Source: Leptospiraceae bacterium
Lineage (GTDB): Bacteria > Spirochaetota > Leptospiria > Leptospirales > Leptospiraceae
Assembly: GCA_015075105.1 (NCBI GenBank)
Contig: JABTUZ010000002.1
Location: 910,313 to 974,312, forward strand
Length of the DNA stretch: 64,000 bases
Direction of reading: 5' to 3'
The translations under genes and the position numbers were made by a program. This document shows positions 1 to 64,000 of this stretch, piece after piece. Position 1 is the first letter of the stretch; each line of letters begins with the position of its first letter. The notes under the pieces were generated by a model, which did not search any database, was not told where the DNA came from, and saw only the letters and a program-made list of their open reading frames with translations.

Positions 1-1
1 A

Positions 2-313
2 GAAAAAGATTGCGGAGAAATAGAGAAAGGCAAGTTTGCCGATCTTGTCATTCTGGAAACTAAAAAAAGTGACCCTTATGAAAATCTATGTGAAGCAGAC
101 TTAAGTATGGTAAAATTGGTAATTATAGATGGAAAGCCTGTGTATGGAGATATGTCTTTGCTGCCTTTTTTTGAAGAATTTGGCATAAATACGGAAACAA
201 TTTCCATACAAAATACAGATAAAATTATACAGGGGTCACCTCTTTCTTTATTAAAATCAATTCAAAAAGCAGTGGGATACAAAAAGGATTTGGCATTTTT
301 GCCTATCCGATAA
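2..313 (+). CDS. Amidohydrolase family protein, C-terminal part (5' end outside window)
   Basis: The frame is open from the first bases to TAA at 311-313, so the gene begins upstream of the window. The visible 103 residues read like the C-terminus of metal-dependent amidohydrolases: GEIEKGKFADLVIL, then a D-P segment, then MVKLVIIDGKPVYGD. That is the closing beta-sandwich strand pattern of the imidazolonepropionase / cytosine deaminase / adenine deaminase superfamily. The catalytic metal-binding barrel is not visible, so the substrate cannot be named. An apparent ATG at 107 is internal to this frame and is not a likely start. The next gene begins 26 bases downstream on the same strand and may be cotranscribed. 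Confidence 0.75.
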   Translation, partial: EKDCGEIEKGKFADLVILETKKSDPYENLCEADLSMVKLVIIDGKPVYGDMSLLPFFEEFGINTETISIQNTDKIIQGSPLSLLKSIQKAVGYKKDLAFLPIR

Positions 314-338
314 GAATAGAAAAATATGGTGAAATAAA

Positions 339-1391
339 TTGGCAGGACCTACCTTAAGAACATACAAAGGCGGATCAATTGTTTATTTTGAAAAAGATAA
401 ATCGGAAGATATTTATGTACTCCAGAGTGGTCGAGTCATCCTTACTTATTCTACTGTAGATAACAAACACGAAATCAAAGAAGACGTTCGTATAGGTGAG
501 TTTTTTGGAGTAAAATCTTCTCTTGGGCATTACCCAAGAGAAGAAACTGCTCAAGTGATTGGTGGTGCGGTAGTATTAGTTTTTAAACCCGCAGAGTTTG
601 AGAGTTTTGTAATGAACAAAACGCATCTGATTTTAAAAATGTTAAAAGTTTTTTCAAGTCAGCTTCGCCAAATCCACAGACAAGTTCGAGAGCTATTAGG
701 CCAAGGCGATGCAAAGATGCCTGCTTATGAGCTAATGAATGTAGCAGAGGTTTTTTACAAAAGTAATAATTTAGATTATGCGATCTACGCTTTTGAGAGA
801 TATTTGGCTCACTACCCCCAAGGAAAATATTCAGGAAGAGCAACTGAGCTTTTATCTCTCGCAAGAAAAGGATCTGCGTATCCGTTCAATATGCCTGAAT
901 TAGTGTATGAAGTGGATAAGTCTCATAATTCTCAAAACGACCTCGAGCATATACTAAATACTCCTGCTGAAGTTCCAAAACCAAAAGGGAGCGAAGATCT
1001 GTCTATATCGGCTCTATTTAACAAAGCACACACTTACGCAAAGGCCGGTAAGAATAGCGAGGCTGCCGAAATTTTTAAATCTCTTACTTCCCGGATAGAT
1101 ATAAAAAATCCCACTGAAAAGCGTGATCAAGAAAACGCCCATTTTCATCTTGGAGAGTGCTATTTTCATTTGAATCAATTTGACACTGCGTTTAGCACTC
1201 TTTCTAATTATGTTAGAAATTTCCCAAGAGGAGAGATGATCAAAGAATCGATTTTTACTCTTGCAAAAATTTCAGAAGCCCAATCCGATAACGCCAAGGC
1301 TGCAATGCTCTACGGAAAAGTTGCGTCTATGGCACCCAATGATGATATGACAGCTCAAGCTTTAAAAAAAGTTAAAGAGCTGAAAACCTGA
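339..1391 (+). CDS. Cyclic nucleotide-binding domain protein with TPR-like C-terminus
   Basis: This is a 350-residue protein. Residues about 10-115 form a cNMP-binding/CRP-like beta-roll ([21 protein letters not shown], with [12 protein letters not shown] in the position of the phosphate-binding cassette). There is no DNA-binding helix-turn-helix. Instead, residues 130-350 are helical repeats of TPR/YbgF type ([47 protein letters not shown]). The likely role is a cytoplasmic sensor or scaffold rather than a transcription factor. The start is TTG, chosen because GGTGA sits six bases upstream. It lies 7 nt before a second CRP-like gene, so the two probably act together. The ligand is unknown. 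Confidence 0.7.
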
Positions 1392-1398
1392 GGATATT

Positions 1399-2040
1399 AT
1401 GGCGTTAATGCTTGAAGCAATGTTTGAAAAATTCGGAAAAGTCTTTCAACCCAATGAAATGATTTTTTGTGAGTATGAACCCGGAAATGATTTTTATCTA
1501 ATTCAAGAAGGCAAAGTGAAAATCACAAAAACTGTGGGTGCCTCCATTAAGACTTTGGATATTTTACAAGATGGCGATATTTTTGGAGAAATGGCAATAC
1601 TCGAAGAGCAACCTCGTTCTGCCACTGCAACTGCAATGACTGAAGTTCGGGCTTTAAATTTTAATAGAGCCAATTTTGAGTTGCTAATGACTAAAAATCC
1701 ACAGCTTGCATTAAAACTACTTACGATTTTTTCAACTAGAATCTACGATGCAAAAAGAAGGTTAATGATACTTCTCATGGACGATATTCAAGGAAAGGTC
1801 GCGGATGTTTTTGTAATGTTAGCCGAAAAAGAACAACATGGAGTAAACTACAAAGAAGTAGTGTTGAATCTTACTGTGGACGACGTAGCAAGTTGGTGTG
1901 GGCAGCCTGTAGGTGAAGTTCAAAAAGTAATTAATCAATTTGTAAAAAGCGGAAAAATCGAGTTGTATGCAGATAGAATCGTTCTCAACAATATAAATGA
2001 CTTCCAGAGAATAGTTACTCAAAAACGAAAACCGATGTAA
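1399..2040 (+). CDS. Crp/Fnr-family transcriptional regulator
   Basis: This 213-residue protein has an N-terminal cNMP-binding beta-roll (residues about 10-125; [21 protein letters not shown] matches the phosphate-binding cassette, including the conserved Arg-Ser-Ala). A dimerisation helix follows, then a C-terminal winged helix ([21 protein letters not shown] is the recognition-helix region). It is therefore likely a cAMP-type regulator; the RSATA motif suits cAMP binding, but the ligand is inferred. GAGG lies six bases before the ATG. It follows the cNMP/TPR gene by 7 nt and ends only 5 nt before tRNA-Arg, so read-through into the tRNA is plausible. Confidence 0.85.
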
Positions 2041-2045
2041 TATTC

Positions 2046-2119
2046 GCTCCCGTAGCTCAGGTGGATAGAGCATTTGTTTCCTAAACAAAGGGCCACTGGT
2101 TCGAATCCAGTCGGGGGCA
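2046..2119 (+). tRNA. tRNA-Arg (anticodon CCT)
   Basis: A full cloverleaf can be drawn. The acceptor stem is 2046-2052 with 2112-2118 (one T-G pair). The D stem is GCTC/GAGC (2055-2058, 2068-2071). The anticodon stem is TTTGT/ACAAA with loop TTCCTAA, anticodon CCT at 2080-2082. The T stem is ACTGG/CCAGT with loop TTCGAAT, and the discriminator is A2119. CCA is not encoded. It reads AGG codons and starts 5 nt after the stop of the preceding regulator gene. Confidence 0.95.
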
Positions 2120-2228
2120 GATTCAATTAATAGAAGACAGAACTGCCGAAATAGCATAAAAAAATTCTAAATTTCCATATTTTCTTCAAAATCAGTGTTT
2201 AATATGTATTGTTTCTATAAAATAAATC

Positions 2229-2257
2229 TTGACACTTATAAAAATTTTTAATAAAAT
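2229..2257 (+). promoter_or_regulatory. Sigma-70-type promoter
   Basis: TTGACA at 2229-2234, a 17-bp spacer, then TAAAAT at 2252-2257. This is a near-consensus housekeeping promoter placed to transcribe the coiled-coil protein gene that begins near 2325. Confidence 0.6.
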
Positions 2258-2324
2258 AAAGTATTATGATAAGTATTGAAAAAAGGAAAGAATTCGTTCT
2301 AATATAAAAATTTTTACAGACTCT

Positions 2325-2759
2325 TTGCCAGAAAGTATTCCTAAAAAAGAGCATCTGATAAGCGTAGTTGAAGATATTATTGAAGAAGTTTCTTATCTAA
2401 ATAGAGAAAAAGCAGATTCTTCAGATGTAAAGCTACTCATCCTTGAAATGAAAGAAGAATTTAAAAGATCGGAAGAGAGGTTTGCATCCATGGAGAAAAG
2501 ATCGGATGAAAGATTTGCTACAAGCGATATAAGATCGAATGAAAGATTCGCCGCAAGCGATAAAAGAATTGGTGACTTAATTCATTCTATGGACAAAAGA
2601 TTCAACTTATTGCAATGGATGATTGGACTTGGCTTAGCATTTCTATCTTTTCTAATTACGCTATTTAATTATTGGAAACCTCCTATAACTCCAGAAATTT
2701 TAGAAAAGGCTGTTTATTTTGGTGTAGAAAGAGCATTACAAAAAAACAAGTCGCTATGA
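2325..2759 (+). CDS. Coiled-coil protein with one C-terminal membrane segment
   Basis: 144 residues. Residues 1-45 are acidic and helical (ISVVEDIIEEVSYLNREKAD). Residues about 48-85 contain three 11-residue repeats (RSEERFASMEK, RSDERFATSDI, RSNERFAASDK), a hendecad coiled-coil pattern matched by a 33-bp DNA repeat. A single hydrophobic segment follows (LQWMIGLGLAFLSFLITLF), then a short tail. The layout resembles small membrane-anchored coiled-coil proteins common near mobile or accessory loci. I cannot assign a function. The start is uncertain: TTG 2325 has no clear ribosome site, while AAGGAAAG at 2283-2290 lies upstream in the same open frame after a stop at 2277. Confidence 0.65.
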   Translation: MPESIPKKEHLISVVEDIIEEVSYLNREKADSSDVKLLILEMKEEFKRSEERFASMEKRSDERFATSDIRSNERFAASDKRIGDLIHSMDKRFNLLQWMIGLGLAFLSFLITLFNYWKPPITPEILEKAVYFGVERALQKNKSL

Positions 2760-3089
2760 TTTAAACAAATCTTTTGCTGCATCAAATGCAAGACTTTTGT
2801 TGTAATCATCTCTATCAATTAAAACAAAATTCAAAGACTCAGAATGAATTCTCTGTGCAATCTTTGCGATATCGGAAGGGCTTTTTTGATTTGTGGCAAT
2901 GTACTTAAACTTAGTCTTACACCCGGGACAATTAGAATCTTTCAGATAATTTAATCCGAGTTGCTTGCAATTGGCACAAGTTCCATATAGGTCGTCAATC
3001 AAAAGCAGGTGTTTTTTTACTTCTTCTACATCTAATGAAGACCAGACTCGAATAAATTTATTTTTTGGAGTTTTCCCTGATTCTTGCAT
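2754..3089 (-). CDS. Hypothetical zinc-ribbon protein
   Basis: 111 residues, converging on the preceding gene with a 6-nt overlap of the ends. Two CxxC pairs are visible (CANCKQLG at about residue 37 and CPGCKTKF at about 54), which fits a small structural zinc ribbon. The N-terminal KFIRVWSSLDVEEVKKHLLLID and C-terminal NFVLIDRDDYNKSLAFDAAKDLF have no catalytic signature I recognise. The start ATG is preceded by GAAG. Possible roles include nucleic-acid or protein binding; the function is unassigned. Confidence 0.6.
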   Translation of the reverse strand: MQESGKTPKNKFIRVWSSLDVEEVKKHLLLIDDLYGTCANCKQLGLNYLKDSNCPGCKTKFKYIATNQKSPSDIAKIAQRIHSESLNFVLIDRDDYNKSLAFDAAKDLFKS

Positions 3090-3232
3090 AATTCTTCAAT
3101 ATCAATTTTGCTGGAATTGTCAAATAAAAAAGCAGGATTAAGAAAAATATTTTTTATATAATTTTTTATCAATATTTTTCATTATGTGGAGGTTGTACTT
3201 TACAAAAAATTTCAGTCCAATATTTTAGAATT

Positions 3233-4639
3233 GTGGATCCCAAAACCTTAGCTCTTTCCAATCTAATTGAAACGGGGATGATGGTAATTGTCTCAGCTTT
3301 AATTGTAATCATTTACTTAAAAAAGTACAAAAAAAAGGGAATTCTAATTTGGTTTTTTAGTAATGTATTTTGGGCTTTAGGATTTTTTTTGGTTTTTCAC
3401 CAGAAGGAATGGCCGTATTTTTTTGGGGTTATTCTTGCAAATGTATTCATACTCCTCTCTTTATCTTTTTATAATATCAGTATTTGTAAACTAATTGGTA
3501 AAAAAGTAAGCTATCTCTTAAATTTTTTTCCGGTCGCAGCCTTATTTATTTCCTATCTGTTTATGGAGGGAACCGAGCTACTCTTTTTAAGAATCATTAT
3601 TTTTTCTGTCGCGGCTGCGTGGATTCTTTTTAAAACTGGGTTTAACTTAGTCTATCAAAACTACGAATACAAAAATTACCACTTTCTGGCTACGGGTTAT
3701 TTAGCCTTTTTCACTGTATTTGCAAATATTTTCAGAGTAGCCATGACTTTATATTTTCCTGAAAATTTCAAAGTCTTAATCGATGCCGGAAACAGCGCTA
3801 TATTTTTTCTATTGTTGATGTTACTTTTAAAGACCAGTTTTAATATTGCCTATATTTTGATTTTATCTTCTGTTGCACTTCACGACTTAAAAATAGTCAA
3901 GGAAGAATTAGAAAAGTCGAACTCTTCCAAAGACAAGTTCTTCTCAATAATCTCTCACGACATGAAAAATCTTTTCTCCGGTTTACTTTGGCTTTCTAAT
4001 AATTTAAAAACAAAAATTCAAGAAAAGAAATTCAACCCTGAGACAGACTACATCAGAATAGAAACATTAAATGAGGTAATTCAAAGACAATTCTCTCTAC
4101 TTGAAAACCTTTTGCTTTGGGCTAGTGCACAAACTAACAGGATCGACTTATCCCCGGAGGTAATAGATTTGAGCAAATTGTCCAACGATATAGTTTCCCT
4201 ATACAAGGAAATTGCAGACGAGAAGGAAATCATTATTCAATCAGATTTAAGCAAATCTAATTTTGTGTATGCAGACAAGGAAATGGTTTCCACAGTGATA
4301 AGAAATATCGTGAACAATGCGATTAAGTTTACTCCAAAGTCAGGCACAATCAAACTTTACTACTCAGCCCATCCTGAAAAAGACTCGGTACAGTTGATAG
4401 TGGAAGATAGTGGACTTGGAATGACGGAAGAAAATCTAAATAAACTATTTAAAATGGATGAAAAATTGACAACGAAAGGCACAAACAACGAAATTGGAAC
4501 TGGTCTTGGGCTTTTAGTTTGTAGTGAATTTATCAAGAAAAATGGAGGCTATATAAATGTAGAAAGCAAGGAAGGAATAGGCAGTAAATTTAAAATTACC
4601 CTAAGATCGACAGATCAAAAGAATTCCAAACTTGCTTAA
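3233..4639 (+). CDS. Membrane-bound sensor histidine kinase
   Basis: 468 residues. Residues 1-220 hold about seven hydrophobic segments with no periplasmic sensor loop of note, so sensing probably occurs in the membrane. The HisKA region follows, with the phospho-acceptor His242 in ISHDMKNLFSG. The HATPase_c domain has an N box (IVNNAIKFTPKSGTI), a G1 box (VEDSGLGM) and a G2 box (GTGLGLLVCSEF). No receiver domain is attached and no response regulator lies next door, so this is an orphan kinase here. The start is GTG at 3233. The signal and partner are unknown. Confidence 0.85.
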   Translation: MDPKTLALSNLIETGMMVIVSALIVIIYLKKYKKKGILIWFFSNVFWALGFFLVFHQKEWPYFFGVILANVFILLSLSFYNISICKLIGKKVSYLLNFFPVAALFISYLFMEGTELLFLRIIIFSVAAAWILFKTGFNLVYQNYEYKNYHFLATGYLAFFTVFANIFRVAMTLYFPENFKVLIDAGNSAIFFLLLMLLLKTSFNIAYILILSSVALHDLKIVKEELEKSNSSKDKFFSIISHDMKNLFSGLLWLSNNLKTKIQEKKFNPETDYIRIETLNEVIQRQFSLLENLLLWASAQTNRIDLSPEVIDLSKLSNDIVSLYKEIADEKEIIIQSDLSKSNFVYADKEMVSTVIRNIVNNAIKFTPKSGTIKLYYSAHPEKDSVQLIVEDSGLGMTEENLNKLFKMDEKLTTKGTNNEIGTGLGLLVCSEFIKKNGGYINVESKEGIGSKFKITLRSTDQKNSKLA

Positions 4640-4713
4640 AAAATATATTCTTCTCCAATAACCACCAATAAAAAAACAACCCATCCCTATTAAAAATTTA
4701 ATCTTGAAAGTCT

Positions 4714-4742
4714 TTGACACTTAGTACGCTTTTCTATATTTT
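4714..4742 (+). promoter_or_regulatory. Sigma-70-type promoter close to a start codon
   Basis: TTGACA at 4714-4719, then TATTTT at 4737-4742 (17-bp spacer) or TATATT at 4735-4740 (15-bp). Transcription would begin at about 4747-4750, immediately before the ATG at 4751. The mRNA would be leaderless or nearly so, unless the true start is further inside the gene. Confidence 0.4.
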
Positions 4743-4750
4743 GAAAAAAT

Positions 4751-5374
4751 ATGCTTTTTCATTCAAAGGAAAATGATTCCACAGATAACAAACTTCGGAT
4801 TCTGTCCGACATATTCAGTGCACCTCATAACGCTTACGAAATGTATCTCAACGATGAAACTATCGGTAAATCAGATCTTTTAAGAATTCATTTGACTATT
4901 TGGGTATTTGCGCCTATTTCAAAATTCTTGCTCAACCTCATACTGAGTTTTACCGACAGCTCACCTATGGATTTTTCATTTTTTCAAAAACTATTTTCAG
5001 GGCTTCCTACTTCATTTATTATATACCCTCTCGTAATTTTTGTAGTTGTAAATCTTGATTCTCTAAGAGTGTATTACAAGAAAGTCAATCGTGCTCAAGA
5101 TGAAACTTTGCCTCCACCGGATTTACTTTTACTTTCCTTTGTCCCTTTTAGTGCTTCTTCTATTTTTTGGATTTTTCCTGTCCCATTGAATTTATTTTTT
5201 ATTTCAATTGCATTTTTTTATTCGATTCAGCTCTCTTTTTACTCCCTACAAAATGTATCCGACTATGGGAAAAGAGAATTTTTAAACTTTTTACTTTTAA
5301 GTTTCATTTTTCTTTTGACAGGAGGGCTTTTTGTGTTTGGAGCTTTAAATATTGTAAGGATGATTTTAAATTGA
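4751..5374 (+). CDS. Multi-pass membrane protein, Yip1-like
   Basis: 207 residues with about five hydrophobic segments after a soluble N-terminus containing [14 protein letters not shown]. That opening, followed by helices with polar kinks, recalls the Yip1/DUF1282 family of small membrane proteins, but the match is by overall pattern only. Its stop TGA overlaps the TTG start of mpl, so it heads the mpl-pheS-pheT transcript. No catalytic residues are evident. The start ATG lies almost on the predicted transcription start. Confidence 0.55.
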
Positions 5375-6774
5375 AAATTTTTCTTATCGGAATTGGCGGA
5401 ATAGCTATGGGGAACCTCGCCTACATGCTCAAAAAAATCGGACATGAGGTCAGTGGCTCCGATACAGAATTGTATCCACCCATGTCTGAAAAATTACAAG
5501 AATGGGGTGTAAAGACTAAAAAAGGTTATTCACCTGAAAATATAAATGGTTCTGACCTAATCATCGTAGGGAACGCTATTTCCAGAGGAAATCCCGAAGT
5601 TGAAGAAATGCTAAACTCCGGTATGGAATATATGAGTATGCCCGAAGCAATAGGAGAATTTTTTCTAAAAGGAAAAAAGGTAATTGTAGTGTCCGGCACC
5701 CACGGTAAGACGACTACTACTTTTTTGATTCACCATATACTTAAAGAAATCGGTCTTTCTCCCGGATTATTTGTAGGAGGAATACGCCAAGACGGACACG
5801 CCGGATTTGAAATAGGAGAAGGGGATTATTTTGTAATCGAAGGAGACGAATACGATTCAGCTTTTTTTGACAAGTCTTCCAAGTTTTTACACTACCGTCC
5901 CACTTACTTAGTTATGACTTCTTTGGACTTTGATCATGCAGATATTTTTCCGAATATAGATGCAATCAAATCTATGTTCATAAGGCTTATAAATTTAGTT
6001 CCGTCCAAGGGAAAGATATTCTATTGGAAAAATTCTAAGAATTTAACTGAAATCACGAAACCTGTCAAACTAATCCCAGTAAGTCCGTATTCTATAAATT
6101 CTGCAAGTTCTATCTTGTCCTATAAAAAAGGAAAACTGATTCTAAACAAAACGAAATCAGAAATCGAAACAAGTCTAATAGGCTCCCACAATTACAATAA
6201 CGCAGAGGTAGCGGTTAACGTATGCAATGAAATTGCTCCCGAAAAATTTTCTGAGATTGTATCTGCATTATCTAATTTTTCGGGTGTGAAAAGAAGGCAA
6301 GAGATTTTATATAAGTCGAGTCATTCTATTTTCATAGAAGATTTTGCACACCATCCGGTAGCAATTCAAGAAACTATAAAAGCAGTAAAAGAAAAATTTC
6401 CCGGTTTTAAAATTATTAGCCTATTTGAGCCGAGAAGTGCGACCTCTCACAGAAATGTATTTCAAAAAGAATTTTCAGAATGTTTTATTAGATCGAGTTT
6501 TGTATTTATAACAGAAATTTTCAATCTGAAAAAAGTTTCATCCGATATGCGTCTCGATGTTAAAAAAATTATTCGTAAATTACCTAAGCATTCCAAAACA
6601 GGAAGTGTTTACTGCAAAAATCCGGCAGACCTTTTACTTCAATTTAAAAAAATTATTCCCGTTTATGCCACACAAAAAATATTAGTTCTTGCTATGTCAA
6701 ACGGAGCTTTTGGAGGAATTTATAAACCTCTTTGTGAAATGCTCGTCGAACGAGATAGAAAATTTTCATTATGA
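5371..6774 (+). CDS. mpl: UDP-N-acetylmuramate:L-alanyl-gamma-D-glutamyl-meso-diaminopimelate ligase
   Basis: 467 residues, the usual Mpl length. The N-terminus carries the Mur-ligase Rossmann motif ([15 protein letters not shown]) and the acidic recognition segment [15 protein letters not shown]. The ATP P-loop is [14 protein letters not shown], followed by the Mur-ligase central segment [11 protein letters not shown] typical of Mpl rather than MurC. The C-terminal domain includes [14 protein letters not shown]. It reattaches recycled murein tripeptide to UDP-MurNAc in the cytoplasm. TTG at 5371 is chosen as the start because it overlaps the upstream stop (TTGA). A longer open frame from 5167 is antisense-free but overlaps the upstream gene by over 200 nt. 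The stop overlaps pheS by ATGA. Confidence 0.9.
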
Positions 6775-7802
6775 ACTTAGAAAACGAAATACTAAAAATT
6801 ATTCAAGAAGGAAGTGAGGCTCTTACTTCTACAAAAACTGAGCTTGAATTAGAAGATATTAAGTCAACATTTATCGGCAAAAAAGGCAAGCTCACGTCCG
6901 TGCTGAAAAATTTAGCAAACCTGTCTATAGAAGATAAAAAAAAAATTGGACAGATGGCAAACGACGCTAAAGAAAAATTAGAATCACTCATCTCAAACCA
7001 AAGATTTAAACTAAAAGAAACCTACTACGCTGAAAATTTAAAAAACGAATTCTATGATAGACTCCGACCGTTAAAAAATACGGACTTCGGTACGATCCAC
7101 CCTGTCAGTAAGATTCAATACGAGATCGAAGATATTTTTACTTCGATGGGTTTTCAAATCATGGACGGTCCGGAAGTAGAGTCAGATTATAACAACTTTG
7201 AAGCATTGAATTTTACCTCGGATCACCCCGCAAGAGATATGCAAGACACATTCTATGTTTCGGGTGGGAAATTACTCAGAACCCACACCTCTGCGATTCA
7301 AGTAAGAACTCTAAGAACTCTTAAACCACCATTCAAAATCATTGCACCCGGCAGAGTTTTCCGCTATGAAGAAGTGGATGCCTCCCACGAAAATACTTTC
7401 TATCAAATAGAAGGAATGGTAGTAGGGAAGGATATTTCTGTTTCCAATTTAATCTATACAATGAGTGTTCTGCTTTCTGAAATATTTCAAAGAGAAGTAA
7501 AAGTCAGACTTCGACCCGGGTATTTCCCTTTTGTGGAGCCTGGTTTTGAGTTAGATATTGCTTGCATGGTCTGCGAAGGAAAGGGCTGCTCTGTTTGCAA
7601 ACAATCCGGTTGGCTTGAGCTACTGCCTTGTGGTTTAGTCCACCCAAACGTATTGCAGTTTGCAGGGCTTGACCCCAAGGACTGGACAGGCTTTGCTTTT
7701 GGTCTTGGATTAGACAGACTTGTAATGATGCGTTATGCGATACACGACATACGTTATATACATTCAGGAAATCTTAGATTTCTAAAACAATTTATTTCGT
7801 AA
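6771..7802 (+). CDS. pheS: Phenylalanyl-tRNA synthetase alpha subunit
   Basis: 343 residues, as expected. The N-terminal helical arm (residues 1-90) is followed by the class II catalytic core. Motif 2 is [19 protein letters not shown], the phenylalanine pocket is in [13 protein letters not shown], and motif 3 is [16 protein letters not shown]. The Cys-rich insertion [17 protein letters not shown] occurs in many bacterial PheS proteins. It charges tRNA-Phe as an (alpha-beta)2 enzyme with PheT, encoded 12 nt downstream. The start ATG overlaps the mpl stop by four bases, showing translational coupling. Confidence 0.97.
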
Positions 7803-7814
7803 TGTGAGGACTCA

Positions 7815-10208
7815 TTGAAACTTTCTTGGGATTGGTTAAACGAATTTCTAAATTTAGATTCTATTGAAAAAAAATTAGTATTAGAGAAAATTAATACTTC
7901 AATTTGTGAAATAGACAAAGTAGAAAATTTTCTACCCCACTTAAATACTATCATTGCAGTCAGGCTTGAGTTGGTAGAAAAGCACCCGAATGCAGATAAA
8001 TTATTTGTATGCGAAGCCTACAACGGAAAAGAAAAATTTCAAATCGTAACCGGCGCACAAAATGTAAAAAAAGGGGATATTGTTCCGCTCGCACTACCGG
8101 GGACTGTAATCTTAGAAAAAGAAATTCAACCCGGCACCTTAAAAAATATCGAGAGCTTTGGTATGTTTTGCAGCGAAAAAGAACTTGGGTTTTCAGATGA
8201 AAGTGAAGGAATTTTTATATTAAGCCCGTCCACCAAACTCGGAATTTCAATGTCGGAATATTTTCAATTAGAAGATACAATTCTAACTATTGATAATAAG
8301 TCTATCACACACAGACCCGATTTGTGGAGTCATTTTGGGTTTGCAAGAGAGCTTTCATCACAGCTAAATCTCCCCTTAAAGAAAAATCCATTCGACGAGG
8401 AATTTAGTTTTCAAAAAACTTTTCAGTCCAATACAATCGAAAATAAGAATGCACACTCTTACTATTCCTGTATCGTTAAAAATATTCTAATAAAAGAGTC
8501 TATAGACAAGATCAAAACTCGTCTGGAAAAATGCGGGAATAGATCAATAAACAACGTAGTAGATGTCTCCAATTATATTATGCTCGAAATGGGTCAACCG
8601 ACTCACTTCTTCGATAATTCTAAACTAAAAAATTCTACAGTGGAAGTTTCTTTTTCCAAAAAAGGAGAATCTATCTCACTCTTAGATGGAACTTCAAGAG
8701 AGTTAGAAGAAAATATTCTAATCATTAGAAATGAAAACACACCTGTTGCAATCGCTGGTGTAATGGGAGGATTAGAGTCCTCGGTTACTGACACTACAAG
8801 TGAGTTACTCCTTGAATCAGCAGTTTTCAAAAGGGAAGACATACGACACTCTTCCAAAAAAATGAACATTCGCTCTGATGCAGCCATACGTTATGAGAAA
8901 GGGCTTGATGCTTCCACATCACTTCCTGTATTAAAGAGATGCTTGAAATTATTGCAAGAAAATGGTTGTCCAAATTTACAAGCAAGCCTTCCTGCCGGGT
9001 ATAATAACGAATCAGAAAAATCTACCTACATAGAAATATCCTTTGAGTTTATCCAAAAAAAATTAGGGATTTGTTTAAGTGAAAATGAAATACAAAATAT
9101 TCTCATTCGATTGGGATTTAACCATGAGAGAAAAGGGCAAACATTAAAAGTAAAAGTTCCTTTCTACAGACAAAACTACGACGTTACTATCCCTGAAGAC
9201 CTTATTGAAGAAATCGGAAGAACAATCGGTTACTCGAATATCCCTAAAACCCCCGTGACCTTTGAGGTAGTGCCAGTTCATAAAAATTTATCCAGAGAGA
9301 CAGAGAAGAAAATAAAAGAAATCTTAAGTCAAAGTGAAGATTTTAATGAAGTGTTCAACTATTCTTTTGCGTCTGAAACAGATACAAATTTTGAAGAAAA
9401 TTCTAGTGAAAAAATTAAAATCCAAAATCCAATGCCTGAAGAATTTCAATATTTAAGAACATCTATCTATCCGTCGATTTTGAAAAATTTAACAAATAAC
9501 GAGGACAGGTTTGAATCGGCAAGAATTTTTGAATTCGGCAGAACGTACCACTTAGAAAAAAATAATGAAACTACAGAAAATAAATTTTTTGGTTTGGGAG
9601 CTTTTCTAAATCAGAAGAGTACGGAAAAAAATTTATATACTTTTGAAAAAGAGCTTTTGAGTTTCAGAAAAGTTTTTGAGTTAGTTCTATGTCGGTTGAA
9701 TATTACAAAGTTTCAAATTACACCTTTGGTTATAAACTATTTTCATCCAAATTCATCTGTTCAATTTTTGTATGATGGAATCAAAATCTGCGAGTCAGGA
9801 ATTTTGCATCCAAGATGGAAAGATAACTACGATATAAAAAAAAATATCTTAATAGGGAAAATACACTTTGATGAAATTCTAAAGATTTTAAAAAATACAA
9901 AATCCAATTTTCAGTTTTCTCCTCCTTCTATTTTTCCCGGAGACAATTTAGATATTTCAATTTTAATGCCAAAATCTTTTGGAACGGAAATATATTCAAG
10001 GTTAGTATTAGAAAAACAAATTCCTGAAATAGAAAGTATATGGGTTCACGATATTTTTACCGGTGGAAATCTTGACGAAAAAAGTAAGTCAGTCACTTAT
10101 AGAGTGTCTCTTCTCACTTACGAAAAAACATTTACCCAAGAGAAAATCAGAGACATACAGGAAGCCTTAATCAATTTAGCTAAGGCAAACGGTTTCACGG
10201 TAAAATAA
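7815..10208 (+). CDS. pheT: Phenylalanyl-tRNA synthetase beta subunit
   Basis: 797 residues, full length. The domain order is normal: an N-terminal region, a tRNA-binding OB fold (residues 40-150; HPNADKLFVCEAYNG), the B3/B4 editing domain (residues 210-390; DVSNYIMLEMGQPTHFFD and AIAGVMGGLES), B5 (residues 400-475), the catalytic-like B6/B7 core, and a C-terminal anticodon-binding FDX-ACB domain (residues 705-797; DISILMPKS to FTQEKI). The TTG start follows a good TGAGGA ribosome site. Its end converges with a minus-strand lipoprotein gene only 3 nt away. Confidence 0.97.
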   Translation: MKLSWDWLNEFLNLDSIEKKLVLEKINTSICEIDKVENFLPHLNTIIAVRLELVEKHPNADKLFVCEAYNGKEKFQIVTGAQNVKKGDIVPLALPGTVILEKEIQPGTLKNIESFGMFCSEKELGFSDESEGIFILSPSTKLGISMSEYFQLEDTILTIDNKSITHRPDLWSHFGFARELSSQLNLPLKKNPFDEEFSFQKTFQSNTIENKNAHSYYSCIVKNILIKESIDKIKTRLEKCGNRSINNVVDVSNYIMLEMGQPTHFFDNSKLKNSTVEVSFSKKGESISLLDGTSRELEENILIIRNENTPVAIAGVMGGLESSVTDTTSELLLESAVFKREDIRHSSKKMNIRSDAAIRYEKGLDASTSLPVLKRCLKLLQENGCPNLQASLPAGYNNESEKSTYIEISFEFIQKKLGICLSENEIQNILIRLGFNHERKGQTLKVKVPFYRQNYDVTIPEDLIEEIGRTIGYSNIPKTPVTFEVVPVHKNLSRETEKKIKEILSQSEDFNEVFNYSFASETDTNFEENSSEKIKIQNPMPEEFQYLRTSIYPSILKNLTNNEDRFESARIFEFGRTYHLEKNNETTENKFFGLGAFLNQKSTEKNLYTFEKELLSFRKVFELVLCRLNITKFQITPLVINYFHPNSSVQFLYDGIKICESGILHPRWKDNYDIKKNILIGKIHFDEILKILKNTKSNFQFSPPSIFPGDNLDISILMPKSFGTEIYSRLVLEKQIPEIESIWVHDIFTGGNLDEKSKSVTYRVSLLTYEKTFTQEKIRDIQEALINLAKANGFTVK

Positions 10209-10210
10209 TT

Positions 10211-10627
10211 CTAATCTCGATGGAGCTTTTTTGAATTTTTAGAGAAATTTTTCTTATTCTTTTCTCTTATTTTCGTGCAGACCGGATCAATCATAGAAAT
10301 GATCAAAAACTTTTTACAAGGAGTTTTCATCATTGTAGTAAAGCAATTTTCGTATTCAAATAAATCCTCTTTGGAATACAAAGATAGTTTTTTTTCAAAG
10401 TCTTCTTTGTATTCTTTTTTGCAATTTTTGACTGAAAGGCTTTCTTGCATATCGTTGGGAATAGTTCTGTAATAGCTTTCGTAACATTCCTGAATCTTAT
10501 CGCATAAATTATTGAAATTAATTTTTGTATTTTTAAAATTTTTAGTTGCTATTTCTTTTTCTTTGCAAGTAAAAAAGAAAAAGATCAATACAGAAAGAAA
10601 AACAAGTCTAATTAAAATACGGAGCAA
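10211..10627 (-). CDS. Small cysteine-containing lipoprotein, function unknown
   Basis: 138 residues. A positively charged start (MLRILIR) and hydrophobic stretch end in FFFFTC-KEKE, a relaxed spirochaete lipobox with Cys at about residue 21. The mature chain is basic, with five or so further cysteines (CDKIQEC, NCKKEY, ENCFTT, PCKKF, VCTK), which could form disulfides in the periplasm. No known domain is recognised. Its start overlaps the end of the upstream glycosyltransferase gene by 16 nt, so the two are coexpressed. Confidence 0.6.
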   Translation of the reverse strand: MLRILIRLVFLSVLIFFFFTCKEKEIATKNFKNTKINFNNLCDKIQECYESYYRTIPNDMQESLSVKNCKKEYKEDFEKKLSLYSKEDLFEYENCFTTMMKTPCKKFLIISMIDPVCTKIREKNKKNFSKNSKKLHRD

Positions 10628-12327
10628 TTGATTTCTCCTTTTCCCAAAAGATAACTTTGCACTGCCTCGATAAGTCTTTTTTGAGATTTAGAGTTTCCCT
10701 TTGATTCTTCACCGATAAGACCCTGGCTATGCAAAAAAATAATTTGGTTATTCAATGGAGAAAAAAAAGTAGTCGCCCAATCCTGTTTGTAATTTTTACC
10801 ATACCATATCTGATACCGTTTCACGGACATGCCATCCATAACGATTTCTTTTTCGGGATATTCTATAACTTCCTCAAACATAGATTCGAGTAGAGGTTGA
10901 AAAAATACAAAAGACTTTTCGCAAGTATTTTCTTGGATGTAAAAAAGAAGATAGTCCTTCCCTTTTTCCATTTTGCTCCAGTAGGTGTATTGGTTTTTTT
11001 GTAAAATATTCAATGACTGAACAAACGGCTGATTTTTTATATACCAAGAAGCAATTGCAGCGTCTTGATAACGGTTGGCGATTAATATACTGTCTGGGTG
11101 TTTTAAGTTTTTGAAATTTTGAATTTCTGTAACTGCCTCCTTATACCCCTTGTATCTTTCTACAGGATTTGGAATAGAATAATTTTTTAAATTCAAAGTT
11201 TTCCCTACTGCACCCGGAAAAAGAAAAAACGCATCTATTAAAATTGCAAGTGCAAACCCTGCATATACTAATTTATCAAACACTGTTCCTGATTTTGTTT
11301 TCTTGGTACCGACAAAAGAAATCATCAATAGAATGATTGCAGGGTAAGAAGGAAATGTCCAGTTTGCTTGAACCATTTTTTTTGAGGACAAATAGAAAAA
11401 AAATAGAGGTAGAATCGCAGCATTTATCACCAATAATTTTCTGGCTGAATCTATGCCATCCAATGAATTCCAAAAATCCCACTTATTCTCTTTCTCTACT
11501 ATCCAAAAGTAAATCCCTGTTATAGAAATAAAAACTATTCCTACAAACCAGATTGGAGAAAGAGTCACCAATTGACCGGCGACGAAACTATCCATATTCG
11601 AGCCTTCGTATTCTTTTCCTCCAGAGGAACGTAAATGAATAATCGCATCTACATTGTCCCAATTGTTTTGAGTATTCCAAAACACCATCGGAGAAATAAT
11701 CAAGAAAGCAAGTGCAAGCGAAAAATAAAAATGAACATTCTTTAATAGGGAATATTCCTTTGGAGAAACTATAAGCCAGAGGATCAAACTAATCGCAAAA
11801 AATACCATTGTGTGTTTACTTAAAAAGCCAAGTCCAAGAGAAATAAAAGTGAGATATAAGTCTAAATTTCTCTTTTTGTAAATATAGCGTATAGAAAAGT
11901 ACAGAGCCAGCACCCAAAAAAGAATCAAACAAGTATCGTGCATAATTACAAGAGAGCCTGAAAAAAAAGCAGGTATAAACAAAAATACACTAAAGAGCAA
12001 ATATTGTTTTTTTTTAGTAAACTCTAAATAATTTCCGATCAAATACGCTATCCACATACTCACTGCTGATGCAAATATCGTAGCAAACTTCAATGCAAAA
12101 ATAGTATTACCAAAAATTGCTGTAAATATTCTGATATAAAATCCTACACCCGGCCCTTGGTCATAGTATGAATAGTCTAAATTTCTCGACCATTCCCAAT
12201 AGTATGCTTCGTCTGGTAATACGTCCAGTCCAACCGCATACACGAATCGTAAAATCGAAATCAATAATATAAATACTATAACCATAAATGCCTTCTGTAT
12301 TGTTTTTGTGTTGAATCTATGATACAA
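10612..12327 (-). CDS. GT39/ArnT-like membrane glycosyltransferase
   Basis: 571 residues with about eleven hydrophobic segments. The first periplasmic loop has the family signature: LDVLPDEAYYWEWSRNLDYS, then YYDQGPGVGFYIRIF, with the catalytic acidic pair in PDEAYYW. This matches polyprenyl-phosphate-dependent mannosyl/arabinosyl transferases (PMT_2/ArnT). It would transfer a sugar from undecaprenyl phosphate to a lipid or protein on the outer face of the inner membrane; the acceptor is unknown. The C-terminal 150 residues are soluble and periplasmic. It is upstream of, and overlapping, the lipoprotein gene. Confidence 0.8.
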   Translation of the reverse strand: MYHRFNTKTIQKAFMVIVFILLISILRFVYAVGLDVLPDEAYYWEWSRNLDYSYYDQGPGVGFYIRIFTAIFGNTIFALKFATIFASAVSMWIAYLIGNYLEFTKKKQYLLFSVFLFIPAFFSGSLVIMHDTCLILFWVLALYFSIRYIYKKRNLDLYLTFISLGLGFLSKHTMVFFAISLILWLIVSPKEYSLLKNVHFYFSLALAFLIISPMVFWNTQNNWDNVDAIIHLRSSGGKEYEGSNMDSFVAGQLVTLSPIWFVGIVFISITGIYFWIVEKENKWDFWNSLDGIDSARKLLVINAAILPLFFFYLSSKKMVQANWTFPSYPAIILLMISFVGTKKTKSGTVFDKLVYAGFALAILIDAFFLFPGAVGKTLNLKNYSIPNPVERYKGYKEAVTEIQNFKNLKHPDSILIANRYQDAAIASWYIKNQPFVQSLNILQKNQYTYWSKMEKGKDYLLFYIQENTCEKSFVFFQPLLESMFEEVIEYPEKEIVMDGMSVKRYQIWYGKNYKQDWATTFFSPLNNQIIFLHSQGLIGEESKGNSKSQKRLIEAVQSYLLGKGEINCSVF

Positions 12328-12381
12328 GCATTTTATAACTTCCCTGAAAAATTATTTTATCAAAAGAAATTTATAACACTT

Positions 12382-12499
12382 ATGCAAAAACCCTTGTAAA
12401 CAATTTAAGCGAGAGTCGGAGTCGATAGGAGAGGCGATTTTCCTGAGTAAATAATCGTATATTTGTCCAAAAAAGACTTTTTGCAGGTGCCGCATTCAT
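12382..12499 (-). repeat. Divergent member of the CTGCAAAAA palindromic element family
   Basis: This lies in the 329-bp gap between two divergent genes. It begins TGCAAAAACCC and ends GACTTTTTGCAGGTGCCGCATTCAT. The outer arms match the ends of the 115-bp elements at 34146 and 42954 in reverse orientation, but the interior differs. The arm TGCAAAAA / TTTTTGCA is a perfect inverted repeat. The 9 bases between the terminal ATG and the CAAAAA run are missing compared with the intact copies. It looks like an old, decayed copy. Confidence 0.5.
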
Positions 12500-12572
12500 A
12501 GAGAAGTGCTATATTTTTATTTACTGCCTGTTTTATCGACTGAAATTTTTCTTTTACAAGAACATGACATTT

Positions 12573-12594
12573 GTGTCAAATATTGATTTGACAC
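12573..12594. promoter_or_regulatory. Palindromic operator upstream of fabG operon
   Basis: Perfect 9-bp arms GTGTCAAAT and ATTTGACAC with a 4-bp centre (ATTG). It lies 62 nt before the fabG start and overlaps a TTGACA -35-like hexamer at 12588-12593. No good -10 is seen at the right spacing. The form is that of a dimeric regulator site such as a TetR/FadR-type fatty-acid regulator; the protein is not identified. Confidence 0.55.
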
Positions 12595-12656
12595 TATTTT
12601 CGATTGTACAAAGCATGAAGAGAAATAGAAAGAATTCTAAATACAAGGATATTACA

Positions 12657-13418
12657 ATGGCAAAGCAATTTTCAGAAAAAGTAGCAATCGTAACAGGTAC
12701 TGCATCTCCAAGAGGACTTGGGAGAGCGATCGTAAATAAAATTGCAGAAGAAGGAGGAAACCTCGTTCTTATAGATTTAAAACAGGAAGACTGCGACAAG
12801 GCAGCGAAAGAGACTTCGGACACTTATGGAGTCAAAGCAATTGGAGTGGCTTGTAATATTGCAAAGGCAGAAGATTGCGAAAATGTTATCAATAAAACAA
12901 AAGAAGTATTCGGTAGGTTGGACTTTCTTGTGAACAACGCTGGGGTGTTGAAAGACACACTTATTATGAGAATGTCCGAACAAGACTGGGATTTTGTAAT
13001 GGATGTAAATTTAAAAGGTGCATTTTTAATGACAAAGGCCGCAACAAAACTTATTCTTAAAGCTCCTTCAGGAAGAATAGTAAACATCTCTTCTATTTCA
13101 GGGCTACTTGGTCAAGCCGGACAAGCCAATTATTCTTCTTCCAAAGCAGGTCTTATTGGTCTTACAAAAGTATGCGCTAGGGAATTTTCTTCGAGAGGTG
13201 TTTTAGTGAATGCAATTTGCCCAGGGTATGTTCAGACAGATATGACAAGCGCTCTATCTGAGGACATACAAAAAATGTTAAAGGAAATGGTTCCTCTAAA
13301 AAGAGCTGCTACTCCAAATGATATTGCAGGGGCAGTAAAATTTTTCTTGAGTGATGATGCGTCCTACGTCACAGGCACTGTGCTTCGTGTTGACGGCGGT
13401 ACTGCAATCGGTTTATAA
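12657..13418 (+). CDS. fabG: 3-oxoacyl-ACP/acyl-CoA reductase, SDR family
   Basis: 253 residues, a normal FabG length. The NADP(H)-binding glycine motif is [13 protein letters not shown] at residues 13-25, the NNAG motif is at about 92, and the active site is [20 protein letters not shown] (Ser, Tyr and Lys of the catalytic tetrad). The C-terminus ([12 protein letters not shown]) is canonical. It reduces 3-oxoacyl thioesters. Because it is followed directly by an SCP-x thiolase and a DUF35 protein, it may serve acetoacetyl-CoA or beta-oxidation-type chemistry rather than general fatty acid synthesis. ATG 12657 is chosen over an upstream in-frame ATG because AAGGA lies 8 nt before it. Confidence 0.85.
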
Positions 13419-13433
13419 ATCGGAGATACAAAG

Positions 13434-14597
13434 ATGAGAGAAGTTGCGATTATTGGTGCATACCAAACGAAACATGGAAACCACAGCGACAAGGTATTGA
13501 GAGAGCTTGTTACGGAAGCCGGAAATGGTGCGATTAAAGACTCTGGAATAGACAGAAAAGAAATTCAAGCTGTCTATGTAGGCAATTATGCCGGCAACGA
13601 ATTCAATAATCAAAATACAATGGCCTCGTACGCAGCCACAGTTCTTGGTATCGGAAATGTACCAGCATTTAGATTAGAAGGAGCTTGTGCGTCAGGCGGT
13701 CTTGCTATGAGAGAAGGATTTCTTGCGGTAGCCAACGGTGTCTATGACACTGTGTTAGTTCTTGGAGTAGAAAAAATGAATACTAAAGACCCTGAGACTA
13801 CAATGGGAATTGTAGCCAAGGGACAAGACTTTGAATTTGAAGGCGGGTTTTGTATTTCAGGTCCATCCGGTTTTGCATTAAACGCTGTTCGTCACATGCA
13901 CGAGTTTGGAACTACCAAAGAAATGCTTTCTACTGTTGCTGAAAAAAACTATTTCCACGGCAGTAAAAATCCTTACGCCCACAAACAAAAAGCAATTCCT
14001 CTAAAAAATATTATGAACGCAAGAATGGTCACTACTCCTCTCGGATTCCATGATATGTCTTTAGTTACGGATGCGTCCGCAGCGGTAGTAATCACCACAA
14101 AAGAAAAAGCAAAATCTATTTCCAAGAAGCCTGTACTTATCAAAGGCTCTGGCATAGGTGGAGATTATTTCACTCTTGCAATGAAAGAAACCTCAGTAGC
14201 TTTTCCTGCCACCATTCGTGCTGCTAACGAAGCATTCAAAATGTCTGGATTAAAAAGAGAAGATATAAACGTTTTAGAATGCCATGACTGCTTTACGATT
14301 ACAGAGATCATAAATATTGAAGACCTCGGTTTTGTTGATAAAGGAAAAGGCGGCCCATTCACTATGGATGGAAACACAAGACTTGGAGGTAAACTTCCGG
14401 TAAATACTTCCGGTGGGCTAAAGGCAAAAGGTCATCCAATTGGTGCAACAGGTGTTGGTCAGGTAGTAGAAATGACTTTTCAACTTAGAGAAGAGTCTGG
14501 AGAAAGACAAGTCAACGGGGCGAGAACTGCACTCACTCACGTCCTTGGAGGGCCAGGGGCAGTCTGTGCAGTGCATATTTTACAGAGGGATTTTTAA
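13434..14597 (+). CDS. Thiolase family protein (SCP-x type acetyl-CoA acyltransferase)
   Basis: 387 residues. The nucleophilic Cys is in LEGACASGGLAMREG (about residue 85). The C-terminal catalytic His is in KAKGHPIGATGVGQ and the ALTHVLGGPG region closes the active site. The second active-site cysteine of biosynthetic thiolases (CxG near the end) is replaced by GGPGAVCAVHIL, as in SCP-x/nonspecific lipid-transfer thiolases. It would cleave or form 3-oxoacyl-CoA in the cytoplasm. It is 15 nt after fabG and immediately before a DUF35 OB-fold gene. SCP-x thiolases typically pair with DUF35 proteins that form part of the complex. Confidence 0.87.
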   Translation: MREVAIIGAYQTKHGNHSDKVLRELVTEAGNGAIKDSGIDRKEIQAVYVGNYAGNEFNNQNTMASYAATVLGIGNVPAFRLEGACASGGLAMREGFLAVANGVYDTVLVLGVEKMNTKDPETTMGIVAKGQDFEFEGGFCISGPSGFALNAVRHMHEFGTTKEMLSTVAEKNYFHGSKNPYAHKQKAIPLKNIMNARMVTTPLGFHDMSLVTDASAAVVITTKEKAKSISKKPVLIKGSGIGGDYFTLAMKETSVAFPATIRAANEAFKMSGLKREDINVLECHDCFTITEIINIEDLGFVDKGKGGPFTMDGNTRLGGKLPVNTSGGLKAKGHPIGATGVGQVVEMTFQLREESGERQVNGARTALTHVLGGPGAVCAVHILQRDF

Positions 14598-14598
14598 T

Positions 14599-14925
14599 AT
14601 GAACGAATTGAAAGGAAAAATTTGTAACTCTTGCGGATTTCATTCACTCGATCCGTCTTTTGCTTGTATGAAATGTGGTAGCGATTCTTTAAGCGAATAC
14701 ACTTTTAACGGAAACGGAAAAATCTACACATTTACAGTCGTAATGGTCGGGTTTGGTCACTTAGCAGAAAAGGCACCTTACGTACTTGCGGTTGTAGAAT
14801 TGAAAGAAGGCTTAAAAGTAATTACTATAATCGAAGACATCGAAAACGATAAAGCCAAGATTGATTTTCCTGTGAAGTTCAAAAGACTTGACGAAAAGTC
14901 AGGACCCATTTTTCAGCCGGCCTAA
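14599..14925 (+). CDS. DUF35 OB-fold / zinc-ribbon protein, thiolase partner
   Basis: 108 residues. An N-terminal rubredoxin-like zinc ribbon (CNSCGFHSLDPSFACMKCG; four Cys, residues 8-26) is followed by an OB fold (GNGKIYTFTVVMVGFGHLAEKAPYVLAVVEL). This is the acyl-CoA-associated DUF35 architecture. In archaea such proteins bridge thiolase and HMG-CoA synthase; here it probably channels acyl-CoA for the adjacent thiolase. ATG 14599 follows AGAGGGA and lies 1 nt after the thiolase stop. A longer frame starting inside the thiolase gene is unlikely. Confidence 0.85.
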   Translation: MNELKGKICNSCGFHSLDPSFACMKCGSDSLSEYTFNGNGKIYTFTVVMVGFGHLAEKAPYVLAVVELKEGLKVITIIEDIENDKAKIDFPVKFKRLDEKSGPIFQPA

Positions 14926-14932
14926 ATTAATT

Positions 14933-14975
14933 TTAAGAAAAATCTTTTAGAATATATTTTTCTTAATTTTCTTTT
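14933..14975 (+). terminator. Rho-independent terminator
   Basis: An 11-bp perfect stem, TTAAGAAAAAT (14933-14943) with ATTTTTCTTAA (14956-14966), followed by TTTTCTTTT. It lies 8 nt after the DUF35 stop and closes the fabG-thiolase-DUF35 operon. The stem is AT-only apart from one pair, so its strength is uncertain. Confidence 0.5.
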
Positions 14976-15094
14976 CGCGCTATGGGAAATTCTATTTCTT
15001 TTTTTTACTTTACTATATAAGAAACAAGAATCTATTTATCTTTTATCGTATTTTTGATATTTAAAAACTACAAAATTAATTGGAGAAAACATAT

Positions 15095-15505
15095 ATGACA
15101 AAACGTATTTGTATTACTGAAAACGACATGAAAAAACTAAAAGAGTTAGTAAACTCACCCACAACTGATTCTTCTTTGAGAAAGTACCAGTTAGAACTTG
15201 AAGCCGAATTAAAAAAAGCCAAGATTGTAAAACCAGAAGAGGTTTCATCGGATACAATTACCATGCACTCTGAAATTCTTTTAAAGGATATGAACACAGA
15301 AGAAGAAACAACTTATAGAATAGTTTATCCTGACCAGTCTGACACTGAAAAAGGTTACGTGTCTATCCTTGCACCCATAGGTACAGCTCTTCTTGGATAC
15401 AGCGTTGGGGATATTATAGAATGGAAGGTTCCGGGGGGATTAGCAAAATGGAAAGTTGTGAAGATTAATTATCAACCGGAAGCGTCAGGCGATTTTCATC
15501 TCTGA
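15095..15505 (+). CDS. rnk: Rnk-type regulator of nucleoside diphosphate kinase (GreA-like)
   Basis: 136 residues, the same length as E. coli Rnk. The N-terminal 45 residues form a short coiled coil, much shorter than in GreA. The C-terminal FKBP-like domain shows the GreA/GreB pattern: YRIVYPDQSDTEKGYVSILAPIGTALLGYSVGDIIEWKVPGG is the hallmark stretch (residues about 74-115; key LGYSVGD). The protein should bind RNA polymerase but lacks the acidic cleavage-stimulating tip of GreA. ATG 15095 follows TGGAGAA by seven bases. It is monocistronic and converges on the amine oxidase gene. Confidence 0.8.
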   Translation: MTKRICITENDMKKLKELVNSPTTDSSLRKYQLELEAELKKAKIVKPEEVSSDTITMHSEILLKDMNTEEETTYRIVYPDQSDTEKGYVSILAPIGTALLGYSVGDIIEWKVPGGLAKWKVVKINYQPEASGDFHL

Positions 15506-15509
15506 CTTT

Positions 15510-16862
15510 TCATAGCATGTTCACTGCTCCAATGGCTGAAACAATACATGAATTCATCGAGCCATTTTCATCTGCAAGTGCCTCTCCTGCAAAAAATACT
15601 CTGTTAAAGGGACTTCTGAGACTCTCTTTTGCATCGAGAGAGCCAGATGGAAAGATTGTAAACGCACCATTTATCAAAGGTTCGCTCTGCCATACTTTTG
15701 AGATTACTTTCTCTATTTCAAAAATTTCTTCTAAGGAATATCGTTTCATAGAAATAGCAACCAATTCTTTCAGATAGCTTTGTTTTCCTTCATAAAAAAG
15801 TTCAGAAGCATCTCCGATACTAAGTCCATTCAACAAATTTATTTCTTTTGAATTGATTTCAGAAAAATAAACTTTTTGAAGTGGTGCATTCATAAAATGA
15901 ATTTCTCCTTCTCCAAATTCTCTTCCCTTGGTTAAAACAAGAAGTTTCGCGGCTCGGCTATTTTTTATAAGAACTGATGCGAGTTTTTTTTCTCTCGGAA
16001 GATCCGGTGTCCACTTAATTTTGGAAACCAAAGCTGGAGGAACAGTAACAATGCAAGTATCCGATTCGATTACCTTCCCCGACTTTGTTTTTACTTTTAC
16101 TTTACCATTTCTTTGATCTACTTCAGTTACCGGGTCATTTAAAATTTTTTCGGAATCGTGTAAATTAGAAAGTAACTTTTCAATAATATTGTCATTTCCG
16201 CCATCTATTCTAAAAACGGTCTTAGGATGAAATTCTAAATTGGAAAAGTCTGAAAAAAATCCATTGGCAGAGACACTCCTTATACTCTCTCCATACTTCA
16301 TGCGATATTTCATTTCAATGAAGTTCAAGTCGTCGTTTGCAATATCTTGATATTTCAAATAGTTGTATATATCAATCTTATCCAAACCGTGCTTTTGTTT
16401 TACGGACATTCCTCTATACATCCCAAAAATTTTCTTTAAGGCTTGTTTGGTTTGTTGACTCAATTCAGAAGGTCGATTTTCCTTACTATACACAATTTCT
16501 TTTTGGACGTTATGCGCCACAGCTTTCAAATCTAATTCTTTTACAAGACCAAGCATATTTTTTTGATCGGTTGTTATCCATTCCCCACCCAATTCTCCAA
16601 TAAAATCAGAGCCCTCTCTATATGAAAGAATTCTTCCTCCGTAACGCTCGCCTCCTTCGATCAAAGTTGTTTTTATACCTGCCTTACCGAGTATATAAGC
16701 AGAGTACAACCCCGACAGACCTCCCCCAATTATTGTAATAGTTTCTTTCTTTTTTGCACTCGTATTAAAAATAGAATTGTCTTCTGAATGAACTTTCTTA
16801 GTTGTTAGGGCAAGTATGGCAATAGAAGAATTCTTTAAAAAATTCAATCGATTCATTTTCAT
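15510..16862 (-). CDS. Flavin amine oxidase family protein
   Basis: About 450 residues. The FAD-binding dinucleotide motif is IIGGGLSGLYSAYILGKAG followed by EGGERYGGRILSY, standard for the monoamine oxidase/protoporphyrinogen oxidase group. The C-terminal FAD contact is FFAGEALADENGSMNSCIVSA. The N-terminus (MKMNRLNFLKNSS..ILALTTKK) resembles an export signal, perhaps a degraded Tat type, but no twin arginine is visible. The start at 16862 is chosen because GGAG lies six bases upstream; an ATG at 16868 has no spacing. The substrate is unknown: a polyamine, monoamine or amino acid would all fit. It lies downstream of lnt on the same strand. Confidence 0.75.
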   Translation of the reverse strand: MKMNRLNFLKNSSIAILALTTKKVHSEDNSIFNTSAKKKETITIIGGGLSGLYSAYILGKAGIKTTLIEGGERYGGRILSYREGSDFIGELGGEWITTDQKNMLGLVKELDLKAVAHNVQKEIVYSKENRPSELSQQTKQALKKIFGMYRGMSVKQKHGLDKIDIYNYLKYQDIANDDLNFIEMKYRMKYGESIRSVSANGFFSDFSNLEFHPKTVFRIDGGNDNIIEKLLSNLHDSEKILNDPVTEVDQRNGKVKVKTKSGKVIESDTCIVTVPPALVSKIKWTPDLPREKKLASVLIKNSRAAKLLVLTKGREFGEGEIHFMNAPLQKVYFSEINSKEINLLNGLSIGDASELFYEGKQSYLKELVAISMKRYSLEEIFEIEKVISKVWQSEPLINGAFTIFPSGSLDAKESLRSPFNRVFFAGEALADENGSMNSCIVSAIGAVNML

Positions 16863-16912
16863 AAACATCTCCGAATATTTTGTTTATTTCCATTATCGTT
16901 ACATTTCTTTAA

Positions 16913-18691
16913 TTAGTGGAGTTTTTTTGAAATATAAACAGAATGCAAATAATAGATAAAGGCAATAGATAGAAATATCCACAAAAGCAAATTCCCATAC
17001 AGTGCATAAAAAGTAGGTCGTTCTTTAATTATATCAATAGTTTTAGAATAGTATTCGCTTGTCTCTTGACCTGTGAATTTATTATCTACAATTCTACCCA
17101 GGTGATCTACAAATACTGACGTTCCTGAATTTGTAGAGCGAACCATCCATTTTCTTAACTCAATAGATCGAAGTCTTGCTAAATCGAGATGCTCATAAGT
17201 TTCTACTGACTTTCCATACCACTTATCGTTTGTAACATTCAAGATAAAATCAGGGTCTTCCAATTGTACAAACCTTCTGACAAATTCAGGAATAATTACT
17301 TCATAACAAATCAAAGGCAAAAACTTTCCCGCTCTTTCAGTTACTGAAATATTATCTTTATAATACTCTCGCAAGGAATTCAGACCGAGTGAGCTTGTTT
17401 CCTGCCACTGGATATGTTTTTTCTTAAAAGTTTTTTCAGAGTTTTTTGTGTGGAAGTACGTGATTAAATTTTGTCTTTCCCCGGGTATAAATCTTCCCAC
17501 TTGCGGAATCAGATCATATAAAAATTCAAACGTTTCTCCAAAAGGAATATATTCGCCAAACGCAAGCAAATAAGATTTCCTATAATACTCACCTCTTTGA
17601 CCATTCGGGTCATACAAAACAGAACTGTTGTGATAACGTAAGGCATTCTGATTGATCTCACCACCGGCAAAACTAGCATCTATCTCGTTGAAAAATACGT
17701 TCGCTTTGTATTTTTGAGAAGTAAGATAAATCAAAGACTCAAACCTTTCCCAATAGCTTGGTCGAAACATAGTAGTTGCAGGAGTTTTGTTTGTTGAAAA
17801 AAATGGAACACCTGACTCAGGCAATACTACAATATCAGGTTTTTTCTCTCTTGATCCTACATCGATCAACTCTTCAATTCTTAGCATTAGGTTTTCCATT
17901 GTTTCTTTTACAGAACGCCCATCTCTAAATTCGAGAGGAGCATCCGGCTGAATCATTAAAACTTGTTTTTGAAATTTTGGAGAGATATTAGACCATTTAT
18001 TGTAAAGTGCAAACCCTGAGCTTAGGAAAAATACAAATAGAAATATAGGGAAGGACAAAAATTTCAGATAAAGAATTCTTTTCTTCTTGTGTAGAATGAA
18101 TTTTTCTAATCTCATAATATTCAAATTGTAAATACAATAAGAGACTATAAAAATAAGAAAAGTCAATCCGTAAGCACTGGCGTATTCAGCTGTCTGAGCC
18201 AATAATATATTTCCTGCTGCTAAATTTCCCCAATACCAAGGAAATAATTGAAATGTAAAAAATTCTGACAACAGCGCAACAAATCCAGCAATTAGAGTGT
18301 GGTGCCTTCCAAGCTTTCGCGTAAAATAAGAAAATACAATCAGAAAAAAAGGAAACTTTAAGTTGAACACTGCTGCATAGATTAGAAAAATCGGGAAAGC
18401 AAGAAAGAAAGGAAAATTACCGAATACTACTAGTAGGTGATTTATCCAAAAAAAAGAAAATGTACAAAAAAACAAAGAAACCATAATTCCGTGAAATATT
18501 AGTTTTTTGGTTTTCCCTATGTATTTCTCTTCCAACCAAAACAAACCAAAAGGAGCAATCCAAACAAAGTGCGTTAGGTGGTATGGCGCAAAAGATAGTG
18601 TAGAAAATAGTGCAACCCATATATAACAAAATATATTAAATACCTTCGTCTTCTTAAATTTACGAAAACGAGAATACAAGTTCTCTATCAC
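16913..18691 (-). CDS. lnt: Apolipoprotein N-acyltransferase
   Basis: 592 residues. About six to seven N-terminal membrane segments are followed by a periplasmic nitrilase-type domain and a last C-terminal anchor. The catalytic triad is recognisable: Glu in VVLPESGVPFF, Lys in YRKSYLLAFGEYIPFGE, and Cys in PLICYEVIIPEF. It adds the third acyl chain to lipoproteins on the outer face of the inner membrane. The GTG start overlaps the trpS stop by one base (TAGTG). LolA is encoded further up the same transcript, so lipoprotein maturation and transport genes are clustered. Confidence 0.9.
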   Translation of the reverse strand: MIENLYSRFRKFKKTKVFNIFCYIWVALFSTLSFAPYHLTHFVWIAPFGLFWLEEKYIGKTKKLIFHGIMVSLFFCTFSFFWINHLLVVFGNFPFFLAFPIFLIYAAVFNLKFPFFLIVFSYFTRKLGRHHTLIAGFVALLSEFFTFQLFPWYWGNLAAGNILLAQTAEYASAYGLTFLIFIVSYCIYNLNIMRLEKFILHKKKRILYLKFLSFPIFLFVFFLSSGFALYNKWSNISPKFQKQVLMIQPDAPLEFRDGRSVKETMENLMLRIEELIDVGSREKKPDIVVLPESGVPFFSTNKTPATTMFRPSYWERFESLIYLTSQKYKANVFFNEIDASFAGGEINQNALRYHNSSVLYDPNGQRGEYYRKSYLLAFGEYIPFGETFEFLYDLIPQVGRFIPGERQNLITYFHTKNSEKTFKKKHIQWQETSSLGLNSLREYYKDNISVTERAGKFLPLICYEVIIPEFVRRFVQLEDPDFILNVTNDKWYGKSVETYEHLDLARLRSIELRKWMVRSTNSGTSVFVDHLGRIVDNKFTGQETSEYYSKTIDIIKERPTFYALYGNLLLWIFLSIAFIYYLHSVYISKKLH

Positions 18692-19662
18692 TACAGATGC
18701 CCTTTTAATCCTAAGTTTTGTCTTGCCTTTTCGAGTTGAGGTAGTGCCGCGTTAATTGCTTTTTTAGAGCCTATTTGCAATATTTCCTGAATTAATTTTT
18801 TATCTTCTGCAATCATTTCTCTTTTTTTTCGGAAGGGTAAAAAGTAGTCCATAATTTTAGAAAATAATTCTTTTTTTATATCTCCGTATTTTAAACCGGG
18901 AGTTAAAAATCTGTCCCTTAATTCCTCTTCTTCTTGTGAATTTAAAAACAATGAGTAAATAGAAAATATTACACTGTTCTCCGGATTTTTTGCCTCATCT
19001 ACACCCGCAGAATCAGAAACAATAGACATAACAGATTTCTTTAGTTTATCCTCAGTATCAAAAATATTAATCGTATTTCCATAGGACTTAGACATTTTTT
19101 GCCCATCCACTCCCGGTACTATCGCAGTTGACTCATCAATTTCCGGCTCCGGGATTTTAAAAGTTTCTCCAAATTCCTGATTGAACCGAATTCCAATATC
19201 ACGAGTGTATTCCAAGTGTTGCTTTTGATCCTTCCCTACAGGGACTCTATCTGAATTAAACGCAAGTATATCTGCCGCCATTAGTATCGGATACATAAAT
19301 AACCCACCAGAAGGCTGAATCCCTTTTGCAATTTTATCTTTGTACGAGTGAGCCAGAGATAATTTACTCTCTGTAATACACATACTCAAATACCAAGTTA
19401 GTTCGGTAACTAATTGTACGTCAGACTGAATCCAAAAGGTTGACTTCTCCGGGTCAATTCCCAAAGCTAGAAAATCACAAACTGCGTCTATGGTATTTTC
19501 TTCTAAAGTTTTACGATCAGTAAAAGAAGTCAAAGAATGAAGATTGGCAATAAAGCAAAACAGGTCTGAACTGTTTTGATACTCTATCATTTTTTTCATC
19601 ATGGAAAAATAGTTTCCGAGATGAAGTTTGCCTGATGGCTGAATTCCTGATAATATTCTCAT
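18691..19662 (-). CDS. trpS: Tryptophanyl-tRNA synthetase
   Basis: 323 residues, the typical compact bacterial TrpRS. The class I signatures are present: the HIGH-like motif in [15 protein letters not shown] (residues 5-19) and the KMSKS loop in [12 protein letters not shown]. The TrpRS-specific tryptophan pocket segment includes [13 protein letters not shown] and [17 protein letters not shown]. It charges tRNA-Trp in the cytoplasm. It overlaps the upstream 597-aa gene by four bases and lnt by one, so translation of all three is coupled. Confidence 0.97.
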
Positions 19663-21452
19663 AAATGTGAATCCTGCTCAAAAGGTTTCCCGGCAAGCCT
19701 TTCGTATTCGGTTTTTGCTCTTGCAAGATCTGCTTCAATCTTTTTGTGAGCGGTTAGTTTTTGTGTTGTAGCTGTGTCTTTATAGATGATTGCATAATTA
19801 TAAAGTAGCTTTGTCATCTCTGTAAAAACTTCTTCAATAGTTTTTCCTGCTATTCTACTTTGAGTTATAATTTTCGTATTGTAATAAGGGATGAATCTAT
19901 GTAAAATTTTTACCTCTTCTATCGGTCTTTCTCGTGTTGTTAAAATTTTCTCATTCAATTGCCCGTTTCTTTCGTACTCTTTGGCTAATAAATGATTTTC
20001 AATAAGCACATCAATTTTTTGAGCAAACCTGCCAAAAATCTCTCCTGCACCACTTAGCAACTTTAAAAGAGCACTTTCAATTTGATCTTGAGCACCCTTT
20101 ATCATTTTTTCACTCATTAACTGAAAGCTATATTGAAAACTGGGGTATTTTTTATTGAAACCATCAATCGACCGAATCAGCATATTGATCTTCTCTATTT
20201 CAGCCAAGAAAAGCCCGCTCTGAATCAATAGAACATCTTTCGTCTGCATACCTTCTTCGATTTTAATATATCCCTCGATCAAACTAAAATACACAGATTG
20301 AAAATCACGAATAATCAAATACAGCAACTTGTGTGGAATAGATTTAAAATTTGATTTTACCGATGCATTCTGCATACTTTCAGGATAATGGCGGTTTACA
20401 TAATCGTCTATTATTTCATTCAAAAAATCAAAATTGAGTTTTCCAGTTTCATCAATTCTAAAATATCTTGACTTTAAATTTTGAAGTTCTTTTTTGCTAA
20501 ATAATCCGGTCTTGATTTCTTCTTCCAGCTTAGCAATCGCCATCTCTACTTCTTTTGTGACTTCTGGAGAGCTTTTGAATTTTAACTCATCTATAGGAGA
20601 TATATTGAATCCTCTAACTATCTCATCCCATGTCACAACTCTTTTTGACATGACTATATGAAAAGCGCATATCGCATCTCTAAGAGTAGGTTTCTGGTCT
20701 TCTAAAGACAACCCGTAATCCAACCCTGTAAGTATGGATTCAATTTTTGGAGAAAGTTTTTCATCTAACTTTACCAAAGTTGGTACGTTTGTTAAAATTA
20801 TATCTCTAGTGTCAGGGCGACTCAAAACTCTGCCGTAGTACATCTGCATTTTTGTAGAACGATTCAGAAATGTTTCCGCAGAAATTTCATCAATAAAAAG
20901 ACTGTCTAAACCTATAAATGAATTAAAAAAACGATTATAATTGTTTATGATATTGTATACAAGTGGAGCCCAATGTCTCCACCCTTGAGTTTCACAAAGT
21001 TTTAACGCCTGAATCGTCGCAATAATTTGATCTTCTCTAAGCCCTTTAAAAATTGCTTCTACTGCACTTGATATGGCTGGCTTTCTACCAAAAATTCCTA
21101 ACTCAATTGCACCCGTATTTTTTGCAAATTGAGCAATTGCTGCATTTCCGCCAAAGAGAGCACTTAAAAATCCTCCACCTCCACCAGTAGGTTTATTCTC
21201 TGGCTTGACAATCTTTTTAGGCTGAGGCTTTGCAGATTGCTTCTTCTCTGATGTCTTTTCTTCCTCCGTTTCACCACCATTTTTAGATTTGTAAAACTCT
21301 TCATCTGCTTTTTTAATCAGATCAATTCGTATAAAAACATCATTGGATCGAGTTAATATTTCATCAATTTTCTGCTGGTGTTCTGGGGAACGAGATTTTC
21401 TATAGAGATTGGCAAAAACTTTATGTGCGTCAGTTCTGGATTGCGGAACCAC
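19659..21452 (-). CDS. Conserved hypothetical protein, probably spirochaete-specific
   Basis: 597 residues, soluble. Residues 1-55 are helical; 60-95 are low-complexity and charged ([18 protein letters not shown]); a glycine-rich hinge follows ([14 protein letters not shown]). Residues 115-560 are largely alpha-helical without catalytic motifs ([40 protein letters not shown]). The size and helical make-up recall DUF5312-type proteins of spirochaetes, but I cannot confirm this from sequence alone. It is wedged between lolA (1-nt overlap) and trpS (4-nt overlap), so it is tightly coexpressed with lipoprotein-transport genes. The function is unknown. Confidence 0.6.
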
Positions 21453-22027
21453 TATTGCCTCTGATTAAACGGGTTTTCCACGATCTGCGCATTTGCAGGA
21501 GGATGGAAATTGAATAAGTTTGAAGCTAAACCAACATTTGTTTGTACTGCACTAAAACTTATATCGGTATAATCCGTTTTTCCTTGTGGTTTTAGTCGAA
21601 TTGCTTTAAGAATATTGTTTGGTCCTACACTAACAATTATTTCTTCATAGGCTTTTGTTGAAGATTTCAGTCTAAATACTTTTCCAGTACTAAGAACATC
21701 CTCATACCCGGACAACAAACTCGATATTCCTCCACCTGTTCCTTTTAAATCTTGTTTTCCTGCAACAGCACTCGCCGGAGAATATATCCATAAGACTCTT
21801 CCATTGGCTGAGATAACCCTGCCATCCGATAATTTGATGTGCATCTGGTTTGGTCTCTTATAGGATAAGACACCCGATAAAGTCCCATTGATTGTAACAT
21901 TGGCGCGAATAGTTTCAAAACTATTCATCGAAGACAGAAAGGCTTTTAATTCATCCTGTGGTTCAGAAAAAACAGGAAAATCTATATAAAAAAAAACAAA
22001 AACAAAAATTGAAAGAAGTTTTATCAT
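21452..22027 (-). CDS. lolA: Outer-membrane lipoprotein carrier LolA-like protein
   Basis: 191 residues. A signal peptide ends at about VFSEPQ (residue 22). The mature part has the LolA half-barrel pattern: LSSMNSFETIRANVTINGTLSGVLSYKRPNQMHIKL, then GRVLWIYSPASAV, and a C-terminal FNFHPPANAQIVE (key FNFHPP motif). It would escort released lipoproteins across the periplasm. It is the first gene of the lolA / 597-aa / trpS / lnt run. No partner LolCDE is adjacent, although a LolD-type ATPase lies at 58223. Confidence 0.8.
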   Translation of the reverse strand: MIKLLSIFVFVFFYIDFPVFSEPQDELKAFLSSMNSFETIRANVTINGTLSGVLSYKRPNQMHIKLSDGRVISANGRVLWIYSPASAVAGKQDLKGTGGGISSLLSGYEDVLSTGKVFRLKSSTKAYEEIIVSVGPNNILKAIRLKPQGKTDYTDISFSAVQTNVGLASNLFNFHPPANAQIVENPFNQRQ

Positions 22028-22104
22028 AAAAAATAGATTTTAACAAACACTGAATACAATAGAAAAAAATATCTAAAAATCAAAACACAATTTTTTTCTT
22101 TTTT

Positions 22105-22146
22105 TTCTACAAAAAATTAAAAAAGCGTGGTATTTCCCCGCTTTTT
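22105..22146 (-). terminator. Rho-independent terminator after etfA
   Basis: Stem AAAAAGCG / CGCTTTTT plus two inner G-C pairs (22119-22146), with a loop of about five bases. On the minus strand it is followed by a run rich in T (TTAATTTTTT). It lies about 24 nt downstream of the etfA stop. Confidence 0.75.
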
Positions 22147-22169
22147 ATAATCTCTGATGAGTGGTACTT

Positions 22170-23129
22170 TTAGCCGAGGGCTGATTTGAACTCAGTTATT
22201 AAAGCCGGTACTACATCAAATAAGTCCGCAACAACTCCATAAGTAGAAACTTTGAAGATTGGAGCGTCCGGATCTTTGTTTATCGCTACAATATACTTGG
22301 AAGAGCCCATACCAGCCATGTGTTGAATGGAACCAGAAATTCCACAAGCAATGTAACAATTTGGAGATACTGTTTTTCCAGTTTGCCCTACTTGATGGGT
22401 ATGAGAAATCCAGCCTGCATCTACCGCAGCACGAGAAGCACCAAGCGCCGCACCTAATATATCGCAAAGCTGTTGAAGCATAGGAAAATTTTCAGGTCCC
22501 TTCATCCCACGACCACCCGACACTACAATTGATGCTTCTGCTAATTGAACTTTACTTCCACCGCTTAATTCAGAGCTAATATTCTTTACTTTTACATCTC
22601 CATAGCCAGCGTTTGAAGCCTCAGTTGCACCAGAACCGGACTTTTGGACTACTTCCTGTGAATTTGGTCTCACAGTAAACATCTGAATTTCAGAGTTTAC
22701 TTTAATATTTGCATAAGCCTTCCCAGAATAGATCGGTTTTTTTCCTATTACTTTTCCGCCTTCTACAGTAAGACCAACTACGTCAGCGACAATTCCTGAC
22801 CCTGTTTTGATAGCAACTCTTGGTGAATAGTCTTTTCCATAACTGGTATGTGGCATTAACACTACAGACGGCTTTCTTTCGCTAACCACTGAACTAACTA
22901 TATTTGCGTAACCTTCTGCCGAAAATTCTCCTGCTTTTGCTGTAATTACTTTGTCAGCACCCACAGCACCAAGCTCTGATGAAAATTTCTCGGCTCCATC
23001 ACCGATTAATAAAACCTCAACTTGTCCACTTATAGATTCTGCTATACGTTTTCCTGAAGAAGCAAGCTCCTTAGAAATTTTTTTCAAATTGCCGTCTTTA
23101 ATTTCTCCGACTACTAATACATTTCCCAT
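22170..23129 (-). CDS. etfA: Electron transfer flavoprotein alpha subunit
   Basis: 319 residues. The N-terminal ETF domain (VLVVGEIKDGNLKKISKELAS) is followed by the FAD-binding C-terminal domain. Its signatures are VVSGGRGMKGPENF, ASRAAVDAGWISHTHQVGQTGKTV, YIACGISGSIQHMAGM and IVAINKDPDAPIF. It accepts electrons from acyl-CoA dehydrogenases and similar flavoenzymes and passes them to ETF-quinone oxidoreductase. It is encoded 16 nt downstream of etfB and ends before a clear terminator. Confidence 0.96.
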   Translation of the reverse strand: MGNVLVVGEIKDGNLKKISKELASSGKRIAESISGQVEVLLIGDGAEKFSSELGAVGADKVITAKAGEFSAEGYANIVSSVVSERKPSVVLMPHTSYGKDYSPRVAIKTGSGIVADVVGLTVEGGKVIGKKPIYSGKAYANIKVNSEIQMFTVRPNSQEVVQKSGSGATEASNAGYGDVKVKNISSELSGGSKVQLAEASIVVSGGRGMKGPENFPMLQQLCDILGAALGASRAAVDAGWISHTHQVGQTGKTVSPNCYIACGISGSIQHMAGMGSSKYIVAINKDPDAPIFKVSTYGVVADLFDVVPALITEFKSALG

Positions 23130-23145
23130 TTATTTTCTCCTGAAA

Positions 23146-23907
23146 TCAGATAACTTTTGCTTCTTCTCTAAGCGCCTTCACTAACTGTTGCGCAAAACCT
23201 GTAGCGTCCCCGGCTTCTAATTTTCTGCCTGGAATCCTTGGAGGAGGTGGCTCAAGAGACACTACCTCAATTTTACTTGCACCCGATCCAAAATCAGCCG
23301 CTTGTTTAACATCAATAGGTTTTTTCTTTGCAGATAAAATTCCTTTTAAAGAAGGATAACGAGGTTCATTCAAACCTTTTTGTGCAGTTACAACAACTGG
23401 AGTAACAGTTTCAACTACTGCTGTTCCACCCTCTACTTCTCTTGTTGCTTTTACTTTGTTTCCGTCAAATTCTAATTTTAATGCTAAGATAATGTGTGGA
23501 ACTCCGAGTCTTTCTGCAACCTGAACTACTACCTGTGAACTATCCGAGTCGATTGATTGTCTTCCACCAATAATTATATCAGCATTTTCTGATTTTACAA
23601 AATTTGCAATTAGCTCAGAAGTATATATAGAATCAAATGTGTTGTAAGTATCTGCTTTGATATGCACAGCTTTATCAACGCCCATAGCATAAGCAGTTCT
23701 TAATACTTCCTGGGTTCTATCCGGACCCACAGAAACAGCAATTACCTCTCCCCCACTCTTTTCACGAATCTTGATTCCTTCTTCGATTGCAAACTCATCG
23801 TAAGGTGATATTATCCACTTGATCCCTGATTCATTGATAGATTTGTCACCAAGTTTTATACTTGTCTCTGTGTCAGGTACCTGTTTTACCAAAACTATAA
23901 CTTTCAT
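23146..23907 (-). CDS. etfB: Electron transfer flavoprotein beta subunit
   Basis: 253 residues. The N-terminal MKVIVLVKQVPDTE and the AMP-binding region (VGPDRTQEVLRTAYAMGVDKAVHI, IIGGRQSIDSDSSQVV) are canonical. The Leu/recognition-loop region maps to TVTPVVVTAQKGLNEPRYPSLKGIL. It forms the heterodimer with EtfA encoded next. Upstream, on the minus strand, a TATAAT-like hexamer and the small inverted repeat CAGTTT-caaa-AAACTG could be its promoter region. Confidence 0.96.
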   Translation of the reverse strand: MKVIVLVKQVPDTETSIKLGDKSINESGIKWIISPYDEFAIEEGIKIREKSGGEVIAVSVGPDRTQEVLRTAYAMGVDKAVHIKADTYNTFDSIYTSELIANFVKSENADIIIGGRQSIDSDSSQVVVQVAERLGVPHIILALKLEFDGNKVKATREVEGGTAVVETVTPVVVTAQKGLNEPRYPSLKGILSAKKKPIDVKQAADFGSGASKIEVVSLEPPPPRIPGRKLEAGDATGFAQQLVKALREEAKVI

Positions 23908-24017
23908 ACAGAATTGCCCCTTTGTTTTTGTAATTATATAGAACTATTTACCAGTTTTTTGAAACTGTTTTCAAAGCCAAGTATTTACACAGTTGATTTT
24001 TTGCTTGTTTCGCTTTT

Positions 24018-24509
24018 TTAGTATGTTTTTTTGCTTCTTTCGGTTTTTCGCCACTTCTTATGTCGTATCAGCCTATTGTATCGTATAGTTTTTCTCTTGG
24101 AGAGGTAAATTCCTACCGCAATAGAACTGACCTTGGGTGGAACTCCAAAGTCATAGAACTTGGCAGGGATGATTATGTCCCATCCGGCAATGTCAAGCAA
24201 CAAAAGAAGAGTAAAAAGAGCCGTTCGGGAAATACCAAGCCATTGAGCAAACTCACCAAGCTCAATCCAATCTGCATTCTCCGGACGAAAGTTCTTCTTC
24301 TGCAAGTTTTGCCCTTCTTCCTGATACACCGTCTTCACACAATCCAACTTTTCAAAAGTCCGCCAAAGTAACACATTCCTGTATCTCTCCAACAATTCGT
24401 GCAAGTAATCTTCTCTCGAAATAGTTTCAGTCCTCGAGGTAAACTCATCCATATACTTCTCTGGAATAAGCAGACTCGATTGGGTTCGCTCAAATTTTTC
24501 TGGATTCAT
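24018..24509 (-). CDS. DUF1564 family protein
   Basis: 163 residues. The pattern (STLLIPEK-type opening SSLLIPEKYMDEFTSR, YLHELLERYRNVLLW, TVYQEEGQNLQKKNFRP, DWIELGEFAQWLGISRTALF, LLLLDIAGW) matches what I know of DUF1564, a multi-copy family of Leptospira. The central DWIELGEFA..GISRTALFTLL stretch looks like a helix-turn-helix or ribbon-helix-helix fold, so a DNA-binding or antitoxin-like role is possible but unproven. The C-terminus is basic (KKWRKTERSKKTY). It is a lone gene beside a repeat-rich gap, which suits a mobile or expanded accessory family. Confidence 0.7.
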   Translation of the reverse strand: MNPEKFERTQSSLLIPEKYMDEFTSRTETISREDYLHELLERYRNVLLWRTFEKLDCVKTVYQEEGQNLQKKNFRPENADWIELGEFAQWLGISRTALFTLLLLLDIAGWDIIIPAKFYDFGVPPKVSSIAVGIYLSKRKTIRYNRLIRHKKWRKTERSKKTY

Positions 24510-24650
24510 AGTATTCTCCTAATATAAAATTTTTCTTTCCTCTAGTTTCTGTCCCCAGCCACTATTTTTTGCCTCTTGATATAAGGTAAAATAATATCGT
24601 GATAGAAATAAAATTTTTACAATTTTAGAAAAATTTTTTTAGTTTTTACA

Positions 24651-24787
24651 GAAAAAGTTCTGAACCCGTACTAAATGTGAAATTCCTCGAAAAAGATGGA
24701 TGTTCCATACATTTTTGCACGAAAAGTGTTGAACCCGTACTAAATGTGCAATTCCTCAAAAAAGAATGGAGTTCCCACATTTTAGCG
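24651..24787. repeat. Two tandem direct repeats of about 69 bp
   Basis: Copy 1 (about 24651-24718) and copy 2 (about 24720-24787) share GAACCCGTACTAAATGTG, then AATTCCTC, then a GTTCC..CACATTTT-like tail, with scattered differences. They lie in the 511-bp gap upstream of the LtaS-like gene. I see no reading frame that uses them. The rest of this gap (24510-24650) is plain AT-rich sequence. Confidence 0.65.
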
Positions 24788-24822
24788 TAAAAAGTCCACT
24801 ATTAGCATAAAATACGAACTCT

Positions 24823-24934
24823 ATACTCACCTGCAAAAAGACTTACTTAGAAAAATACCCTTAAATACTTAATAAAATCAATATTTCACATCGATCCCAG
24901 CTCTTGCAACGCAAGGGCTGGGCAGTAGCATCAT
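24823..24934 (+). repeat. Variant palindromic element with different internal hairpin
   Basis: The left end ACCTGCAAAAAGAC and right end GGCAGTAGCATCAT match the ends of the 115-bp elements at 34146 and 42954, but the interior is unrelated. The interior carries a strong hairpin at 24897-24921 (stem CCAGCTCTTGC / GCAAGGGCTGG, loop AAC, one G-T pair). The total length is about 112 bp, close to the 115 bp of the main family. Confidence 0.55.
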
Positions 24935-25020
24935 AAACTAAACTAAAAATAAAAAAAAATCAATTTAATTCATAAAAGACCCTATTATTTTCTTTTGCAA
25001 TTAGTGGAATATTTTATAGA

Positions 25021-27075
25021 ATGGATTTTTCGAGGTTTTTACAAAAAAACCAAGGGATAAACTTTATAAAAATGAAGCTTGATTTAAAAGGAAAATATTC
25101 CAATTTAAAACTATTTTTATTTTATACAATTTTATACATTTCATTTTTATTTATCTATCGACTGATTTTTCTGGTTACTTATTTTTACAGAGTAGATAAT
25201 GCGACAATTTTAGAGATACTCTCTGCTTTTTTAGTTGGTTTTCGCTTCGATCTATCTGTAGTTGCTATTTTACTGGGGCCATTTTTACTTTTGTCTTCTT
25301 TAAATTTTTTGAATAAGGTTTTTATTTTTCGTTTTGTTTGGGGGTATGTACCGATTTTAATTTTTATCTGGGTGGTGGTGCATTCCATTGCAGATATACT
25401 TTATTATGAAAATGCAAACAAACACATCGGTTATGAAGGTTTTGTATTTATCGGAAAAGATTTAGGGGTAATATTGAAGTCTGCCTTAGAGAATAATACG
25501 ATTCCATTTGTAACTACAGTCACCCTTTTATTGATTTTTTTGCCTGCCTCAACATACGTATTTTTAAAGTTTAGTCCGTATCGTTATAACGACAAATCTA
25601 TGGTAATTGGAGTTGTTGAAGTAGTTGCAATCTTTGTATTTATTGTAATTTCGATTCGGGGTGGAGTTCAAGTTAGTCCGATTCGAGCGAGTAATGCAAT
25701 TATTTCCGGTAATAATTTTATAAACAATCTTGGGTTGAATGCAATTTTTACGACGATTGCCGATCTAAAAAGTCAAACAATTCCAAAATCTCAACAAATG
25801 CGGTTTGAAGAGGCTGCATTGATTGTTAGGGAAGAAATTAAATACAGTGGTGCAGAGTTTATTAGTGTAAAATATCCTATCCTTAGAAAACTTTCAGAGA
25901 CAAATACTAAGAGAGCGCCTAACGTAGTTTTAGTATTATTGGAGAATTGGACGGGAAAGTTTATTAGGCCGATATCTAACGGGCTGATTGATGGAAAAGA
26001 AGTGGCTCCTCATTTTAATGCTTTGGTTAAGAAGGGAATTTTCTTTAATAAGTTTTTTGCAACGGGAGGAAGAACCACAAATGGGATGATGTCTGTTCTT
26101 GCCGGGATCCCTGATCGACCAGGATTGACAGCGGTCAGAACTTCTCAGGTCATGGGAAATTTTTCTGGAATTGGAAATATTTTTAAATCTATGGGATATA
26201 AGACTTTGTTTGCAACAGGTGGTGATTTATCTTTTGACAATAAAAATTTTCTTTTACCGAGATGGGGATTTGATCGCTTGTACGGGAAAATACAAATAGA
26301 CTCTATGAATAAATATAAGTTAGGCGCTTGGGGCTACGATGATGGAGATGTATTTGATGTACTTCATGAAGAGATTTCTAAATTTAAAAAAGATGAGCCT
26401 TTTTTAGCGGTAGTTCTTACTCTATCGACTCACTACCCCTACAGAGTTCCAGAAAAAAAGGTTCATTTGTTCGATGAAAAAACTAAAGATTACGAATATT
26501 TAAACGTGTATCATTATGCAGATTGGGCATTGAGCGAATTTTTAGAGAAGGCGAAGAAATCAAAATATTTTCAAGATACTATTTTTTTCTTTGTCGCTGA
26601 TCATGCGCATCATAGATACTTAAATTATTACGAAGATAGAAATATTCCGTTTTTGATTTACGCGCCTGATAAATACAAACCTCAACTAAGAGAGGAAATT
26701 TCTTCACAGTTGGATGTGATTCCAACAATTCTTGGAGCTGTAGGGAAGGAATGTTATTTTTCTGTAATGGGGAGGGACTTGCTTTCTCCTGGAATTTCTA
26801 AGTCCGGGTATTTTGCTTATGGAAATGTATTTGGTTGGATAGAGGATGATTTATTTTTGTACCAAAGTTCCGAAGGCGGAACGCAGATCAATTTTACTGC
26901 AAGAGAGCCATATATTGAAAACAAATTGTGTAAACTGAATAGACTTTTGTGTGAGCCTTCACACAGAAAAGCAAAAGCATTTTTAAATTTGAGTATTGAG
27001 CTAATGAATAAAAATTTAGTTTTCCCGCCACCCGAAGAAATAAAAAAATATTATAGCAACTCAGGTAAAGATTAG
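25021..27075 (+). CDS. LtaS/sulfatase-family membrane phosphotransferase
   Basis: 684 residues. About five N-terminal membrane segments (residues 30-215) are followed by a large periplasmic alkaline-phosphatase-fold domain. The metal-site opening is NVVLVLLENWTGKF and the catalytic Thr lies in FATGGRTTNGMMSVLAG. The distal metal ligands map to FFFVADHAHHRY. This arrangement matches lipoteichoic-acid synthase and phosphoglycerol/phosphoethanolamine transferases. In a Gram-negative spirochaete it more likely modifies glycans or lipids with phosphoglycerol or a similar group. ATG 25021 is the longest start; ATG 25072 would remove 17 residues. Confidence 0.8.
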   Translation: MDFSRFLQKNQGINFIKMKLDLKGKYSNLKLFLFYTILYISFLFIYRLIFLVTYFYRVDNATILEILSAFLVGFRFDLSVVAILLGPFLLLSSLNFLNKVFIFRFVWGYVPILIFIWVVVHSIADILYYENANKHIGYEGFVFIGKDLGVILKSALENNTIPFVTTVTLLLIFLPASTYVFLKFSPYRYNDKSMVIGVVEVVAIFVFIVISIRGGVQVSPIRASNAIISGNNFINNLGLNAIFTTIADLKSQTIPKSQQMRFEEAALIVREEIKYSGAEFISVKYPILRKLSETNTKRAPNVVLVLLENWTGKFIRPISNGLIDGKEVAPHFNALVKKGIFFNKFFATGGRTTNGMMSVLAGIPDRPGLTAVRTSQVMGNFSGIGNIFKSMGYKTLFATGGDLSFDNKNFLLPRWGFDRLYGKIQIDSMNKYKLGAWGYDDGDVFDVLHEEISKFKKDEPFLAVVLTLSTHYPYRVPEKKVHLFDEKTKDYEYLNVYHYADWALSEFLEKAKKSKYFQDTIFFFVADHAHHRYLNYYEDRNIPFLIYAPDKYKPQLREEISSQLDVIPTILGAVGKECYFSVMGRDLLSPGISKSGYFAYGNVFGWIEDDLFLYQSSEGGTQINFTAREPYIENKLCKLNRLLCEPSHRKAKAFLNLSIELMNKNLVFPPPEEIKKYYSNSGKD

Positions 27076-28092
27076 TTACCCCATCGGATAAGGAAATTTT
27101 TTAGACACGTCGTCAATTTTTTTTAAGGTCTCATCGTCTAAGATGAGTCCTGCCGCTTTTAAACTATCGTCTAATTGATCTGCAGAGGTGGCCCCAATTA
27201 GAGTGGAGGCAACAAAATCGTGTTGCTTACTCCAAGCAACTGCAAGAGTAGTTACGCTCAAGTTTATCTCTTCGGCAATTTTTATCAGCTCTGCCGTTGA
27301 CGATAAAGTCTCAGGATTTACAAATCGTTTTATCATTTTTTTTTGTCTATCACCACTTTTCTTATACCTTGAGAATCTTGCCTCTTCTGGGGGATTGTCT
27401 GAATTGTATTTTCCTGTGAGAACTCCACCCGCCATAGGAGAAAACGGTAAAAGACTGACCTGCTCTTTTCGGCAAACTTCTGCAATTGCATCTTCAAATC
27501 TTCTATTTAAGATACTAAAATTATTCTGGATTGTCTCGTATCGTACAAAATTATTTTTATCCGATACCCAAAGGCTTTTCATAAGTCCTCTTGCTGTTTC
27601 GTTACTGCATCCCACATAACGCACCTTTCCTGCTTTTACAAGAGTAGTGAGAGCTTCCATAGTTTCATCGTAAGGGAAATCAGGATCCGTCCAATGAGTT
27701 TGATACAAATCTACATAGTCTGTTTTCAGTCTCTTCAAGCTCCCCTCAATTGCTATCATAATGCTTCTTCTATCTAATGCAGTTTTCCCTGATCTTACAG
27801 GTGGAGTAAACCATCCATAACCGGGGGCACAAACCTTAGTTGCAAGTAATATTGCATCTCTCGGTTTTTCAGAAAGCCATTTCCCTACAATTTCTTCAGT
27901 TCTATGAACATATTTTTCATCAGGTGGGACAGGGTAGATCTCGGCAGTATCGAAAAAGTCTATCCCTGCATCGAAGGCTTTATCCATAATTCTAAAACTT
28001 TCTTTTTCTTCAGTTTGAGATCCAAAAGTCATAGTTCCCATTCCGATTTCAGAAACCATGATTCCGGATTTTCCGAGTCTTCTTTTTCTCAT
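27076..28092 (-). CDS. Aldo/keto reductase
   Basis: 338 residues of the (beta/alpha)8 AKR fold. The catalytic Asp-Tyr region is FFDTAEIYPVPPDEKYVHRTEEIVG, Lys is in ILLATKVCAPGYG, and His in DLYQTHWTDPD. The NADPH-binding end includes LSTTLAV-type and STLIGATSADQLDDSL. The inserted PPDEKYVHRTEEI is typical of the YghZ/Tas-like group. It reduces an aldehyde or ketone of unknown identity. Its start overlaps the preceding IMPase stop by four bases. Confidence 0.87.
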   Translation of the reverse strand: MRKRRLGKSGIMVSEIGMGTMTFGSQTEEKESFRIMDKAFDAGIDFFDTAEIYPVPPDEKYVHRTEEIVGKWLSEKPRDAILLATKVCAPGYGWFTPPVRSGKTALDRRSIMIAIEGSLKRLKTDYVDLYQTHWTDPDFPYDETMEALTTLVKAGKVRYVGCSNETARGLMKSLWVSDKNNFVRYETIQNNFSILNRRFEDAIAEVCRKEQVSLLPFSPMAGGVLTGKYNSDNPPEEARFSRYKKSGDRQKKMIKRFVNPETLSSTAELIKIAEEINLSVTTLAVAWSKQHDFVASTLIGATSADQLDDSLKAAGLILDDETLKKIDDVSKKFPYPMG

Positions 28093-28889
28093 ATTGTTTC
28101 CTTCCTGAATAATTCTACTAAATGAGAGTGGATTTTCCCATTCGTGGCTATAATATTGGGAGTGTTTACGTTAAATACATTTCCGTCAAAAGTGGAGAGT
28201 TTTCCTCCTGCTTCTTCAATGAGGATGGACGCAGCAGCCATGTCCCAAGGCTTTAGTCCTTCTTCCCAAAATCCATCGAATCTTCCGCAAGCAACCCAGG
28301 ATAAGTCTAAGGCAGCAGAGCCTGTGCGTCTAACGCCCCTTGACCTCATTAGTACAGATTTATAGTATTCCATCAAGAGTTCCAGTCGGTTTTCTTTTTG
28401 ATAAGGAAATCCGGTGCACAAAAGGCTGTCAATCAATTCGGGGGTATTTGAAACACGAATAGGCTTGTTGTTCAGGAAAGAGCCTTCGTTGCGAGCTGCG
28501 TGGAAAGTTTCATTGAGAGAGGGGACGGATACAATTCCCATTTCGACTTGTTCGGTTGAGGTATTCTCTAACCCGATTGCTATCGCAAACAGAGGAAGTC
28601 CATGAGCAAAATTTGTAGTTCCGTCAACAGGATCTAAAATCCACTGGAAACTATTTTTCCCTTGGAGGTATCCACTTTCTTCTCCAAGAATAGAATCGTT
28701 TGGAAATATTTTTTGAATTTCAGAAATAAGCATTTTCTCGGAGCCAATATCTGCTTCTGTTACGAGATCAATTTTATCTTTTTTGTTTACTTCAAGAAGA
28801 GGTTTTTTTTGAATGTGCATCAGAAATTCTGAAACCTTTGGCAAAAAATTTAATAAATGGTTCATTCTTTCTCGGATTTCTGGTTTCAT
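28089..28889 (-). CDS. Inositol monophosphatase family protein
   Basis: 266 residues. Metal-binding motifs are present: GEESG in DSILGEESGYLQG, motif A DPVDGTTNFAHGLP, and motif B PWDMAAASILIEEAGG. These define the Li-sensitive IMPase/SuhB/CysQ superfamily. Likely substrates are inositol-1-phosphate or a related sugar phosphate. It is cotranscribed with the aldo/keto reductase. A paralogue of similar size lies at 61553, differing in the WVIDPIDGS motif. Confidence 0.88.
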   Translation of the reverse strand: MKPEIRERMNHLLNFLPKVSEFLMHIQKKPLLEVNKKDKIDLVTEADIGSEKMLISEIQKIFPNDSILGEESGYLQGKNSFQWILDPVDGTTNFAHGLPLFAIAIGLENTSTEQVEMGIVSVPSLNETFHAARNEGSFLNNKPIRVSNTPELIDSLLCTGFPYQKENRLELLMEYYKSVLMRSRGVRRTGSAALDLSWVACGRFDGFWEEGLKPWDMAAASILIEEAGGKLSTFDGNVFNVNTPNIIATNGKIHSHLVELFRKETI

Positions 28890-29104
28890 TTTTCGTATTC
28901 AGTTTTTAAATATTTTCAATATTCGCAATAATTCAAATTTTTGAAGATTATTTAAAAAATTTTCATTATTTTGAAAACTTTTACCACATTGAATTTTCTT
29001 TGATTAATTTCATACAGATTTTTCTGTTTTTTCTACAACTAAAAAACAAATATTGCTCGATTAGAGCCGTGATTTTTTTTTGAATATATTGAGATATTTA
29101 AAAT

Positions 29105-29719
29105 ATGATTATCCATTTGCATCCTAAAAATCCTGAAGCTCGAAAGCTAAGAGAAATTTCAGATAATCTGAAATCGGGGAAGGTGTATATTTTCCCGACG
29201 GGAACAGTGTATGCACTGATTACAGATTATTTATCGAGAACTGGAATTGATACGATCTATAAATTAAAATCTTTAGATAAGAAAAAACCTCTTTCACTAC
29301 TTTGTCCTGATATTTCTACTGCAACAAATTTTATAGAAAGCCTTCCCAATGAAGCCTACAGACTTATGAAAAAAATTACCCCAGGACCCTACACTTTTAT
29401 ATTTAAGGCGAATAAAAACACACCAAGAATTAATCTCACAAACGATAAGACCAAACAAATCGGGATTAGAATTCCTGATAATATATATCTATTGGAGCTA
29501 TTGAAAATACATAACCAATCTTTAATTTCTACTTCGGTTATTACCAACGATGAATATCTTACAGAGACAGACGACTTAGAGGAAATTTATGGAAACCAAG
29601 TAGAAGGAATTATTGAAGGCGGGATTACAGCCGTAGAGATGTCAACGGTCATTGACTTTTCTTCGGATGAGATGAATATTATCAGAGAAGGAAAAGGAAT
29701 CGAAAAACTTATACAATAA
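29105..29719 (+). CDS. Sua5/YciO/YrdC family protein
   Basis: 204 residues. The YrdC fold shows SGKVYIFPTGTVYALITD at the start, KKPLSLLCPDISTA (the KxR-type substrate groove, here KKPLSLLC), TPGPYTFIFKANK, and QIGIRIPDN..ISTSV. Full threonylcarbamoyl-AMP synthases keep SxN near STSV; here STSVITNDE is seen. Length and the KKPLSLL/STSV pattern fit the YciO-like subgroup, so a role in t6A synthesis is possible but not certain. The 3' ends of this gene and fliG converge with an 11-nt overlap. Confidence 0.8.
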   Translation: MIIHLHPKNPEARKLREISDNLKSGKVYIFPTGTVYALITDYLSRTGIDTIYKLKSLDKKKPLSLLCPDISTATNFIESLPNEAYRLMKKITPGPYTFIFKANKNTPRINLTNDKTKQIGIRIPDNIYLLELLKIHNQSLISTSVITNDEYLTETDDLEEIYGNQVEGIIEGGITAVEMSTVIDFSSDEMNIIREGKGIEKLIQ

Positions 29720-30722
29720 GCTCGTCTTCACCGGAGCGAGCAACTACAATTTCCCCGGCTTCTTCTAATTTACGAATGATATTTACGATTTTTTGCTGAG
29801 CGTCTTCAACGTCTTTTAATCTAACAGGACCCATAAAGTCCATATCTTCTTTTAGTAAAGCTGCAGCTCTTTTAGACATGTTTTTAAAAATCTTATCTTG
29901 CACTTCGCTATCTACTGACTTAAGTGCCTTTGCAAGCTCTGTATTATCCACTTCTCGCATCACTTTTTGAATAGCCCTATCGTCTAATAGTACAATATCT
30001 TCGAATACGAACATACGTTTTTTGATTTCTTCTGCAAGTTCTGGATTTTCTTCTTCCAACGCTTCAATGATTGTTTTTTCTGTACCACGATCTACGTTAT
30101 TGAGAATCTCAACTACTGCATCGATACCGCCGGCAGAGGTATAATCTTCAGAGGCAATAGCAGAGAGCTTTCTTTCTAATACTCTTTCTACCTCACGTAA
30201 TACGTCAGGCGAAACCCTATCCATCTCAGCAATTCTTTTTGCTACTTCGGCTTGAATCGTATGGGGCAGGGAGGATAATATACTCGATGCCTTTGTAGGG
30301 TCTAAGTATGATAAAATAAGTGCGATTGTCTGTGGGTGCTCGGATTGGATAAAGTTCAAAAGCTGGGCCGGGTCAGTTCTTCTGATAAAGTCAAAGGGTC
30401 TAACTTGTAAAGAAGAAGTTAGTCGGTTGATAATATCTATTGCTTTTTGATTACCGAGGGCTTTTTCGAGAAGGGATCGGGCAAAGTCAATACCACCATT
30501 GGTGATAAATTCCTGCGCCATGATTAATTCGTTAAACTCTACTAATACTTTTTCCTTGTCTTCTGGCGTAATCTTGTCTAATCGTGCAATTTCAAAAGTA
30601 ATTGTTTCGATCTCATCTTCTCTTAAGTGCTTGAAGATTTCTGTGGACACCTCGTTACCGACAGCAATTAGAAAAATGGCTGCCTTTTGTTTTCCGGTGA
30701 GTGATGATTTCTTACCTAACAC
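29709..30722 (-). CDS. fliG: Flagellar motor switch protein FliG
   Basis: 337 residues from GTG 30722, matching the usual FliG length. The N-terminal domain (SSLTGKQKAAIFLIAVGNEVSTEIFKHLREDEIE), middle EHPQTIALILSYL (the EHPQ motif that binds FliM), and C-terminal torque domain (FVFEDIVLLDDRAIQKVMREVD, KNMSKRAAALLKEDM) are complete. It sits on the MS ring in the periplasmic flagellar motor. The longer in-frame start at 30824 would add 34 hydrophobic residues not found in FliG; ACAGG lies seven bases before GTG 30722. No other flagellar genes are adjacent. Confidence 0.95.
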   Translation of the reverse strand: MLGKKSSLTGKQKAAIFLIAVGNEVSTEIFKHLREDEIETITFEIARLDKITPEDKEKVLVEFNELIMAQEFITNGGIDFARSLLEKALGNQKAIDIINRLTSSLQVRPFDFIRRTDPAQLLNFIQSEHPQTIALILSYLDPTKASSILSSLPHTIQAEVAKRIAEMDRVSPDVLREVERVLERKLSAIASEDYTSAGGIDAVVEILNNVDRGTEKTIIEALEEENPELAEEIKKRMFVFEDIVLLDDRAIQKVMREVDNTELAKALKSVDSEVQDKIFKNMSKRAAALLKEDMDFMGPVRLKDVEDAQQKIVNIIRKLEEAGEIVVARSGEDELIV

Positions 30723-30971
30723 GAATTTGCCTGTACTTATGTAATTTATCGGAAAATTAGCGTTTTTTCGGAAAAAAAATCGTGAGATTAAAATAAAAAG
30801 TATGTATAAAAATAATCTCTTCAAGGAAAATCAACGATATTCTCACAAGTCTTAACATGCAACTCCTCAATGAAATGCCTGTGGGTATAAAAAAAATGTC
30901 AAAAGATTTTATTCCGTATCAAAGAAATAGAGTATTTTATTAAAAACAAAATTATTTTTTCAGTAAGACTT

Positions 30972-31814
30972 TTAACAGTGTCCATTACCTCCACAACAGC
31001 TTTTTAACTTACTTTTTTTTGCAAAGACGGTGACGCTCAAAATTCGAGTGCCCGAATCTTTTAGAGTTTGAACTTCTTTTGGAGTAAGATACTGGTTCAA
31101 TATATCGTCTGGAATCTGAATGACTTTTTCTTTTTTAATGGAGACATTTTCAAAGCCATTTTCATAGATAAAATTCAAATAATCTTTTTTTTGTACTGCA
31201 CCCGAAATACAACCCGTATACATATCTGTGGTATCTTTTAAATTTTCAGGGAGCTGTCCAGAAAGAACAATATCAGAGATACAAAACTGCCCACCAGGCT
31301 TTAAAATACGATAAATTTCAGAGAAAGCTTTGTTTTTGTCGGGCACTAAATTTAGTACACAATTGCTAATCACAACGTCAGCTTTTTCGGATTCAATCGG
31401 AATTTTTTCGATTTCTCCCAATTTAAATTCAACATTTTTGAAACCTAGTTTTTGTGAGTTTGCGCGAGCTTTTTCTATCATAGCCAAAGTCATATCAACG
31501 CCGATAACTTGACCCTCTTCTTCTACAATCGTTCTTGCGATGAAGGCATCGTTGCCTGCTCCTGAGCCAAGGTCGATTACTATATCTCCTTTTTTTATAT
31601 TTGCAAATTGAGTAGGAAGCCCGCAGCCCAAGCCAAGGTCCGCATCCGATTCATAACCCTTTAATTTGGAATAATCCTCACTAAAGATAGAGTAGTCAAC
31701 TGTGGAGCATCCACCCGTTCCACAACACGAAAAAGCATTATGATCTTTCGATTGATTTGCGATTGTGGCATATTTTTCTTTCACCATTTCTTTGATAGAT
31801 TCAGTTGTTTGCAT
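30972..31814 (-). CDS. arsM: Arsenite S-adenosylmethionine methyltransferase
   Basis: 280 residues. The SAM motif is VIDLGSGAGNDAFIARTIV. The arsenic-binding cysteines appear in their family contexts: CCGTGGC near residues 30-36, ADLGLGCGLPTQF (about 64), ISNCVLNLVPDK, and DMYTGCISGAV. The C-terminus adds a Cys cluster, SCCGGNGHC. It methylates As(III) to methylated arsenicals in the cytoplasm. It is 13 nt downstream of arsR, so expression is arsenic-dependent. Confidence 0.9.
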   Translation of the reverse strand: MQTTESIKEMVKEKYATIANQSKDHNAFSCCGTGGCSTVDYSIFSEDYSKLKGYESDADLGLGCGLPTQFANIKKGDIVIDLGSGAGNDAFIARTIVEEEGQVIGVDMTLAMIEKARANSQKLGFKNVEFKLGEIEKIPIESEKADVVISNCVLNLVPDKNKAFSEIYRILKPGGQFCISDIVLSGQLPENLKDTTDMYTGCISGAVQKKDYLNFIYENGFENVSIKKEKVIQIPDDILNQYLTPKEVQTLKDSGTRILSVTVFAKKSKLKSCCGGNGHC

Positions 31815-31827
31815 TTCTTTCTCCTTT

Positions 31828-32160
31828 TTAACAACAATTTTGTTTTCGCTGATTTAAATTTTCAAAAAATCCGTGTAGTAATTTTTGAAGCTTTCCTATA
31901 TTTTTCCAATTTATGCAATAGCAAGACTTTAAACCGTCGATCTCTCCGGTAATGAGTCCTATTTCTTTTAATTCTTTTAAATGTTGAGAAACCGTGGACT
32001 GAGCAAGAGGTAAGATTTCTACAATCTCTCCACATATACACTCTTTCTTTTTTGCGACGGTCAAAAGAATCTCAATTCTTGCGGGATGGGAAAGCACTTT
32101 GGCAAATTCTGCAAGGGATATTGATTTCTTTTTGAATTCATTTTTTTTATTTTGTGTCAT
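31828..32160 (-). CDS. arsR: ArsR/SmtB-family metalloregulator
   Basis: 110 residues with a winged helix. [26 protein letters not shown] carries C41-x-C43 in the position of the ELCVCDL arsenic-binding motif, and the recognition helix is [19 protein letters not shown]. Extra cysteines sit at SCYCINW and the terminal NCC. As a repressor it should leave DNA on binding As(III). An inverted repeat lies 8 nt upstream of its start, so it likely autoregulates arsRM. Confidence 0.88.
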
Positions 32161-32167
32161 TTTGTAT

Positions 32168-32183
32168 ATCGTAAATATACGAT
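32168..32183. promoter_or_regulatory. arsR: Inverted repeat, probable ArsR operator
   Basis: Perfect arms ATCGTA and TACGAT with a 4-bp centre (AATA), immediately upstream of the arsR start (32160). Position and size fit an autoregulatory ArsR site. Confidence 0.55.
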
Positions 32184-32302
32184 TAAAAAAATCAAATAAA
32201 AAATTTAATCGAGGACTGGGAAAACTCTTTCCATGTTAAAAAAAGAGATACGTGGAAGATATTTGGATGTTAAATATTGAAAAATTTCTCTTAGATTGAG
32301 AT

Positions 32303-32851
32303 TTATATATTTTTTGCAATCATTAGATAAAAAATTATCGAAGGAGGAATCGTTGTGATTGTGCCAAAAACTGCCCATAGCTTTAAGTATTTTAGGAATT
32401 CGATAGACCTTGAACCTTCTCGCTCAAACGCTTCAAACAATTTTTCCTGAATATAGACCACAGGTAAAGATAGCACCCACATAAACGCCAAAAGAATCAC
32501 CGAATAAAAAATCCATTCTTGATTTTTCCAATCTCCAAAAGCAGAAGATAGAATAAGACCGTTGATTACGAGTAAGTCCAAACCGAAAATTGTCAAACTG
32601 ATGTCGGTTTTTCTCAACACTTTCAAAGAAAAATCGAGGATTTTTTCATCCTGAGAAAAAAAAGCATAAGATACCCAAACAGGACCAACAACCATATTTC
32701 CAAAAAACAAAACAACGCCCAATATATGCAAAACTTTATGCCAAGAATAGGAAAAGACAAAATGAATAGAGAAAACATGGAAATAGAAGCCTACCAAAAA
32801 AATCATCAGGACAAATCCATTCACTAAAGAAATTATACTTTCGCGTTTCAT
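32303..32851 (-). CDS. DUF2269-like integral membrane protein
   Basis: 182 residues with about four or five hydrophobic helices. HKVLHILGVVLFFGNMVVGPVW is the recognisable DUF2269-type core, with histidines that might bind haem or metal. The remainder is helical (TIFGLDLLVINGLILSSAFGDW; LYLMIAKNI-like end). No function is established for the family as I know it. It is a lone gene between arsR and the repeat-bearing lipoprotein gene. Confidence 0.65.
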   Translation of the reverse strand: MKRESIISLVNGFVLMIFLVGFYFHVFSIHFVFSYSWHKVLHILGVVLFFGNMVVGPVWVSYAFFSQDEKILDFSLKVLRKTDISLTIFGLDLLVINGLILSSAFGDWKNQEWIFYSVILLAFMWVLSLPVVYIQEKLFEAFEREGSRSIEFLKYLKLWAVFGTITTIPPSIIFYLMIAKNI

Positions 32852-33042
32852 TTTTTATCTCATAATAAACTTATTGCAAAACTCACCAAGAAAAGAAAAA
32901 AAATTTCCAATTTATGAAAACTTACTGTTATTATATTTTCTGACGAAAAGATCGTATTGTTTTCTTCCTGTAAGCTCTAAAAAATTCATATTAATACAAC
33001 TTCGGAATCTAAACGCAAAAAACTAAAAGCGACATAAAAACA

Positions 33043-34269
33043 TCATTTCTTAAACAGAAGCATAAGATTAGATTCATTTTTTCCTCTCAAGATACCATAC
33101 CCATAGCTAAAATTGAGAGGGGTGCTATTCTTTAAATATTTTTCTTTGAGTGTTGATTGAACTGGTTGATAAGGGATATTTGCGAGGAGGGTTGCTTTTT
33201 TATAATTTCCAAACAGTTGAATATTCCAATTGTCTTCTTTAAAAAATGTAAATGGTATGCCTGAATCATCTTGAATTATTGTTTGACTTTTTTGTAAAAT
33301 TATATCTCTTAGTCCATCAAGGTTTACTCTTGGGAAAAGATACTCTGCTGATTTTATCATAACACCAAAATTATTTAATTTACTAAGAAATTTTCCTTCG
33401 GTTGTAGCTGCGGAGTGAGAATCTTTGTTTAGCATTATACTTAGATAGATGAGTTCTTTACTCGAGTTAGTCTTAGGATCATAAAATTGAATTCGAACAC
33501 CTTCAGGATTTTTACTGAGGTTTTCAGATTTAGGAGCGATGCTTCCTTCGTTGTTGATAATTACATCTGTAATATCTTCTATTTCTAAGCCAACTTTTGT
33601 AATAAAAATAATTAATGCGGGAAGAGTTCCTGAAAAATGTGGGTTACGAAATTCTTCTCTCATAATTTTTCTGCGAAAGTAATTTCTTTCTGAAATTTCT
33701 GAAATAAGAGTTTTTATGGAATGAAGAGATTTTCTAATTTGCTCGGGGCTTAGATCTAGCGGATTGGTGACTTTTCCTGATTTTTCTAGGGCTATCATTA
33801 TATATTTTTTTGCATTTGGATAAAACCCGTATAGATTTACAAAATCAGCTCCACTGAAAGGATAAAACGATTCTTGGATTTTGTAAGATTTGTCTTTAAG
33901 GTTTATTGATTCCCAATTTCGGATCGGACCATAGCTTTCTTTTTCAATTGTATCCCAAATTTTTTTCATATCCATTGAATATTTTTTGAAATAAGCCGTT
34001 TGTGAAATAGAATAGTAAGGACTATTTGACTCTACAGATTCACCTGATAAGAATTGGCTTAGAAAACCCAGATAGATAGTTTTTTCATTTGGAGTTTTTC
34101 TTTGGGTAGATGTGCAGGCGGATAGAAAAAAAATAAGAATAATAAATGGCGTACCTGCAAAAAGTCGTTTTTTGAAAAAGCAATTGTTCAAAAAGCCAAT
34201 AAAAGTGCCATTTTCTAGCGTTGTAAAAAGCCCTGAAAGGGGTTTTTGCAGTAGCGTCATAAATCTCAT
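33043..34269 (-). CDS. Predicted lipoprotein whose N-terminus is formed by a palindromic element
   Basis: Up to 408 residues. Residues 4-42 are translated from the 115-bp repeat at 34146-34260. The host sequence resumes with IILIFFLSAC-TSTQ, a good lipobox with Cys at residue 52. The mature domain (residues 52-408) is unrecognised; FYPFSGADFVNLYGFYPNAKKYIMIALE recalls uncharacterised bacterial envelope proteins. A TTG at 34191 inside the repeat gives NNCFFKKRLFAG plus the hydrophobic stretch: a 25-residue signal peptide whose basic region comes from the element. ATG 34260, the element's own end, and ATG 34269 are the other starts. No start has a convincing ribosome site. Confidence 0.6.
   Translation of the reverse strand: MRFMTLLQKPLSGLFTTLENGTFIGFLNNCFFKKRLFAGTPFIILIFFLSACTSTQRKTPNEKTIYLGFLSQFLSGESVESNSPYYSISQTAYFKKYSMDMKKIWDTIEKESYGPIRNWESINLKDKSYKIQESFYPFSGADFVNLYGFYPNAKKYIMIALEKSGKVTNPLDLSPEQIRKSLHSIKTLISEISERNYFRRKIMREEFRNPHFSGTLPALIIFITKVGLEIEDITDVIINNEGSIAPKSENLSKNPEGVRIQFYDPKTNSSKELIYLSIMLNKDSHSAATTEGKFLSKLNNFGVMIKSAEYLFPRVNLDGLRDIILQKSQTIIQDDSGIPFTFFKEDNWNIQLFGNYKKATLLANIPYQPVQSTLKEKYLKNSTPLNFSYGYGILRGKNESNLMLLFKK
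34146..34260 (+). repeat. 115-bp palindromic element, copy A
   Basis: One copy of the family found in triplicate at 42954-43302, differing by only a few bases (for example GCGTACC for GCATACC). It has outer arms CTGCAAAAA / TTTTTGCAG, an inner hairpin TTTTTGAA / TTCAAAAA, and a second hairpin built on CCCT-gaa-AGGG flanked by A5/T5. Its reverse strand begins with ATG and stays open to the other end, merging with the lipoprotein frame. Confidence 0.9.
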
Positions 34270-34414
34270 AAAGTAGTAAGCTAATTAGCATGATTTTTTT
34301 TGCATAGTCATTCAAACAATAATTATTATTTTTTTGATAAGATGATGAGAGAAATTTTTTTAGTTGGATAATTGTAATTTCCTTATACAAGAATCCTGCA
34401 TTATGTCTAAAAAG

Positions 34415-35308
34415 CTAAACTATTTCGATTACTGAAAATGCGGTCTTTTCGTTTTCATTCAAATTTTCAGACCAGTCTTGAAGCTCTTCTGCGAATTCAC
34501 TTGCAAATTCTTTCACCTCTAATTTGTAATTTTTTTGTAAGAATAATTTTATTCTATCTTCGCTGTAAGATTTTTTTTCATTGTTCAGTAAAGATGTAAT
34601 ATTTTTAGAATAGATGATTATTTTATCTCCATAGCCAAATTGAACTCCAGTGAAATCCAAAGATAGGCGAGGTAAGGACTTGAGCATAGGTTTTGGAATA
34701 CGGTAGTCAAGAATCGTTTTGGTTTTTCTTTGAAAAATCAGAATATGAAATTCCTGAAAAATATTTTTTGGAATAAGCAAATTCTTATTCAGATATTGAT
34801 GGATATTTTCTGAAAATATTCCGTGCCAAGATATTTCTATTGTTGGAGCTTCTTCTGAATTTTCATTGTCTAATTTTACGTAGGATCCGTCTTTTCTTCT
34901 ATCTTGATTTCTTCGTTCTCTCTTCTCTCTTCTCTCTTCCACAATATTTAAAACTGAATCCGACCAGTTAGCAATTACATTAGAATTTTTTTTGTCAGTT
35001 TCTGTATTTTGAGTTTCGGAAATATTTTTCGTTTTGGAAGTATGTGTATTTTGATACAAATGAAAAAAAGCAGTAAATAGAAAAACCCATACAATAAATA
35101 TTAGAATAGAGTATTGAATGAAATAATTAACGGCGACTCCTGTTTCTGCAAATACAACTGGCAGTATAACTAAAACAATACCTAGTACTCCTGCAATGAG
35201 AATTTTTCTTGTAAGAGATCTTCTACCCGATTCAAGAAAAAGTAGATAAATAGAAAAGCATAAATAAAAAATAATAGTAAATAGAGTAGTAAAGAAAATA
35301 ATTTTCAT
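34415..35308 (-). CDS. Membrane-anchored protein, function unknown
   Basis: 297 residues. Three N-terminal hydrophobic segments occupy residues 1-95. A polar linker follows (ERREKRERRNQDRRKDG, highly basic), then a soluble domain from about 155 (TIEISWHGIFSENIHQYLNKNLLIPKN; LDFTGVQFGYGDKIIIYS) ending in an acidic stretch. I recognise no catalytic motif. It lies 15 nt downstream of coaX and is probably the tail of that operon. It could be an envelope or signalling adaptor, but there is no direct evidence. Confidence 0.5.
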   Translation of the reverse strand: MKIIFFTTLFTIIFYLCFSIYLLFLESGRRSLTRKILIAGVLGIVLVILPVVFAETGVAVNYFIQYSILIFIVWVFLFTAFFHLYQNTHTSKTKNISETQNTETDKKNSNVIANWSDSVLNIVEERREKRERRNQDRRKDGSYVKLDNENSEEAPTIEISWHGIFSENIHQYLNKNLLIPKNIFQEFHILIFQRKTKTILDYRIPKPMLKSLPRLSLDFTGVQFGYGDKIIIYSKNITSLLNNEKKSYSEDRIKLFLQKNYKLEVKEFASEFAEELQDWSENLNENEKTAFSVIEIV

Positions 35309-35323
35309 TGTATTAATCCCTAT

Positions 35324-36115
35324 TTATTTTATATGATTTAGACGAAAAATAATTTCAAGACCTTTTAGTGTGAGTAGAGGCTCGATTTCATCGAATATTC
35401 CTTTTCTTTCATTGTGTATCGTGGATACGAGTCCACCGGTTCCGATTACTTTGTAGCTTGAGCTGTATTCTTTTTTGATTTCTCCGATTATACATTCTAA
35501 CAGTCCTACCCATCCATAAAAAAAGCCGGCCTGCATAGCCTCCAGAGTTGAGTCGCCAAGGATTTTCTCAGGAGGATGAAATACGATAGGCGGAAGCTGT
35601 GCGGTATTTTTTGTGAGAGCTTCCATAGAAATTTTAAGTCCAGGAGCAATTACTCCTCCAAGGTATTCTTTTTTTTCGGATACTACGCAAAAAGTAGTTG
35701 CAGTTCCTAAATCAACGATTATGGAATTTCCAGGATATAATTCGGTAACTGCTGCAGCATTTACAAGACGGTCTGCTCCGATTTCAAAAGGTCTGGGGTA
35801 GTGAATAGAAAATGGGAGCTTCATTTGGTGGCTTACGATGATGGGTTTTACTTTAAACCAATCCTCAAGCATTCTTTCAACTATCGGATTGAATGAAGGC
35901 ACTACACTGGAGAATATGGCGCTTCCAATATTTTCCGATACTATTTTATCTTCTCTTAAAAAACCGCTCAAGAACACTCCGAGTTCGTCAGAGGTTCTAT
36001 CGAGTTTTGTAACAGTTCTTCTGTGAAAGTAAGGAGATTTTTCTCCGGGGGAAAAAACGCCAATTACTGTATTTGTATTTCCTACGTCTATCGCTAAAAG
36101 TAAATTTCTATTCAT
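35324..36115 (-). CDS. coaX: Type III pantothenate kinase
   Basis: 263 residues from ATG 36115 (GAGGTGA ribosome site six bases before). The ASKHA-fold signatures are clear: [15 protein letters not shown] (phosphate 1), [15 protein letters not shown] (the GADR motif of CoaX) and [15 protein letters not shown]. It phosphorylates pantothenate in the first step of CoA synthesis and does not show feedback control by CoA. It overlaps the end of birA by 8 nt; the neighbouring gene order coaX-birA is common in bacteria. Confidence 0.95.
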
Positions 36116-36869
36116 TTCCAATCACCTCAAACCCTGGGCCTGTATCCAATAATTCAAACTTTTCACCGGTTTTTGTTTCCACAATCAGAAATCCGTCAGT
36201 AGTAAAGCCAATGGATTTTCCAAGAATTTGTCTTTCACCGATATAGGCTTTAATTATTTTTTCTTTTAGATAAGAATTTGAATAAACGAACTCAAGCTCT
36301 TTTTCAATCCTTTCTTTTTCCAAGGCAATTAAGGCAGCTTGGTTTACAGATGACACTAAATTTTCTGTTAAGTTTTTCATAAGGGTAGTTTTTGGTTTTG
36401 AATCTAATAAAAATCCAATATTTTGAGAATCCGGAAAAATTTCAGTTCCAAAAATATTTATTCCTATTCCTACAATCACAATGAGGCTATTTCCTTTTTG
36501 TTCGCACTCGATCAGAATACCTGCTATTTTTTTATCTTTTTTATAAATATCATTGGGCCACTTTATTTTTAATTCATTGGATAGCGTAGGGAATATTTTT
36601 GTTAAGACTTTAAAAATTTCGCTTCCAACAAAAAGAGACAAAACAGAAGCAGGGAATCTTGTATCTGTAAATTCTATTTTTCCTGAAAAGAAAATTTTAT
36701 CTTCACCGTAAGAATTCCAGACTTTTTCTTTTCTGCCTCTTCCATTGATTTGTTCTTTTGAGGACACCCAAACTCCGGGTTGGAATTCTTCTTTTTTTAA
36801 GTACGTGTTTGTTGAATCTACACTTTCTAAATAGATTCCTTTATCAATATATAATAAGGTGATTGGCAA
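36108..36869 (-). CDS. birA: Biotin-[acetyl-CoA carboxylase] ligase
   Basis: 253 residues. The catalytic domain has [13 protein letters not shown], the biotin/ATP loop [11 protein letters not shown] (GRGR-x-x-x-W), and [19 protein letters not shown]. The N-terminal winged helix of E. coli BirA is absent, so it is a ligase only and does not repress. It attaches biotin to biotin carboxyl carrier protein. It starts 1 nt after engB and overlaps coaX, in a tightly packed operon. Confidence 0.92.
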
Positions 36870-36870
36870 T

Positions 36871-37467
36871 TTATTTTTCTCTTATGATTTCAATAATATC
36901 TTTTAATCCGGTAGAATTTTTAACAGATAGAAAAACTATTTTCAAGTTGGGATAAATTTTTTGGAATTCATTGGATTTCTTTTTTAGAGTGTGAATTTCT
37001 TTTTGATTCAATTTATCAAACTTTGTCCTTATTAATACTGGTTGTATATTTTTTTTGAATGCAGTTTGGATTATATTTTCTTCTTCTAAAGGAAGTTCTC
37101 GTGCAGAATCACAAAGCAGAAAAATAGTTTTTAGCATTTTTGAGTGGTTCAAGTAAGAATTTACTCTTTCAATCATAGAGTCTCTAAGTTGGTGCGAGCC
37201 TTTTGCGAATCCAAAACCCGGCAAATCTACAAAAAAAAAGTGATCCTCGGCAAGAAAAAGATTAATTTCTTTTGTCTTCCCCGGTGTAGAAGAAACTTTT
37301 ACTAATTTCTTTCTGCCGCATAACGCATTAATCAGACTCGATTTTCCAGAATTGGATCGTCCACAAAATGCAAATTGTGGGATAGACTCAATTTGTGGAA
37401 TTTTTTTTGTATCTACATAAGCGGAATGAAAAATTACATTTTGAAATTGAAACTTTGAATTTATCAC
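36871..37467 (-). CDS. engB: Ribosome biogenesis GTPase EngB/YsxC
   Basis: 198 residues from GTG 37467. G1 is GRSNSGKSSLINALCG, G2 is in STPGKTKEINLF, G3 is DLPGFGFAK, and G4 is TKFDKLN (TKxD). Length and motif spacing are those of the YihA/EngB family, which assists large-subunit assembly. GTG 37467 is preferred over TTG 37485 because AGGAG lies six bases before it and it overlaps the tilS stop as GTGA, a coupling pattern. Confidence 0.93.
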   Translation of the reverse strand: MINSKFQFQNVIFHSAYVDTKKIPQIESIPQFAFCGRSNSGKSSLINALCGRKKLVKVSSTPGKTKEINLFLAEDHFFFVDLPGFGFAKGSHQLRDSMIERVNSYLNHSKMLKTIFLLCDSARELPLEEENIIQTAFKKNIQPVLIRTKFDKLNQKEIHTLKKKSNEFQKIYPNLKIVFLSVKNSTGLKDIIEIIREK

Positions 37468-38728
37468 TTGAGGTCTCCTATGCAACTTCGAATAGAAGGT
37501 TCGTACATTTCAAAAAGAATTTTTATTGGTATTGCATCTTGAAAAAGAATAGGAATATTTTTTCTTACAAGAACAGGAATGTTCGTTTCTCGAAATATTT
37601 CTGAAACAGATTTGTGCATTTTATTTTGAAGAATTTTTAATCCATTTTGATACACACCTAAGGTAAAACCTTCTTCCAATTCCAGTTCTTTTTCATTCCA
37701 TAAAATAAAACTTTTTCCGGCTTTAAGAATAATTTTTGGTCTTTTTAAAAGCGAAGAGTTTTTTGGGATAATGATGAGGTTTCCATTTTCTTTTTTGTGG
37801 AAGTAGGCTTCTTTATTTTCTAATAGAATTGGTTTTTTATCTTTGATTTTTGTTGCGAGACTTTGGAAAAAGTTTTTATTTAACGGGTGAAGTGGAAAAA
37901 CTTTCAAGTGAATGTCTAAGATTTCTTTCAAATTTGAGAGGTTGGCTTCCAAAATCAAATTTGAATCTATGCTAATCTTAGAAATAGAATTGCATTTGAA
38001 ATCAGGATCGTTATGAGCAACAGCAAATTCTTCGGTGTGAAAATTCTCGTAGAGTTTTTTCGGATTCAATCCTTCATTCAATAGAAATGGAATCATATTT
38101 TTTCGGATTCTGTTTCTGAGGAATTTTTCGTCTTCGTTTGATTCGTCCGTGAAAATATTCCAATTGGAAATTTGGCTGGCTTTCTCTATTTCCTCATAAG
38201 AAAATTTTAATAGTGGTCTAAAAATATTATTGTTATAAATCGGAAGAGTTTGAAATCCTTTATGTCCTGTCCCTCGAATCATATTAATAAAAATCGTCTC
38301 AAGATAATCTATCTCGTGGTGACCTGTTGCGATATATGCGTTATGCTTGATTGCAAGTTTTTTTAATTCGTGGTAACGAATCACTCTTCCTGTTTCTTCT
38401 AAGCTCATTTTTAGTCGTTTGGAAAGATAAGGAATGTTTTTTTTTTACAATATATCATTAAAGGAAATCTTTCGATTAAATAATATTTAAGATGACCTTC
38501 CTCTTCTTGGTTATTTCTGATTTGATGGTTTAAGTGAAAAATTATCGGCTCAGGGATTCTTTTTTTTTCAAATAAATAATAATAAAAATTTAATAGAAAA
38601 CTAGAGTCCTTCCCACCGGAATATGCGAGGACTGCTTTTTGGTTCTGCATTAAGTTGTGGTAAGAAGATAGGTTGATAAACCCGGCTTCAAAAATTTTTA
38701 TAGTTCTTTCTAAAAAAAAATTTTTCAT
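37464..38728 (-). pseudogene. tilS: tRNA(Ile)-lysidine synthase gene with a frameshift
   Basis: The N-terminal part (38411-38728) has the PP-loop LAYSGGKDSSFLLNFYYY and HLNHQIRNN, then leaves frame after MIYCKKK at a run of ten A on the coding strand (38437-38446) and stops at 38411. In the next frame the protein continues as NIPYLSKRLKMSLEETGRVIRYHELK, exactly where TilS should continue, and runs to 37464 with GHHEIDYLETIFINMIRGTG. TilS makes lysidine in tRNA-Ile(CAU) and is normally essential, so either a long-read homopolymer error or slippage is likely. It is coupled to engB (GTGA) and to the SpoIIE gene (4-nt overlap). Confidence 0.85.
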
Positions 38729-40638
38729 TGTTTGCGTTTTAAAGTGAGAAGTGTAATGTCGTCGTTCTGTTCTGCACCACTCGTAAATACTTTTATATCC
38801 TTGTAGATATTCGCAAGCATTTCTTGAGGGTCCAAAGATACATTCCTTAAAAATGATTGAATCAGATTAGCTTCTTCAAATTGAAGTCCTTCTGTGTTGG
38901 TTGCTTCGGTAACTCCATCAGTGAAAGTGAGCATAACGTCCCCTTCATTCATTTCGATAACTCCAGTATTGAAAAACTTGGAAATATCCGGTTGAATTCC
39001 GAGTATAATCCCATTTGTAGGGATGGACTCAATCTTTTTTGATTTTTCTCTGTAAACCAAAATATCTCCGTGTCCTGCTCCACTGAAATGAAAGGTGTCT
39101 GACTGACTGTCCCATCTGATAACTGTAATCGACATAAATCGTGGGATTGCAGAATTTTTATAATTGTGGTAGATATATGTGTTTACATCGGAGGCTATGT
39201 CCCAGGTAGAAAACTTTTTTCTTACCAATGAATGAATAATTGTTCTGACAGTTGCCATTACAAGGCCTGCCGGAATTCCTTTCCCGGAAACATCACCTAT
39301 GCACAAAAGAGTGTCGTTGTCATTTGGAGAAACTATTATATCAAAGTAGTCTCCTCCTATTCCCCGTGCAGGGATCATTAGCCCTCCAAACTCGTAGCGA
39401 GGATGAACCGGCATTGATTTTGGGAGAAGGGCAAATTGGATTTCTCTTGCGATCTCAATTTCTTTTTCAACCCTTTCTTGCCTTGTCATTTTTTGGTAAA
39501 GCATAGCATTTTCGATTGTGATTTGGGCTTGGGCAGAATAGGCGGTAAGAACTTCTACATCGTCTCTATTGAATCTTTTTTTTGAAGACCTGCCAATTGC
39601 AAAAACATATTCATTTCCATCACCTCGAAACAGGGGCAGGATCAAGATTTCCATTCCGGAAAATCCTAATTTTGTCAATACTTTGAATTTATCCGGTTCA
39701 AGAATATTCGGTTCTCTGAATTCTAAAATTTCATCGTACCCTTCCTTGTCCTCTATTTCTGATTTTTCGACTGTCAGATCAATGGTATCTTTGGTTCTAA
39801 GTAATTTATAAACGTTAGTAGATAGAGTGAGTTTATCGAACTCGATTAAAGCGTTTACGCTTGTGTCCGCAAAGCCGGAAATTGTGAGAAGAATCATTTT
39901 TATCATTTCGTTACGATTATCAAAATACAACCTACTTAAAGTTAGAGCAGCTGTGTGTAAGTTCTGAAAATTTCTAGATTGCTTTTTTGTTTTTTCGTAA
40001 AGAAGGGTATTTCTAAGCGAGGTAGCAAATTGTCCGGCGATTAGCTCGATTACTTTTTTATCTCTTTCTACTTCGCTATCTTCGTAATCCATGTAGTCAA
40101 TCATAATGACTCCAAGTGGAGTGTGTTTATAAATGATTGGAATTAGAAGTTGTGCATGGATTTGTGTTTTTTTTTGATAGAATCGTAGAAGTTTATTTTT
40201 TGTATTGAGCAAATCGTAGAAGATAACTTTATTTCCCATGAGGCTTTCTACAACTTCTCCACCAATTTTGAGATTGTATTTTATTTCAAAGGAGTCTAAA
40301 AAAGGAAAATTTTCTCGGCTCCTGTGGAGATATTTTGCCATTTTTAAAACTCCGGTATCTTCGTCTAAAAATAGTATCCCAAGGTTTTCTTTATTCAGCT
40401 TTGTACTGATAGCCGATGTAACTTTCGTAAGAAGGTCATCCAAATCGAGGGCAGAATTGAAAAGAGTAATAAATTCAAAGATTAAATCCGAGCTACCTGT
40501 GTATTGATCGAGTCTTGCAAATCTGGGAGATTGGCGTTTTTCTAAAATCCATTCTTTCCCGCAGGTTTCGCAATTGAATCTTCCCCGAATTGTTTGTCCG
40601 TGGGGAACTTTTTTTCCTCCACAAAGTGAACATTCCAT
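38725..40638 (-). CDS. SpoIIE/RsbU-type PP2C phosphatase with GAF domains
   Basis: 637 residues. An N-terminal zinc ribbon (CSLCGGKKVPHG..NCETCGKEW, residues 3-30) is followed by two GAF-type regions (about 45-220 and 225-385) and a PP2C phosphatase. The phosphatase shows EREIQFALLPKSMP-type entry, GGDYFDIIVS, and CIGDVSGKGIPAGLVMAT with metal-binding Asp residues, then FTDGVTEATN. It would dephosphorylate an anti-sigma antagonist in response to a signal sensed by GAF. No anti-sigma gene is adjacent. It begins the operon containing tilS, engB, birA and coaX. Confidence 0.88.
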   Translation of the reverse strand: MECSLCGGKKVPHGQTIRGRFNCETCGKEWILEKRQSPRFARLDQYTGSSDLIFEFITLFNSALDLDDLLTKVTSAISTKLNKENLGILFLDEDTGVLKMAKYLHRSRENFPFLDSFEIKYNLKIGGEVVESLMGNKVIFYDLLNTKNKLLRFYQKKTQIHAQLLIPIIYKHTPLGVIMIDYMDYEDSEVERDKKVIELIAGQFATSLRNTLLYEKTKKQSRNFQNLHTAALTLSRLYFDNRNEMIKMILLTISGFADTSVNALIEFDKLTLSTNVYKLLRTKDTIDLTVEKSEIEDKEGYDEILEFREPNILEPDKFKVLTKLGFSGMEILILPLFRGDGNEYVFAIGRSSKKRFNRDDVEVLTAYSAQAQITIENAMLYQKMTRQERVEKEIEIAREIQFALLPKSMPVHPRYEFGGLMIPARGIGGDYFDIIVSPNDNDTLLCIGDVSGKGIPAGLVMATVRTIIHSLVRKKFSTWDIASDVNTYIYHNYKNSAIPRFMSITVIRWDSQSDTFHFSGAGHGDILVYREKSKKIESIPTNGIILGIQPDISKFFNTGVIEMNEGDVMLTFTDGVTEATNTEGLQFEEANLIQSFLRNVSLDPQEMLANIYKDIKVFTSGAEQNDDITLLTLKRKQ

Positions 40639-40906
40639 TTTAGTTCCCTTAAATGAGATAAAAGCAATAAATTTTAGTATAAATTTTCGAAAGATTGAAA
40701 AATGAATTTTCTTCTTGAAAATAAGTCAAAATAATTTTTCAGTAAGCTCAAATGAAAACTATTAACGATTTTTGCAAGCATATTCTTTTTTCCGAAAAAT
40801 TAGAAGAAAAATTAATTTCACCTCCTCTTTGATATTTGACGAAATAGACAAGTATTCAATTACCTGAAAAGCCGGCACGATCTAAAAAAAAATATCCTTT
40901 TCCGAA

Positions 40907-41611
40907 GTGAAAACAAAAATTCCACGTTTGGAGCATTTGAATAGTGTCGAAAATAGAGCGATTTCTTTTCATCATTTTGCTAACCACGAGCTTATGGCGA
41001 TAGAGCTTTTTGCTTTGGCATTATTAAAATTTCAAGACGCTCCAAAAAAGGTGCGAAAGAGTTTGTTTAGAAGTCTCAAAGACGAGCAATTGCACTTTAC
41101 ATTGTACTTAAACAGAATGAGAGAAATGGGAATGGATTTTGGAGATAGGCCACTGAATTCTGTTTTTTGGAAGCAAGCTCCCAAAATTGATTCTGTAGAA
41201 AAATTTGCAGCGATAGTTGCGATTAGTTTTGAAGGAGCTAATTTAGATTTTGCAATACTTTATAAAAATATTTTTTTGCATTTTGATGATAGGCTTTGTG
41301 CAGATATTATGGAAAAGATTTATAGAGACGAGGTGAGCCATGTAAAAAGAGGGTTGTACATTCTTAGGAATTCAGAAAAATTTTCCGAAAACGATTGGGA
41401 TACTTATACCTCACTTTTGGATGAAAAATTTACTCCCCGAAGAGCAAAAGGCTATTGCTATTTTCCGGATTCAAGAAGACAAGTCGGATTGGATGAGATT
41501 TTTATTGAGAACCTTGGAAAGTATTCAGATGAATTTTCAAAAAGAAAACCCCAAGCACTCGCTACGGGAATATTGAATGAGAAAAATCTTCAGACTCAAT
41601 TCGTACTTTGA
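40907..41611 (+). CDS. DUF455 ferritin-like protein, probable di-iron enzyme
   Basis: 234 residues. Ligands of a di-iron four-helix bundle line up: Glu33 (ELMAIELFALALL), Glu60 and His63 (LKDEQLHFTLY), Glu109 (SFEGANLDFAI), Glu142 and His145 (YRDEVSHVKRG). This E, ExxH, E, ExxH set is that of ferritin-like oxygenases, and the family is known to me as DUF455 (related to MiaE-type tRNA hydroxylases). The start is GTG. It overlaps the ATP-grasp gene by 35 nt, so the two are coexpressed. The substrate is unknown. Confidence 0.75.
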   Translation: MKTKIPRLEHLNSVENRAISFHHFANHELMAIELFALALLKFQDAPKKVRKSLFRSLKDEQLHFTLYLNRMREMGMDFGDRPLNSVFWKQAPKIDSVEKFAAIVAISFEGANLDFAILYKNIFLHFDDRLCADIMEKIYRDEVSHVKRGLYILRNSEKFSENDWDTYTSLLDEKFTPRRAKGYCYFPDSRRQVGLDEIFIENLGKYSDEFSKRKPQALATGILNEKNLQTQFVL

Positions 41612-42734
41612 AGAAGAACTGAAATTTTATCCTGAACCAGTTGTATTGAATAAGAATACAATACAAAGAAATTCTTTATTAGAGAAGCTCTTTTTTTTGG
41701 TAGCAGATAAAAATGATTTTGTTCTAACCACAAATTGCCTGAACCCGAAAATGTTTGAGTATTGGAATGAGAAGGGTATTGAGTTTGCAGAGGAGTTTTG
41801 CCGAAAATTTTCGGATGAAAAGTTAGAATTCATCGAATGGGGCAAGACTTCTGATTTTGTAAATTCTGAAATTTTGTACAATCCGATAAAAATTGGCGAC
41901 TCGAAACAAATCAATTCTAAAATCTTTCAAGGAAATATTAAGATTCGTTTAGAGATTTCTCCTCTTGAAATATTCATCGTGAAAGATTTTCAAAGTATTC
42001 AAAAAATTTTAGCTGATAGAAGTGCGACTTATATTTTAAAACCAGAGTTTAATTTTTCAGGAAAAGACACAAAAATCCTAAGAAATAAAAATGATGTAAA
42101 GTCTTTGGAAAAAATATTTTCAAACAGTGATGAGAAAAAATACGTTTTAGAAGAGTTGGCAGAAAATAGAATCCGAGATTTTAGCGGTATATTTTCTTGC
42201 AGTCATGGAATGGTTAAAAATCTTGCGATAACGGAAATGATCATTTCAAAAACAAGGGCTTACATTGGTTCAATAATTGAATTAGAGAAAGAATATTCTT
42301 TTTTTAATGCGTTGTGCGAAACTGTTCAAGATTTTGTAAATACCCTTCCTGTAAAATACGAAGGCTCTTTATCTGCCGATGGGTTTGAATTTATCAGAGA
42401 CGGTGAAAGAGATTTTCAGTTGGTGAGTGAAATCAATTTCAGGTATTCAATGGGGAGAGTCTTATACGATCTTATTCAAAAATATCCGTCGGGATATAAA
42501 GTTTTTGGTCTTCATTTTTTTCGTATAGTGGACAAAAGTATCTCAGAAAAAGTTTTGCTTTCTTTGTTTTCAAAATTGGAGAAAGATTTTCAATCTTTTA
42601 TTCTTGCGGTTACCCCATTTCAAAATATAGATGGGAACATCGCAAATTTACTTGGTTTACACATTGCCTCAAATTCAAGAAAGGATTTGGATTTGATTTT
42701 AGAAAGTTTAAAGAAATATTTCAAAGAATGTTGA
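41577..42734 (+). CDS. ATP-grasp family protein
   Basis: 385 residues. The ATP-grasp core appears in TYILKPEFNFSGKDTKIL (the K-P..G-x-G nucleotide loop) and ends with the metal-binding ESNFRYS-like segment VSEINFRYSMGRVLYDL. Such enzymes join a carboxylate to an amine or thiol with ATP. It lies in an overlapping pair with a di-iron DUF455 protein, suggesting a two-step modification. The 3' end overlaps the minus-strand ACT gene by 115 nt. ATG 41577 lies inside the upstream gene; no closer start is evident. Confidence 0.7.
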   Translation: MRKIFRLNSYFEEELKFYPEPVVLNKNTIQRNSLLEKLFFLVADKNDFVLTTNCLNPKMFEYWNEKGIEFAEEFCRKFSDEKLEFIEWGKTSDFVNSEILYNPIKIGDSKQINSKIFQGNIKIRLEISPLEIFIVKDFQSIQKILADRSATYILKPEFNFSGKDTKILRNKNDVKSLEKIFSNSDEKKYVLEELAENRIRDFSGIFSCSHGMVKNLAITEMIISKTRAYIGSIIELEKEYSFFNALCETVQDFVNTLPVKYEGSLSADGFEFIRDGERDFQLVSEINFRYSMGRVLYDLIQKYPSGYKVFGLHFFRIVDKSISEKVLLSLFSKLEKDFQSFILAVTPFQNIDGNIANLLGLHIASNSRKDLDLILESLKKYFKEC

Positions 42735-43420
42735 GAATTTCTTGGTTTAGTTTTTCTGAATTCAGAAATTTCATTTTCCGTAAATAATTTTTGCAAATTT
42801 AAGCGTATTCTCTCTATTGATTCTGCATCCATAGTCTGTTCATTTATATTTTGAACAAAAAATATATCTTTGACAGTGCCTTCTTTGGATGTTTCCGCGG
42901 TCGCTTCAATTATGTTCCAATCTTGCGAAAATAAAATCGAGGATATCCTATAAATGGCATACCTGCAAAAAGTCGTTTTTTGAAAAAGCAATTGTTCAAA
43001 AAGCCAATAAAAGCGCCATTTTCTAGCGTTGTAAAAAGCCCTGAAAGGGGTTTTTGCAGTAGCGTCATAAATGGCATACCTGCAAAAAGTCGTTTTTTGA
43101 AAAAGCAATTGTTCAAAAAGCCAATAAAAGCGCCATTTTCTAACATGTTGTAAAAGCCCTGAAAGGGTTTTTGCAGTAGCGTCATAAATGGCATACCTGC
43201 AAAAAGTCGTTTTTTGAAAAAGCAATTGTTCAAAAAGCCAATAAAAGCGCCATTTTCTAGCGTTGTAAAAAGCCCTGAAAGGGGTTTTTGCAGTAGCGTC
43301 ATAAATAATCCCTATAGCATTGAATGGAATTATAAAAGTTAGTAAATACCCCAAACCTTTTGGAGTAGAATGAATTACAATTTCTCTATTTTTGATATTA
43401 TTATTTAAAGGAGTATTCAT
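42620..43420 (-). CDS. ACT-domain protein interrupted in frame by three tandem palindromic elements
   Basis: 266 residues if read through. Residues 12-40 (REIVIHSTPKGLGYLLTFII) and the part after 156 (DWNIIEATAETSKEGTVKDI, FFVQNINEQTMD, ERIRLNLQKLF) together resemble one GlnD-like ACT domain. Between them, residues 40-156 are encoded by three tandem copies of the 117-bp repeat (IYDATAKT..FCRYA each time), with no stop. The ends of the insertion are ATCCTATA / ATCCCTATA, a possible target duplication. Whether the product folds or works is unknown. The C-terminus overlaps the ATP-grasp gene. Confidence 0.55.
   Translation of the reverse strand: MNTPLNNNIKNREIVIHSTPKGLGYLLTFIIPFNAIGIIYDATAKTPFRAFYNARKWRFYWLFEQLLFQKTTFCRYAIYDATAKTLSGLLQHVRKWRFYWLFEQLLFQKTTFCRYAIYDATAKTPFRAFYNARKWRFYWLFEQLLFQKTTFCRYAIYRISSILFSQDWNIIEATAETSKEGTVKDIFFVQNINEQTMDAESIERIRLNLQKLFTENEISEFRKTKPRNSQHSLKYFFKLSKIKSKSFLEFEAMCKPSKFAMFPSIF
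42954..43302 (+). repeat. Three tandem copies of the 115-bp palindromic element (period 117 bp)
   Basis: B1 42954-43068, B2 43071-43185 and B3 43188-43302 are nearly identical. B1 and B3 match completely by eye; B2 differs near its second hairpin (CTAACATGTTG in place of CTAGCGTTG, one A and one G lost) and keeps the same length. The terminal arms CTGCAAAAA (42963-42971) and TTTTTGCAG (43051-43059) are perfect inverted repeats. Confidence 0.95.
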
Positions 43421-43528
43421 ATCTTTATATCCATGCTAAACTTTTAATAAGAATTGCAAATATAAAATGTATTGCAATTATTGTACCAATATTTATTCTT
43501 TCTGAAAAGTCTAATTAAAAGAATTTTA

Positions 43529-44158
43529 ATGAATAGAATAGAATATGTACTACATCCTTGGCACGGTCTTTCTTTCGGGAAAGGCTCGCCCGATATACTT
43601 GATGTGTTTATAGAGATTACTCCCGCGGATACTGTGAAGTACGAGATAGATAAGGCTTCGGGTTATATTCGTCTTGACAGACCTCAAAAGTATTCCAATA
43701 GAACTCCCTGTCTTTATGGTTTTATACCTCAGACTTATTGTGGAGATAAAATTGCAAATCTTTGTATGTCGAGAACCGGGAAAAAAGGTATTCGGGGAGA
43801 CGGGGATCCCCTTGATATTTGCGTTTTGACTTCTTCACCTATTACTCAAGGGAATATAATTCTATCCGTGATTCCTATTGGTGGATTTAGGATGATTGAT
43901 AAAAAAGAAGCAGACGATAAGATTATCGCTGTTTTAAAAGACGATGATATTTTTGGGAGTATGAAAAATATTTCTGATTGTCCTAAGGCTTTGGTAGATA
44001 AATTAAAGCACTATTTTTTAACTTATAAATTGAGCCCTGAAGACGAAAAAAAAGAGCCTATAGTCGAGATAGCAGAAATTTATGAACAAAGAGAAGCAAA
44101 AGAAGTTATAGTAACCTCTATGGATGACTATACTGAAAAATTTGTCAAGAATCGGTAG
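43529..44158 (+). CDS. ppa: Inorganic pyrophosphatase
   Basis: 209 residues from ATG 43529; a longer frame from 43472 adds 19 residues not typical of the family. Family I signatures are visible: YEIDKASGYIRLDR, YGFIPQTYCGD and the metal site GDGDPLDICVL. Length and the FIPQTYCGD form fit a somewhat extended bacterial pyrophosphatase. It drives biosynthesis by removing PPi. It precedes the czc operon by 11 nt and may be cotranscribed with it. Confidence 0.92.
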   Translation: MNRIEYVLHPWHGLSFGKGSPDILDVFIEITPADTVKYEIDKASGYIRLDRPQKYSNRTPCLYGFIPQTYCGDKIANLCMSRTGKKGIRGDGDPLDICVLTSSPITQGNIILSVIPIGGFRMIDKKEADDKIIAVLKDDDIFGSMKNISDCPKALVDKLKHYFLTYKLSPEDEKKEPIVEIAEIYEQREAKEVIVTSMDDYTEKFVKNR

Positions 44159-44169
44159 AAGTTTTGTTA

Positions 44170-45561
44170 GTGAATTTGATTTTAAAAAATAAGTTAAAAC
44201 TAATCCAAATATTTTTTTGTTTCGGAATTTTCTTTTTGATTTCAGTTTCAGAAATCTATTCTACAAAATCTGAAGATTCTGAAGATTTAGAAACGGAATC
44301 AGAAAATCTTAACCTTCCCGATATTGAGTCTTACATTTCTAAATGGAATTTGGAAGAGTTGGAAGAGTATTCTGTATCCAACAATCCTTTGTATCTTGCC
44401 GAAAAACAAAATATCAATTCTGCAAGAGGTGACTTGATCACTGCAAGTTTGTATAGAAATCCTATGTTGACTTTTCAAGAGCAGTTTATAAGTACGGGGA
44501 ATTCTAACTCGCCGAATATTTTTGGCTACACCCAAACAGGTGGACCTAATGAAACTACGTTTGGTTTTTTACAGGATTTGGATATAAACGGAATCACTTC
44601 TCAAAGAACAAAAGTTTCAAGGCAGAATTTTCAAAGTCAAATTGCACAGTTTTCAGATTTTGATAGATTGTTTCGTTTGAGGTTAAGGCAAAACTATTGG
44701 TCGTATTTGTATGTCACCGAGCTTGTAAACTTTCAGAAAGAGTTTTACGAAAACTATAACGATCTTTTGGAGTTGAATAAATTTCGTTCCGAGAAAGGAG
44801 ATATTTCTCCTTTAGAATACGACAGGCTTGTTTTAGAAAGAGTAAGAATCGAAAAGGATTACAGAGATGCAGAAATTTTACGAGCACAAATAGCCAAGAC
44901 TCTTAGAGTTTTAATCGGAACTTATCCTACAGGAAAAGTACTAAAGTTGAAAGGGAGTCTGTCTTTTTACTCTACCAATGAATTGGGCTTGAACATGAAT
45001 GATTACAACATAGAAGACAGACCTGATCTTGTTGCACTAAAATCGAAACTAATTCAAAATAATTTAAACATAGAGTTGAAAAAAAGAGAAAGTAAGTCGT
45101 ACTTAAATATTGGTGGAGAGGTGAGGCAGAAGGGGCCTGAGAGTTTCCTTGGAGTATTTGCGACTATACCGCTTAGAATTTTCGACAGAGGACAAGGAGA
45201 GATTTTAAAAGCTGAAGAGTTGTATAAAAAAACTTCTCTTGAGGTAGAGGCAAAGAGGCGAGAAATTGTAGCTGAGGTCAGAGCGGCAAAAAGAGAATTA
45301 AGATCAAGGGAAGAGCTTTTACTTCAATATAGAAAGATTCATTTAATCGAAAAAAATAAAGACATACAAGAAAAGTCCAGACTTGCATATATACGAGGTG
45401 CATCGAATTTAGTAACATTTTTAGAAGCAGAAAGAAATTTCCTAAATGTTTTAAAAAATAATTTTGAGCTAATTTATTTGTATTATCTTTCTATCGAGAA
45501 ATTTAGAGCTTCTATCGGTAAATTAGGAAATCATCTATTAGGTTACGAGGGAAAAAATTGA
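44170..45561 (+). CDS. TolC/CzcC-like outer-membrane efflux protein
   Basis: About 463 residues. A signal sequence (LIQIFFCFGIFFLISVSEIYS) is followed by the two TolC-type repeats: long helical hairpins and beta segments (NPLYLAEKQNINSARGDLITASLYRNPMLTFQEQF; LRQNYWSYLYVTELVNFQKEFYENYNDL; IRGASNLVTFLEAERNFLNV). This is the outer-membrane channel of a tripartite efflux pump. GTG 44170 is preferred to TTG 44164 because AGAAG lies 8 nt before it. It is coupled to the adaptor gene. Confidence 0.85.
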   Translation: MNLILKNKLKLIQIFFCFGIFFLISVSEIYSTKSEDSEDLETESENLNLPDIESYISKWNLEELEEYSVSNNPLYLAEKQNINSARGDLITASLYRNPMLTFQEQFISTGNSNSPNIFGYTQTGGPNETTFGFLQDLDINGITSQRTKVSRQNFQSQIAQFSDFDRLFRLRLRQNYWSYLYVTELVNFQKEFYENYNDLLELNKFRSEKGDISPLEYDRLVLERVRIEKDYRDAEILRAQIAKTLRVLIGTYPTGKVLKLKGSLSFYSTNELGLNMNDYNIEDRPDLVALKSKLIQNNLNIELKKRESKSYLNIGGEVRQKGPESFLGVFATIPLRIFDRGQGEILKAEELYKKTSLEVEAKRREIVAEVRAAKRELRSREELLLQYRKIHLIEKNKDIQEKSRLAYIRGASNLVTFLEAERNFLNVLKNNFELIYLYYLSIEKFRASIGKLGNHLLGYEGKN

Positions 45562-46736
45562 ATCTAAAAAAAATTTTTCACTGGAAGGGTATTTTAATTT
45601 TTTTTCTATCTGTTGGAGCAATGTATTTTCTTTATGCTAAATTTAAAGGGAAAAAAAAATTAGACTTATCTCTAAATACTGAGTCCTCTCAAAAAATAAT
45701 TTTGCCTCAAGATGTATTAAAAAAATTCCCACTGAGTTATGTTAGAATTAAAGAAAGAGGAATCTATGAAGAAATTATTCTTCCGGGGGTAGTCTCTTAT
45801 GACTTAGAGAATATGGCAAAGGTAGGGTCAAGGGTTTCAGGTAGGGTTGACGAGGTTTATGTAAAAGAAGGTGACTATGTTACTAAGGGTAGCTCTCTTG
45901 CAAGTATTTCATCGGTGGAGCTTAGTCGTGTAGAAGCCAATTTTCTAAAAGCTAAAGCAAGGTTAGATGCAGTTAAGCTACAGGCAGAAAGAGCCAAAGA
46001 ATTATTCGAGAAGAAAATTATTTCTGCAAAAGAATATGAGCTTGCTATGATGGAATACAAAACAGTCAAAACTGAATTGGACACCAATCAATTGGCTTTA
46101 GAAACTTTTGGTCTGTCTAAAAAAGAAATTCAAGAACTTGAAGCCGGAAAATTTTTCTCTAGGAATCTGATGCTAAGAAGCCCTATTAAAGGAACTGTAA
46201 CAGATAGGAAAGCGATTTTGGGTCAGTCTGTTTCTATTAAAGAAAATTTATTCACAGTAGCAAATCTAACCAAACTCTGGATACTTTTAGATGTTTATGA
46301 AAAGGATTTGCATTCAGTAAGAATAGGTGCAGAGGCATTTGTACATGCGCTCGGGAATAGAGACGAAGAGTTTAAAGCAAGAGTTGCTTATGTTGGAGAT
46401 GTTATAGATTCTGCAAAGAAGACCGCTGAAATTCGGCTCGAGGTCAGTAACAAAGAAAATCGTTTGAGACCCGGTCAATCTGTAAGTGCAAAAGTGCAAG
46501 GGCTAATTTCAGAAAGTAAGTCGAGGAAGATTTTAGTCGTTCCCGCATCTGCTCTTCATAAAATAGAAAATAAACCAATACTATTTATTGCTAATATGGA
46601 TGGCTCTTTTGAAGCAAGGGAAGTCGTGGCGGGTGACTTCATTGACGGAGATGTAGAGATTAAATCCGGAGTATCAGTGGATGCAAATATTGTAAACGAA
46701 GGCTCATTTCTTTTAAAAAGTGAATACCTGAAATAA
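45558..46736 (+). CDS. RND efflux periplasmic adaptor (CzcB-like)
   Basis: 392 residues. One N-terminal membrane segment, then a lipoyl-like half ([29 protein letters not shown]), a coiled-coil hairpin (residues about 130-195) and the closing half ([23 protein letters not shown]) with beta-barrel and C-terminal domains. This is the HlyD/MFP membrane-fusion family that links the RND pump to the TolC channel. The TTG start overlaps the czcC stop (TTGA); its stop overlaps the RND gene by one base (TAATG). Confidence 0.88.
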
Positions 46737-49700
46737 TGATAGAAAAAATTATAGAATTTTCCATCCAAAAAAGAGTGATGGTGTTAATTATAACCGGGGT
46801 TGTTTCTGCCATTGGATTGTATTACACTACTCAACTTTCTGTAGACGCAGTCCCCGATGTAACTAACATACAAGTCTCTGCGGTCACACAGTCTCCGGGC
46901 TTGAGCCCGACTGAGGTAGAGCAATTTATTACCTATCCTATTGAGATTGCACTCATGGGAATTCCAGATATTACAGAAATTCGATCTATTTCGAGGACAG
47001 GGGTGAGTAGCGTAACGGTAATTTTTAAAGACCACGTAAATATATGGTTTGCAAGACAACTCGTTGCAGAGAGGATTAAGATTGCTGAAACAGAAATTCC
47101 GGATGGATACGGTAAGCCGGTTTTGTCTCCTGTAGCAACAGGGCTTGGAGATATTTATGAATTTATTTTGACCTCGGACAGGCATAGCCCTATGGATTTG
47201 AGGACGTATATGGATTGGGAACTTGCAAAAAAAATCCGTTCTCTTCCGGGCGTAATAGACATCAATACTATTGGAGGAGAGGCGAAACAGTATCAGGTGA
47301 TCATAGACCCCAGAAGACTTGCCTCTCACAATCTCACTCTATCAAAGATATTAAACCGCTTAAAAGAATCCAATGCAAATGTTGGAGGCGGGTACATTAT
47401 GAAAGATAACGAGCAGATGGTAATTCGAGGAGAGGGGCAATTTAAAAATGAAGACGAGTTAAGTAAGACTGCATTGAAAACAGAAAAGGACGGAATTCCA
47501 CTTTTACTCGGTCAGGTCGCTCAGATCAAAGTAGGTCCGGCGATTCGGTTTGGGGTGATTACCAAGGCAGGGAAGGGAGAGGTGGTAGGCGGGACGGTGA
47601 TGATGCTAATTGGTGAAAATTCCAGAGATGTAGTGAAGACTGTGAAGAAAACTATTGAAGAACTAAAAGAAAAACTTCCGGAAGGAATGAAGATAGAGCC
47701 TTTTTATGATAGGTCTGAATTTATCAATAGGGCATTGAAAACTGTTTTTATAAACCTCGGTGAAGGTGCGTTACTCGTATTCATAGCACTAATAATTACA
47801 CTCGGCTCTATTAAAGGAAGTGCGCTTGTTGCGGCGGCGATTCCAATTTCCATGCTGGTTACTGTAATCTTTATGAAGCAGCTCGATGTAGTTGGAAATT
47901 TAATGAGTCTTGGTGCGATTGATTTCGGACTTTTAGTAGATGGCCCAATTGTATTGCTAGAATCTGTATTAGCAGGGTTTTATACAAAGAAAGCACTGTA
48001 TGAAAGATTAAACGAGGAAGAAAAAAAAGAACTGAGTCAAGATATAATTTTATCTGGTTGTATCAGAGTGGCTCGTGCAGCTACATTTTCTGTTGCAATC
48101 ATCATGTTGGTTTATTTACCTTTAATGGCACTGCAAGGGGTAGAGGGTAGAATGTTTCGTCCGATGGCGATCACGGTTGCACTTGCCTTGGCATCTGCAC
48201 TATTGTTTTCTCTTACTACTTTCCCTGCAGCACTTTCGTTTTTATTTCAAAAGCCTGTGTTTCACCAAAGTGTATATTGGGACAGGCTGAGCGAGAAGTA
48301 TAAAATTTTTCTGAAATGGGGAATGAAAAATAAAAAGTTCGTGATCCAGTTTTATATTTTATTTATTTCTTTTTCATTTGCTATCGGATATGGGATAGGA
48401 GCAGAATTTTTACCTAGAATTGATGAAGGTGAAATTGCAATAGACGTTAGGCGACTTCCTTCTACTTCATTAAACTATTCAAGAGATTTGAACATGGAAA
48501 TAGAAAAGGTGATTTCTTCTTTTCCTGAAGTTTTAGGTGTTGTTTCTCGAATTGGTAGGGGAGAGTCGGCAGCAGAGCCGGTCGGTACGGATGAAGGCGA
48601 AATCATGGTAAAGTTAAAAAATAGAAGTGAGTGGAAAAACGCAAATGATAGGGAAGAGTTGATGTCTATTATGAAAGAAAAAATTCTTTCCGAAGTTCCT
48701 TCCAGTTATATAAGCATGTCTCAACCTATTGAAAATAGAGTGAATGCTTTGATTGCAGGCTCTAAGGCTGATCTTGTAATTAAAATTTATGGAGATGATT
48801 TACAAACACTAAAAAATTTAGGTGAGAGTTATGCAACAATATTGAAGGATATTTCTGGTACGGGAGACCTTCGAGTGCAGAGAGTTTTGGGTTTGCCAAT
48901 TCTTGAAATTAGAGCGAACAGAGAAAAAATGGCACGCTATGGAGTTGTAGCTTCAGAAATATTAAATACAGTGGAGACCCTAAGAGTAGGAAGAGGTGCA
49001 GGGAAGGTTTTTGAAGGACTCAAGAGATTTGATTTGGTTGTAAGACTTGATATAGATGTTTCTAATTTGGATTCAGTAGAAAATATTCCTGTCATGACAT
49101 CGAGTGGTGCTACCGTTCCTCTTGGGTTAGTTGCAGATATTGAAAAAGTAGAGGGGCCTGCAGCGATTTCCAGAGAGGGTTTAAAGAGAAGAATTTTTGT
49201 AGAAGTGAATATCAGAGGCAGAGATCTAATCAGTTACATTAGTGAAGCTGAGTCCAAGACAAAATCCATATCGGATTCTTTGCCTAAGGGTTATGAAGTG
49301 GATTGGGGAGGACAATTTGAAAATTTTAAAAGAGCAAAAAATCGACTTCTGATGGTAGTACCTATTGCTCTTGCGATTATTTTCGGGATGCTAATTGCAA
49401 TGTTTGGAAGTATATATTATGCGATTGGAGTTTTTCTCGTAGTCCCCCTCGCTTTGTCGGGAGGAATTTTGAGTCTTGTAGTAAGAGGTCTTCCTTTTAG
49501 TATTCCCGCCGGTGTCGGGTTTATTGCAGTGAGTGGAATTTCTGTTTTAAACGGAGTTGTGTATGCTTCTAATATAAAAGATTTTTTAATGAAAAATTTA
49601 CCGATAGAAGAAGCGATTGAAAGAGCCGGAGAAGTTTCACTTAGGTCAATTGCTACTACTTCTATCATTGCTGCAATCGGATTTATCCCAATGGCGATTT

Positions 49701-49951
49701 CGACTAACGCAGGTGCAGAAGTCCAAAAACCTCTCGCAACTGTAGTAATCGGTGGGGTGTTGATTTCTGTCGCCATTCTCTCTCTTATGCTTCCTATTGC
49801 AATGTACTATTTACTCAGGATGACACGAACTTCTAATTCAAATGAAAAGTTTATAAAGGTGAATAACTCTATTGATATGGAAGAGTCTGATAATCTTAAG
49901 GTAGAACCAATCCTTAAAAAAACGAAATCAAAGAAAAAAATAGACAAATAA
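46736..49951 (+). CDS. czcA: Heavy-metal RND efflux pump, CzcA-like
   Basis: 1071 residues, full length for the HME-RND family. Twelve membrane segments and two large periplasmic domains are laid out as usual. The early family segment reads [19 protein letters not shown] (residues 30-48). The proton-relay segment in TM4 reads [18 protein letters not shown], retaining the two Asp and the Glu characteristic of the CzcA/CusA group. Later motifs include [17 protein letters not shown] and [11 protein letters not shown]. It exports divalent (or monovalent) metal ions with CzcB and CzcC; the metal is not predictable with certainty. Confidence 0.9.
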
Positions 49952-50060
49952 AAAATTTTTTTGAAGTGGTTGAAATTTCCAAATTTTTTTTTGTAAAAAT
50001 GTCATTGATAATTTTCTAAGGCTTCATTAATCTTTTTCATCGCAGTGCTTGCTTTTTTTA

Positions 50061-50101
50061 GTTGTAAAAAGCCCTGAAAGGGGTTTTTGCAGTAGCGTCA
50101 T
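50061..50101 (+). repeat. Truncated copy of the 115-bp palindromic element
   Basis: The last 41 bases of the element (GTTGTAAAAAGCCCTG onward, ending GCAGTAGCGTCAT) are intact; the left part is missing. It lies in a 483-bp gap. On the minus strand, sequence just beyond the break reads KKASTAMKKINEALENYQ before a stop, possibly the tail of a gene broken by the event. The rest of the gap (49952-50040) is AT-rich with no other feature seen. Confidence 0.85.
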
Positions 50102-50333
50102 AAATGTCGCGTAAGTATTTTGCATTGAAGTGAATACGATTCTATGAAACTAGAAAAACGCAGTTAAGTATTTAGCGTGATGGGGGGACATGCACTAATT
50201 ATATTAATTTCTGTAATAACCAAAATTATGTAAAGCAAAATTTTATCCTTCTTTTAAAATTGAATTCAGGTTTGCATTTTAACACTTTCAATAAAATTCA
50301 CTGCTAATACCATAGAAAAAAATGAGGAGTTTC

Positions 50334-50420
50334 ATGTTTGAAGAGGCTTTTAAGAAAATAGACGATATTTTACACAAAAACGAAGCCCTCTTTATTACAA
50401 GAGGCTGCTCTCAGATTTAA
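50334..50420 (+). pseudogene. Remnant of a type I restriction methyltransferase (hsdM) start
   Basis: 28 residues: MFEEAFKKIDDILHKNEALF, then ITRGCSQI and stop. The opening closely resembles the first residues of HsdM-type methyltransferases (MFEQ-x-FKxIDDxLxK). A strong ribosome site (GAGGAG) precedes the ATG. Nothing of the methylase body follows; queG begins 14 nt later. This may be a decayed gene start or a small leader peptide. Confidence 0.4.
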
Positions 50421-50434
50421 AAAAAATAAATCCA

Positions 50435-51397
50435 ATGAAAAAGCATGAATTAGAATTTGATCCAATAAAAGAAATAGCAAGGTCTTGTGGGTTTGAGCTT
50501 GTCGGAATAACAAAGGCAGAAATCCCCGAAGTCGATAAAAGAAATATTCAAGAATGGGTCAATAAAAAATTTTATGGTGGTATGGAATGGTTTATAAGAA
50601 ATACCCATATCCGTAACAATTTTGAGAATTTGGGCTTTACTCCAAAATCTGCAATTGTACTTGGGTGTACGTATTTTACAGAAAGCTATGAAAAAGTTTT
50701 TCAAAATTATAAACTGAAAATTTCGAGGTATGCGGTAGGCGAAGACTACCACGGAGTCTTAAAGAAAAAAGCAAATCCTATATTAGAATTTTTAAAAATA
50801 AATTATCCGAACAATAAATTTAGAATGGGGGTTGACTCTCTTCCAATTGCAGAAAAAGTTTTAGCAAAAAAATCAGGGATTGGTTGGAGAGGGAAAAATA
50901 CGATTATCATTAACCCGGAAATTGGATCGTATTTTTTCTTAGCAATAATTTTAACTAACCTTGAGATTTCGTATAACGCAGAAGAAATTCCAGATAGATG
51001 TGGTAAATGTAGGTTATGTCTGGACGCTTGTCCTACAGGTGCTCTATTTGAAGAATACAAAATTGATGCGAGTAAATGTATTTCCTACCAGACGATTGAA
51101 GACAGGAAAATCGGGGATATTTCTTCAAATAACAAGAATAGAAAAAATTGGATATTCGGGTGCGATATTTGTCAGGAAGTTTGTCCTTGGAATAAAAAAA
51201 AACTAAATAGAATTAGAATGGAGTCAAGAGAGCCAAAATTTCAACCAAGCCCAATCTGGGAAGACTCCACTGAATTAGAAATTATAGAAATGGACTTAGA
51301 AAAATTTACGCGATTGCAAAAAAAAAGCCCTATTTCCAGAATACAATTTGAGAAGTGGAGGGAAAATATTTCTATTTTTTTAAATAGCAACACCTAA
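50435..51397 (+). CDS. queG: Epoxyqueuosine reductase
   Basis: 320 residues. The N-terminal corrinoid-binding domain includes GMEWFIRNTHIRNNFENLG and the catalytic region; the substrate segment is DSLPIAEKVLAKKSGIGWRGKN (key KSGIGWRGKN). The two [4Fe-4S] clusters are in CGKCRLCLDACPTGALFEEY and CDICQEVCPWNKK. It performs the last step of queuosine synthesis in tRNA. There is no clear ribosome site before ATG 50435. It is about 50 nt before the DUF1577 gene. Confidence 0.95.
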   Translation: MKKHELEFDPIKEIARSCGFELVGITKAEIPEVDKRNIQEWVNKKFYGGMEWFIRNTHIRNNFENLGFTPKSAIVLGCTYFTESYEKVFQNYKLKISRYAVGEDYHGVLKKKANPILEFLKINYPNNKFRMGVDSLPIAEKVLAKKSGIGWRGKNTIIINPEIGSYFFLAIILTNLEISYNAEEIPDRCGKCRLCLDACPTGALFEEYKIDASKCISYQTIEDRKIGDISSNNKNRKNWIFGCDICQEVCPWNKKKLNRIRMESREPKFQPSPIWEDSTELEIIEMDLEKFTRLQKKSPISRIQFEKWRENISIFLNSNT

Positions 51398-51446
51398 AAT
51401 TAATTGAAAACTTTTTTTGAAATGTTACAAAGTCGATAATTAAAGT

Positions 51447-52724
51447 ATGGCGATTGGAAGAACAGATTCGATGCAGGAACTCATCACCCTCATGGAAGGG
51501 ATCTACGGTGAGACTATAATCGGATCAGACATAAATTTGATCAAGCACCTCTTTTATTATCTAAAAAATGAAATGGTGGAGTTTAGCTTTGAGTATGAAG
51601 AAAAATTTCTCGCTGCCATAGTAGAAGAAATTCACAACACCTCAGTCGCATTGAATGTTCTTGGATTTGAAGAAGGTAAAACTCGTAGAGCAAGAATTCG
51701 ATTTGAAGTGTTTAATGTATTGTACAACTTTGAAGTAATGATAAATGACATTAAAAACGAAATTGTGTCTATCACTATTCCTACCGAATTGCAATCTGCA
51801 CAGCAAAGAAAAAATAAAAGAGTTTCGTGTGATGATTTGTTTATGAACTTTATTATTTTATTCAGATCGCTTCGAGGCGGGATGAGAGATGCGGGAGAGG
51901 CTATTTCTGCCGAAAGCAAATTTCCCCATCTTATGAGAGAAGTGAAAGAAGATTCTCCCAACCTTCGATTGATTAATTTAATGATGGTTGACTATATTCA
52001 TAAAGTTTCTTCAGAATACGAAATTCTATTTTTCAAAGATAAAAAAGAAAACCCTCTTATCAAAAAAATACTATTGGATTCTAAAAAATCGGTTTATGTT
52101 CACGATTGCTGGTCGATAGACAGCTATATTAACAAAATGAATAATCCTCTATTAACAAACTATCACTCCGAATACTTAAGTCTCTTAGAAGAGATAGGAG
52201 AAGAAAATGCGGGAGTATTTTTCCAAGAATTAGTTAAAAAAGAAAGTAGAGAATTTTTAGTGTCCTATATTGTCTCTCCGATTTATTTATTTGAAGAGTT
52301 GACCGGGTATTTAAAAGTTTTTACAACGGCTATGGATAAATATACGATCACCGAGCAACAAGCACTCTATTTCCATGAACTATCTGAATTGATTAGTTAC
52401 GCTTTTACAAAAATTGCAATTAAGGAAGAACGATTTAACAAACTAAACACAAGTACAAAAATTGTTGATATTAGTATAGGAGGACTTCTTTTTGAAATTG
52501 AAGATGAAACTCTATTTAGGTATTTACGCAAGCATAATAAGATAAAAATGTTTATTCCTATTGGAGAATTGACTCTGAATATAAATGGAGAAATCGTAAG
52601 GTATTTGACAAAGGGAGATAACGTATTTCATCTTGGAGTGAATTTTTTTTCTTCAAATCCCGACGATCTGAAAAATTTAGAAAATTATCTATATGAGAAA
52701 AAACGCGGAATCTTATCAGAATGA
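51447..52724 (+). CDS. DUF1577 / PilZ-type protein
   Basis: 425 residues. The sequence fits the Leptospira DUF1577 family. An N-terminal YcgR-like beta domain (residues 25-120) ends with R121-KNK-R125, resembling the RxxxR c-di-GMP-binding motif. The second PilZ motif, D341-IS-IGG (DxSxxG), is far downstream after a 190-residue middle region (KVSSEYEILFFKDKKENPLI; VFTTAMDKYTITEQQALYF). The C-terminus is a beta domain (LGVNFFSSNP). It is likely a c-di-GMP-responsive effector. The 3' end overlaps the converging TPR gene by 9 nt. Confidence 0.65.
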   Translation: MAIGRTDSMQELITLMEGIYGETIIGSDINLIKHLFYYLKNEMVEFSFEYEEKFLAAIVEEIHNTSVALNVLGFEEGKTRRARIRFEVFNVLYNFEVMINDIKNEIVSITIPTELQSAQQRKNKRVSCDDLFMNFIILFRSLRGGMRDAGEAISAESKFPHLMREVKEDSPNLRLINLMMVDYIHKVSSEYEILFFKDKKENPLIKKILLDSKKSVYVHDCWSIDSYINKMNNPLLTNYHSEYLSLLEEIGEENAGVFFQELVKKESREFLVSYIVSPIYLFEELTGYLKVFTTAMDKYTITEQQALYFHELSELISYAFTKIAIKEERFNKLNTSTKIVDISIGGLLFEIEDETLFRYLRKHNKIKMFIPIGELTLNINGEIVRYLTKGDNVFHLGVNFFSSNPDDLKNLENYLYEKKRGILSE

Positions 52725-53888
52725 TTTTGATAGTTCTATTGCAGATAAAACTTCTTTGTCTGCATTTTTTTTCTTAGATAGAAATGTAAGGTAGTCATTT
52801 CCATGATTTGCAATATTTTGTTTTAGAGTATCACTATCTTTTTTCATATCGTAAGTAAGGATAACTTTCCCTTTCAAATATTTTAATTTTTCGTAATAGG
52901 CAAGAACAAGTAGTCTTTGAAGGTTAGAATTTTGGTATCGAAGTTTTTTTGCTTTTTCGAGAAGGTCTTCTGTTCTTTGCATTTTTTCCATAATAACGGA
53001 TATTGTTTCAGGATTTTTTTGTCCTGACTCTAAAAATCTATAGTGCAGGAAATTTGTCTCTGCGCTATTTAATAAAATATCAAAGTCATTCGGCAAGATT
53101 TCATTAGCCAGTTTTTCTAAATTATAACAAAGCTCTATATCTTTCAAATATAAACCTTTTTCAGTTTTGAATTTGTATAAAAGGTAGCTCATGTATTGTG
53201 AAAGAAATAGAAACTTCTCGTGATTGTCTCTAAATTTATCTATGTTCTTGTAAGCTAAGGAAAATTCAAATCCTGCTGAAATATATCCTTCTCCTCCTTG
53301 TAAATGAAGTTTCCCTAATGCGAAATGTGCTTCAGGATAAATCGGATCTATAGAAATTGCTTTTTTGTATGTTTTGATTGCATTGGCTTTGTCGCCTATC
53401 GCAACAAAATAGTCCCCTTCTTTTTTCTTTAAAATTGCAAGTTCTTGATTTCCTGATTCAACAGGCATGGCAACAAATACCAACCTTCCTTCGATCAATC
53501 TTAGGTATCCTTCTCCTCTTAATTGCAGACCAAAAAAAGTTGTCTTAAAAATAGATTTCACTTCTATTTGACCAACAATATTTCCGTCTTTGATCGCATT
53601 GTGATCTGAATCTTTTTCAATCAGATACAATGTTTGACCGATTCTGATTCCTGGATTTGAGTGTACATTGACTGTAACTACATCCGGCCTTGTATCTACA
53701 TTCAAAGAGCTGTCTGCCTTAGTTTCAAAAACGGCAGCTTTTTCTATGCTTACCGTTTCTCCGATGACTTTCATTTTTGTGGAGACTTGAGTTGCTTTAT
53801 CCCAAAAAGCGTAGATAGTGTAATCTTTTTTAGAAATAGAAAAGATTGGGAAGATTGTACATAAAAATAGGATAAAGGCTTTTCTCAT
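52716..53888 (-). CDS. Exported TPR-repeat protein
   Basis: About 390 residues. The start at ATG 53888 gives a signal peptide (MRKAFILFLCTIFPIFSIS); the ORF is open nine codons further. The mature N-terminal half is beta-rich (residues 20-150; IVGQIEVKSIFKTTFFGLQL). The C-terminal half holds TPR-like helices (YFVAIGDKANAIKTYKKAISIDPIYPEAHFALGKL; LGKLHLQGGEGYISAGF). It likely acts as a periplasmic scaffold. I cannot assign a partner. Confidence 0.65.
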   Translation of the reverse strand: MRKAFILFLCTIFPIFSISKKDYTIYAFWDKATQVSTKMKVIGETVSIEKAAVFETKADSSLNVDTRPDVVTVNVHSNPGIRIGQTLYLIEKDSDHNAIKDGNIVGQIEVKSIFKTTFFGLQLRGEGYLRLIEGRLVFVAMPVESGNQELAILKKKEGDYFVAIGDKANAIKTYKKAISIDPIYPEAHFALGKLHLQGGEGYISAGFEFSLAYKNIDKFRDNHEKFLFLSQYMSYLLYKFKTEKGLYLKDIELCYNLEKLANEILPNDFDILLNSAETNFLHYRFLESGQKNPETISVIMEKMQRTEDLLEKAKKLRYQNSNLQRLLVLAYYEKLKYLKGKVILTYDMKKDSDTLKQNIANHGNDYLTFLSKKKNADKEVLSAIELSKSF

Positions 53889-54157
53889 AATACTATATTC
53901 GTCTATTAAAATCAATTCCTGTATGAAAAAGAATTGTCAAAAGCAGTGAAGACGAGTGATTTTTTTAAGGCGGGAAATGAGAAAATTGCAAAAATTTCTT
54001 GAATAGTGTTTGTGCGGAAAGATATTTTGTTTTACAATCTGTATAAATACTAGTTTTACGGATACATGTAGGCAAGTAAAGAATTAGTTTTTTTTGTTGT
54101 TAAGAAGTTTTATCAATTTTGAGAAAATTTAAAATAATGAGTTAAAGGAAATTTTAT

Positions 54158-55783
54158 ATGAGTCAACAAACTATTGTAATATTAGGTGGATCGTCTTCGG
54201 GACCTACTGCAGCTGCCAAAGTAAGAGAATTTGATGAGAAGTCTCGAATCATAATTGTAGAGAAAACAAATAAGATTGATTTTTTTCAGAGTGGGATTTC
54301 TTATTTTTTTAGTGGAGAGGTAAACTCGATTGAGGACTTTCAATCCGAGAGAGCTGATTTTTTTCGTACTGCCTATAATATTGAAATAAAAACAGAAACA
54401 GAAGTTGTAAAGATCGACCCTAAAAAAAAGGAAATTATTTTAAGAGGGAAATACGAAGGAACGCTCGGCTATGATTCATTGATTTATGCGTTAGGTGCTG
54501 AGTCTTCTGTGCCGGATAAATTGATTTCTAAACCTATGAATTTTATTTCATTTAGAACTGCCTCTGACTTACAAACTATTCAAAAGTATATTTTAGAAAA
54601 TAAGAAAAAAGTCGCTATTATTGGAGCTGGATCTTTTGGGTTGGAAGCAACCGATGGACTTATTCGGGCAGGACTTGAGATTTCCTTGATTGAAAAAAGA
54701 AATAATGTTTTTCCTTCGGCAAGTCAGATCGCATCAAAGATGATTGAAAATGAAATTAAATCAAAATGTAAAATCTATAAATCTGCCGAGATTACAGGAT
54801 TTTATATTGAAAACGAAAAAATTGTATCTATAAAATTAAAAAGCGGAGATTCTATTTCTGTCGATTTTGTCATTTCTGCGATGGGTGTAAAACCAAATAC
54901 TAAACTACTTTCTTCTGTAGGCGCAAAGGTCACAAAAGAAGGGGCTTTGATTTTAAATTCTTCGGGAAAGACTAACTTGCCTGGGGTTTATGGATGTGGA
55001 GCGTGTTGTGCGGTATCGCATGTCGTATATAGAAAAAAGGAATGGATGCCTCAAGCGAGTATTTCAGATAAATTGGCTCAAATTGTAGGTGCGAATGTTG
55101 TTGGAGGAAAGTTTGTAATGAATCCGGTAACTAATTCTCTCCTGCTTAGAATTGGTAATTTAGTATATGGTAGAGCCGGTGTGATTTACACTCCAAATCA
55201 AAAAATAGCCTCCACTATCGTATTTGCTCCACCGATTGAAAATTTTATTTCTGGTGCGAAGGATATATTTGTACAAATTGTATGGGAGAAAAAGTCAGGG
55301 GTTGTGATTGGAGCTGAAATCGTCGGAGAAAGTGGAGTGGATAAGAGATTGGACACAATCGTTATGGCAATTTCCAATAGAACAACAATTCAAAAACTTT
55401 CTACGATTGACTTGGGGTATGCACCTCCCTTTAGCCCGGCTAGAGACCCAATTAATGTAGCAGGAACAGTTGCGCTATACGAGAAGAAGAATTTAGTTAA
55501 GACGATTGGCTCTGCATCACTTGCGAAAAATCTATCGAAATATTTTATAGTAGATTTGAGTAAGAAGAATGCATTTGCTTCCTCATCAATTCCAAACTCA
55601 ACAAAAATTCCTTTAGAAGAGTTGAGGGGACGGATCACAGATATTCCAAAAAATAAGCCTATTGTTACTGTATCAGAAACCGGCAGAAGAGGGTATTTGG
55701 GTTATAGAGTATTAGTTCAGAGCGGGTATAGAGATGTGGTGAATCTTTCCGGTGGGCTTAGAGCCTATAATTTATCTCTTTGA
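54158..55783 (+). CDS. CoA-disulfide-reductase-like flavoprotein with degenerate rhodanese domain
   Basis: 541 residues. FAD motif ILGGSSSGPTAAAKVREF; NAD(P) motif VAIIGAGSFGLEATDGLI; FAD-binding VYGCGACCAVSHVVYR region; dimerisation domain 330-450; rhodanese-like C-terminus (residues about 460-541). The residue at the catalytic Cys of the CoADR family (ANCGLPYY-type) is Ser45 in IDFFQSGISYFFSG. The rhodanese loop normally has Cys but reads TVSETGRRGYLGYRVL with Ser506. Both expected catalytic cysteines are absent, so disulfide reductase and sulfurtransferase activities are doubtful. The CGD of the FAD site reads CGA. The TTG start of the next gene overlaps its stop. Confidence 0.7.
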   Translation: MSQQTIVILGGSSSGPTAAAKVREFDEKSRIIIVEKTNKIDFFQSGISYFFSGEVNSIEDFQSERADFFRTAYNIEIKTETEVVKIDPKKKEIILRGKYEGTLGYDSLIYALGAESSVPDKLISKPMNFISFRTASDLQTIQKYILENKKKVAIIGAGSFGLEATDGLIRAGLEISLIEKRNNVFPSASQIASKMIENEIKSKCKIYKSAEITGFYIENEKIVSIKLKSGDSISVDFVISAMGVKPNTKLLSSVGAKVTKEGALILNSSGKTNLPGVYGCGACCAVSHVVYRKKEWMPQASISDKLAQIVGANVVGGKFVMNPVTNSLLLRIGNLVYGRAGVIYTPNQKIASTIVFAPPIENFISGAKDIFVQIVWEKKSGVVIGAEIVGESGVDKRLDTIVMAISNRTTIQKLSTIDLGYAPPFSPARDPINVAGTVALYEKKNLVKTIGSASLAKNLSKYFIVDLSKKNAFASSSIPNSTKIPLEELRGRITDIPKNKPIVTVSETGRRGYLGYRVLVQSGYRDVVNLSGGLRAYNLSL

Positions 55784-57189
55784 TAGAACTGCAAATACGC
55801 AATGAACCAACAGAGGAAGATCGGCTTATTTTTGATCCTTATCATGTTTTTTTAGCCGGTCTTAAAAATCATCATATATCGAATACTGCCTATCCTATTT
55901 CGCATAACGTAACTTGGAGAGAATACAGAGTATCAAAGGAAACTTATGCTTCTTATATCCAGTCTGCATTGAATCGTATAGAAGAAATTTCACTCTATGT
56001 CCATATTCCTTTTTGTGAAAAAAAATGCTTTTATTGTGAATACGCCATAGTTAAAGAAAAAGAAAATAGCCTCACAGAGTCTTATGTTGACTATTTGTTA
56101 AAAGAGATAGACCTTTATGATAGAATTACAGATTGGTCTAGTAAGAATATTTCAGGGATTGATATTGGAGGTGGAACTCCCTCGATATTAAATAACAAAT
56201 TAATGGAAAAAATTTTGCAAAAAATTCGTAACATTTTTCCGAATTCTCAAAATACTAAAATTAGTATTGAGACTACACCAAAAATCGCATCCCATTCACC
56301 GGAAAAACTAAAGTTCTACCAAGACATAGGAATCGAAAGGATTAGTATGGGAATTCAGATCACCGATTCTCTTCTATTAAAAAAATTCAATAGGGAAGAG
56401 AACGGAGAGGATGTATTTTTTCGTGCAACAGAAAATATACGAAACGCAGGATTTAAAAAATTGAATATTGATTTGATGTATGGCTTTGCAGACCAGTCCG
56501 TAAATAGCTGGCACGAAACACTCCTTAAAACTATTTCTCTAAACCCGGACTATATCACGTTGTATAGAATGAGATATAAATTGACTAAGATATTTAAGCA
56601 AGCAGATAGGGTGAGGCTGATAGACGTTATGCGACATTCTTCTCTTGCACGAAAAATTTTGGAGTCGAATGGTTACTATTCTCCTTATGGAAAAAATACA
56701 TATACAAAAGATTTTAATGAAGAGGGGACAAGTGAATATTTAACGAATAGAGTTGTCCGTGGGGTACCTTATCTGGGGTTTGGGCTTGGCGCACAGTCTT
56801 CTTTGGACTCTTCGGTTTCTTATAATTGTGGGGCATCTTCAAAACAGACTGCCCCATACAAGTCTGCCATTGACTCTGATAAATTCCCTATTCAAGATTT
56901 GTATCACCTGCCTGTATCACAGAGGATAGGAAAATTTGTTTCTGTTAGTTTTTATTTTGGAGGAATTCATTTAGACTCTTTTATTAAAAAATTTGGCTTT
57001 CCTTTTGACTCTTATTTTAAAAATGAAGTCGAATTTGTAAAGCATAGAGGCTTGATGTACGAAACGAATGGATGGTTACGTTCCACTAAAAAAGGGGAGA
57101 ATTTTGTCAATGGGGTTATTGCTCTTTTTTATGCAGGCTCGATTAAAAATCTGCTTCTACAAAAAGCCAAACAGTCAACTCCTGAATGA
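55780..57189 (+). CDS. HemN-like radical SAM protein
   Basis: 469 residues. The radical SAM site is HIPFCEKKCFYCEYAI (C-x3-C-x2-C), followed by ISGIDIGGGTPSIL (glycine-rich SAM loop) and FYQDIGIERISMGIQ. The C-terminal part includes YLGFGLGAQSS, as in HemN/HemW enzymes. Typical HemN carries out oxygen-independent coproporphyrinogen oxidation; this is more likely a HemW-like or unassigned relative because the N-terminus (IELQIRNEPTEEDRLIFDPY) is unusual. It is translationally coupled to the flavoprotein gene (TTGA). Confidence 0.75.
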   Translation: MIELQIRNEPTEEDRLIFDPYHVFLAGLKNHHISNTAYPISHNVTWREYRVSKETYASYIQSALNRIEEISLYVHIPFCEKKCFYCEYAIVKEKENSLTESYVDYLLKEIDLYDRITDWSSKNISGIDIGGGTPSILNNKLMEKILQKIRNIFPNSQNTKISIETTPKIASHSPEKLKFYQDIGIERISMGIQITDSLLLKKFNREENGEDVFFRATENIRNAGFKKLNIDLMYGFADQSVNSWHETLLKTISLNPDYITLYRMRYKLTKIFKQADRVRLIDVMRHSSLARKILESNGYYSPYGKNTYTKDFNEEGTSEYLTNRVVRGVPYLGFGLGAQSSLDSSVSYNCGASSKQTAPYKSAIDSDKFPIQDLYHLPVSQRIGKFVSVSFYFGGIHLDSFIKKFGFPFDSYFKNEVEFVKHRGLMYETNGWLRSTKKGENFVNGVIALFYAGSIKNLLLQKAKQSTPE

Positions 57190-57350
57190 AGATCGTAAAA
57201 ATCCTATAAAAAAATGAACGAATTTTGTGCGAAATCTCTATTTTATTTTTGACTGATTTCTTAGGGGTTTGAAAATGAATAAAAAACTATAATTTGCTAT
57301 TTAGCTTTTCGGAGTGATGTTGGAAAGAAATTTTTTTGGAGGGCTTTTTA

Positions 57351-57557
57351 GTGTCTCAAAGTCAGATGGATTATTCGTATTTACTTCATAAGAAAATGGA
57401 AAACTATTCGATCGAAATTCATAAACAAATTTCAACTACAGAAGAACCAAAACAATTTAGAAAAATTGTACCAATTCGTGAAGGAATTATTTTTTCTTAT
57501 ATCGAAGAGGACAAGGAAGGATCGGAATTATCTTTGTTTTGTATTAATGCCGTATAA
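57351..57557 (+). CDS. Small hypothetical protein preceding tetR
   Basis: 68 residues. GTG 57351 follows GGAGG by 8 nt, which is a good ribosome site. The protein is polar (SQSQMDYSYLLHKKMENYS, TEEPKQFRKIVPIREGIIFSYIEEDKEGSE) with no motif I recognise. Its end overlaps the TetR start by 11 nt, so it may be translated to couple expression of the regulator. Confidence 0.45.
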   Translation: MSQSQMDYSYLLHKKMENYSIEIHKQISTTEEPKQFRKIVPIREGIIFSYIEEDKEGSELSLFCINAV

Positions 57558-58170
57558 AAAAAATCGCTTATCGACAAAAAGTAAAAAACTCATTAATCGA
57601 GAATTGATTTTACAATCAGCAAAAAAAGTTTTTTCCGAAATCGGATTTGAAAATTGTACGATACGCGATATTGTAAGAGAAAGTGGTTTGTCTCCCGGTA
57701 CTTTTTACAATAACTTTAAAGACAAAGAAACTATTTTCAAATTACTTACAGAAAATCTAATGCACGAGGTTAGAGTAAAAACTGGAGAGGTTAAAAAGAG
57801 ATCTAAAACGGCCCACTCTTTTATCAAGGAAGCATACAAAGCGTACTTAGAAGTATTTACAAAAGATCCCTATTTGTTAAAAGTTGTAGAAAGAAATCAA
57901 GTCATGTTTCGGACTTCAGTTTTAGAAGGAAATCAGTTGAGAGGTTTGTTATATGAATTGGAATCTTCGTTAAAATGGGCAGTAAAGAAGAAATTAATTC
58001 CCCCGGTTGATGTGGAGCTTGTGTCTCTTTCAATGGCTGGAGCTGGATTTGAAATGCTTGCGAAACTTTCTCGAAGCTCTAATTTGAACGTAGAGAAACT
58101 CGCGGAATTTTTAGCTACACTATTTTTGGGTGGAATAAATAAACTTTCTAAAAATACATCTCTGAGATAA
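57547..58170 (+). CDS. TetR-family transcriptional regulator
   Basis: 207 residues from ATG 57547. The N-terminal helix-turn-helix reads AKKVFSEIGFENCTIRDIVRESGLSPGTFYNNFKDKETIF, typical TetR. The ligand-binding C-terminus is helical and divergent. A longer start at 57466 would overlap the small upstream gene by over 90 nt and is less likely. It directly precedes an ABC ATPase and permease pair, which it may regulate; the ligand is unknown. Confidence 0.85.
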   Translation: MPYKKNRLSTKSKKLINRELILQSAKKVFSEIGFENCTIRDIVRESGLSPGTFYNNFKDKETIFKLLTENLMHEVRVKTGEVKKRSKTAHSFIKEAYKAYLEVFTKDPYLLKVVERNQVMFRTSVLEGNQLRGLLYELESSLKWAVKKKLIPPVDVELVSLSMAGAGFEMLAKLSRSSNLNVEKLAEFLATLFLGGINKLSKNTSLR

Positions 58171-58222
58171 ATTTTTACAAAGTAGAACTTTCTCAATTTA
58201 TTTTCGGTCATAATAATACATC

Positions 58223-58918
58223 ATGTTTCAAGTGAAGAACATAAATAAATTTTATAGATTACAAGACTCTAAAATAGAAGTTTTAAAAAAGGTTTCTTTC
58301 TCTTTGAAAAAAGGGGAAATTGCCGCAATCATGGGACCGAGTGGATCAGGTAAGTCCACATTGCTCGGAATTTGTGCCGGATTAGATCGCCCCGACTCAG
58401 GAAATATTATTTTTGATGGAGATGATCTTACATCTCTTTCGGAGGATTCACTTTGTAAGATTCGATCCGAAAAAATTGGTTTTATATTTCAAAATTTTCA
58501 GTTAATCAAAACTCTAACCGCCTTAGATAATGTGAGTTTGCCTTTAATAATTTCTTCAACACTGAATAAAGAAGAGATTCAAAAAAAAGCGATGACTCTA
58601 TTAGACCAAGTGGGCTTGAGAAATCGAGCGAATCATTTTCCGTCTCAACTTTCAGGTGGGGAGGAGCAAAGGGTTGCTATTGCCAGATCTTTTATTAATG
58701 ACCCTGTTTTGCTTTTTGCCGATGAGCCTACAGGGAATTTAGATTCTAAAAATGGAGAAAATATTTTAAAGCTACTTTTGGACTTGAATAAAAAATTTCA
58801 TTCTACTTTACTTCTTGTGACTCACGACTCAAAAGTTGCAAAATTTGCAGATAAGATTTTTCTTATGAAGGATGGAATTATGAAAACAAAAAAAGACAAA
58901 TCAAAAATCAAAAAATAA
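58223..58918 (+). CDS. ABC transporter ATPase, LolD/MacB-type
   Basis: 231 residues. Walker A is GPSGSGKSTLLG, Q-loop IFQNFQLIKTLTALDNV, signature LSGGEEQRVAIARS, Walker B LLFADEPTGNLDSKNG, and switch His in LLVTHDSK. The NLDSKNG form is common in LolD, MacB and FtsE. It pairs with the large FtsX-type permease encoded 2 nt later. It probably powers lipoprotein release, cell-envelope function or export; the substrate is not visible. Confidence 0.92.
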   Translation: MFQVKNINKFYRLQDSKIEVLKKVSFSLKKGEIAAIMGPSGSGKSTLLGICAGLDRPDSGNIIFDGDDLTSLSEDSLCKIRSEKIGFIFQNFQLIKTLTALDNVSLPLIISSTLNKEEIQKKAMTLLDQVGLRNRANHFPSQLSGGEEQRVAIARSFINDPVLLFADEPTGNLDSKNGENILKLLLDLNKKFHSTLLLVTHDSKVAKFADKIFLMKDGIMKTKKDKSKIKK

Positions 58919-58920
58919 AA

Positions 58921-61458
58921 ATGAATTCTTCTTTTGTTATTCGATTTTTGTTCAATGAGATTTTTTCAAAGAAAAACTATTCATTGCAAGTTGTTTTTTC
59001 TGTTGCGATGGGAGTTAGTGCGATAGTTGGAATCAATTCATATAGAAATACTTTGAGTCTTGCGATTTTGCATGAATCCGAGCAATTGATGGGGGGAGAT
59101 TTGCTTATAGAATCGAACGAGAAAAATTCAGAGCAAAGAAAAAATTTTATCACTTCGATTTTGCCAAAAAATACCGAGACCTCTGAATTTGTAAATTTTA
59201 ATTCAATGGTTTATAATCCGAAAAATCAAGAGACCACTCTTTCCAATATCAAAGCAGTTCAATTAAACTACCCACTGAGGGGAAAATTAGAGACAAACCC
59301 TAAAGAAATTTTTCCAAATATGAAAATAGACGAAATTCTCTTATCGCCTGAACTTGCCAACAACATAGGAGCAAAAATCGGGTCGAGCCTTTTATTAGGG
59401 AGAAAACAATTTACACTAATCGGCTTTATAGAAAAAGAACCCGGCTCTACAGGAAATTTTTTGACACTGGCTCCATCTGCAATTATTCGCTTGGATTCAC
59501 TTTCAGACACAGGCCTTGAAATGAGAGGAAGTAGGATTCGTTACAATACTCTGTTAAAATTTTCTAAAAAAGAATTTGCAAAAGAGTATAAAGACAAAAT
59601 GTTTTCAGAGTTCATCCAGAAAGATTTGACCTTATACCATAGCACAGAAATTGGATCTGGAGCAAGAAGGTTTATTACTTCTACATTGGATTATATGTCG
59701 CTACTTGGAATCTCTGCTCTCTTTCTGGGTGCGATAAGTGTGGTTGTATCTATACGAGCCAATATAAAAGAGAAGTTAGGCGAAATAGCAATTATAAAGT
59801 GTCTTGGGGGAAATTTTCGATTTTACGGAAAAATATTTACCTATGAGATATTGATTTTATCATTTTTTGGTACGCTGATTGGAATAGCAGCCGGCTACTG
59901 CATTCAATTTTTTATGCCCAATCTCACAGGTGTAGAATTTCTTGTGAATATAAAACCGGCTTTGCCTGTTCGGTCCGTGGCGTATGGATTTTTTGCCGGT
60001 TGTATGGTACCTGCTATTGTGATCTTAGAAACAATGATTAAAATAAAATCTGTTTCTCCGATGTATGCCTTAAAAGGAAACGAAGAGTTTTCGGAGATAA
60101 AAACAAATTTTTTTAAAAAACCTCATCTATTCGGGGTGGCTGCAATTTATGTTTCATTTTTTTTATTTGCGTCAGTTGAAACAGGGAGTTATTACTACGG
60201 AATTCTATTAAGCTCTGTGTTGATGGCTTTGCCCTTTTTGCAATTTATTGCTTTTGTTATATTAAAAAAAATCATTTTTGCAGTTATTGCTAAATTTAAT
60301 ATTGGAAATGTTTTTGAGTATTCGTTAAAAAAATTTATTAGACCTAAAAATGATTATATTCTATCTATCATAGGAATATCTTCTTCGCTTACAATTCTGA
60401 TTCTATCGCTTATTTTTCAGTCGAGTCTTCAATCTATGGGAGATTCATCGAGCAATTCAAAAGCCAATATATTTGTATTGGATATTAAAGAAAAAGAAAG
60501 AATAGAGTTTGAAAAGATTTCTGAAAAGTGGGGCGTTCATGGTCAGATTATTGCTCCTGTAATTGGTGCAAGATTGAAAAGTATAAATTTTAAACCTATC
60601 GAAAAAAGAAAAACTGAAAAAGATTCTCTAAGAAGAGATTGGAGAAGCACCGCAAGAACAAGAGAGTATTTTCTTTCCTATAGGGAAAAAATTTATGATT
60701 CTGAAACTCTTGTGTTGGGAAAATTTTGGGATAAGAATTCTTTTGAAAACCAAATCTCTGTTGAAAAAGATTTTGCAAAAGTGCTCTCTGTCGGGATAAA
60801 CGATACTCTTCAGTTTAATGTTCAAGGTGTGGAAGTAAGCGGTAAAATTACTAACTTGAGAACCGTAAGTTGGTCGGATATGAAGCCAAACTTTGTGGTA
60901 GTATTTTCACCTCAAAGTTTGGAGAACGCTCCAAAATATTATCTCAGCTCATTTAGAATCGAAGACCCTGTAAAGAGATATGAGTTTCAAAAGAAATTGG
61001 TTTCACTATTTCCTTCTGCAACAATTGTAGATATAGAAAAATCTTCCAAAGGAATTCTTGATCTCCTTTCAAAAATATCAGGAATCATTTATTTGATTTC
61101 TGTTTTTATTATTTTATCTTCTTTTCTTTTATTTTTGTCTTCATTGTATATTTCTAAATCTCATAGACTCGAAGAAGCGTCTCTTTTGAGAATTCTTGGA
61201 GGAAAGAATGTATTTCTCCGAACGGTTTATGCAATTGAAGGGTTTATTTTCGGATTATTTTCATTTTTAATTTCACTATGCTTTGCTTGTGGGATTGAGT
61301 ATTTTGTTTCTTCAGAAATTTTAAACATCACATCAAAGTTTCCATTAATCCAAATAATTGCACTATTTGTAATTTCTACTTTTACAATCGTATCTGTCTT
61401 CCTTATTCATGCAAATGGGATATTGAAGAAGCCGCCTCGAAATTACTTTCAAAATTAA
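58921..61458 (+). CDS. FtsX-domain ABC permease, YbbP/MacB-like
   Basis: 845 residues. An N-terminal membrane segment is followed by a large extracytoplasmic domain and several membrane helices in the FtsX family; two FtsX cores can be seen (SLLGISALFLGAISVVVSIRANIKEKLGEIAIIK and ISGIIYLISVFIILSSFLLFLSSLYI). The number of helices (about eight to ten) and length suit YbbP, rather than LolC/LolE (about 400 residues). It forms the transporter with the preceding ATPase. Confidence 0.82.
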   Translation: MNSSFVIRFLFNEIFSKKNYSLQVVFSVAMGVSAIVGINSYRNTLSLAILHESEQLMGGDLLIESNEKNSEQRKNFITSILPKNTETSEFVNFNSMVYNPKNQETTLSNIKAVQLNYPLRGKLETNPKEIFPNMKIDEILLSPELANNIGAKIGSSLLLGRKQFTLIGFIEKEPGSTGNFLTLAPSAIIRLDSLSDTGLEMRGSRIRYNTLLKFSKKEFAKEYKDKMFSEFIQKDLTLYHSTEIGSGARRFITSTLDYMSLLGISALFLGAISVVVSIRANIKEKLGEIAIIKCLGGNFRFYGKIFTYEILILSFFGTLIGIAAGYCIQFFMPNLTGVEFLVNIKPALPVRSVAYGFFAGCMVPAIVILETMIKIKSVSPMYALKGNEEFSEIKTNFFKKPHLFGVAAIYVSFFLFASVETGSYYYGILLSSVLMALPFLQFIAFVILKKIIFAVIAKFNIGNVFEYSLKKFIRPKNDYILSIIGISSSLTILILSLIFQSSLQSMGDSSSNSKANIFVLDIKEKERIEFEKISEKWGVHGQIIAPVIGARLKSINFKPIEKRKTEKDSLRRDWRSTARTREYFLSYREKIYDSETLVLGKFWDKNSFENQISVEKDFAKVLSVGINDTLQFNVQGVEVSGKITNLRTVSWSDMKPNFVVVFSPQSLENAPKYYLSSFRIEDPVKRYEFQKKLVSLFPSATIVDIEKSSKGILDLLSKISGIIYLISVFIILSSFLLFLSSLYISKSHRLEEASLLRILGGKNVFLRTVYAIEGFIFGLFSFLISLCFACGIEYFVSSEILNITSKFPLIQIIALFVISTFTIVSVFLIHANGILKKPPRNYFQN

Positions 61459-61552
61459 TTGTAATGGAGTTTTTAAAAATTCGATAAAAGTATTATTTAA
61501 TTCTTGACCTGTAAATTATACAGATAAGACTTTTGAAATCGGATAAAACACA

Positions 61553-62398
61553 ATGGCAATCATTTCCCCTCAAATGGAATTTCCTATAGATGAAACTCAT
61601 AATAGGTTAAGATATATTTCTAAGTTTACAAATTTTTTTATGAGCGAGGCCTTGAAAATTCAATCAGATGTAAAAATTCAAAGTCTAGTTTCTGATCATG
61701 AAGAAAAAGAGAGGATGAAACAAGCTGAATATAGAATGGAAAAAGTTATCATTGATACGATTCAAAAAGAATTTCCACAAGATTCCATATTGAGTGAGGA
61801 AGCCGGGTTTTCTGAAGGGAAGGGAAATTTTTTATGGGTGATCGACCCTATTGACGGCTCGATGAATTTTGTGAGAGGGATTCCTTTGTTTTCTATTTCT
61901 ATTGGAATCGAGCACAGAGAAACTCCAGTTGCTGGATTTGTACTTCTTCCGGCTTTGCATACAGTCTATTCTGCAATATATGGAGAAGGAGCTTTTAAAA
62001 ACAACAATCGTATTTTAGTTTCAAAAACAGAAGAGCTTCAGCATTCACTTATCGTATCCAGTTTTCCGACTAACAGAAAAGATATTCTTTCTGAACTAAT
62101 GAGTGAAATAACGGCATTTATAGCTTCCGGCAGAAGTATTCGTAGAACAGGCTCACTCGTTTTGGATATTTGCTGGATTGCAGAAGGGGTCTTGGACGGG
62201 CTTTGGGAGAAGGGTATAAAAGTTTGGGATAGCTCTGCTGCTTCTGTTATTTTAAAAGAGGCAGGTGGGCAAATTACAGGATTTACAGGAGATAGATTTT
62301 TGCGAGGGCAATCCGATATAGTTTGTTCTAACGGGATTATTCATTCACAAATTATAGAAATTTTAAAAAAAGTGAAAAGTGGATACAGTTTAAATTAG
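61553..62398 (+). CDS. Inositol monophosphatase family protein (second copy)
   Basis: 281 residues. GEEAG-type metal motif in SILSEEAGFSEG, motif A WVIDPIDGSMNFVRGIP, motif B VWDSSAASVILKEAGG. The SMN in place of the TTN of the paralogue at 28089 hints at a different substrate. It is preceded by 94 bases of non-coding sequence that includes TTGACC at 61504. It is likely a small sugar phosphatase. It lies upstream of sod without overlap. Confidence 0.87.
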   Translation: MAIISPQMEFPIDETHNRLRYISKFTNFFMSEALKIQSDVKIQSLVSDHEEKERMKQAEYRMEKVIIDTIQKEFPQDSILSEEAGFSEGKGNFLWVIDPIDGSMNFVRGIPLFSISIGIEHRETPVAGFVLLPALHTVYSAIYGEGAFKNNNRILVSKTEELQHSLIVSSFPTNRKDILSELMSEITAFIASGRSIRRTGSLVLDICWIAEGVLDGLWEKGIKVWDSSAASVILKEAGGQITGFTGDRFLRGQSDIVCSNGIIHSQIIEILKKVKSGYSLN

Positions 62399-62461
62399 AT
62401 TGATTTTAATTCCTTGTAGATTTTAAACAGTCTAATTTATATAGAGAATCAGGAGAATTGT

Positions 62462-63082
62462 ATGTTTAAATTACCCCAGTTGAGTTATGCAAAAAATGAG
62501 TTGTCGCCTTTTCTAAATGAAGAGCAAATTACTTTTCACTACGAAAAACACCACAAAGCCTACATTGATAATTTGAATAAATTTGTAGAAACCGACGTAT
62601 CATTAAAAGGTAAGTCTATTGAAGAGATAGTGTTAAACTCCACAGGTGGAGTTTTTAATAACGCAGCCCAGATTTGGAATCACACTTTTTATTGGTTCAA
62701 TATCGCAAAGAAAGGATATGGTGGAAGTATTTCTACTGCTTTAAACGAGGCTATAAAAAGAGATTTTACAAGTCTTGATGAATTGAAGGCAAAGTTCATT
62801 GACGGTGGAGTAAAAACTTTTGGTTCTGGTTGGATTTGGCTTTGTACAGATGCGAGTGGTAAACTTTCTTTAGTTTCTACTTCCAATGCAGCAGTTCCAT
62901 TTACAAATAATGGGCCAGTCCCGATTCTGACTGCAGATGTTTGGGAGCACGCCTACTACATAGATTACAAAAATCTAAGAGCAAAATATTTGGAAACTTT
63001 TTGGGATTATATAAACTGGAGTTTTGTGTCCGAGAATTATGAATCTAAAAAAGTAAGAAACCTTACTCAAAGCATGACTTAA
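62462..63082 (+). CDS. sod: Iron/manganese superoxide dismutase
   Basis: 206 residues. Metal ligands are present: His26 (FHYEKHHKAYIDN), His in AQIWNHTFYW, and the Asp and His in DVWEHAYYIDYKN. FGSGWIWL is conserved. Which metal it uses is not clear from the motifs alone. It has no signal peptide, so it is cytoplasmic. TCAGGAGA lies before the ATG. It is monocistronic, ending at a hairpin. Confidence 0.93.
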   Translation: MFKLPQLSYAKNELSPFLNEEQITFHYEKHHKAYIDNLNKFVETDVSLKGKSIEEIVLNSTGGVFNNAAQIWNHTFYWFNIAKKGYGGSISTALNEAIKRDFTSLDELKAKFIDGGVKTFGSGWIWLCTDASGKLSLVSTSNAAVPFTNNGPVPILTADVWEHAYYIDYKNLRAKYLETFWDYINWSFVSENYESKKVRNLTQSMT

Positions 63083-63090
63083 GATAGCCT

Positions 63091-63118
63091 ACAACCACAC
63101 TTTTTAGGGTGTGGTTGT
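63091..63118. terminator. Hairpin between sod and tlyA
   Basis: Ten-bp perfect stem ACAACCACAC / GTGTGGTTGT with an 8-nt loop. The tlyA stop lies in the loop. There is no T run after it in either direction, so it may act as a transcript stabiliser or weak bidirectional terminator. Confidence 0.5.
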
Positions 63119-63883
63119 AAATTTAGAGTCCATACTCCAGTATAGAAAAAATTCTTTATTGCCTTTTCTTCCAAGAATCGGAGATTCGCAAAGTCCGTGT
63201 ATTTTCCCTAAATAATCTTTTTTTATCGAATTACAAATTTTTCGAATTACTTTGAAGTGAACTCCTTTTTTTTTTACTATTCCTTTTTCAAGTAGGTTGG
63301 GGGCACATTCAAATTGCGGTTTGATTAAACTGATAATTTCAAATCGTACTTTGGGTAAATTTTTTTTAATTTTAAAAATCGAAGGAAATATTGCTAAAAG
63401 AGAAATAAAACTCAAATCCATAACTATAACTAATTCATTCCCATCCAAAGAGAAATCTTTTTCGGTGATATTTTTTACATTGAATTTGTCCTTGATTGTA
63501 ACTCTATTGTCGTTTCTGAGCTTCCCTGCGATCTGGCCGTAACCAACATCGAATGCAAAAATATTTTTTGCTCCTCTTTCTAAAAGAACTTGGGTGAATC
63601 CACCTGTAGATGCACCAAAGTCAAGACAGGTCTTTCCACTAACGTCCAATTGAAAAAATTTTAGTGCGTATTCTAATTTTTCTCCTGCCCTGCTTACTAT
63701 TCTTGGAATTTTTTCTAATATTTCTATCTTACTATTTTTTGGGAACAGAAATCCTTTTTTGGTGACTTTTTGATTTTCTATGATTACGGAACCAGATAGA
63801 ATCAGGGATTCTGCTTTTTTAATATCTTCGCAAAATCCTCTTTCAACGAGTAGTTGGTCTAGTCTAATTTTTTCTTTCTGCAA
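63104..63883 (-). CDS. tlyA: TlyA-type S4/FtsJ-like rRNA methyltransferase
   Basis: 259 residues. An S4 RNA-binding domain (RLDQLLVERGFCEDIKKAESLILSGSVI) is followed by an FtsJ-like methyltransferase (CLDFGASTGGFTQVLLERGAKNIFAFDVGYGQ). TlyA 2'-O-methylates 16S and 23S rRNA; the old name haemolysin is historical. The start is TTG 63883, overlapping an upstream frame by 20 nt. The ending is inside the hairpin with sod. Confidence 0.92.
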   Translation of the reverse strand: MQKEKIRLDQLLVERGFCEDIKKAESLILSGSVIIENQKVTKKGFLFPKNSKIEILEKIPRIVSRAGEKLEYALKFFQLDVSGKTCLDFGASTGGFTQVLLERGAKNIFAFDVGYGQIAGKLRNDNRVTIKDKFNVKNITEKDFSLDGNELVIVMDLSFISLLAIFPSIFKIKKNLPKVRFEIISLIKPQFECAPNLLEKGIVKKKGVHFKVIRKICNSIKKDYLGKIHGLCESPILGRKGNKEFFLYWSMDSKFTTTP

Positions 63884-64000
63884 GATAGTTTGGTAGTTGT
63901 TTAAAAAAAATTTCTTCCTTGCTTTCTATTTTTTCTGCAAGAGAGACCAATTCTTCAATTAACGCACTTTTAATTTCTTTTGATTTTTCCATTCCATAGA
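63864..64000 (-). CDS. Partial small gene upstream of tlyA
   Basis: From ATG 63992 there are 42 residues (MEKSKEIKSALIEELVSLAE, then KIESKEEIFFKQLPNYLAER), and the frame is open to the end of the window. It is an acidic helix-forming peptide that ends 20 nt inside tlyA. It could be a small protein or the C-terminus of a larger one. The function is unknown. Confidence 0.35.
   Translation of the reverse strand, partial: YGMEKSKEIKSALIEELVSLAEKIESKEEIFFKQLPNYLAERKN

Follow-up and report, generated by a model that had tools for sequence, protein, structure and literature searches.

The palindromic sequence that recurs in this stretch of a Leptospiraceae genome raises three questions: whether it is mobile, what moved it and how some of its copies come to lie within genes that remain unbroken. 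The window (i.e. the whole stretch of 64,000 nucleotides that was analysed) corresponds to G000:C2:910313-974312 in a genome of 3.42 Mb and four contigs; positions without a prefix are those of the window.

Unit structure and copy number

The repeat unit consists of a 111-bp core with a 6-bp direct repeat on either side (consensus ATAAAT); core plus duplication amounts to 117 bp, i.e. 39 codons. The core begins with GGCGTACCTGCAAAAA and finishes with ...TTTTTGCAGTAGCGTC. The inverted ends and inner hairpins that had been claimed do exist; the terminal inverted repeats (GGCGTACCTGCAAAAA / GACGCTACTGCAAAAA) are imperfect and include nine exact bases (CTGCAAAAA/TTTTTGCAG). In 31 of 41 full copies the two hexamers that flank the core are identical; shuffling of the pairs gave a mean of 16.8, and none of 20,000 shuffles reached 31 identical pairs. 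Variant duplications also agree at both flanks (ATGAAT, ATAAAA, ATAAGT, ATGGAT, ATATAT and, twice, ATAATT), and the duplication is always oriented in the same way, with its A-rich version on the plus strand of the element.

BLAST of the genome with the full unit gave 42 matches (E 6e-56 for a full unit), 28 of which are essentially full length with 92-100% identity. A profile built on 22 copies, young and old, gave 89 matches at E<=0.01, including a few partial ones and two that are the left ends of an IS1182-like IS, and the genome total is ~85 copies. The original prediction of a mobile palindromic family with further copies in this genome is thus borne out. Small size (the 111-bp core), many copies (the 89 profile matches) and no transposase gene, together with terminal inverted repeats and a target-site duplication, identify the window repeat as a MITE, and a new MITE family is the most fitting label for it. 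The young copies, about 26-28 of them, hardly differ from one another (those of 111 nt have 0-8 differences from the consensus), while older copies kept their ends and diverged in the interior. Sequence identity and intact duplications suggest that copies have moved recently. Two large contigs end inside MITE copies (G000:C1:2007055-2007153 and G000:C2:1410335-1410425), and the assembly thus probably broke at repeats.

Within the window, the copy reported at 34146-34260 is one unit of the young subfamily, with its core at 34148..34258 on the plus strand (G000:C2:944460-944570) and ATAAAT duplications on the same strand at 34142..34147 and 34259..34264; it is inserted in frame in the signal peptide of a lipoprotein. 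The sequence at 42954-43302, taken earlier for a single copy, does belong to the family and consists instead of three tandem units on the plus strand (42956-43300) with a period of 117 bp: cores at 42956..43066, 43073..43183 (a variant near the right hairpin) and 43190..43300. The hexamer shared by tandem copies would reflect insertion into a pre-existing duplication. The truncated copy noted at 50061 contains only the right hairpin and right end (50061..50099, plus strand; 39 nt, 100% identity). Profile matches confirm the two divergent relatives suspected at 12382 and 24823 as genuine old members: one at 12376..12490 on the minus strand (E 1e-10) and one at 24827..24932 on the plus strand (E 1.3e-13), which has a GC-rich right hairpin (CCCAGCTCTTGCAACGCAAGGGCTGGG). 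A second dispersed repeat family, made of roughly 70-bp modules (GTTGAACCCGTACTAAATGTGCAATTCCTC...), occurs at 24643-24775 and at ~55 other genome sites; its modules often form tandem arrays and often have old MITE copies nearby.

The right-end hairpin and the candidate transposase source

The sequence of the right-end hairpin is swapped between subfamilies (AAAAAGCCCTGAAAGGGGTTTTT, GTCCAGCTCTTGTCCACAAGGGCTGGAC, CCCAGCTCTTGCAACGCAAGGGCTGGG and ACAAAACTCATTTAGAGTTTTTGT) and its pairing is kept. Paired hairpin cells amount to 89% versus 69% in shuffled data, and double changes to 47 versus 21.7 in shuffles; since the members of a subfamily are related to one another, the number of independent events is small. 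Pairing is lost when the hairpin register is slid, and the chosen register is by far the best. This covariation suggests that the retained hairpin plays a part in transposition or in the transcript. A functional RNA or regulatory repeat (e.g. a terminator or mRNA-stability hairpin) spread by selection, rather than a transposon relic, would account for both the covarying hairpin and the intergenic preference described below. However, the terminator-like T-run is not retained in the older hairpin types, and target-site duplications, tandem, truncated and in-frame genic copies and the genome-specific distribution fit transposition, which makes such a repeat a very unlikely explanation. That the hairpin could be an integron attC site was also rejected, because the copies are scattered and have target-site duplications. 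Three derivatives of 44-45 bp (L038, L039 and L041) have 6-bp duplications and lack the middle between the unit's two AAAAAG motifs; they probably arose by deletion between these motifs and may define the minimal mobile unit.

As had been stated, the window holds no transposase: genome-wide searches with PF05598, PF13751 and PF01797 gave no match inside it. The most likely source is an IS1182-like element, which would have mobilized the MITE in trans. This element is present as a 1366-bp copy (C1:382121-383486), a second copy (C1:316413-317817) and a partial third copy that has only the right one of the two ends (C1:1735876-1736653). Its ends are GATACACCTGCAAAAAGTCTTTCTTGGAAATA...TTTTTGCAGGCAGGTC: the first 32 nt of the left end are identical to those of MITE copy L051, and the right end (TTTTTGCAGGCAGGTC) is similar to that of the MITE, matching it at 12 of 16 nt. 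ATTTTT flanks one copy on both sides, and the other full-length copy has no duplication. The transposase frame is broken, and its fragments match DUF772 and DDE_Tnp_1_6, i.e. the IS1182 type; a DUF1564 protein, which would be compatible with Leptospirales, adjoins the element. All three copies are broken or partial, and the genome holds no intact transposase with MITE-type ends. Terminal inverted repeats, target-site duplication and the IS1182-like end matches together point to a DDE transposase.

Two other elements were considered as sources and rejected. An intact IS with a 495-aa DUF772 transposase, present in four copies, has ends that differ from those of the MITE. These four near-identical copies (L102-L105; G000:C1:1023123, 1151165, 1158780 and 1183052) have flanks that resemble integron attC core sites (GCTACGTTATATGC, GTTAGGC), and are perhaps attC-targeting ISs in a large chromosomal integron. 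An IS5-like IS (L106, G000:C1:151913 to ~153400) has its own ends (TAAATAGTC.../...GACTATTTA) and interrupts a MITE copy, the right part of which is missing; it has a 393-aa reading frame.

The right end of the MITE (GTAGCGTC) adjoins the conserved hairpin, and GTAG and CGTC, both of which occur in this terminus, are known as tags of REPs and of some RPEs (PMC3733652). This arrangement would be shared by a single-strand substrate of an IS200/IS605-like tyrosine transposase, such as the REPs with GTAG/CGTC tags, and REPs likewise have intergenic and some genic copies; moreover, the genome has one intact Y1 transposase gene. However, that sole gene (L180, G000:C2:1282651-1282992), which is IS200/RAYT-like, is flanked on both sides by near-identical hairpins of its own (GAATTCCCTCCAGCTTTAGCTGGAGG) that are unrelated to the MITE, and the search for a RAYT/IS200-like driver that had been proposed came to nothing. 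The MITE has a 111-bp core with two inverted ends, versus a much shorter tagged stem-loop of 20-40 bp, and no RAYT is associated with it. Its 6-bp target-site duplications are also unexpected for this route: REP units leave none, and IS200/IS605 chemistry is not expected to give one. We therefore regard REP/RAYT-type movement as highly improbable. In the IS1182-like reading that we prefer, a transposase acting in trans, most likely that of the now decayed IS, would move the MITE into AT-rich, ATAAAT-type sites, and each insertion would leave a 6-bp target-site duplication, as the co-varying flanks show.

Copies within coding sequence

Intact copies had been thought typically to lie in genes, and this does not hold. 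When the flanks of 70 loci were scored by a coding model trained on the window, only six loci lay within coding sequence: five single copies in four genes and the tandem triple in a fifth gene. The other loci lie between genes or at their borders, and in the latter position the duplication often preserves a stop or start codon; at L011 the MITE copy shortens the 3' end of the upstream reading frame. By contrast, 113 of the 141 ATAAAT sites in the window (80%) are inside called genes. Genic insertions are thus strongly under-represented, presumably because of selection. One locus (L171, C1:80910-81012) was rejected as a genic copy: it has a coding score on both sides, yet no continuous frame.

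Reverse-strand frames were said to be open across the whole unit; this is true of two of the three reverse frames of the 117-nt unit and not of the third, and one forward frame is open as well. At least three open frames of six occurred in 151 of 5000 dinucleotide shuffles, which is only mildly unusual. The five single genic copies are all in the phase A|TTT|AT, an option available at 31 of the 113 genic ATAAAT sites; the phase product is 0.0016, or 0.015 when only open phases are counted, with the two lptF copies taken as independent. Five of five genic copies have a length divisible by three and an open frame; among intergenic young copies the figure is 10 of 20 (Fisher p 0.057). The 70 loci include no confirmed out-of-frame genic copy. 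The expectation that genic insertions are in frame more often than by chance is mildly supported: in-frame retention is real, and its statistical weight beyond the empty-site evidence is modest.

Because 117 bp is a multiple of three and three frames are free of stops, insertion in a compatible phase adds 39 codons and leaves the gene unbroken. Selection would then purge out-of-frame genic copies, and intergenic, signal-peptide and protein-tail copies would remain. As a whole, we consider an explanation that combines movement in trans, a coding-compatible unit of 117 bp and filtering by selection to be very probable. It is unlikely, though less so than the rivals discussed here, that the element has evolved this coding compatibility as an adaptation, with its 117 bp, its open frames and a reverse-frame peptide, ending in ...NNCFFKKRLFAGTPF, that can replace the positively charged n-region of a signal peptide. 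On that reading, the target ATTTAT would be read as TTT-AT (Phe-Ile), which goes well with a hydrophobic signal sequence, so that insertions there would be tolerated or even useful.

The clearest host is an lptF/lptG gene (PF03739, E 6e-82) with two MITE units in a single 681-aa open frame. The first unit splits ...EDMPKGF|IIHTDKKR..., both sides of which are conserved in seven same-family orthologues; these are 63-73% identical, read ...DIPKDFKVHTDENR... and lack both units. The second unit falls in the C-terminal tail, which is variable, and an extra 3 nt within this unit leave the frame intact.

Three in-frame single copies lie in signal peptides, namely those of a FecR-domain protein, a LolA-like protein and the window lipoprotein. 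The FecR-domain protein reads MNKIF|IGIVISALTILGIG, and a good ribosome-binding site precedes its native ATG. In the LolA-like protein, the MITE also contributes an alternative ATG. The window host gene (33043..34269, minus strand) encodes a putative lipoprotein with no family match; its empty site is MRFIILIFFLSAC and its filled site reads MRF-MTLLQ...GTPF-IILIFFLSAC. The segment from the unit to the lipobox offers no usable start codon, so the unit must be at least partly translated if the lipoprotein is exported. Translation of all three genes could start within the MITE, the LolA-like gene with its element ATG being the clearest case.

The triple insertion lies in a reading frame at 42620..43420 (minus strand), whose empty site encodes one ACT domain. 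The insertion interrupts this domain (FNAIGIIY|RISSILF) and reads in another reverse frame than the single copies, giving DATAKTPFRAFYNARKWRFYWLFEQLLFQKTTFCRYAIY and variants of it three times. In ~1.5 Mb of one relative read for orthologues of three host genes, a clear orthologue was found for the ACT gene only. In this same-family genome the ACT domain is uninterrupted (NNEMGIIYRTTAVLY; 42% identity over 79 aa, E 8e-17). The orthologue has two ACT domains, so the window gene looks truncated at its C-terminus, and the host of the triple insertion may be decaying. Empty sites are thus available for lptF in seven genomes and for the ACT gene in one. Absence of the segment from these orthologues means that it is not an ancestral domain, which rules out the objection that accompanied the original prediction.

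Distribution and relation to known elements

Spread through the Leptospiraceae, as first proposed, is not supported by a profile search of 47 genomes from other genera of the class (28 genera in all), which gave no MITE match. The exact left-end pattern has one chance-like match only among 84,980 GTDB r220 species genomes. The same pattern in viral contigs, and BLAST of plasmids and phages, gave no MITE relative; Rfam and Pfam hold no family matching the unit, and the open-licence literature gave no relevant paper linking Leptospira to MITEs or such repeats.

Palindromic repeats that code for protein are known from Rickettsia, Wolbachia and Methanocaldococcus; Neisseria and enterobacteria provide examples of MITE fusions. 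Rickettsia palindromic elements (RPEs) are about 105-150 bp, palindromic and in frame in genes of conserved proteins, some of which contain more than one copy (PMC2229807, PMC10969869 and PMC3733652). The MITE resembles them in being small, palindromic and in frame in genes whose orthologues lack the segment. It differs in its demonstrated 6-bp duplications (the RPE target-site duplication is listed as '?'; PMC2229807), its mostly intergenic copies and its candidate source IS, and an exact search with its left-end pattern gave no sequence relation. Size class, palindromy and in-frame genic copies (PMC2229807 and PMC10969869) would suit a true RPE homologue spread by horizontal transfer; however, the database searches above gave no relative or family match, and we give this origin almost no credence. 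The suggested likeness to RPEs therefore stands for behaviour and not for relatedness.

Correia elements (the 107-bp form), ERIC/RU-1 and YPAL/RU-2 share with the MITE terminal inverted repeats, target-site duplications, intergenic bias and in-frame gene fusions. The MITE is distinct from these in its own sequence, ATAAAT duplication and host lineage, in one lptF with two in-frame copies, and in a right hairpin that is swapped among subfamilies with pairing kept. In-frame fusions are on record for both MITEs and RPEs (PMC2229807, PMC10969869 and PMC3733652), and a MITE-made signal peptide is known in Yersinia YPO1552 (PMC2229807).

In brief, coding-compatible mini-transposons are already known, and the family described here is a new example that works like RPEs. 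With duplications, empty sites and a candidate IS, a MITE family in a spirochaete-type genome provides a clear mechanistic case, in which in-frame tolerance follows from an element plus duplication that is a multiple of three and from open frames, together with selection. The doubly inserted lptF makes the effects of such inserts on a probably essential membrane protein directly testable.
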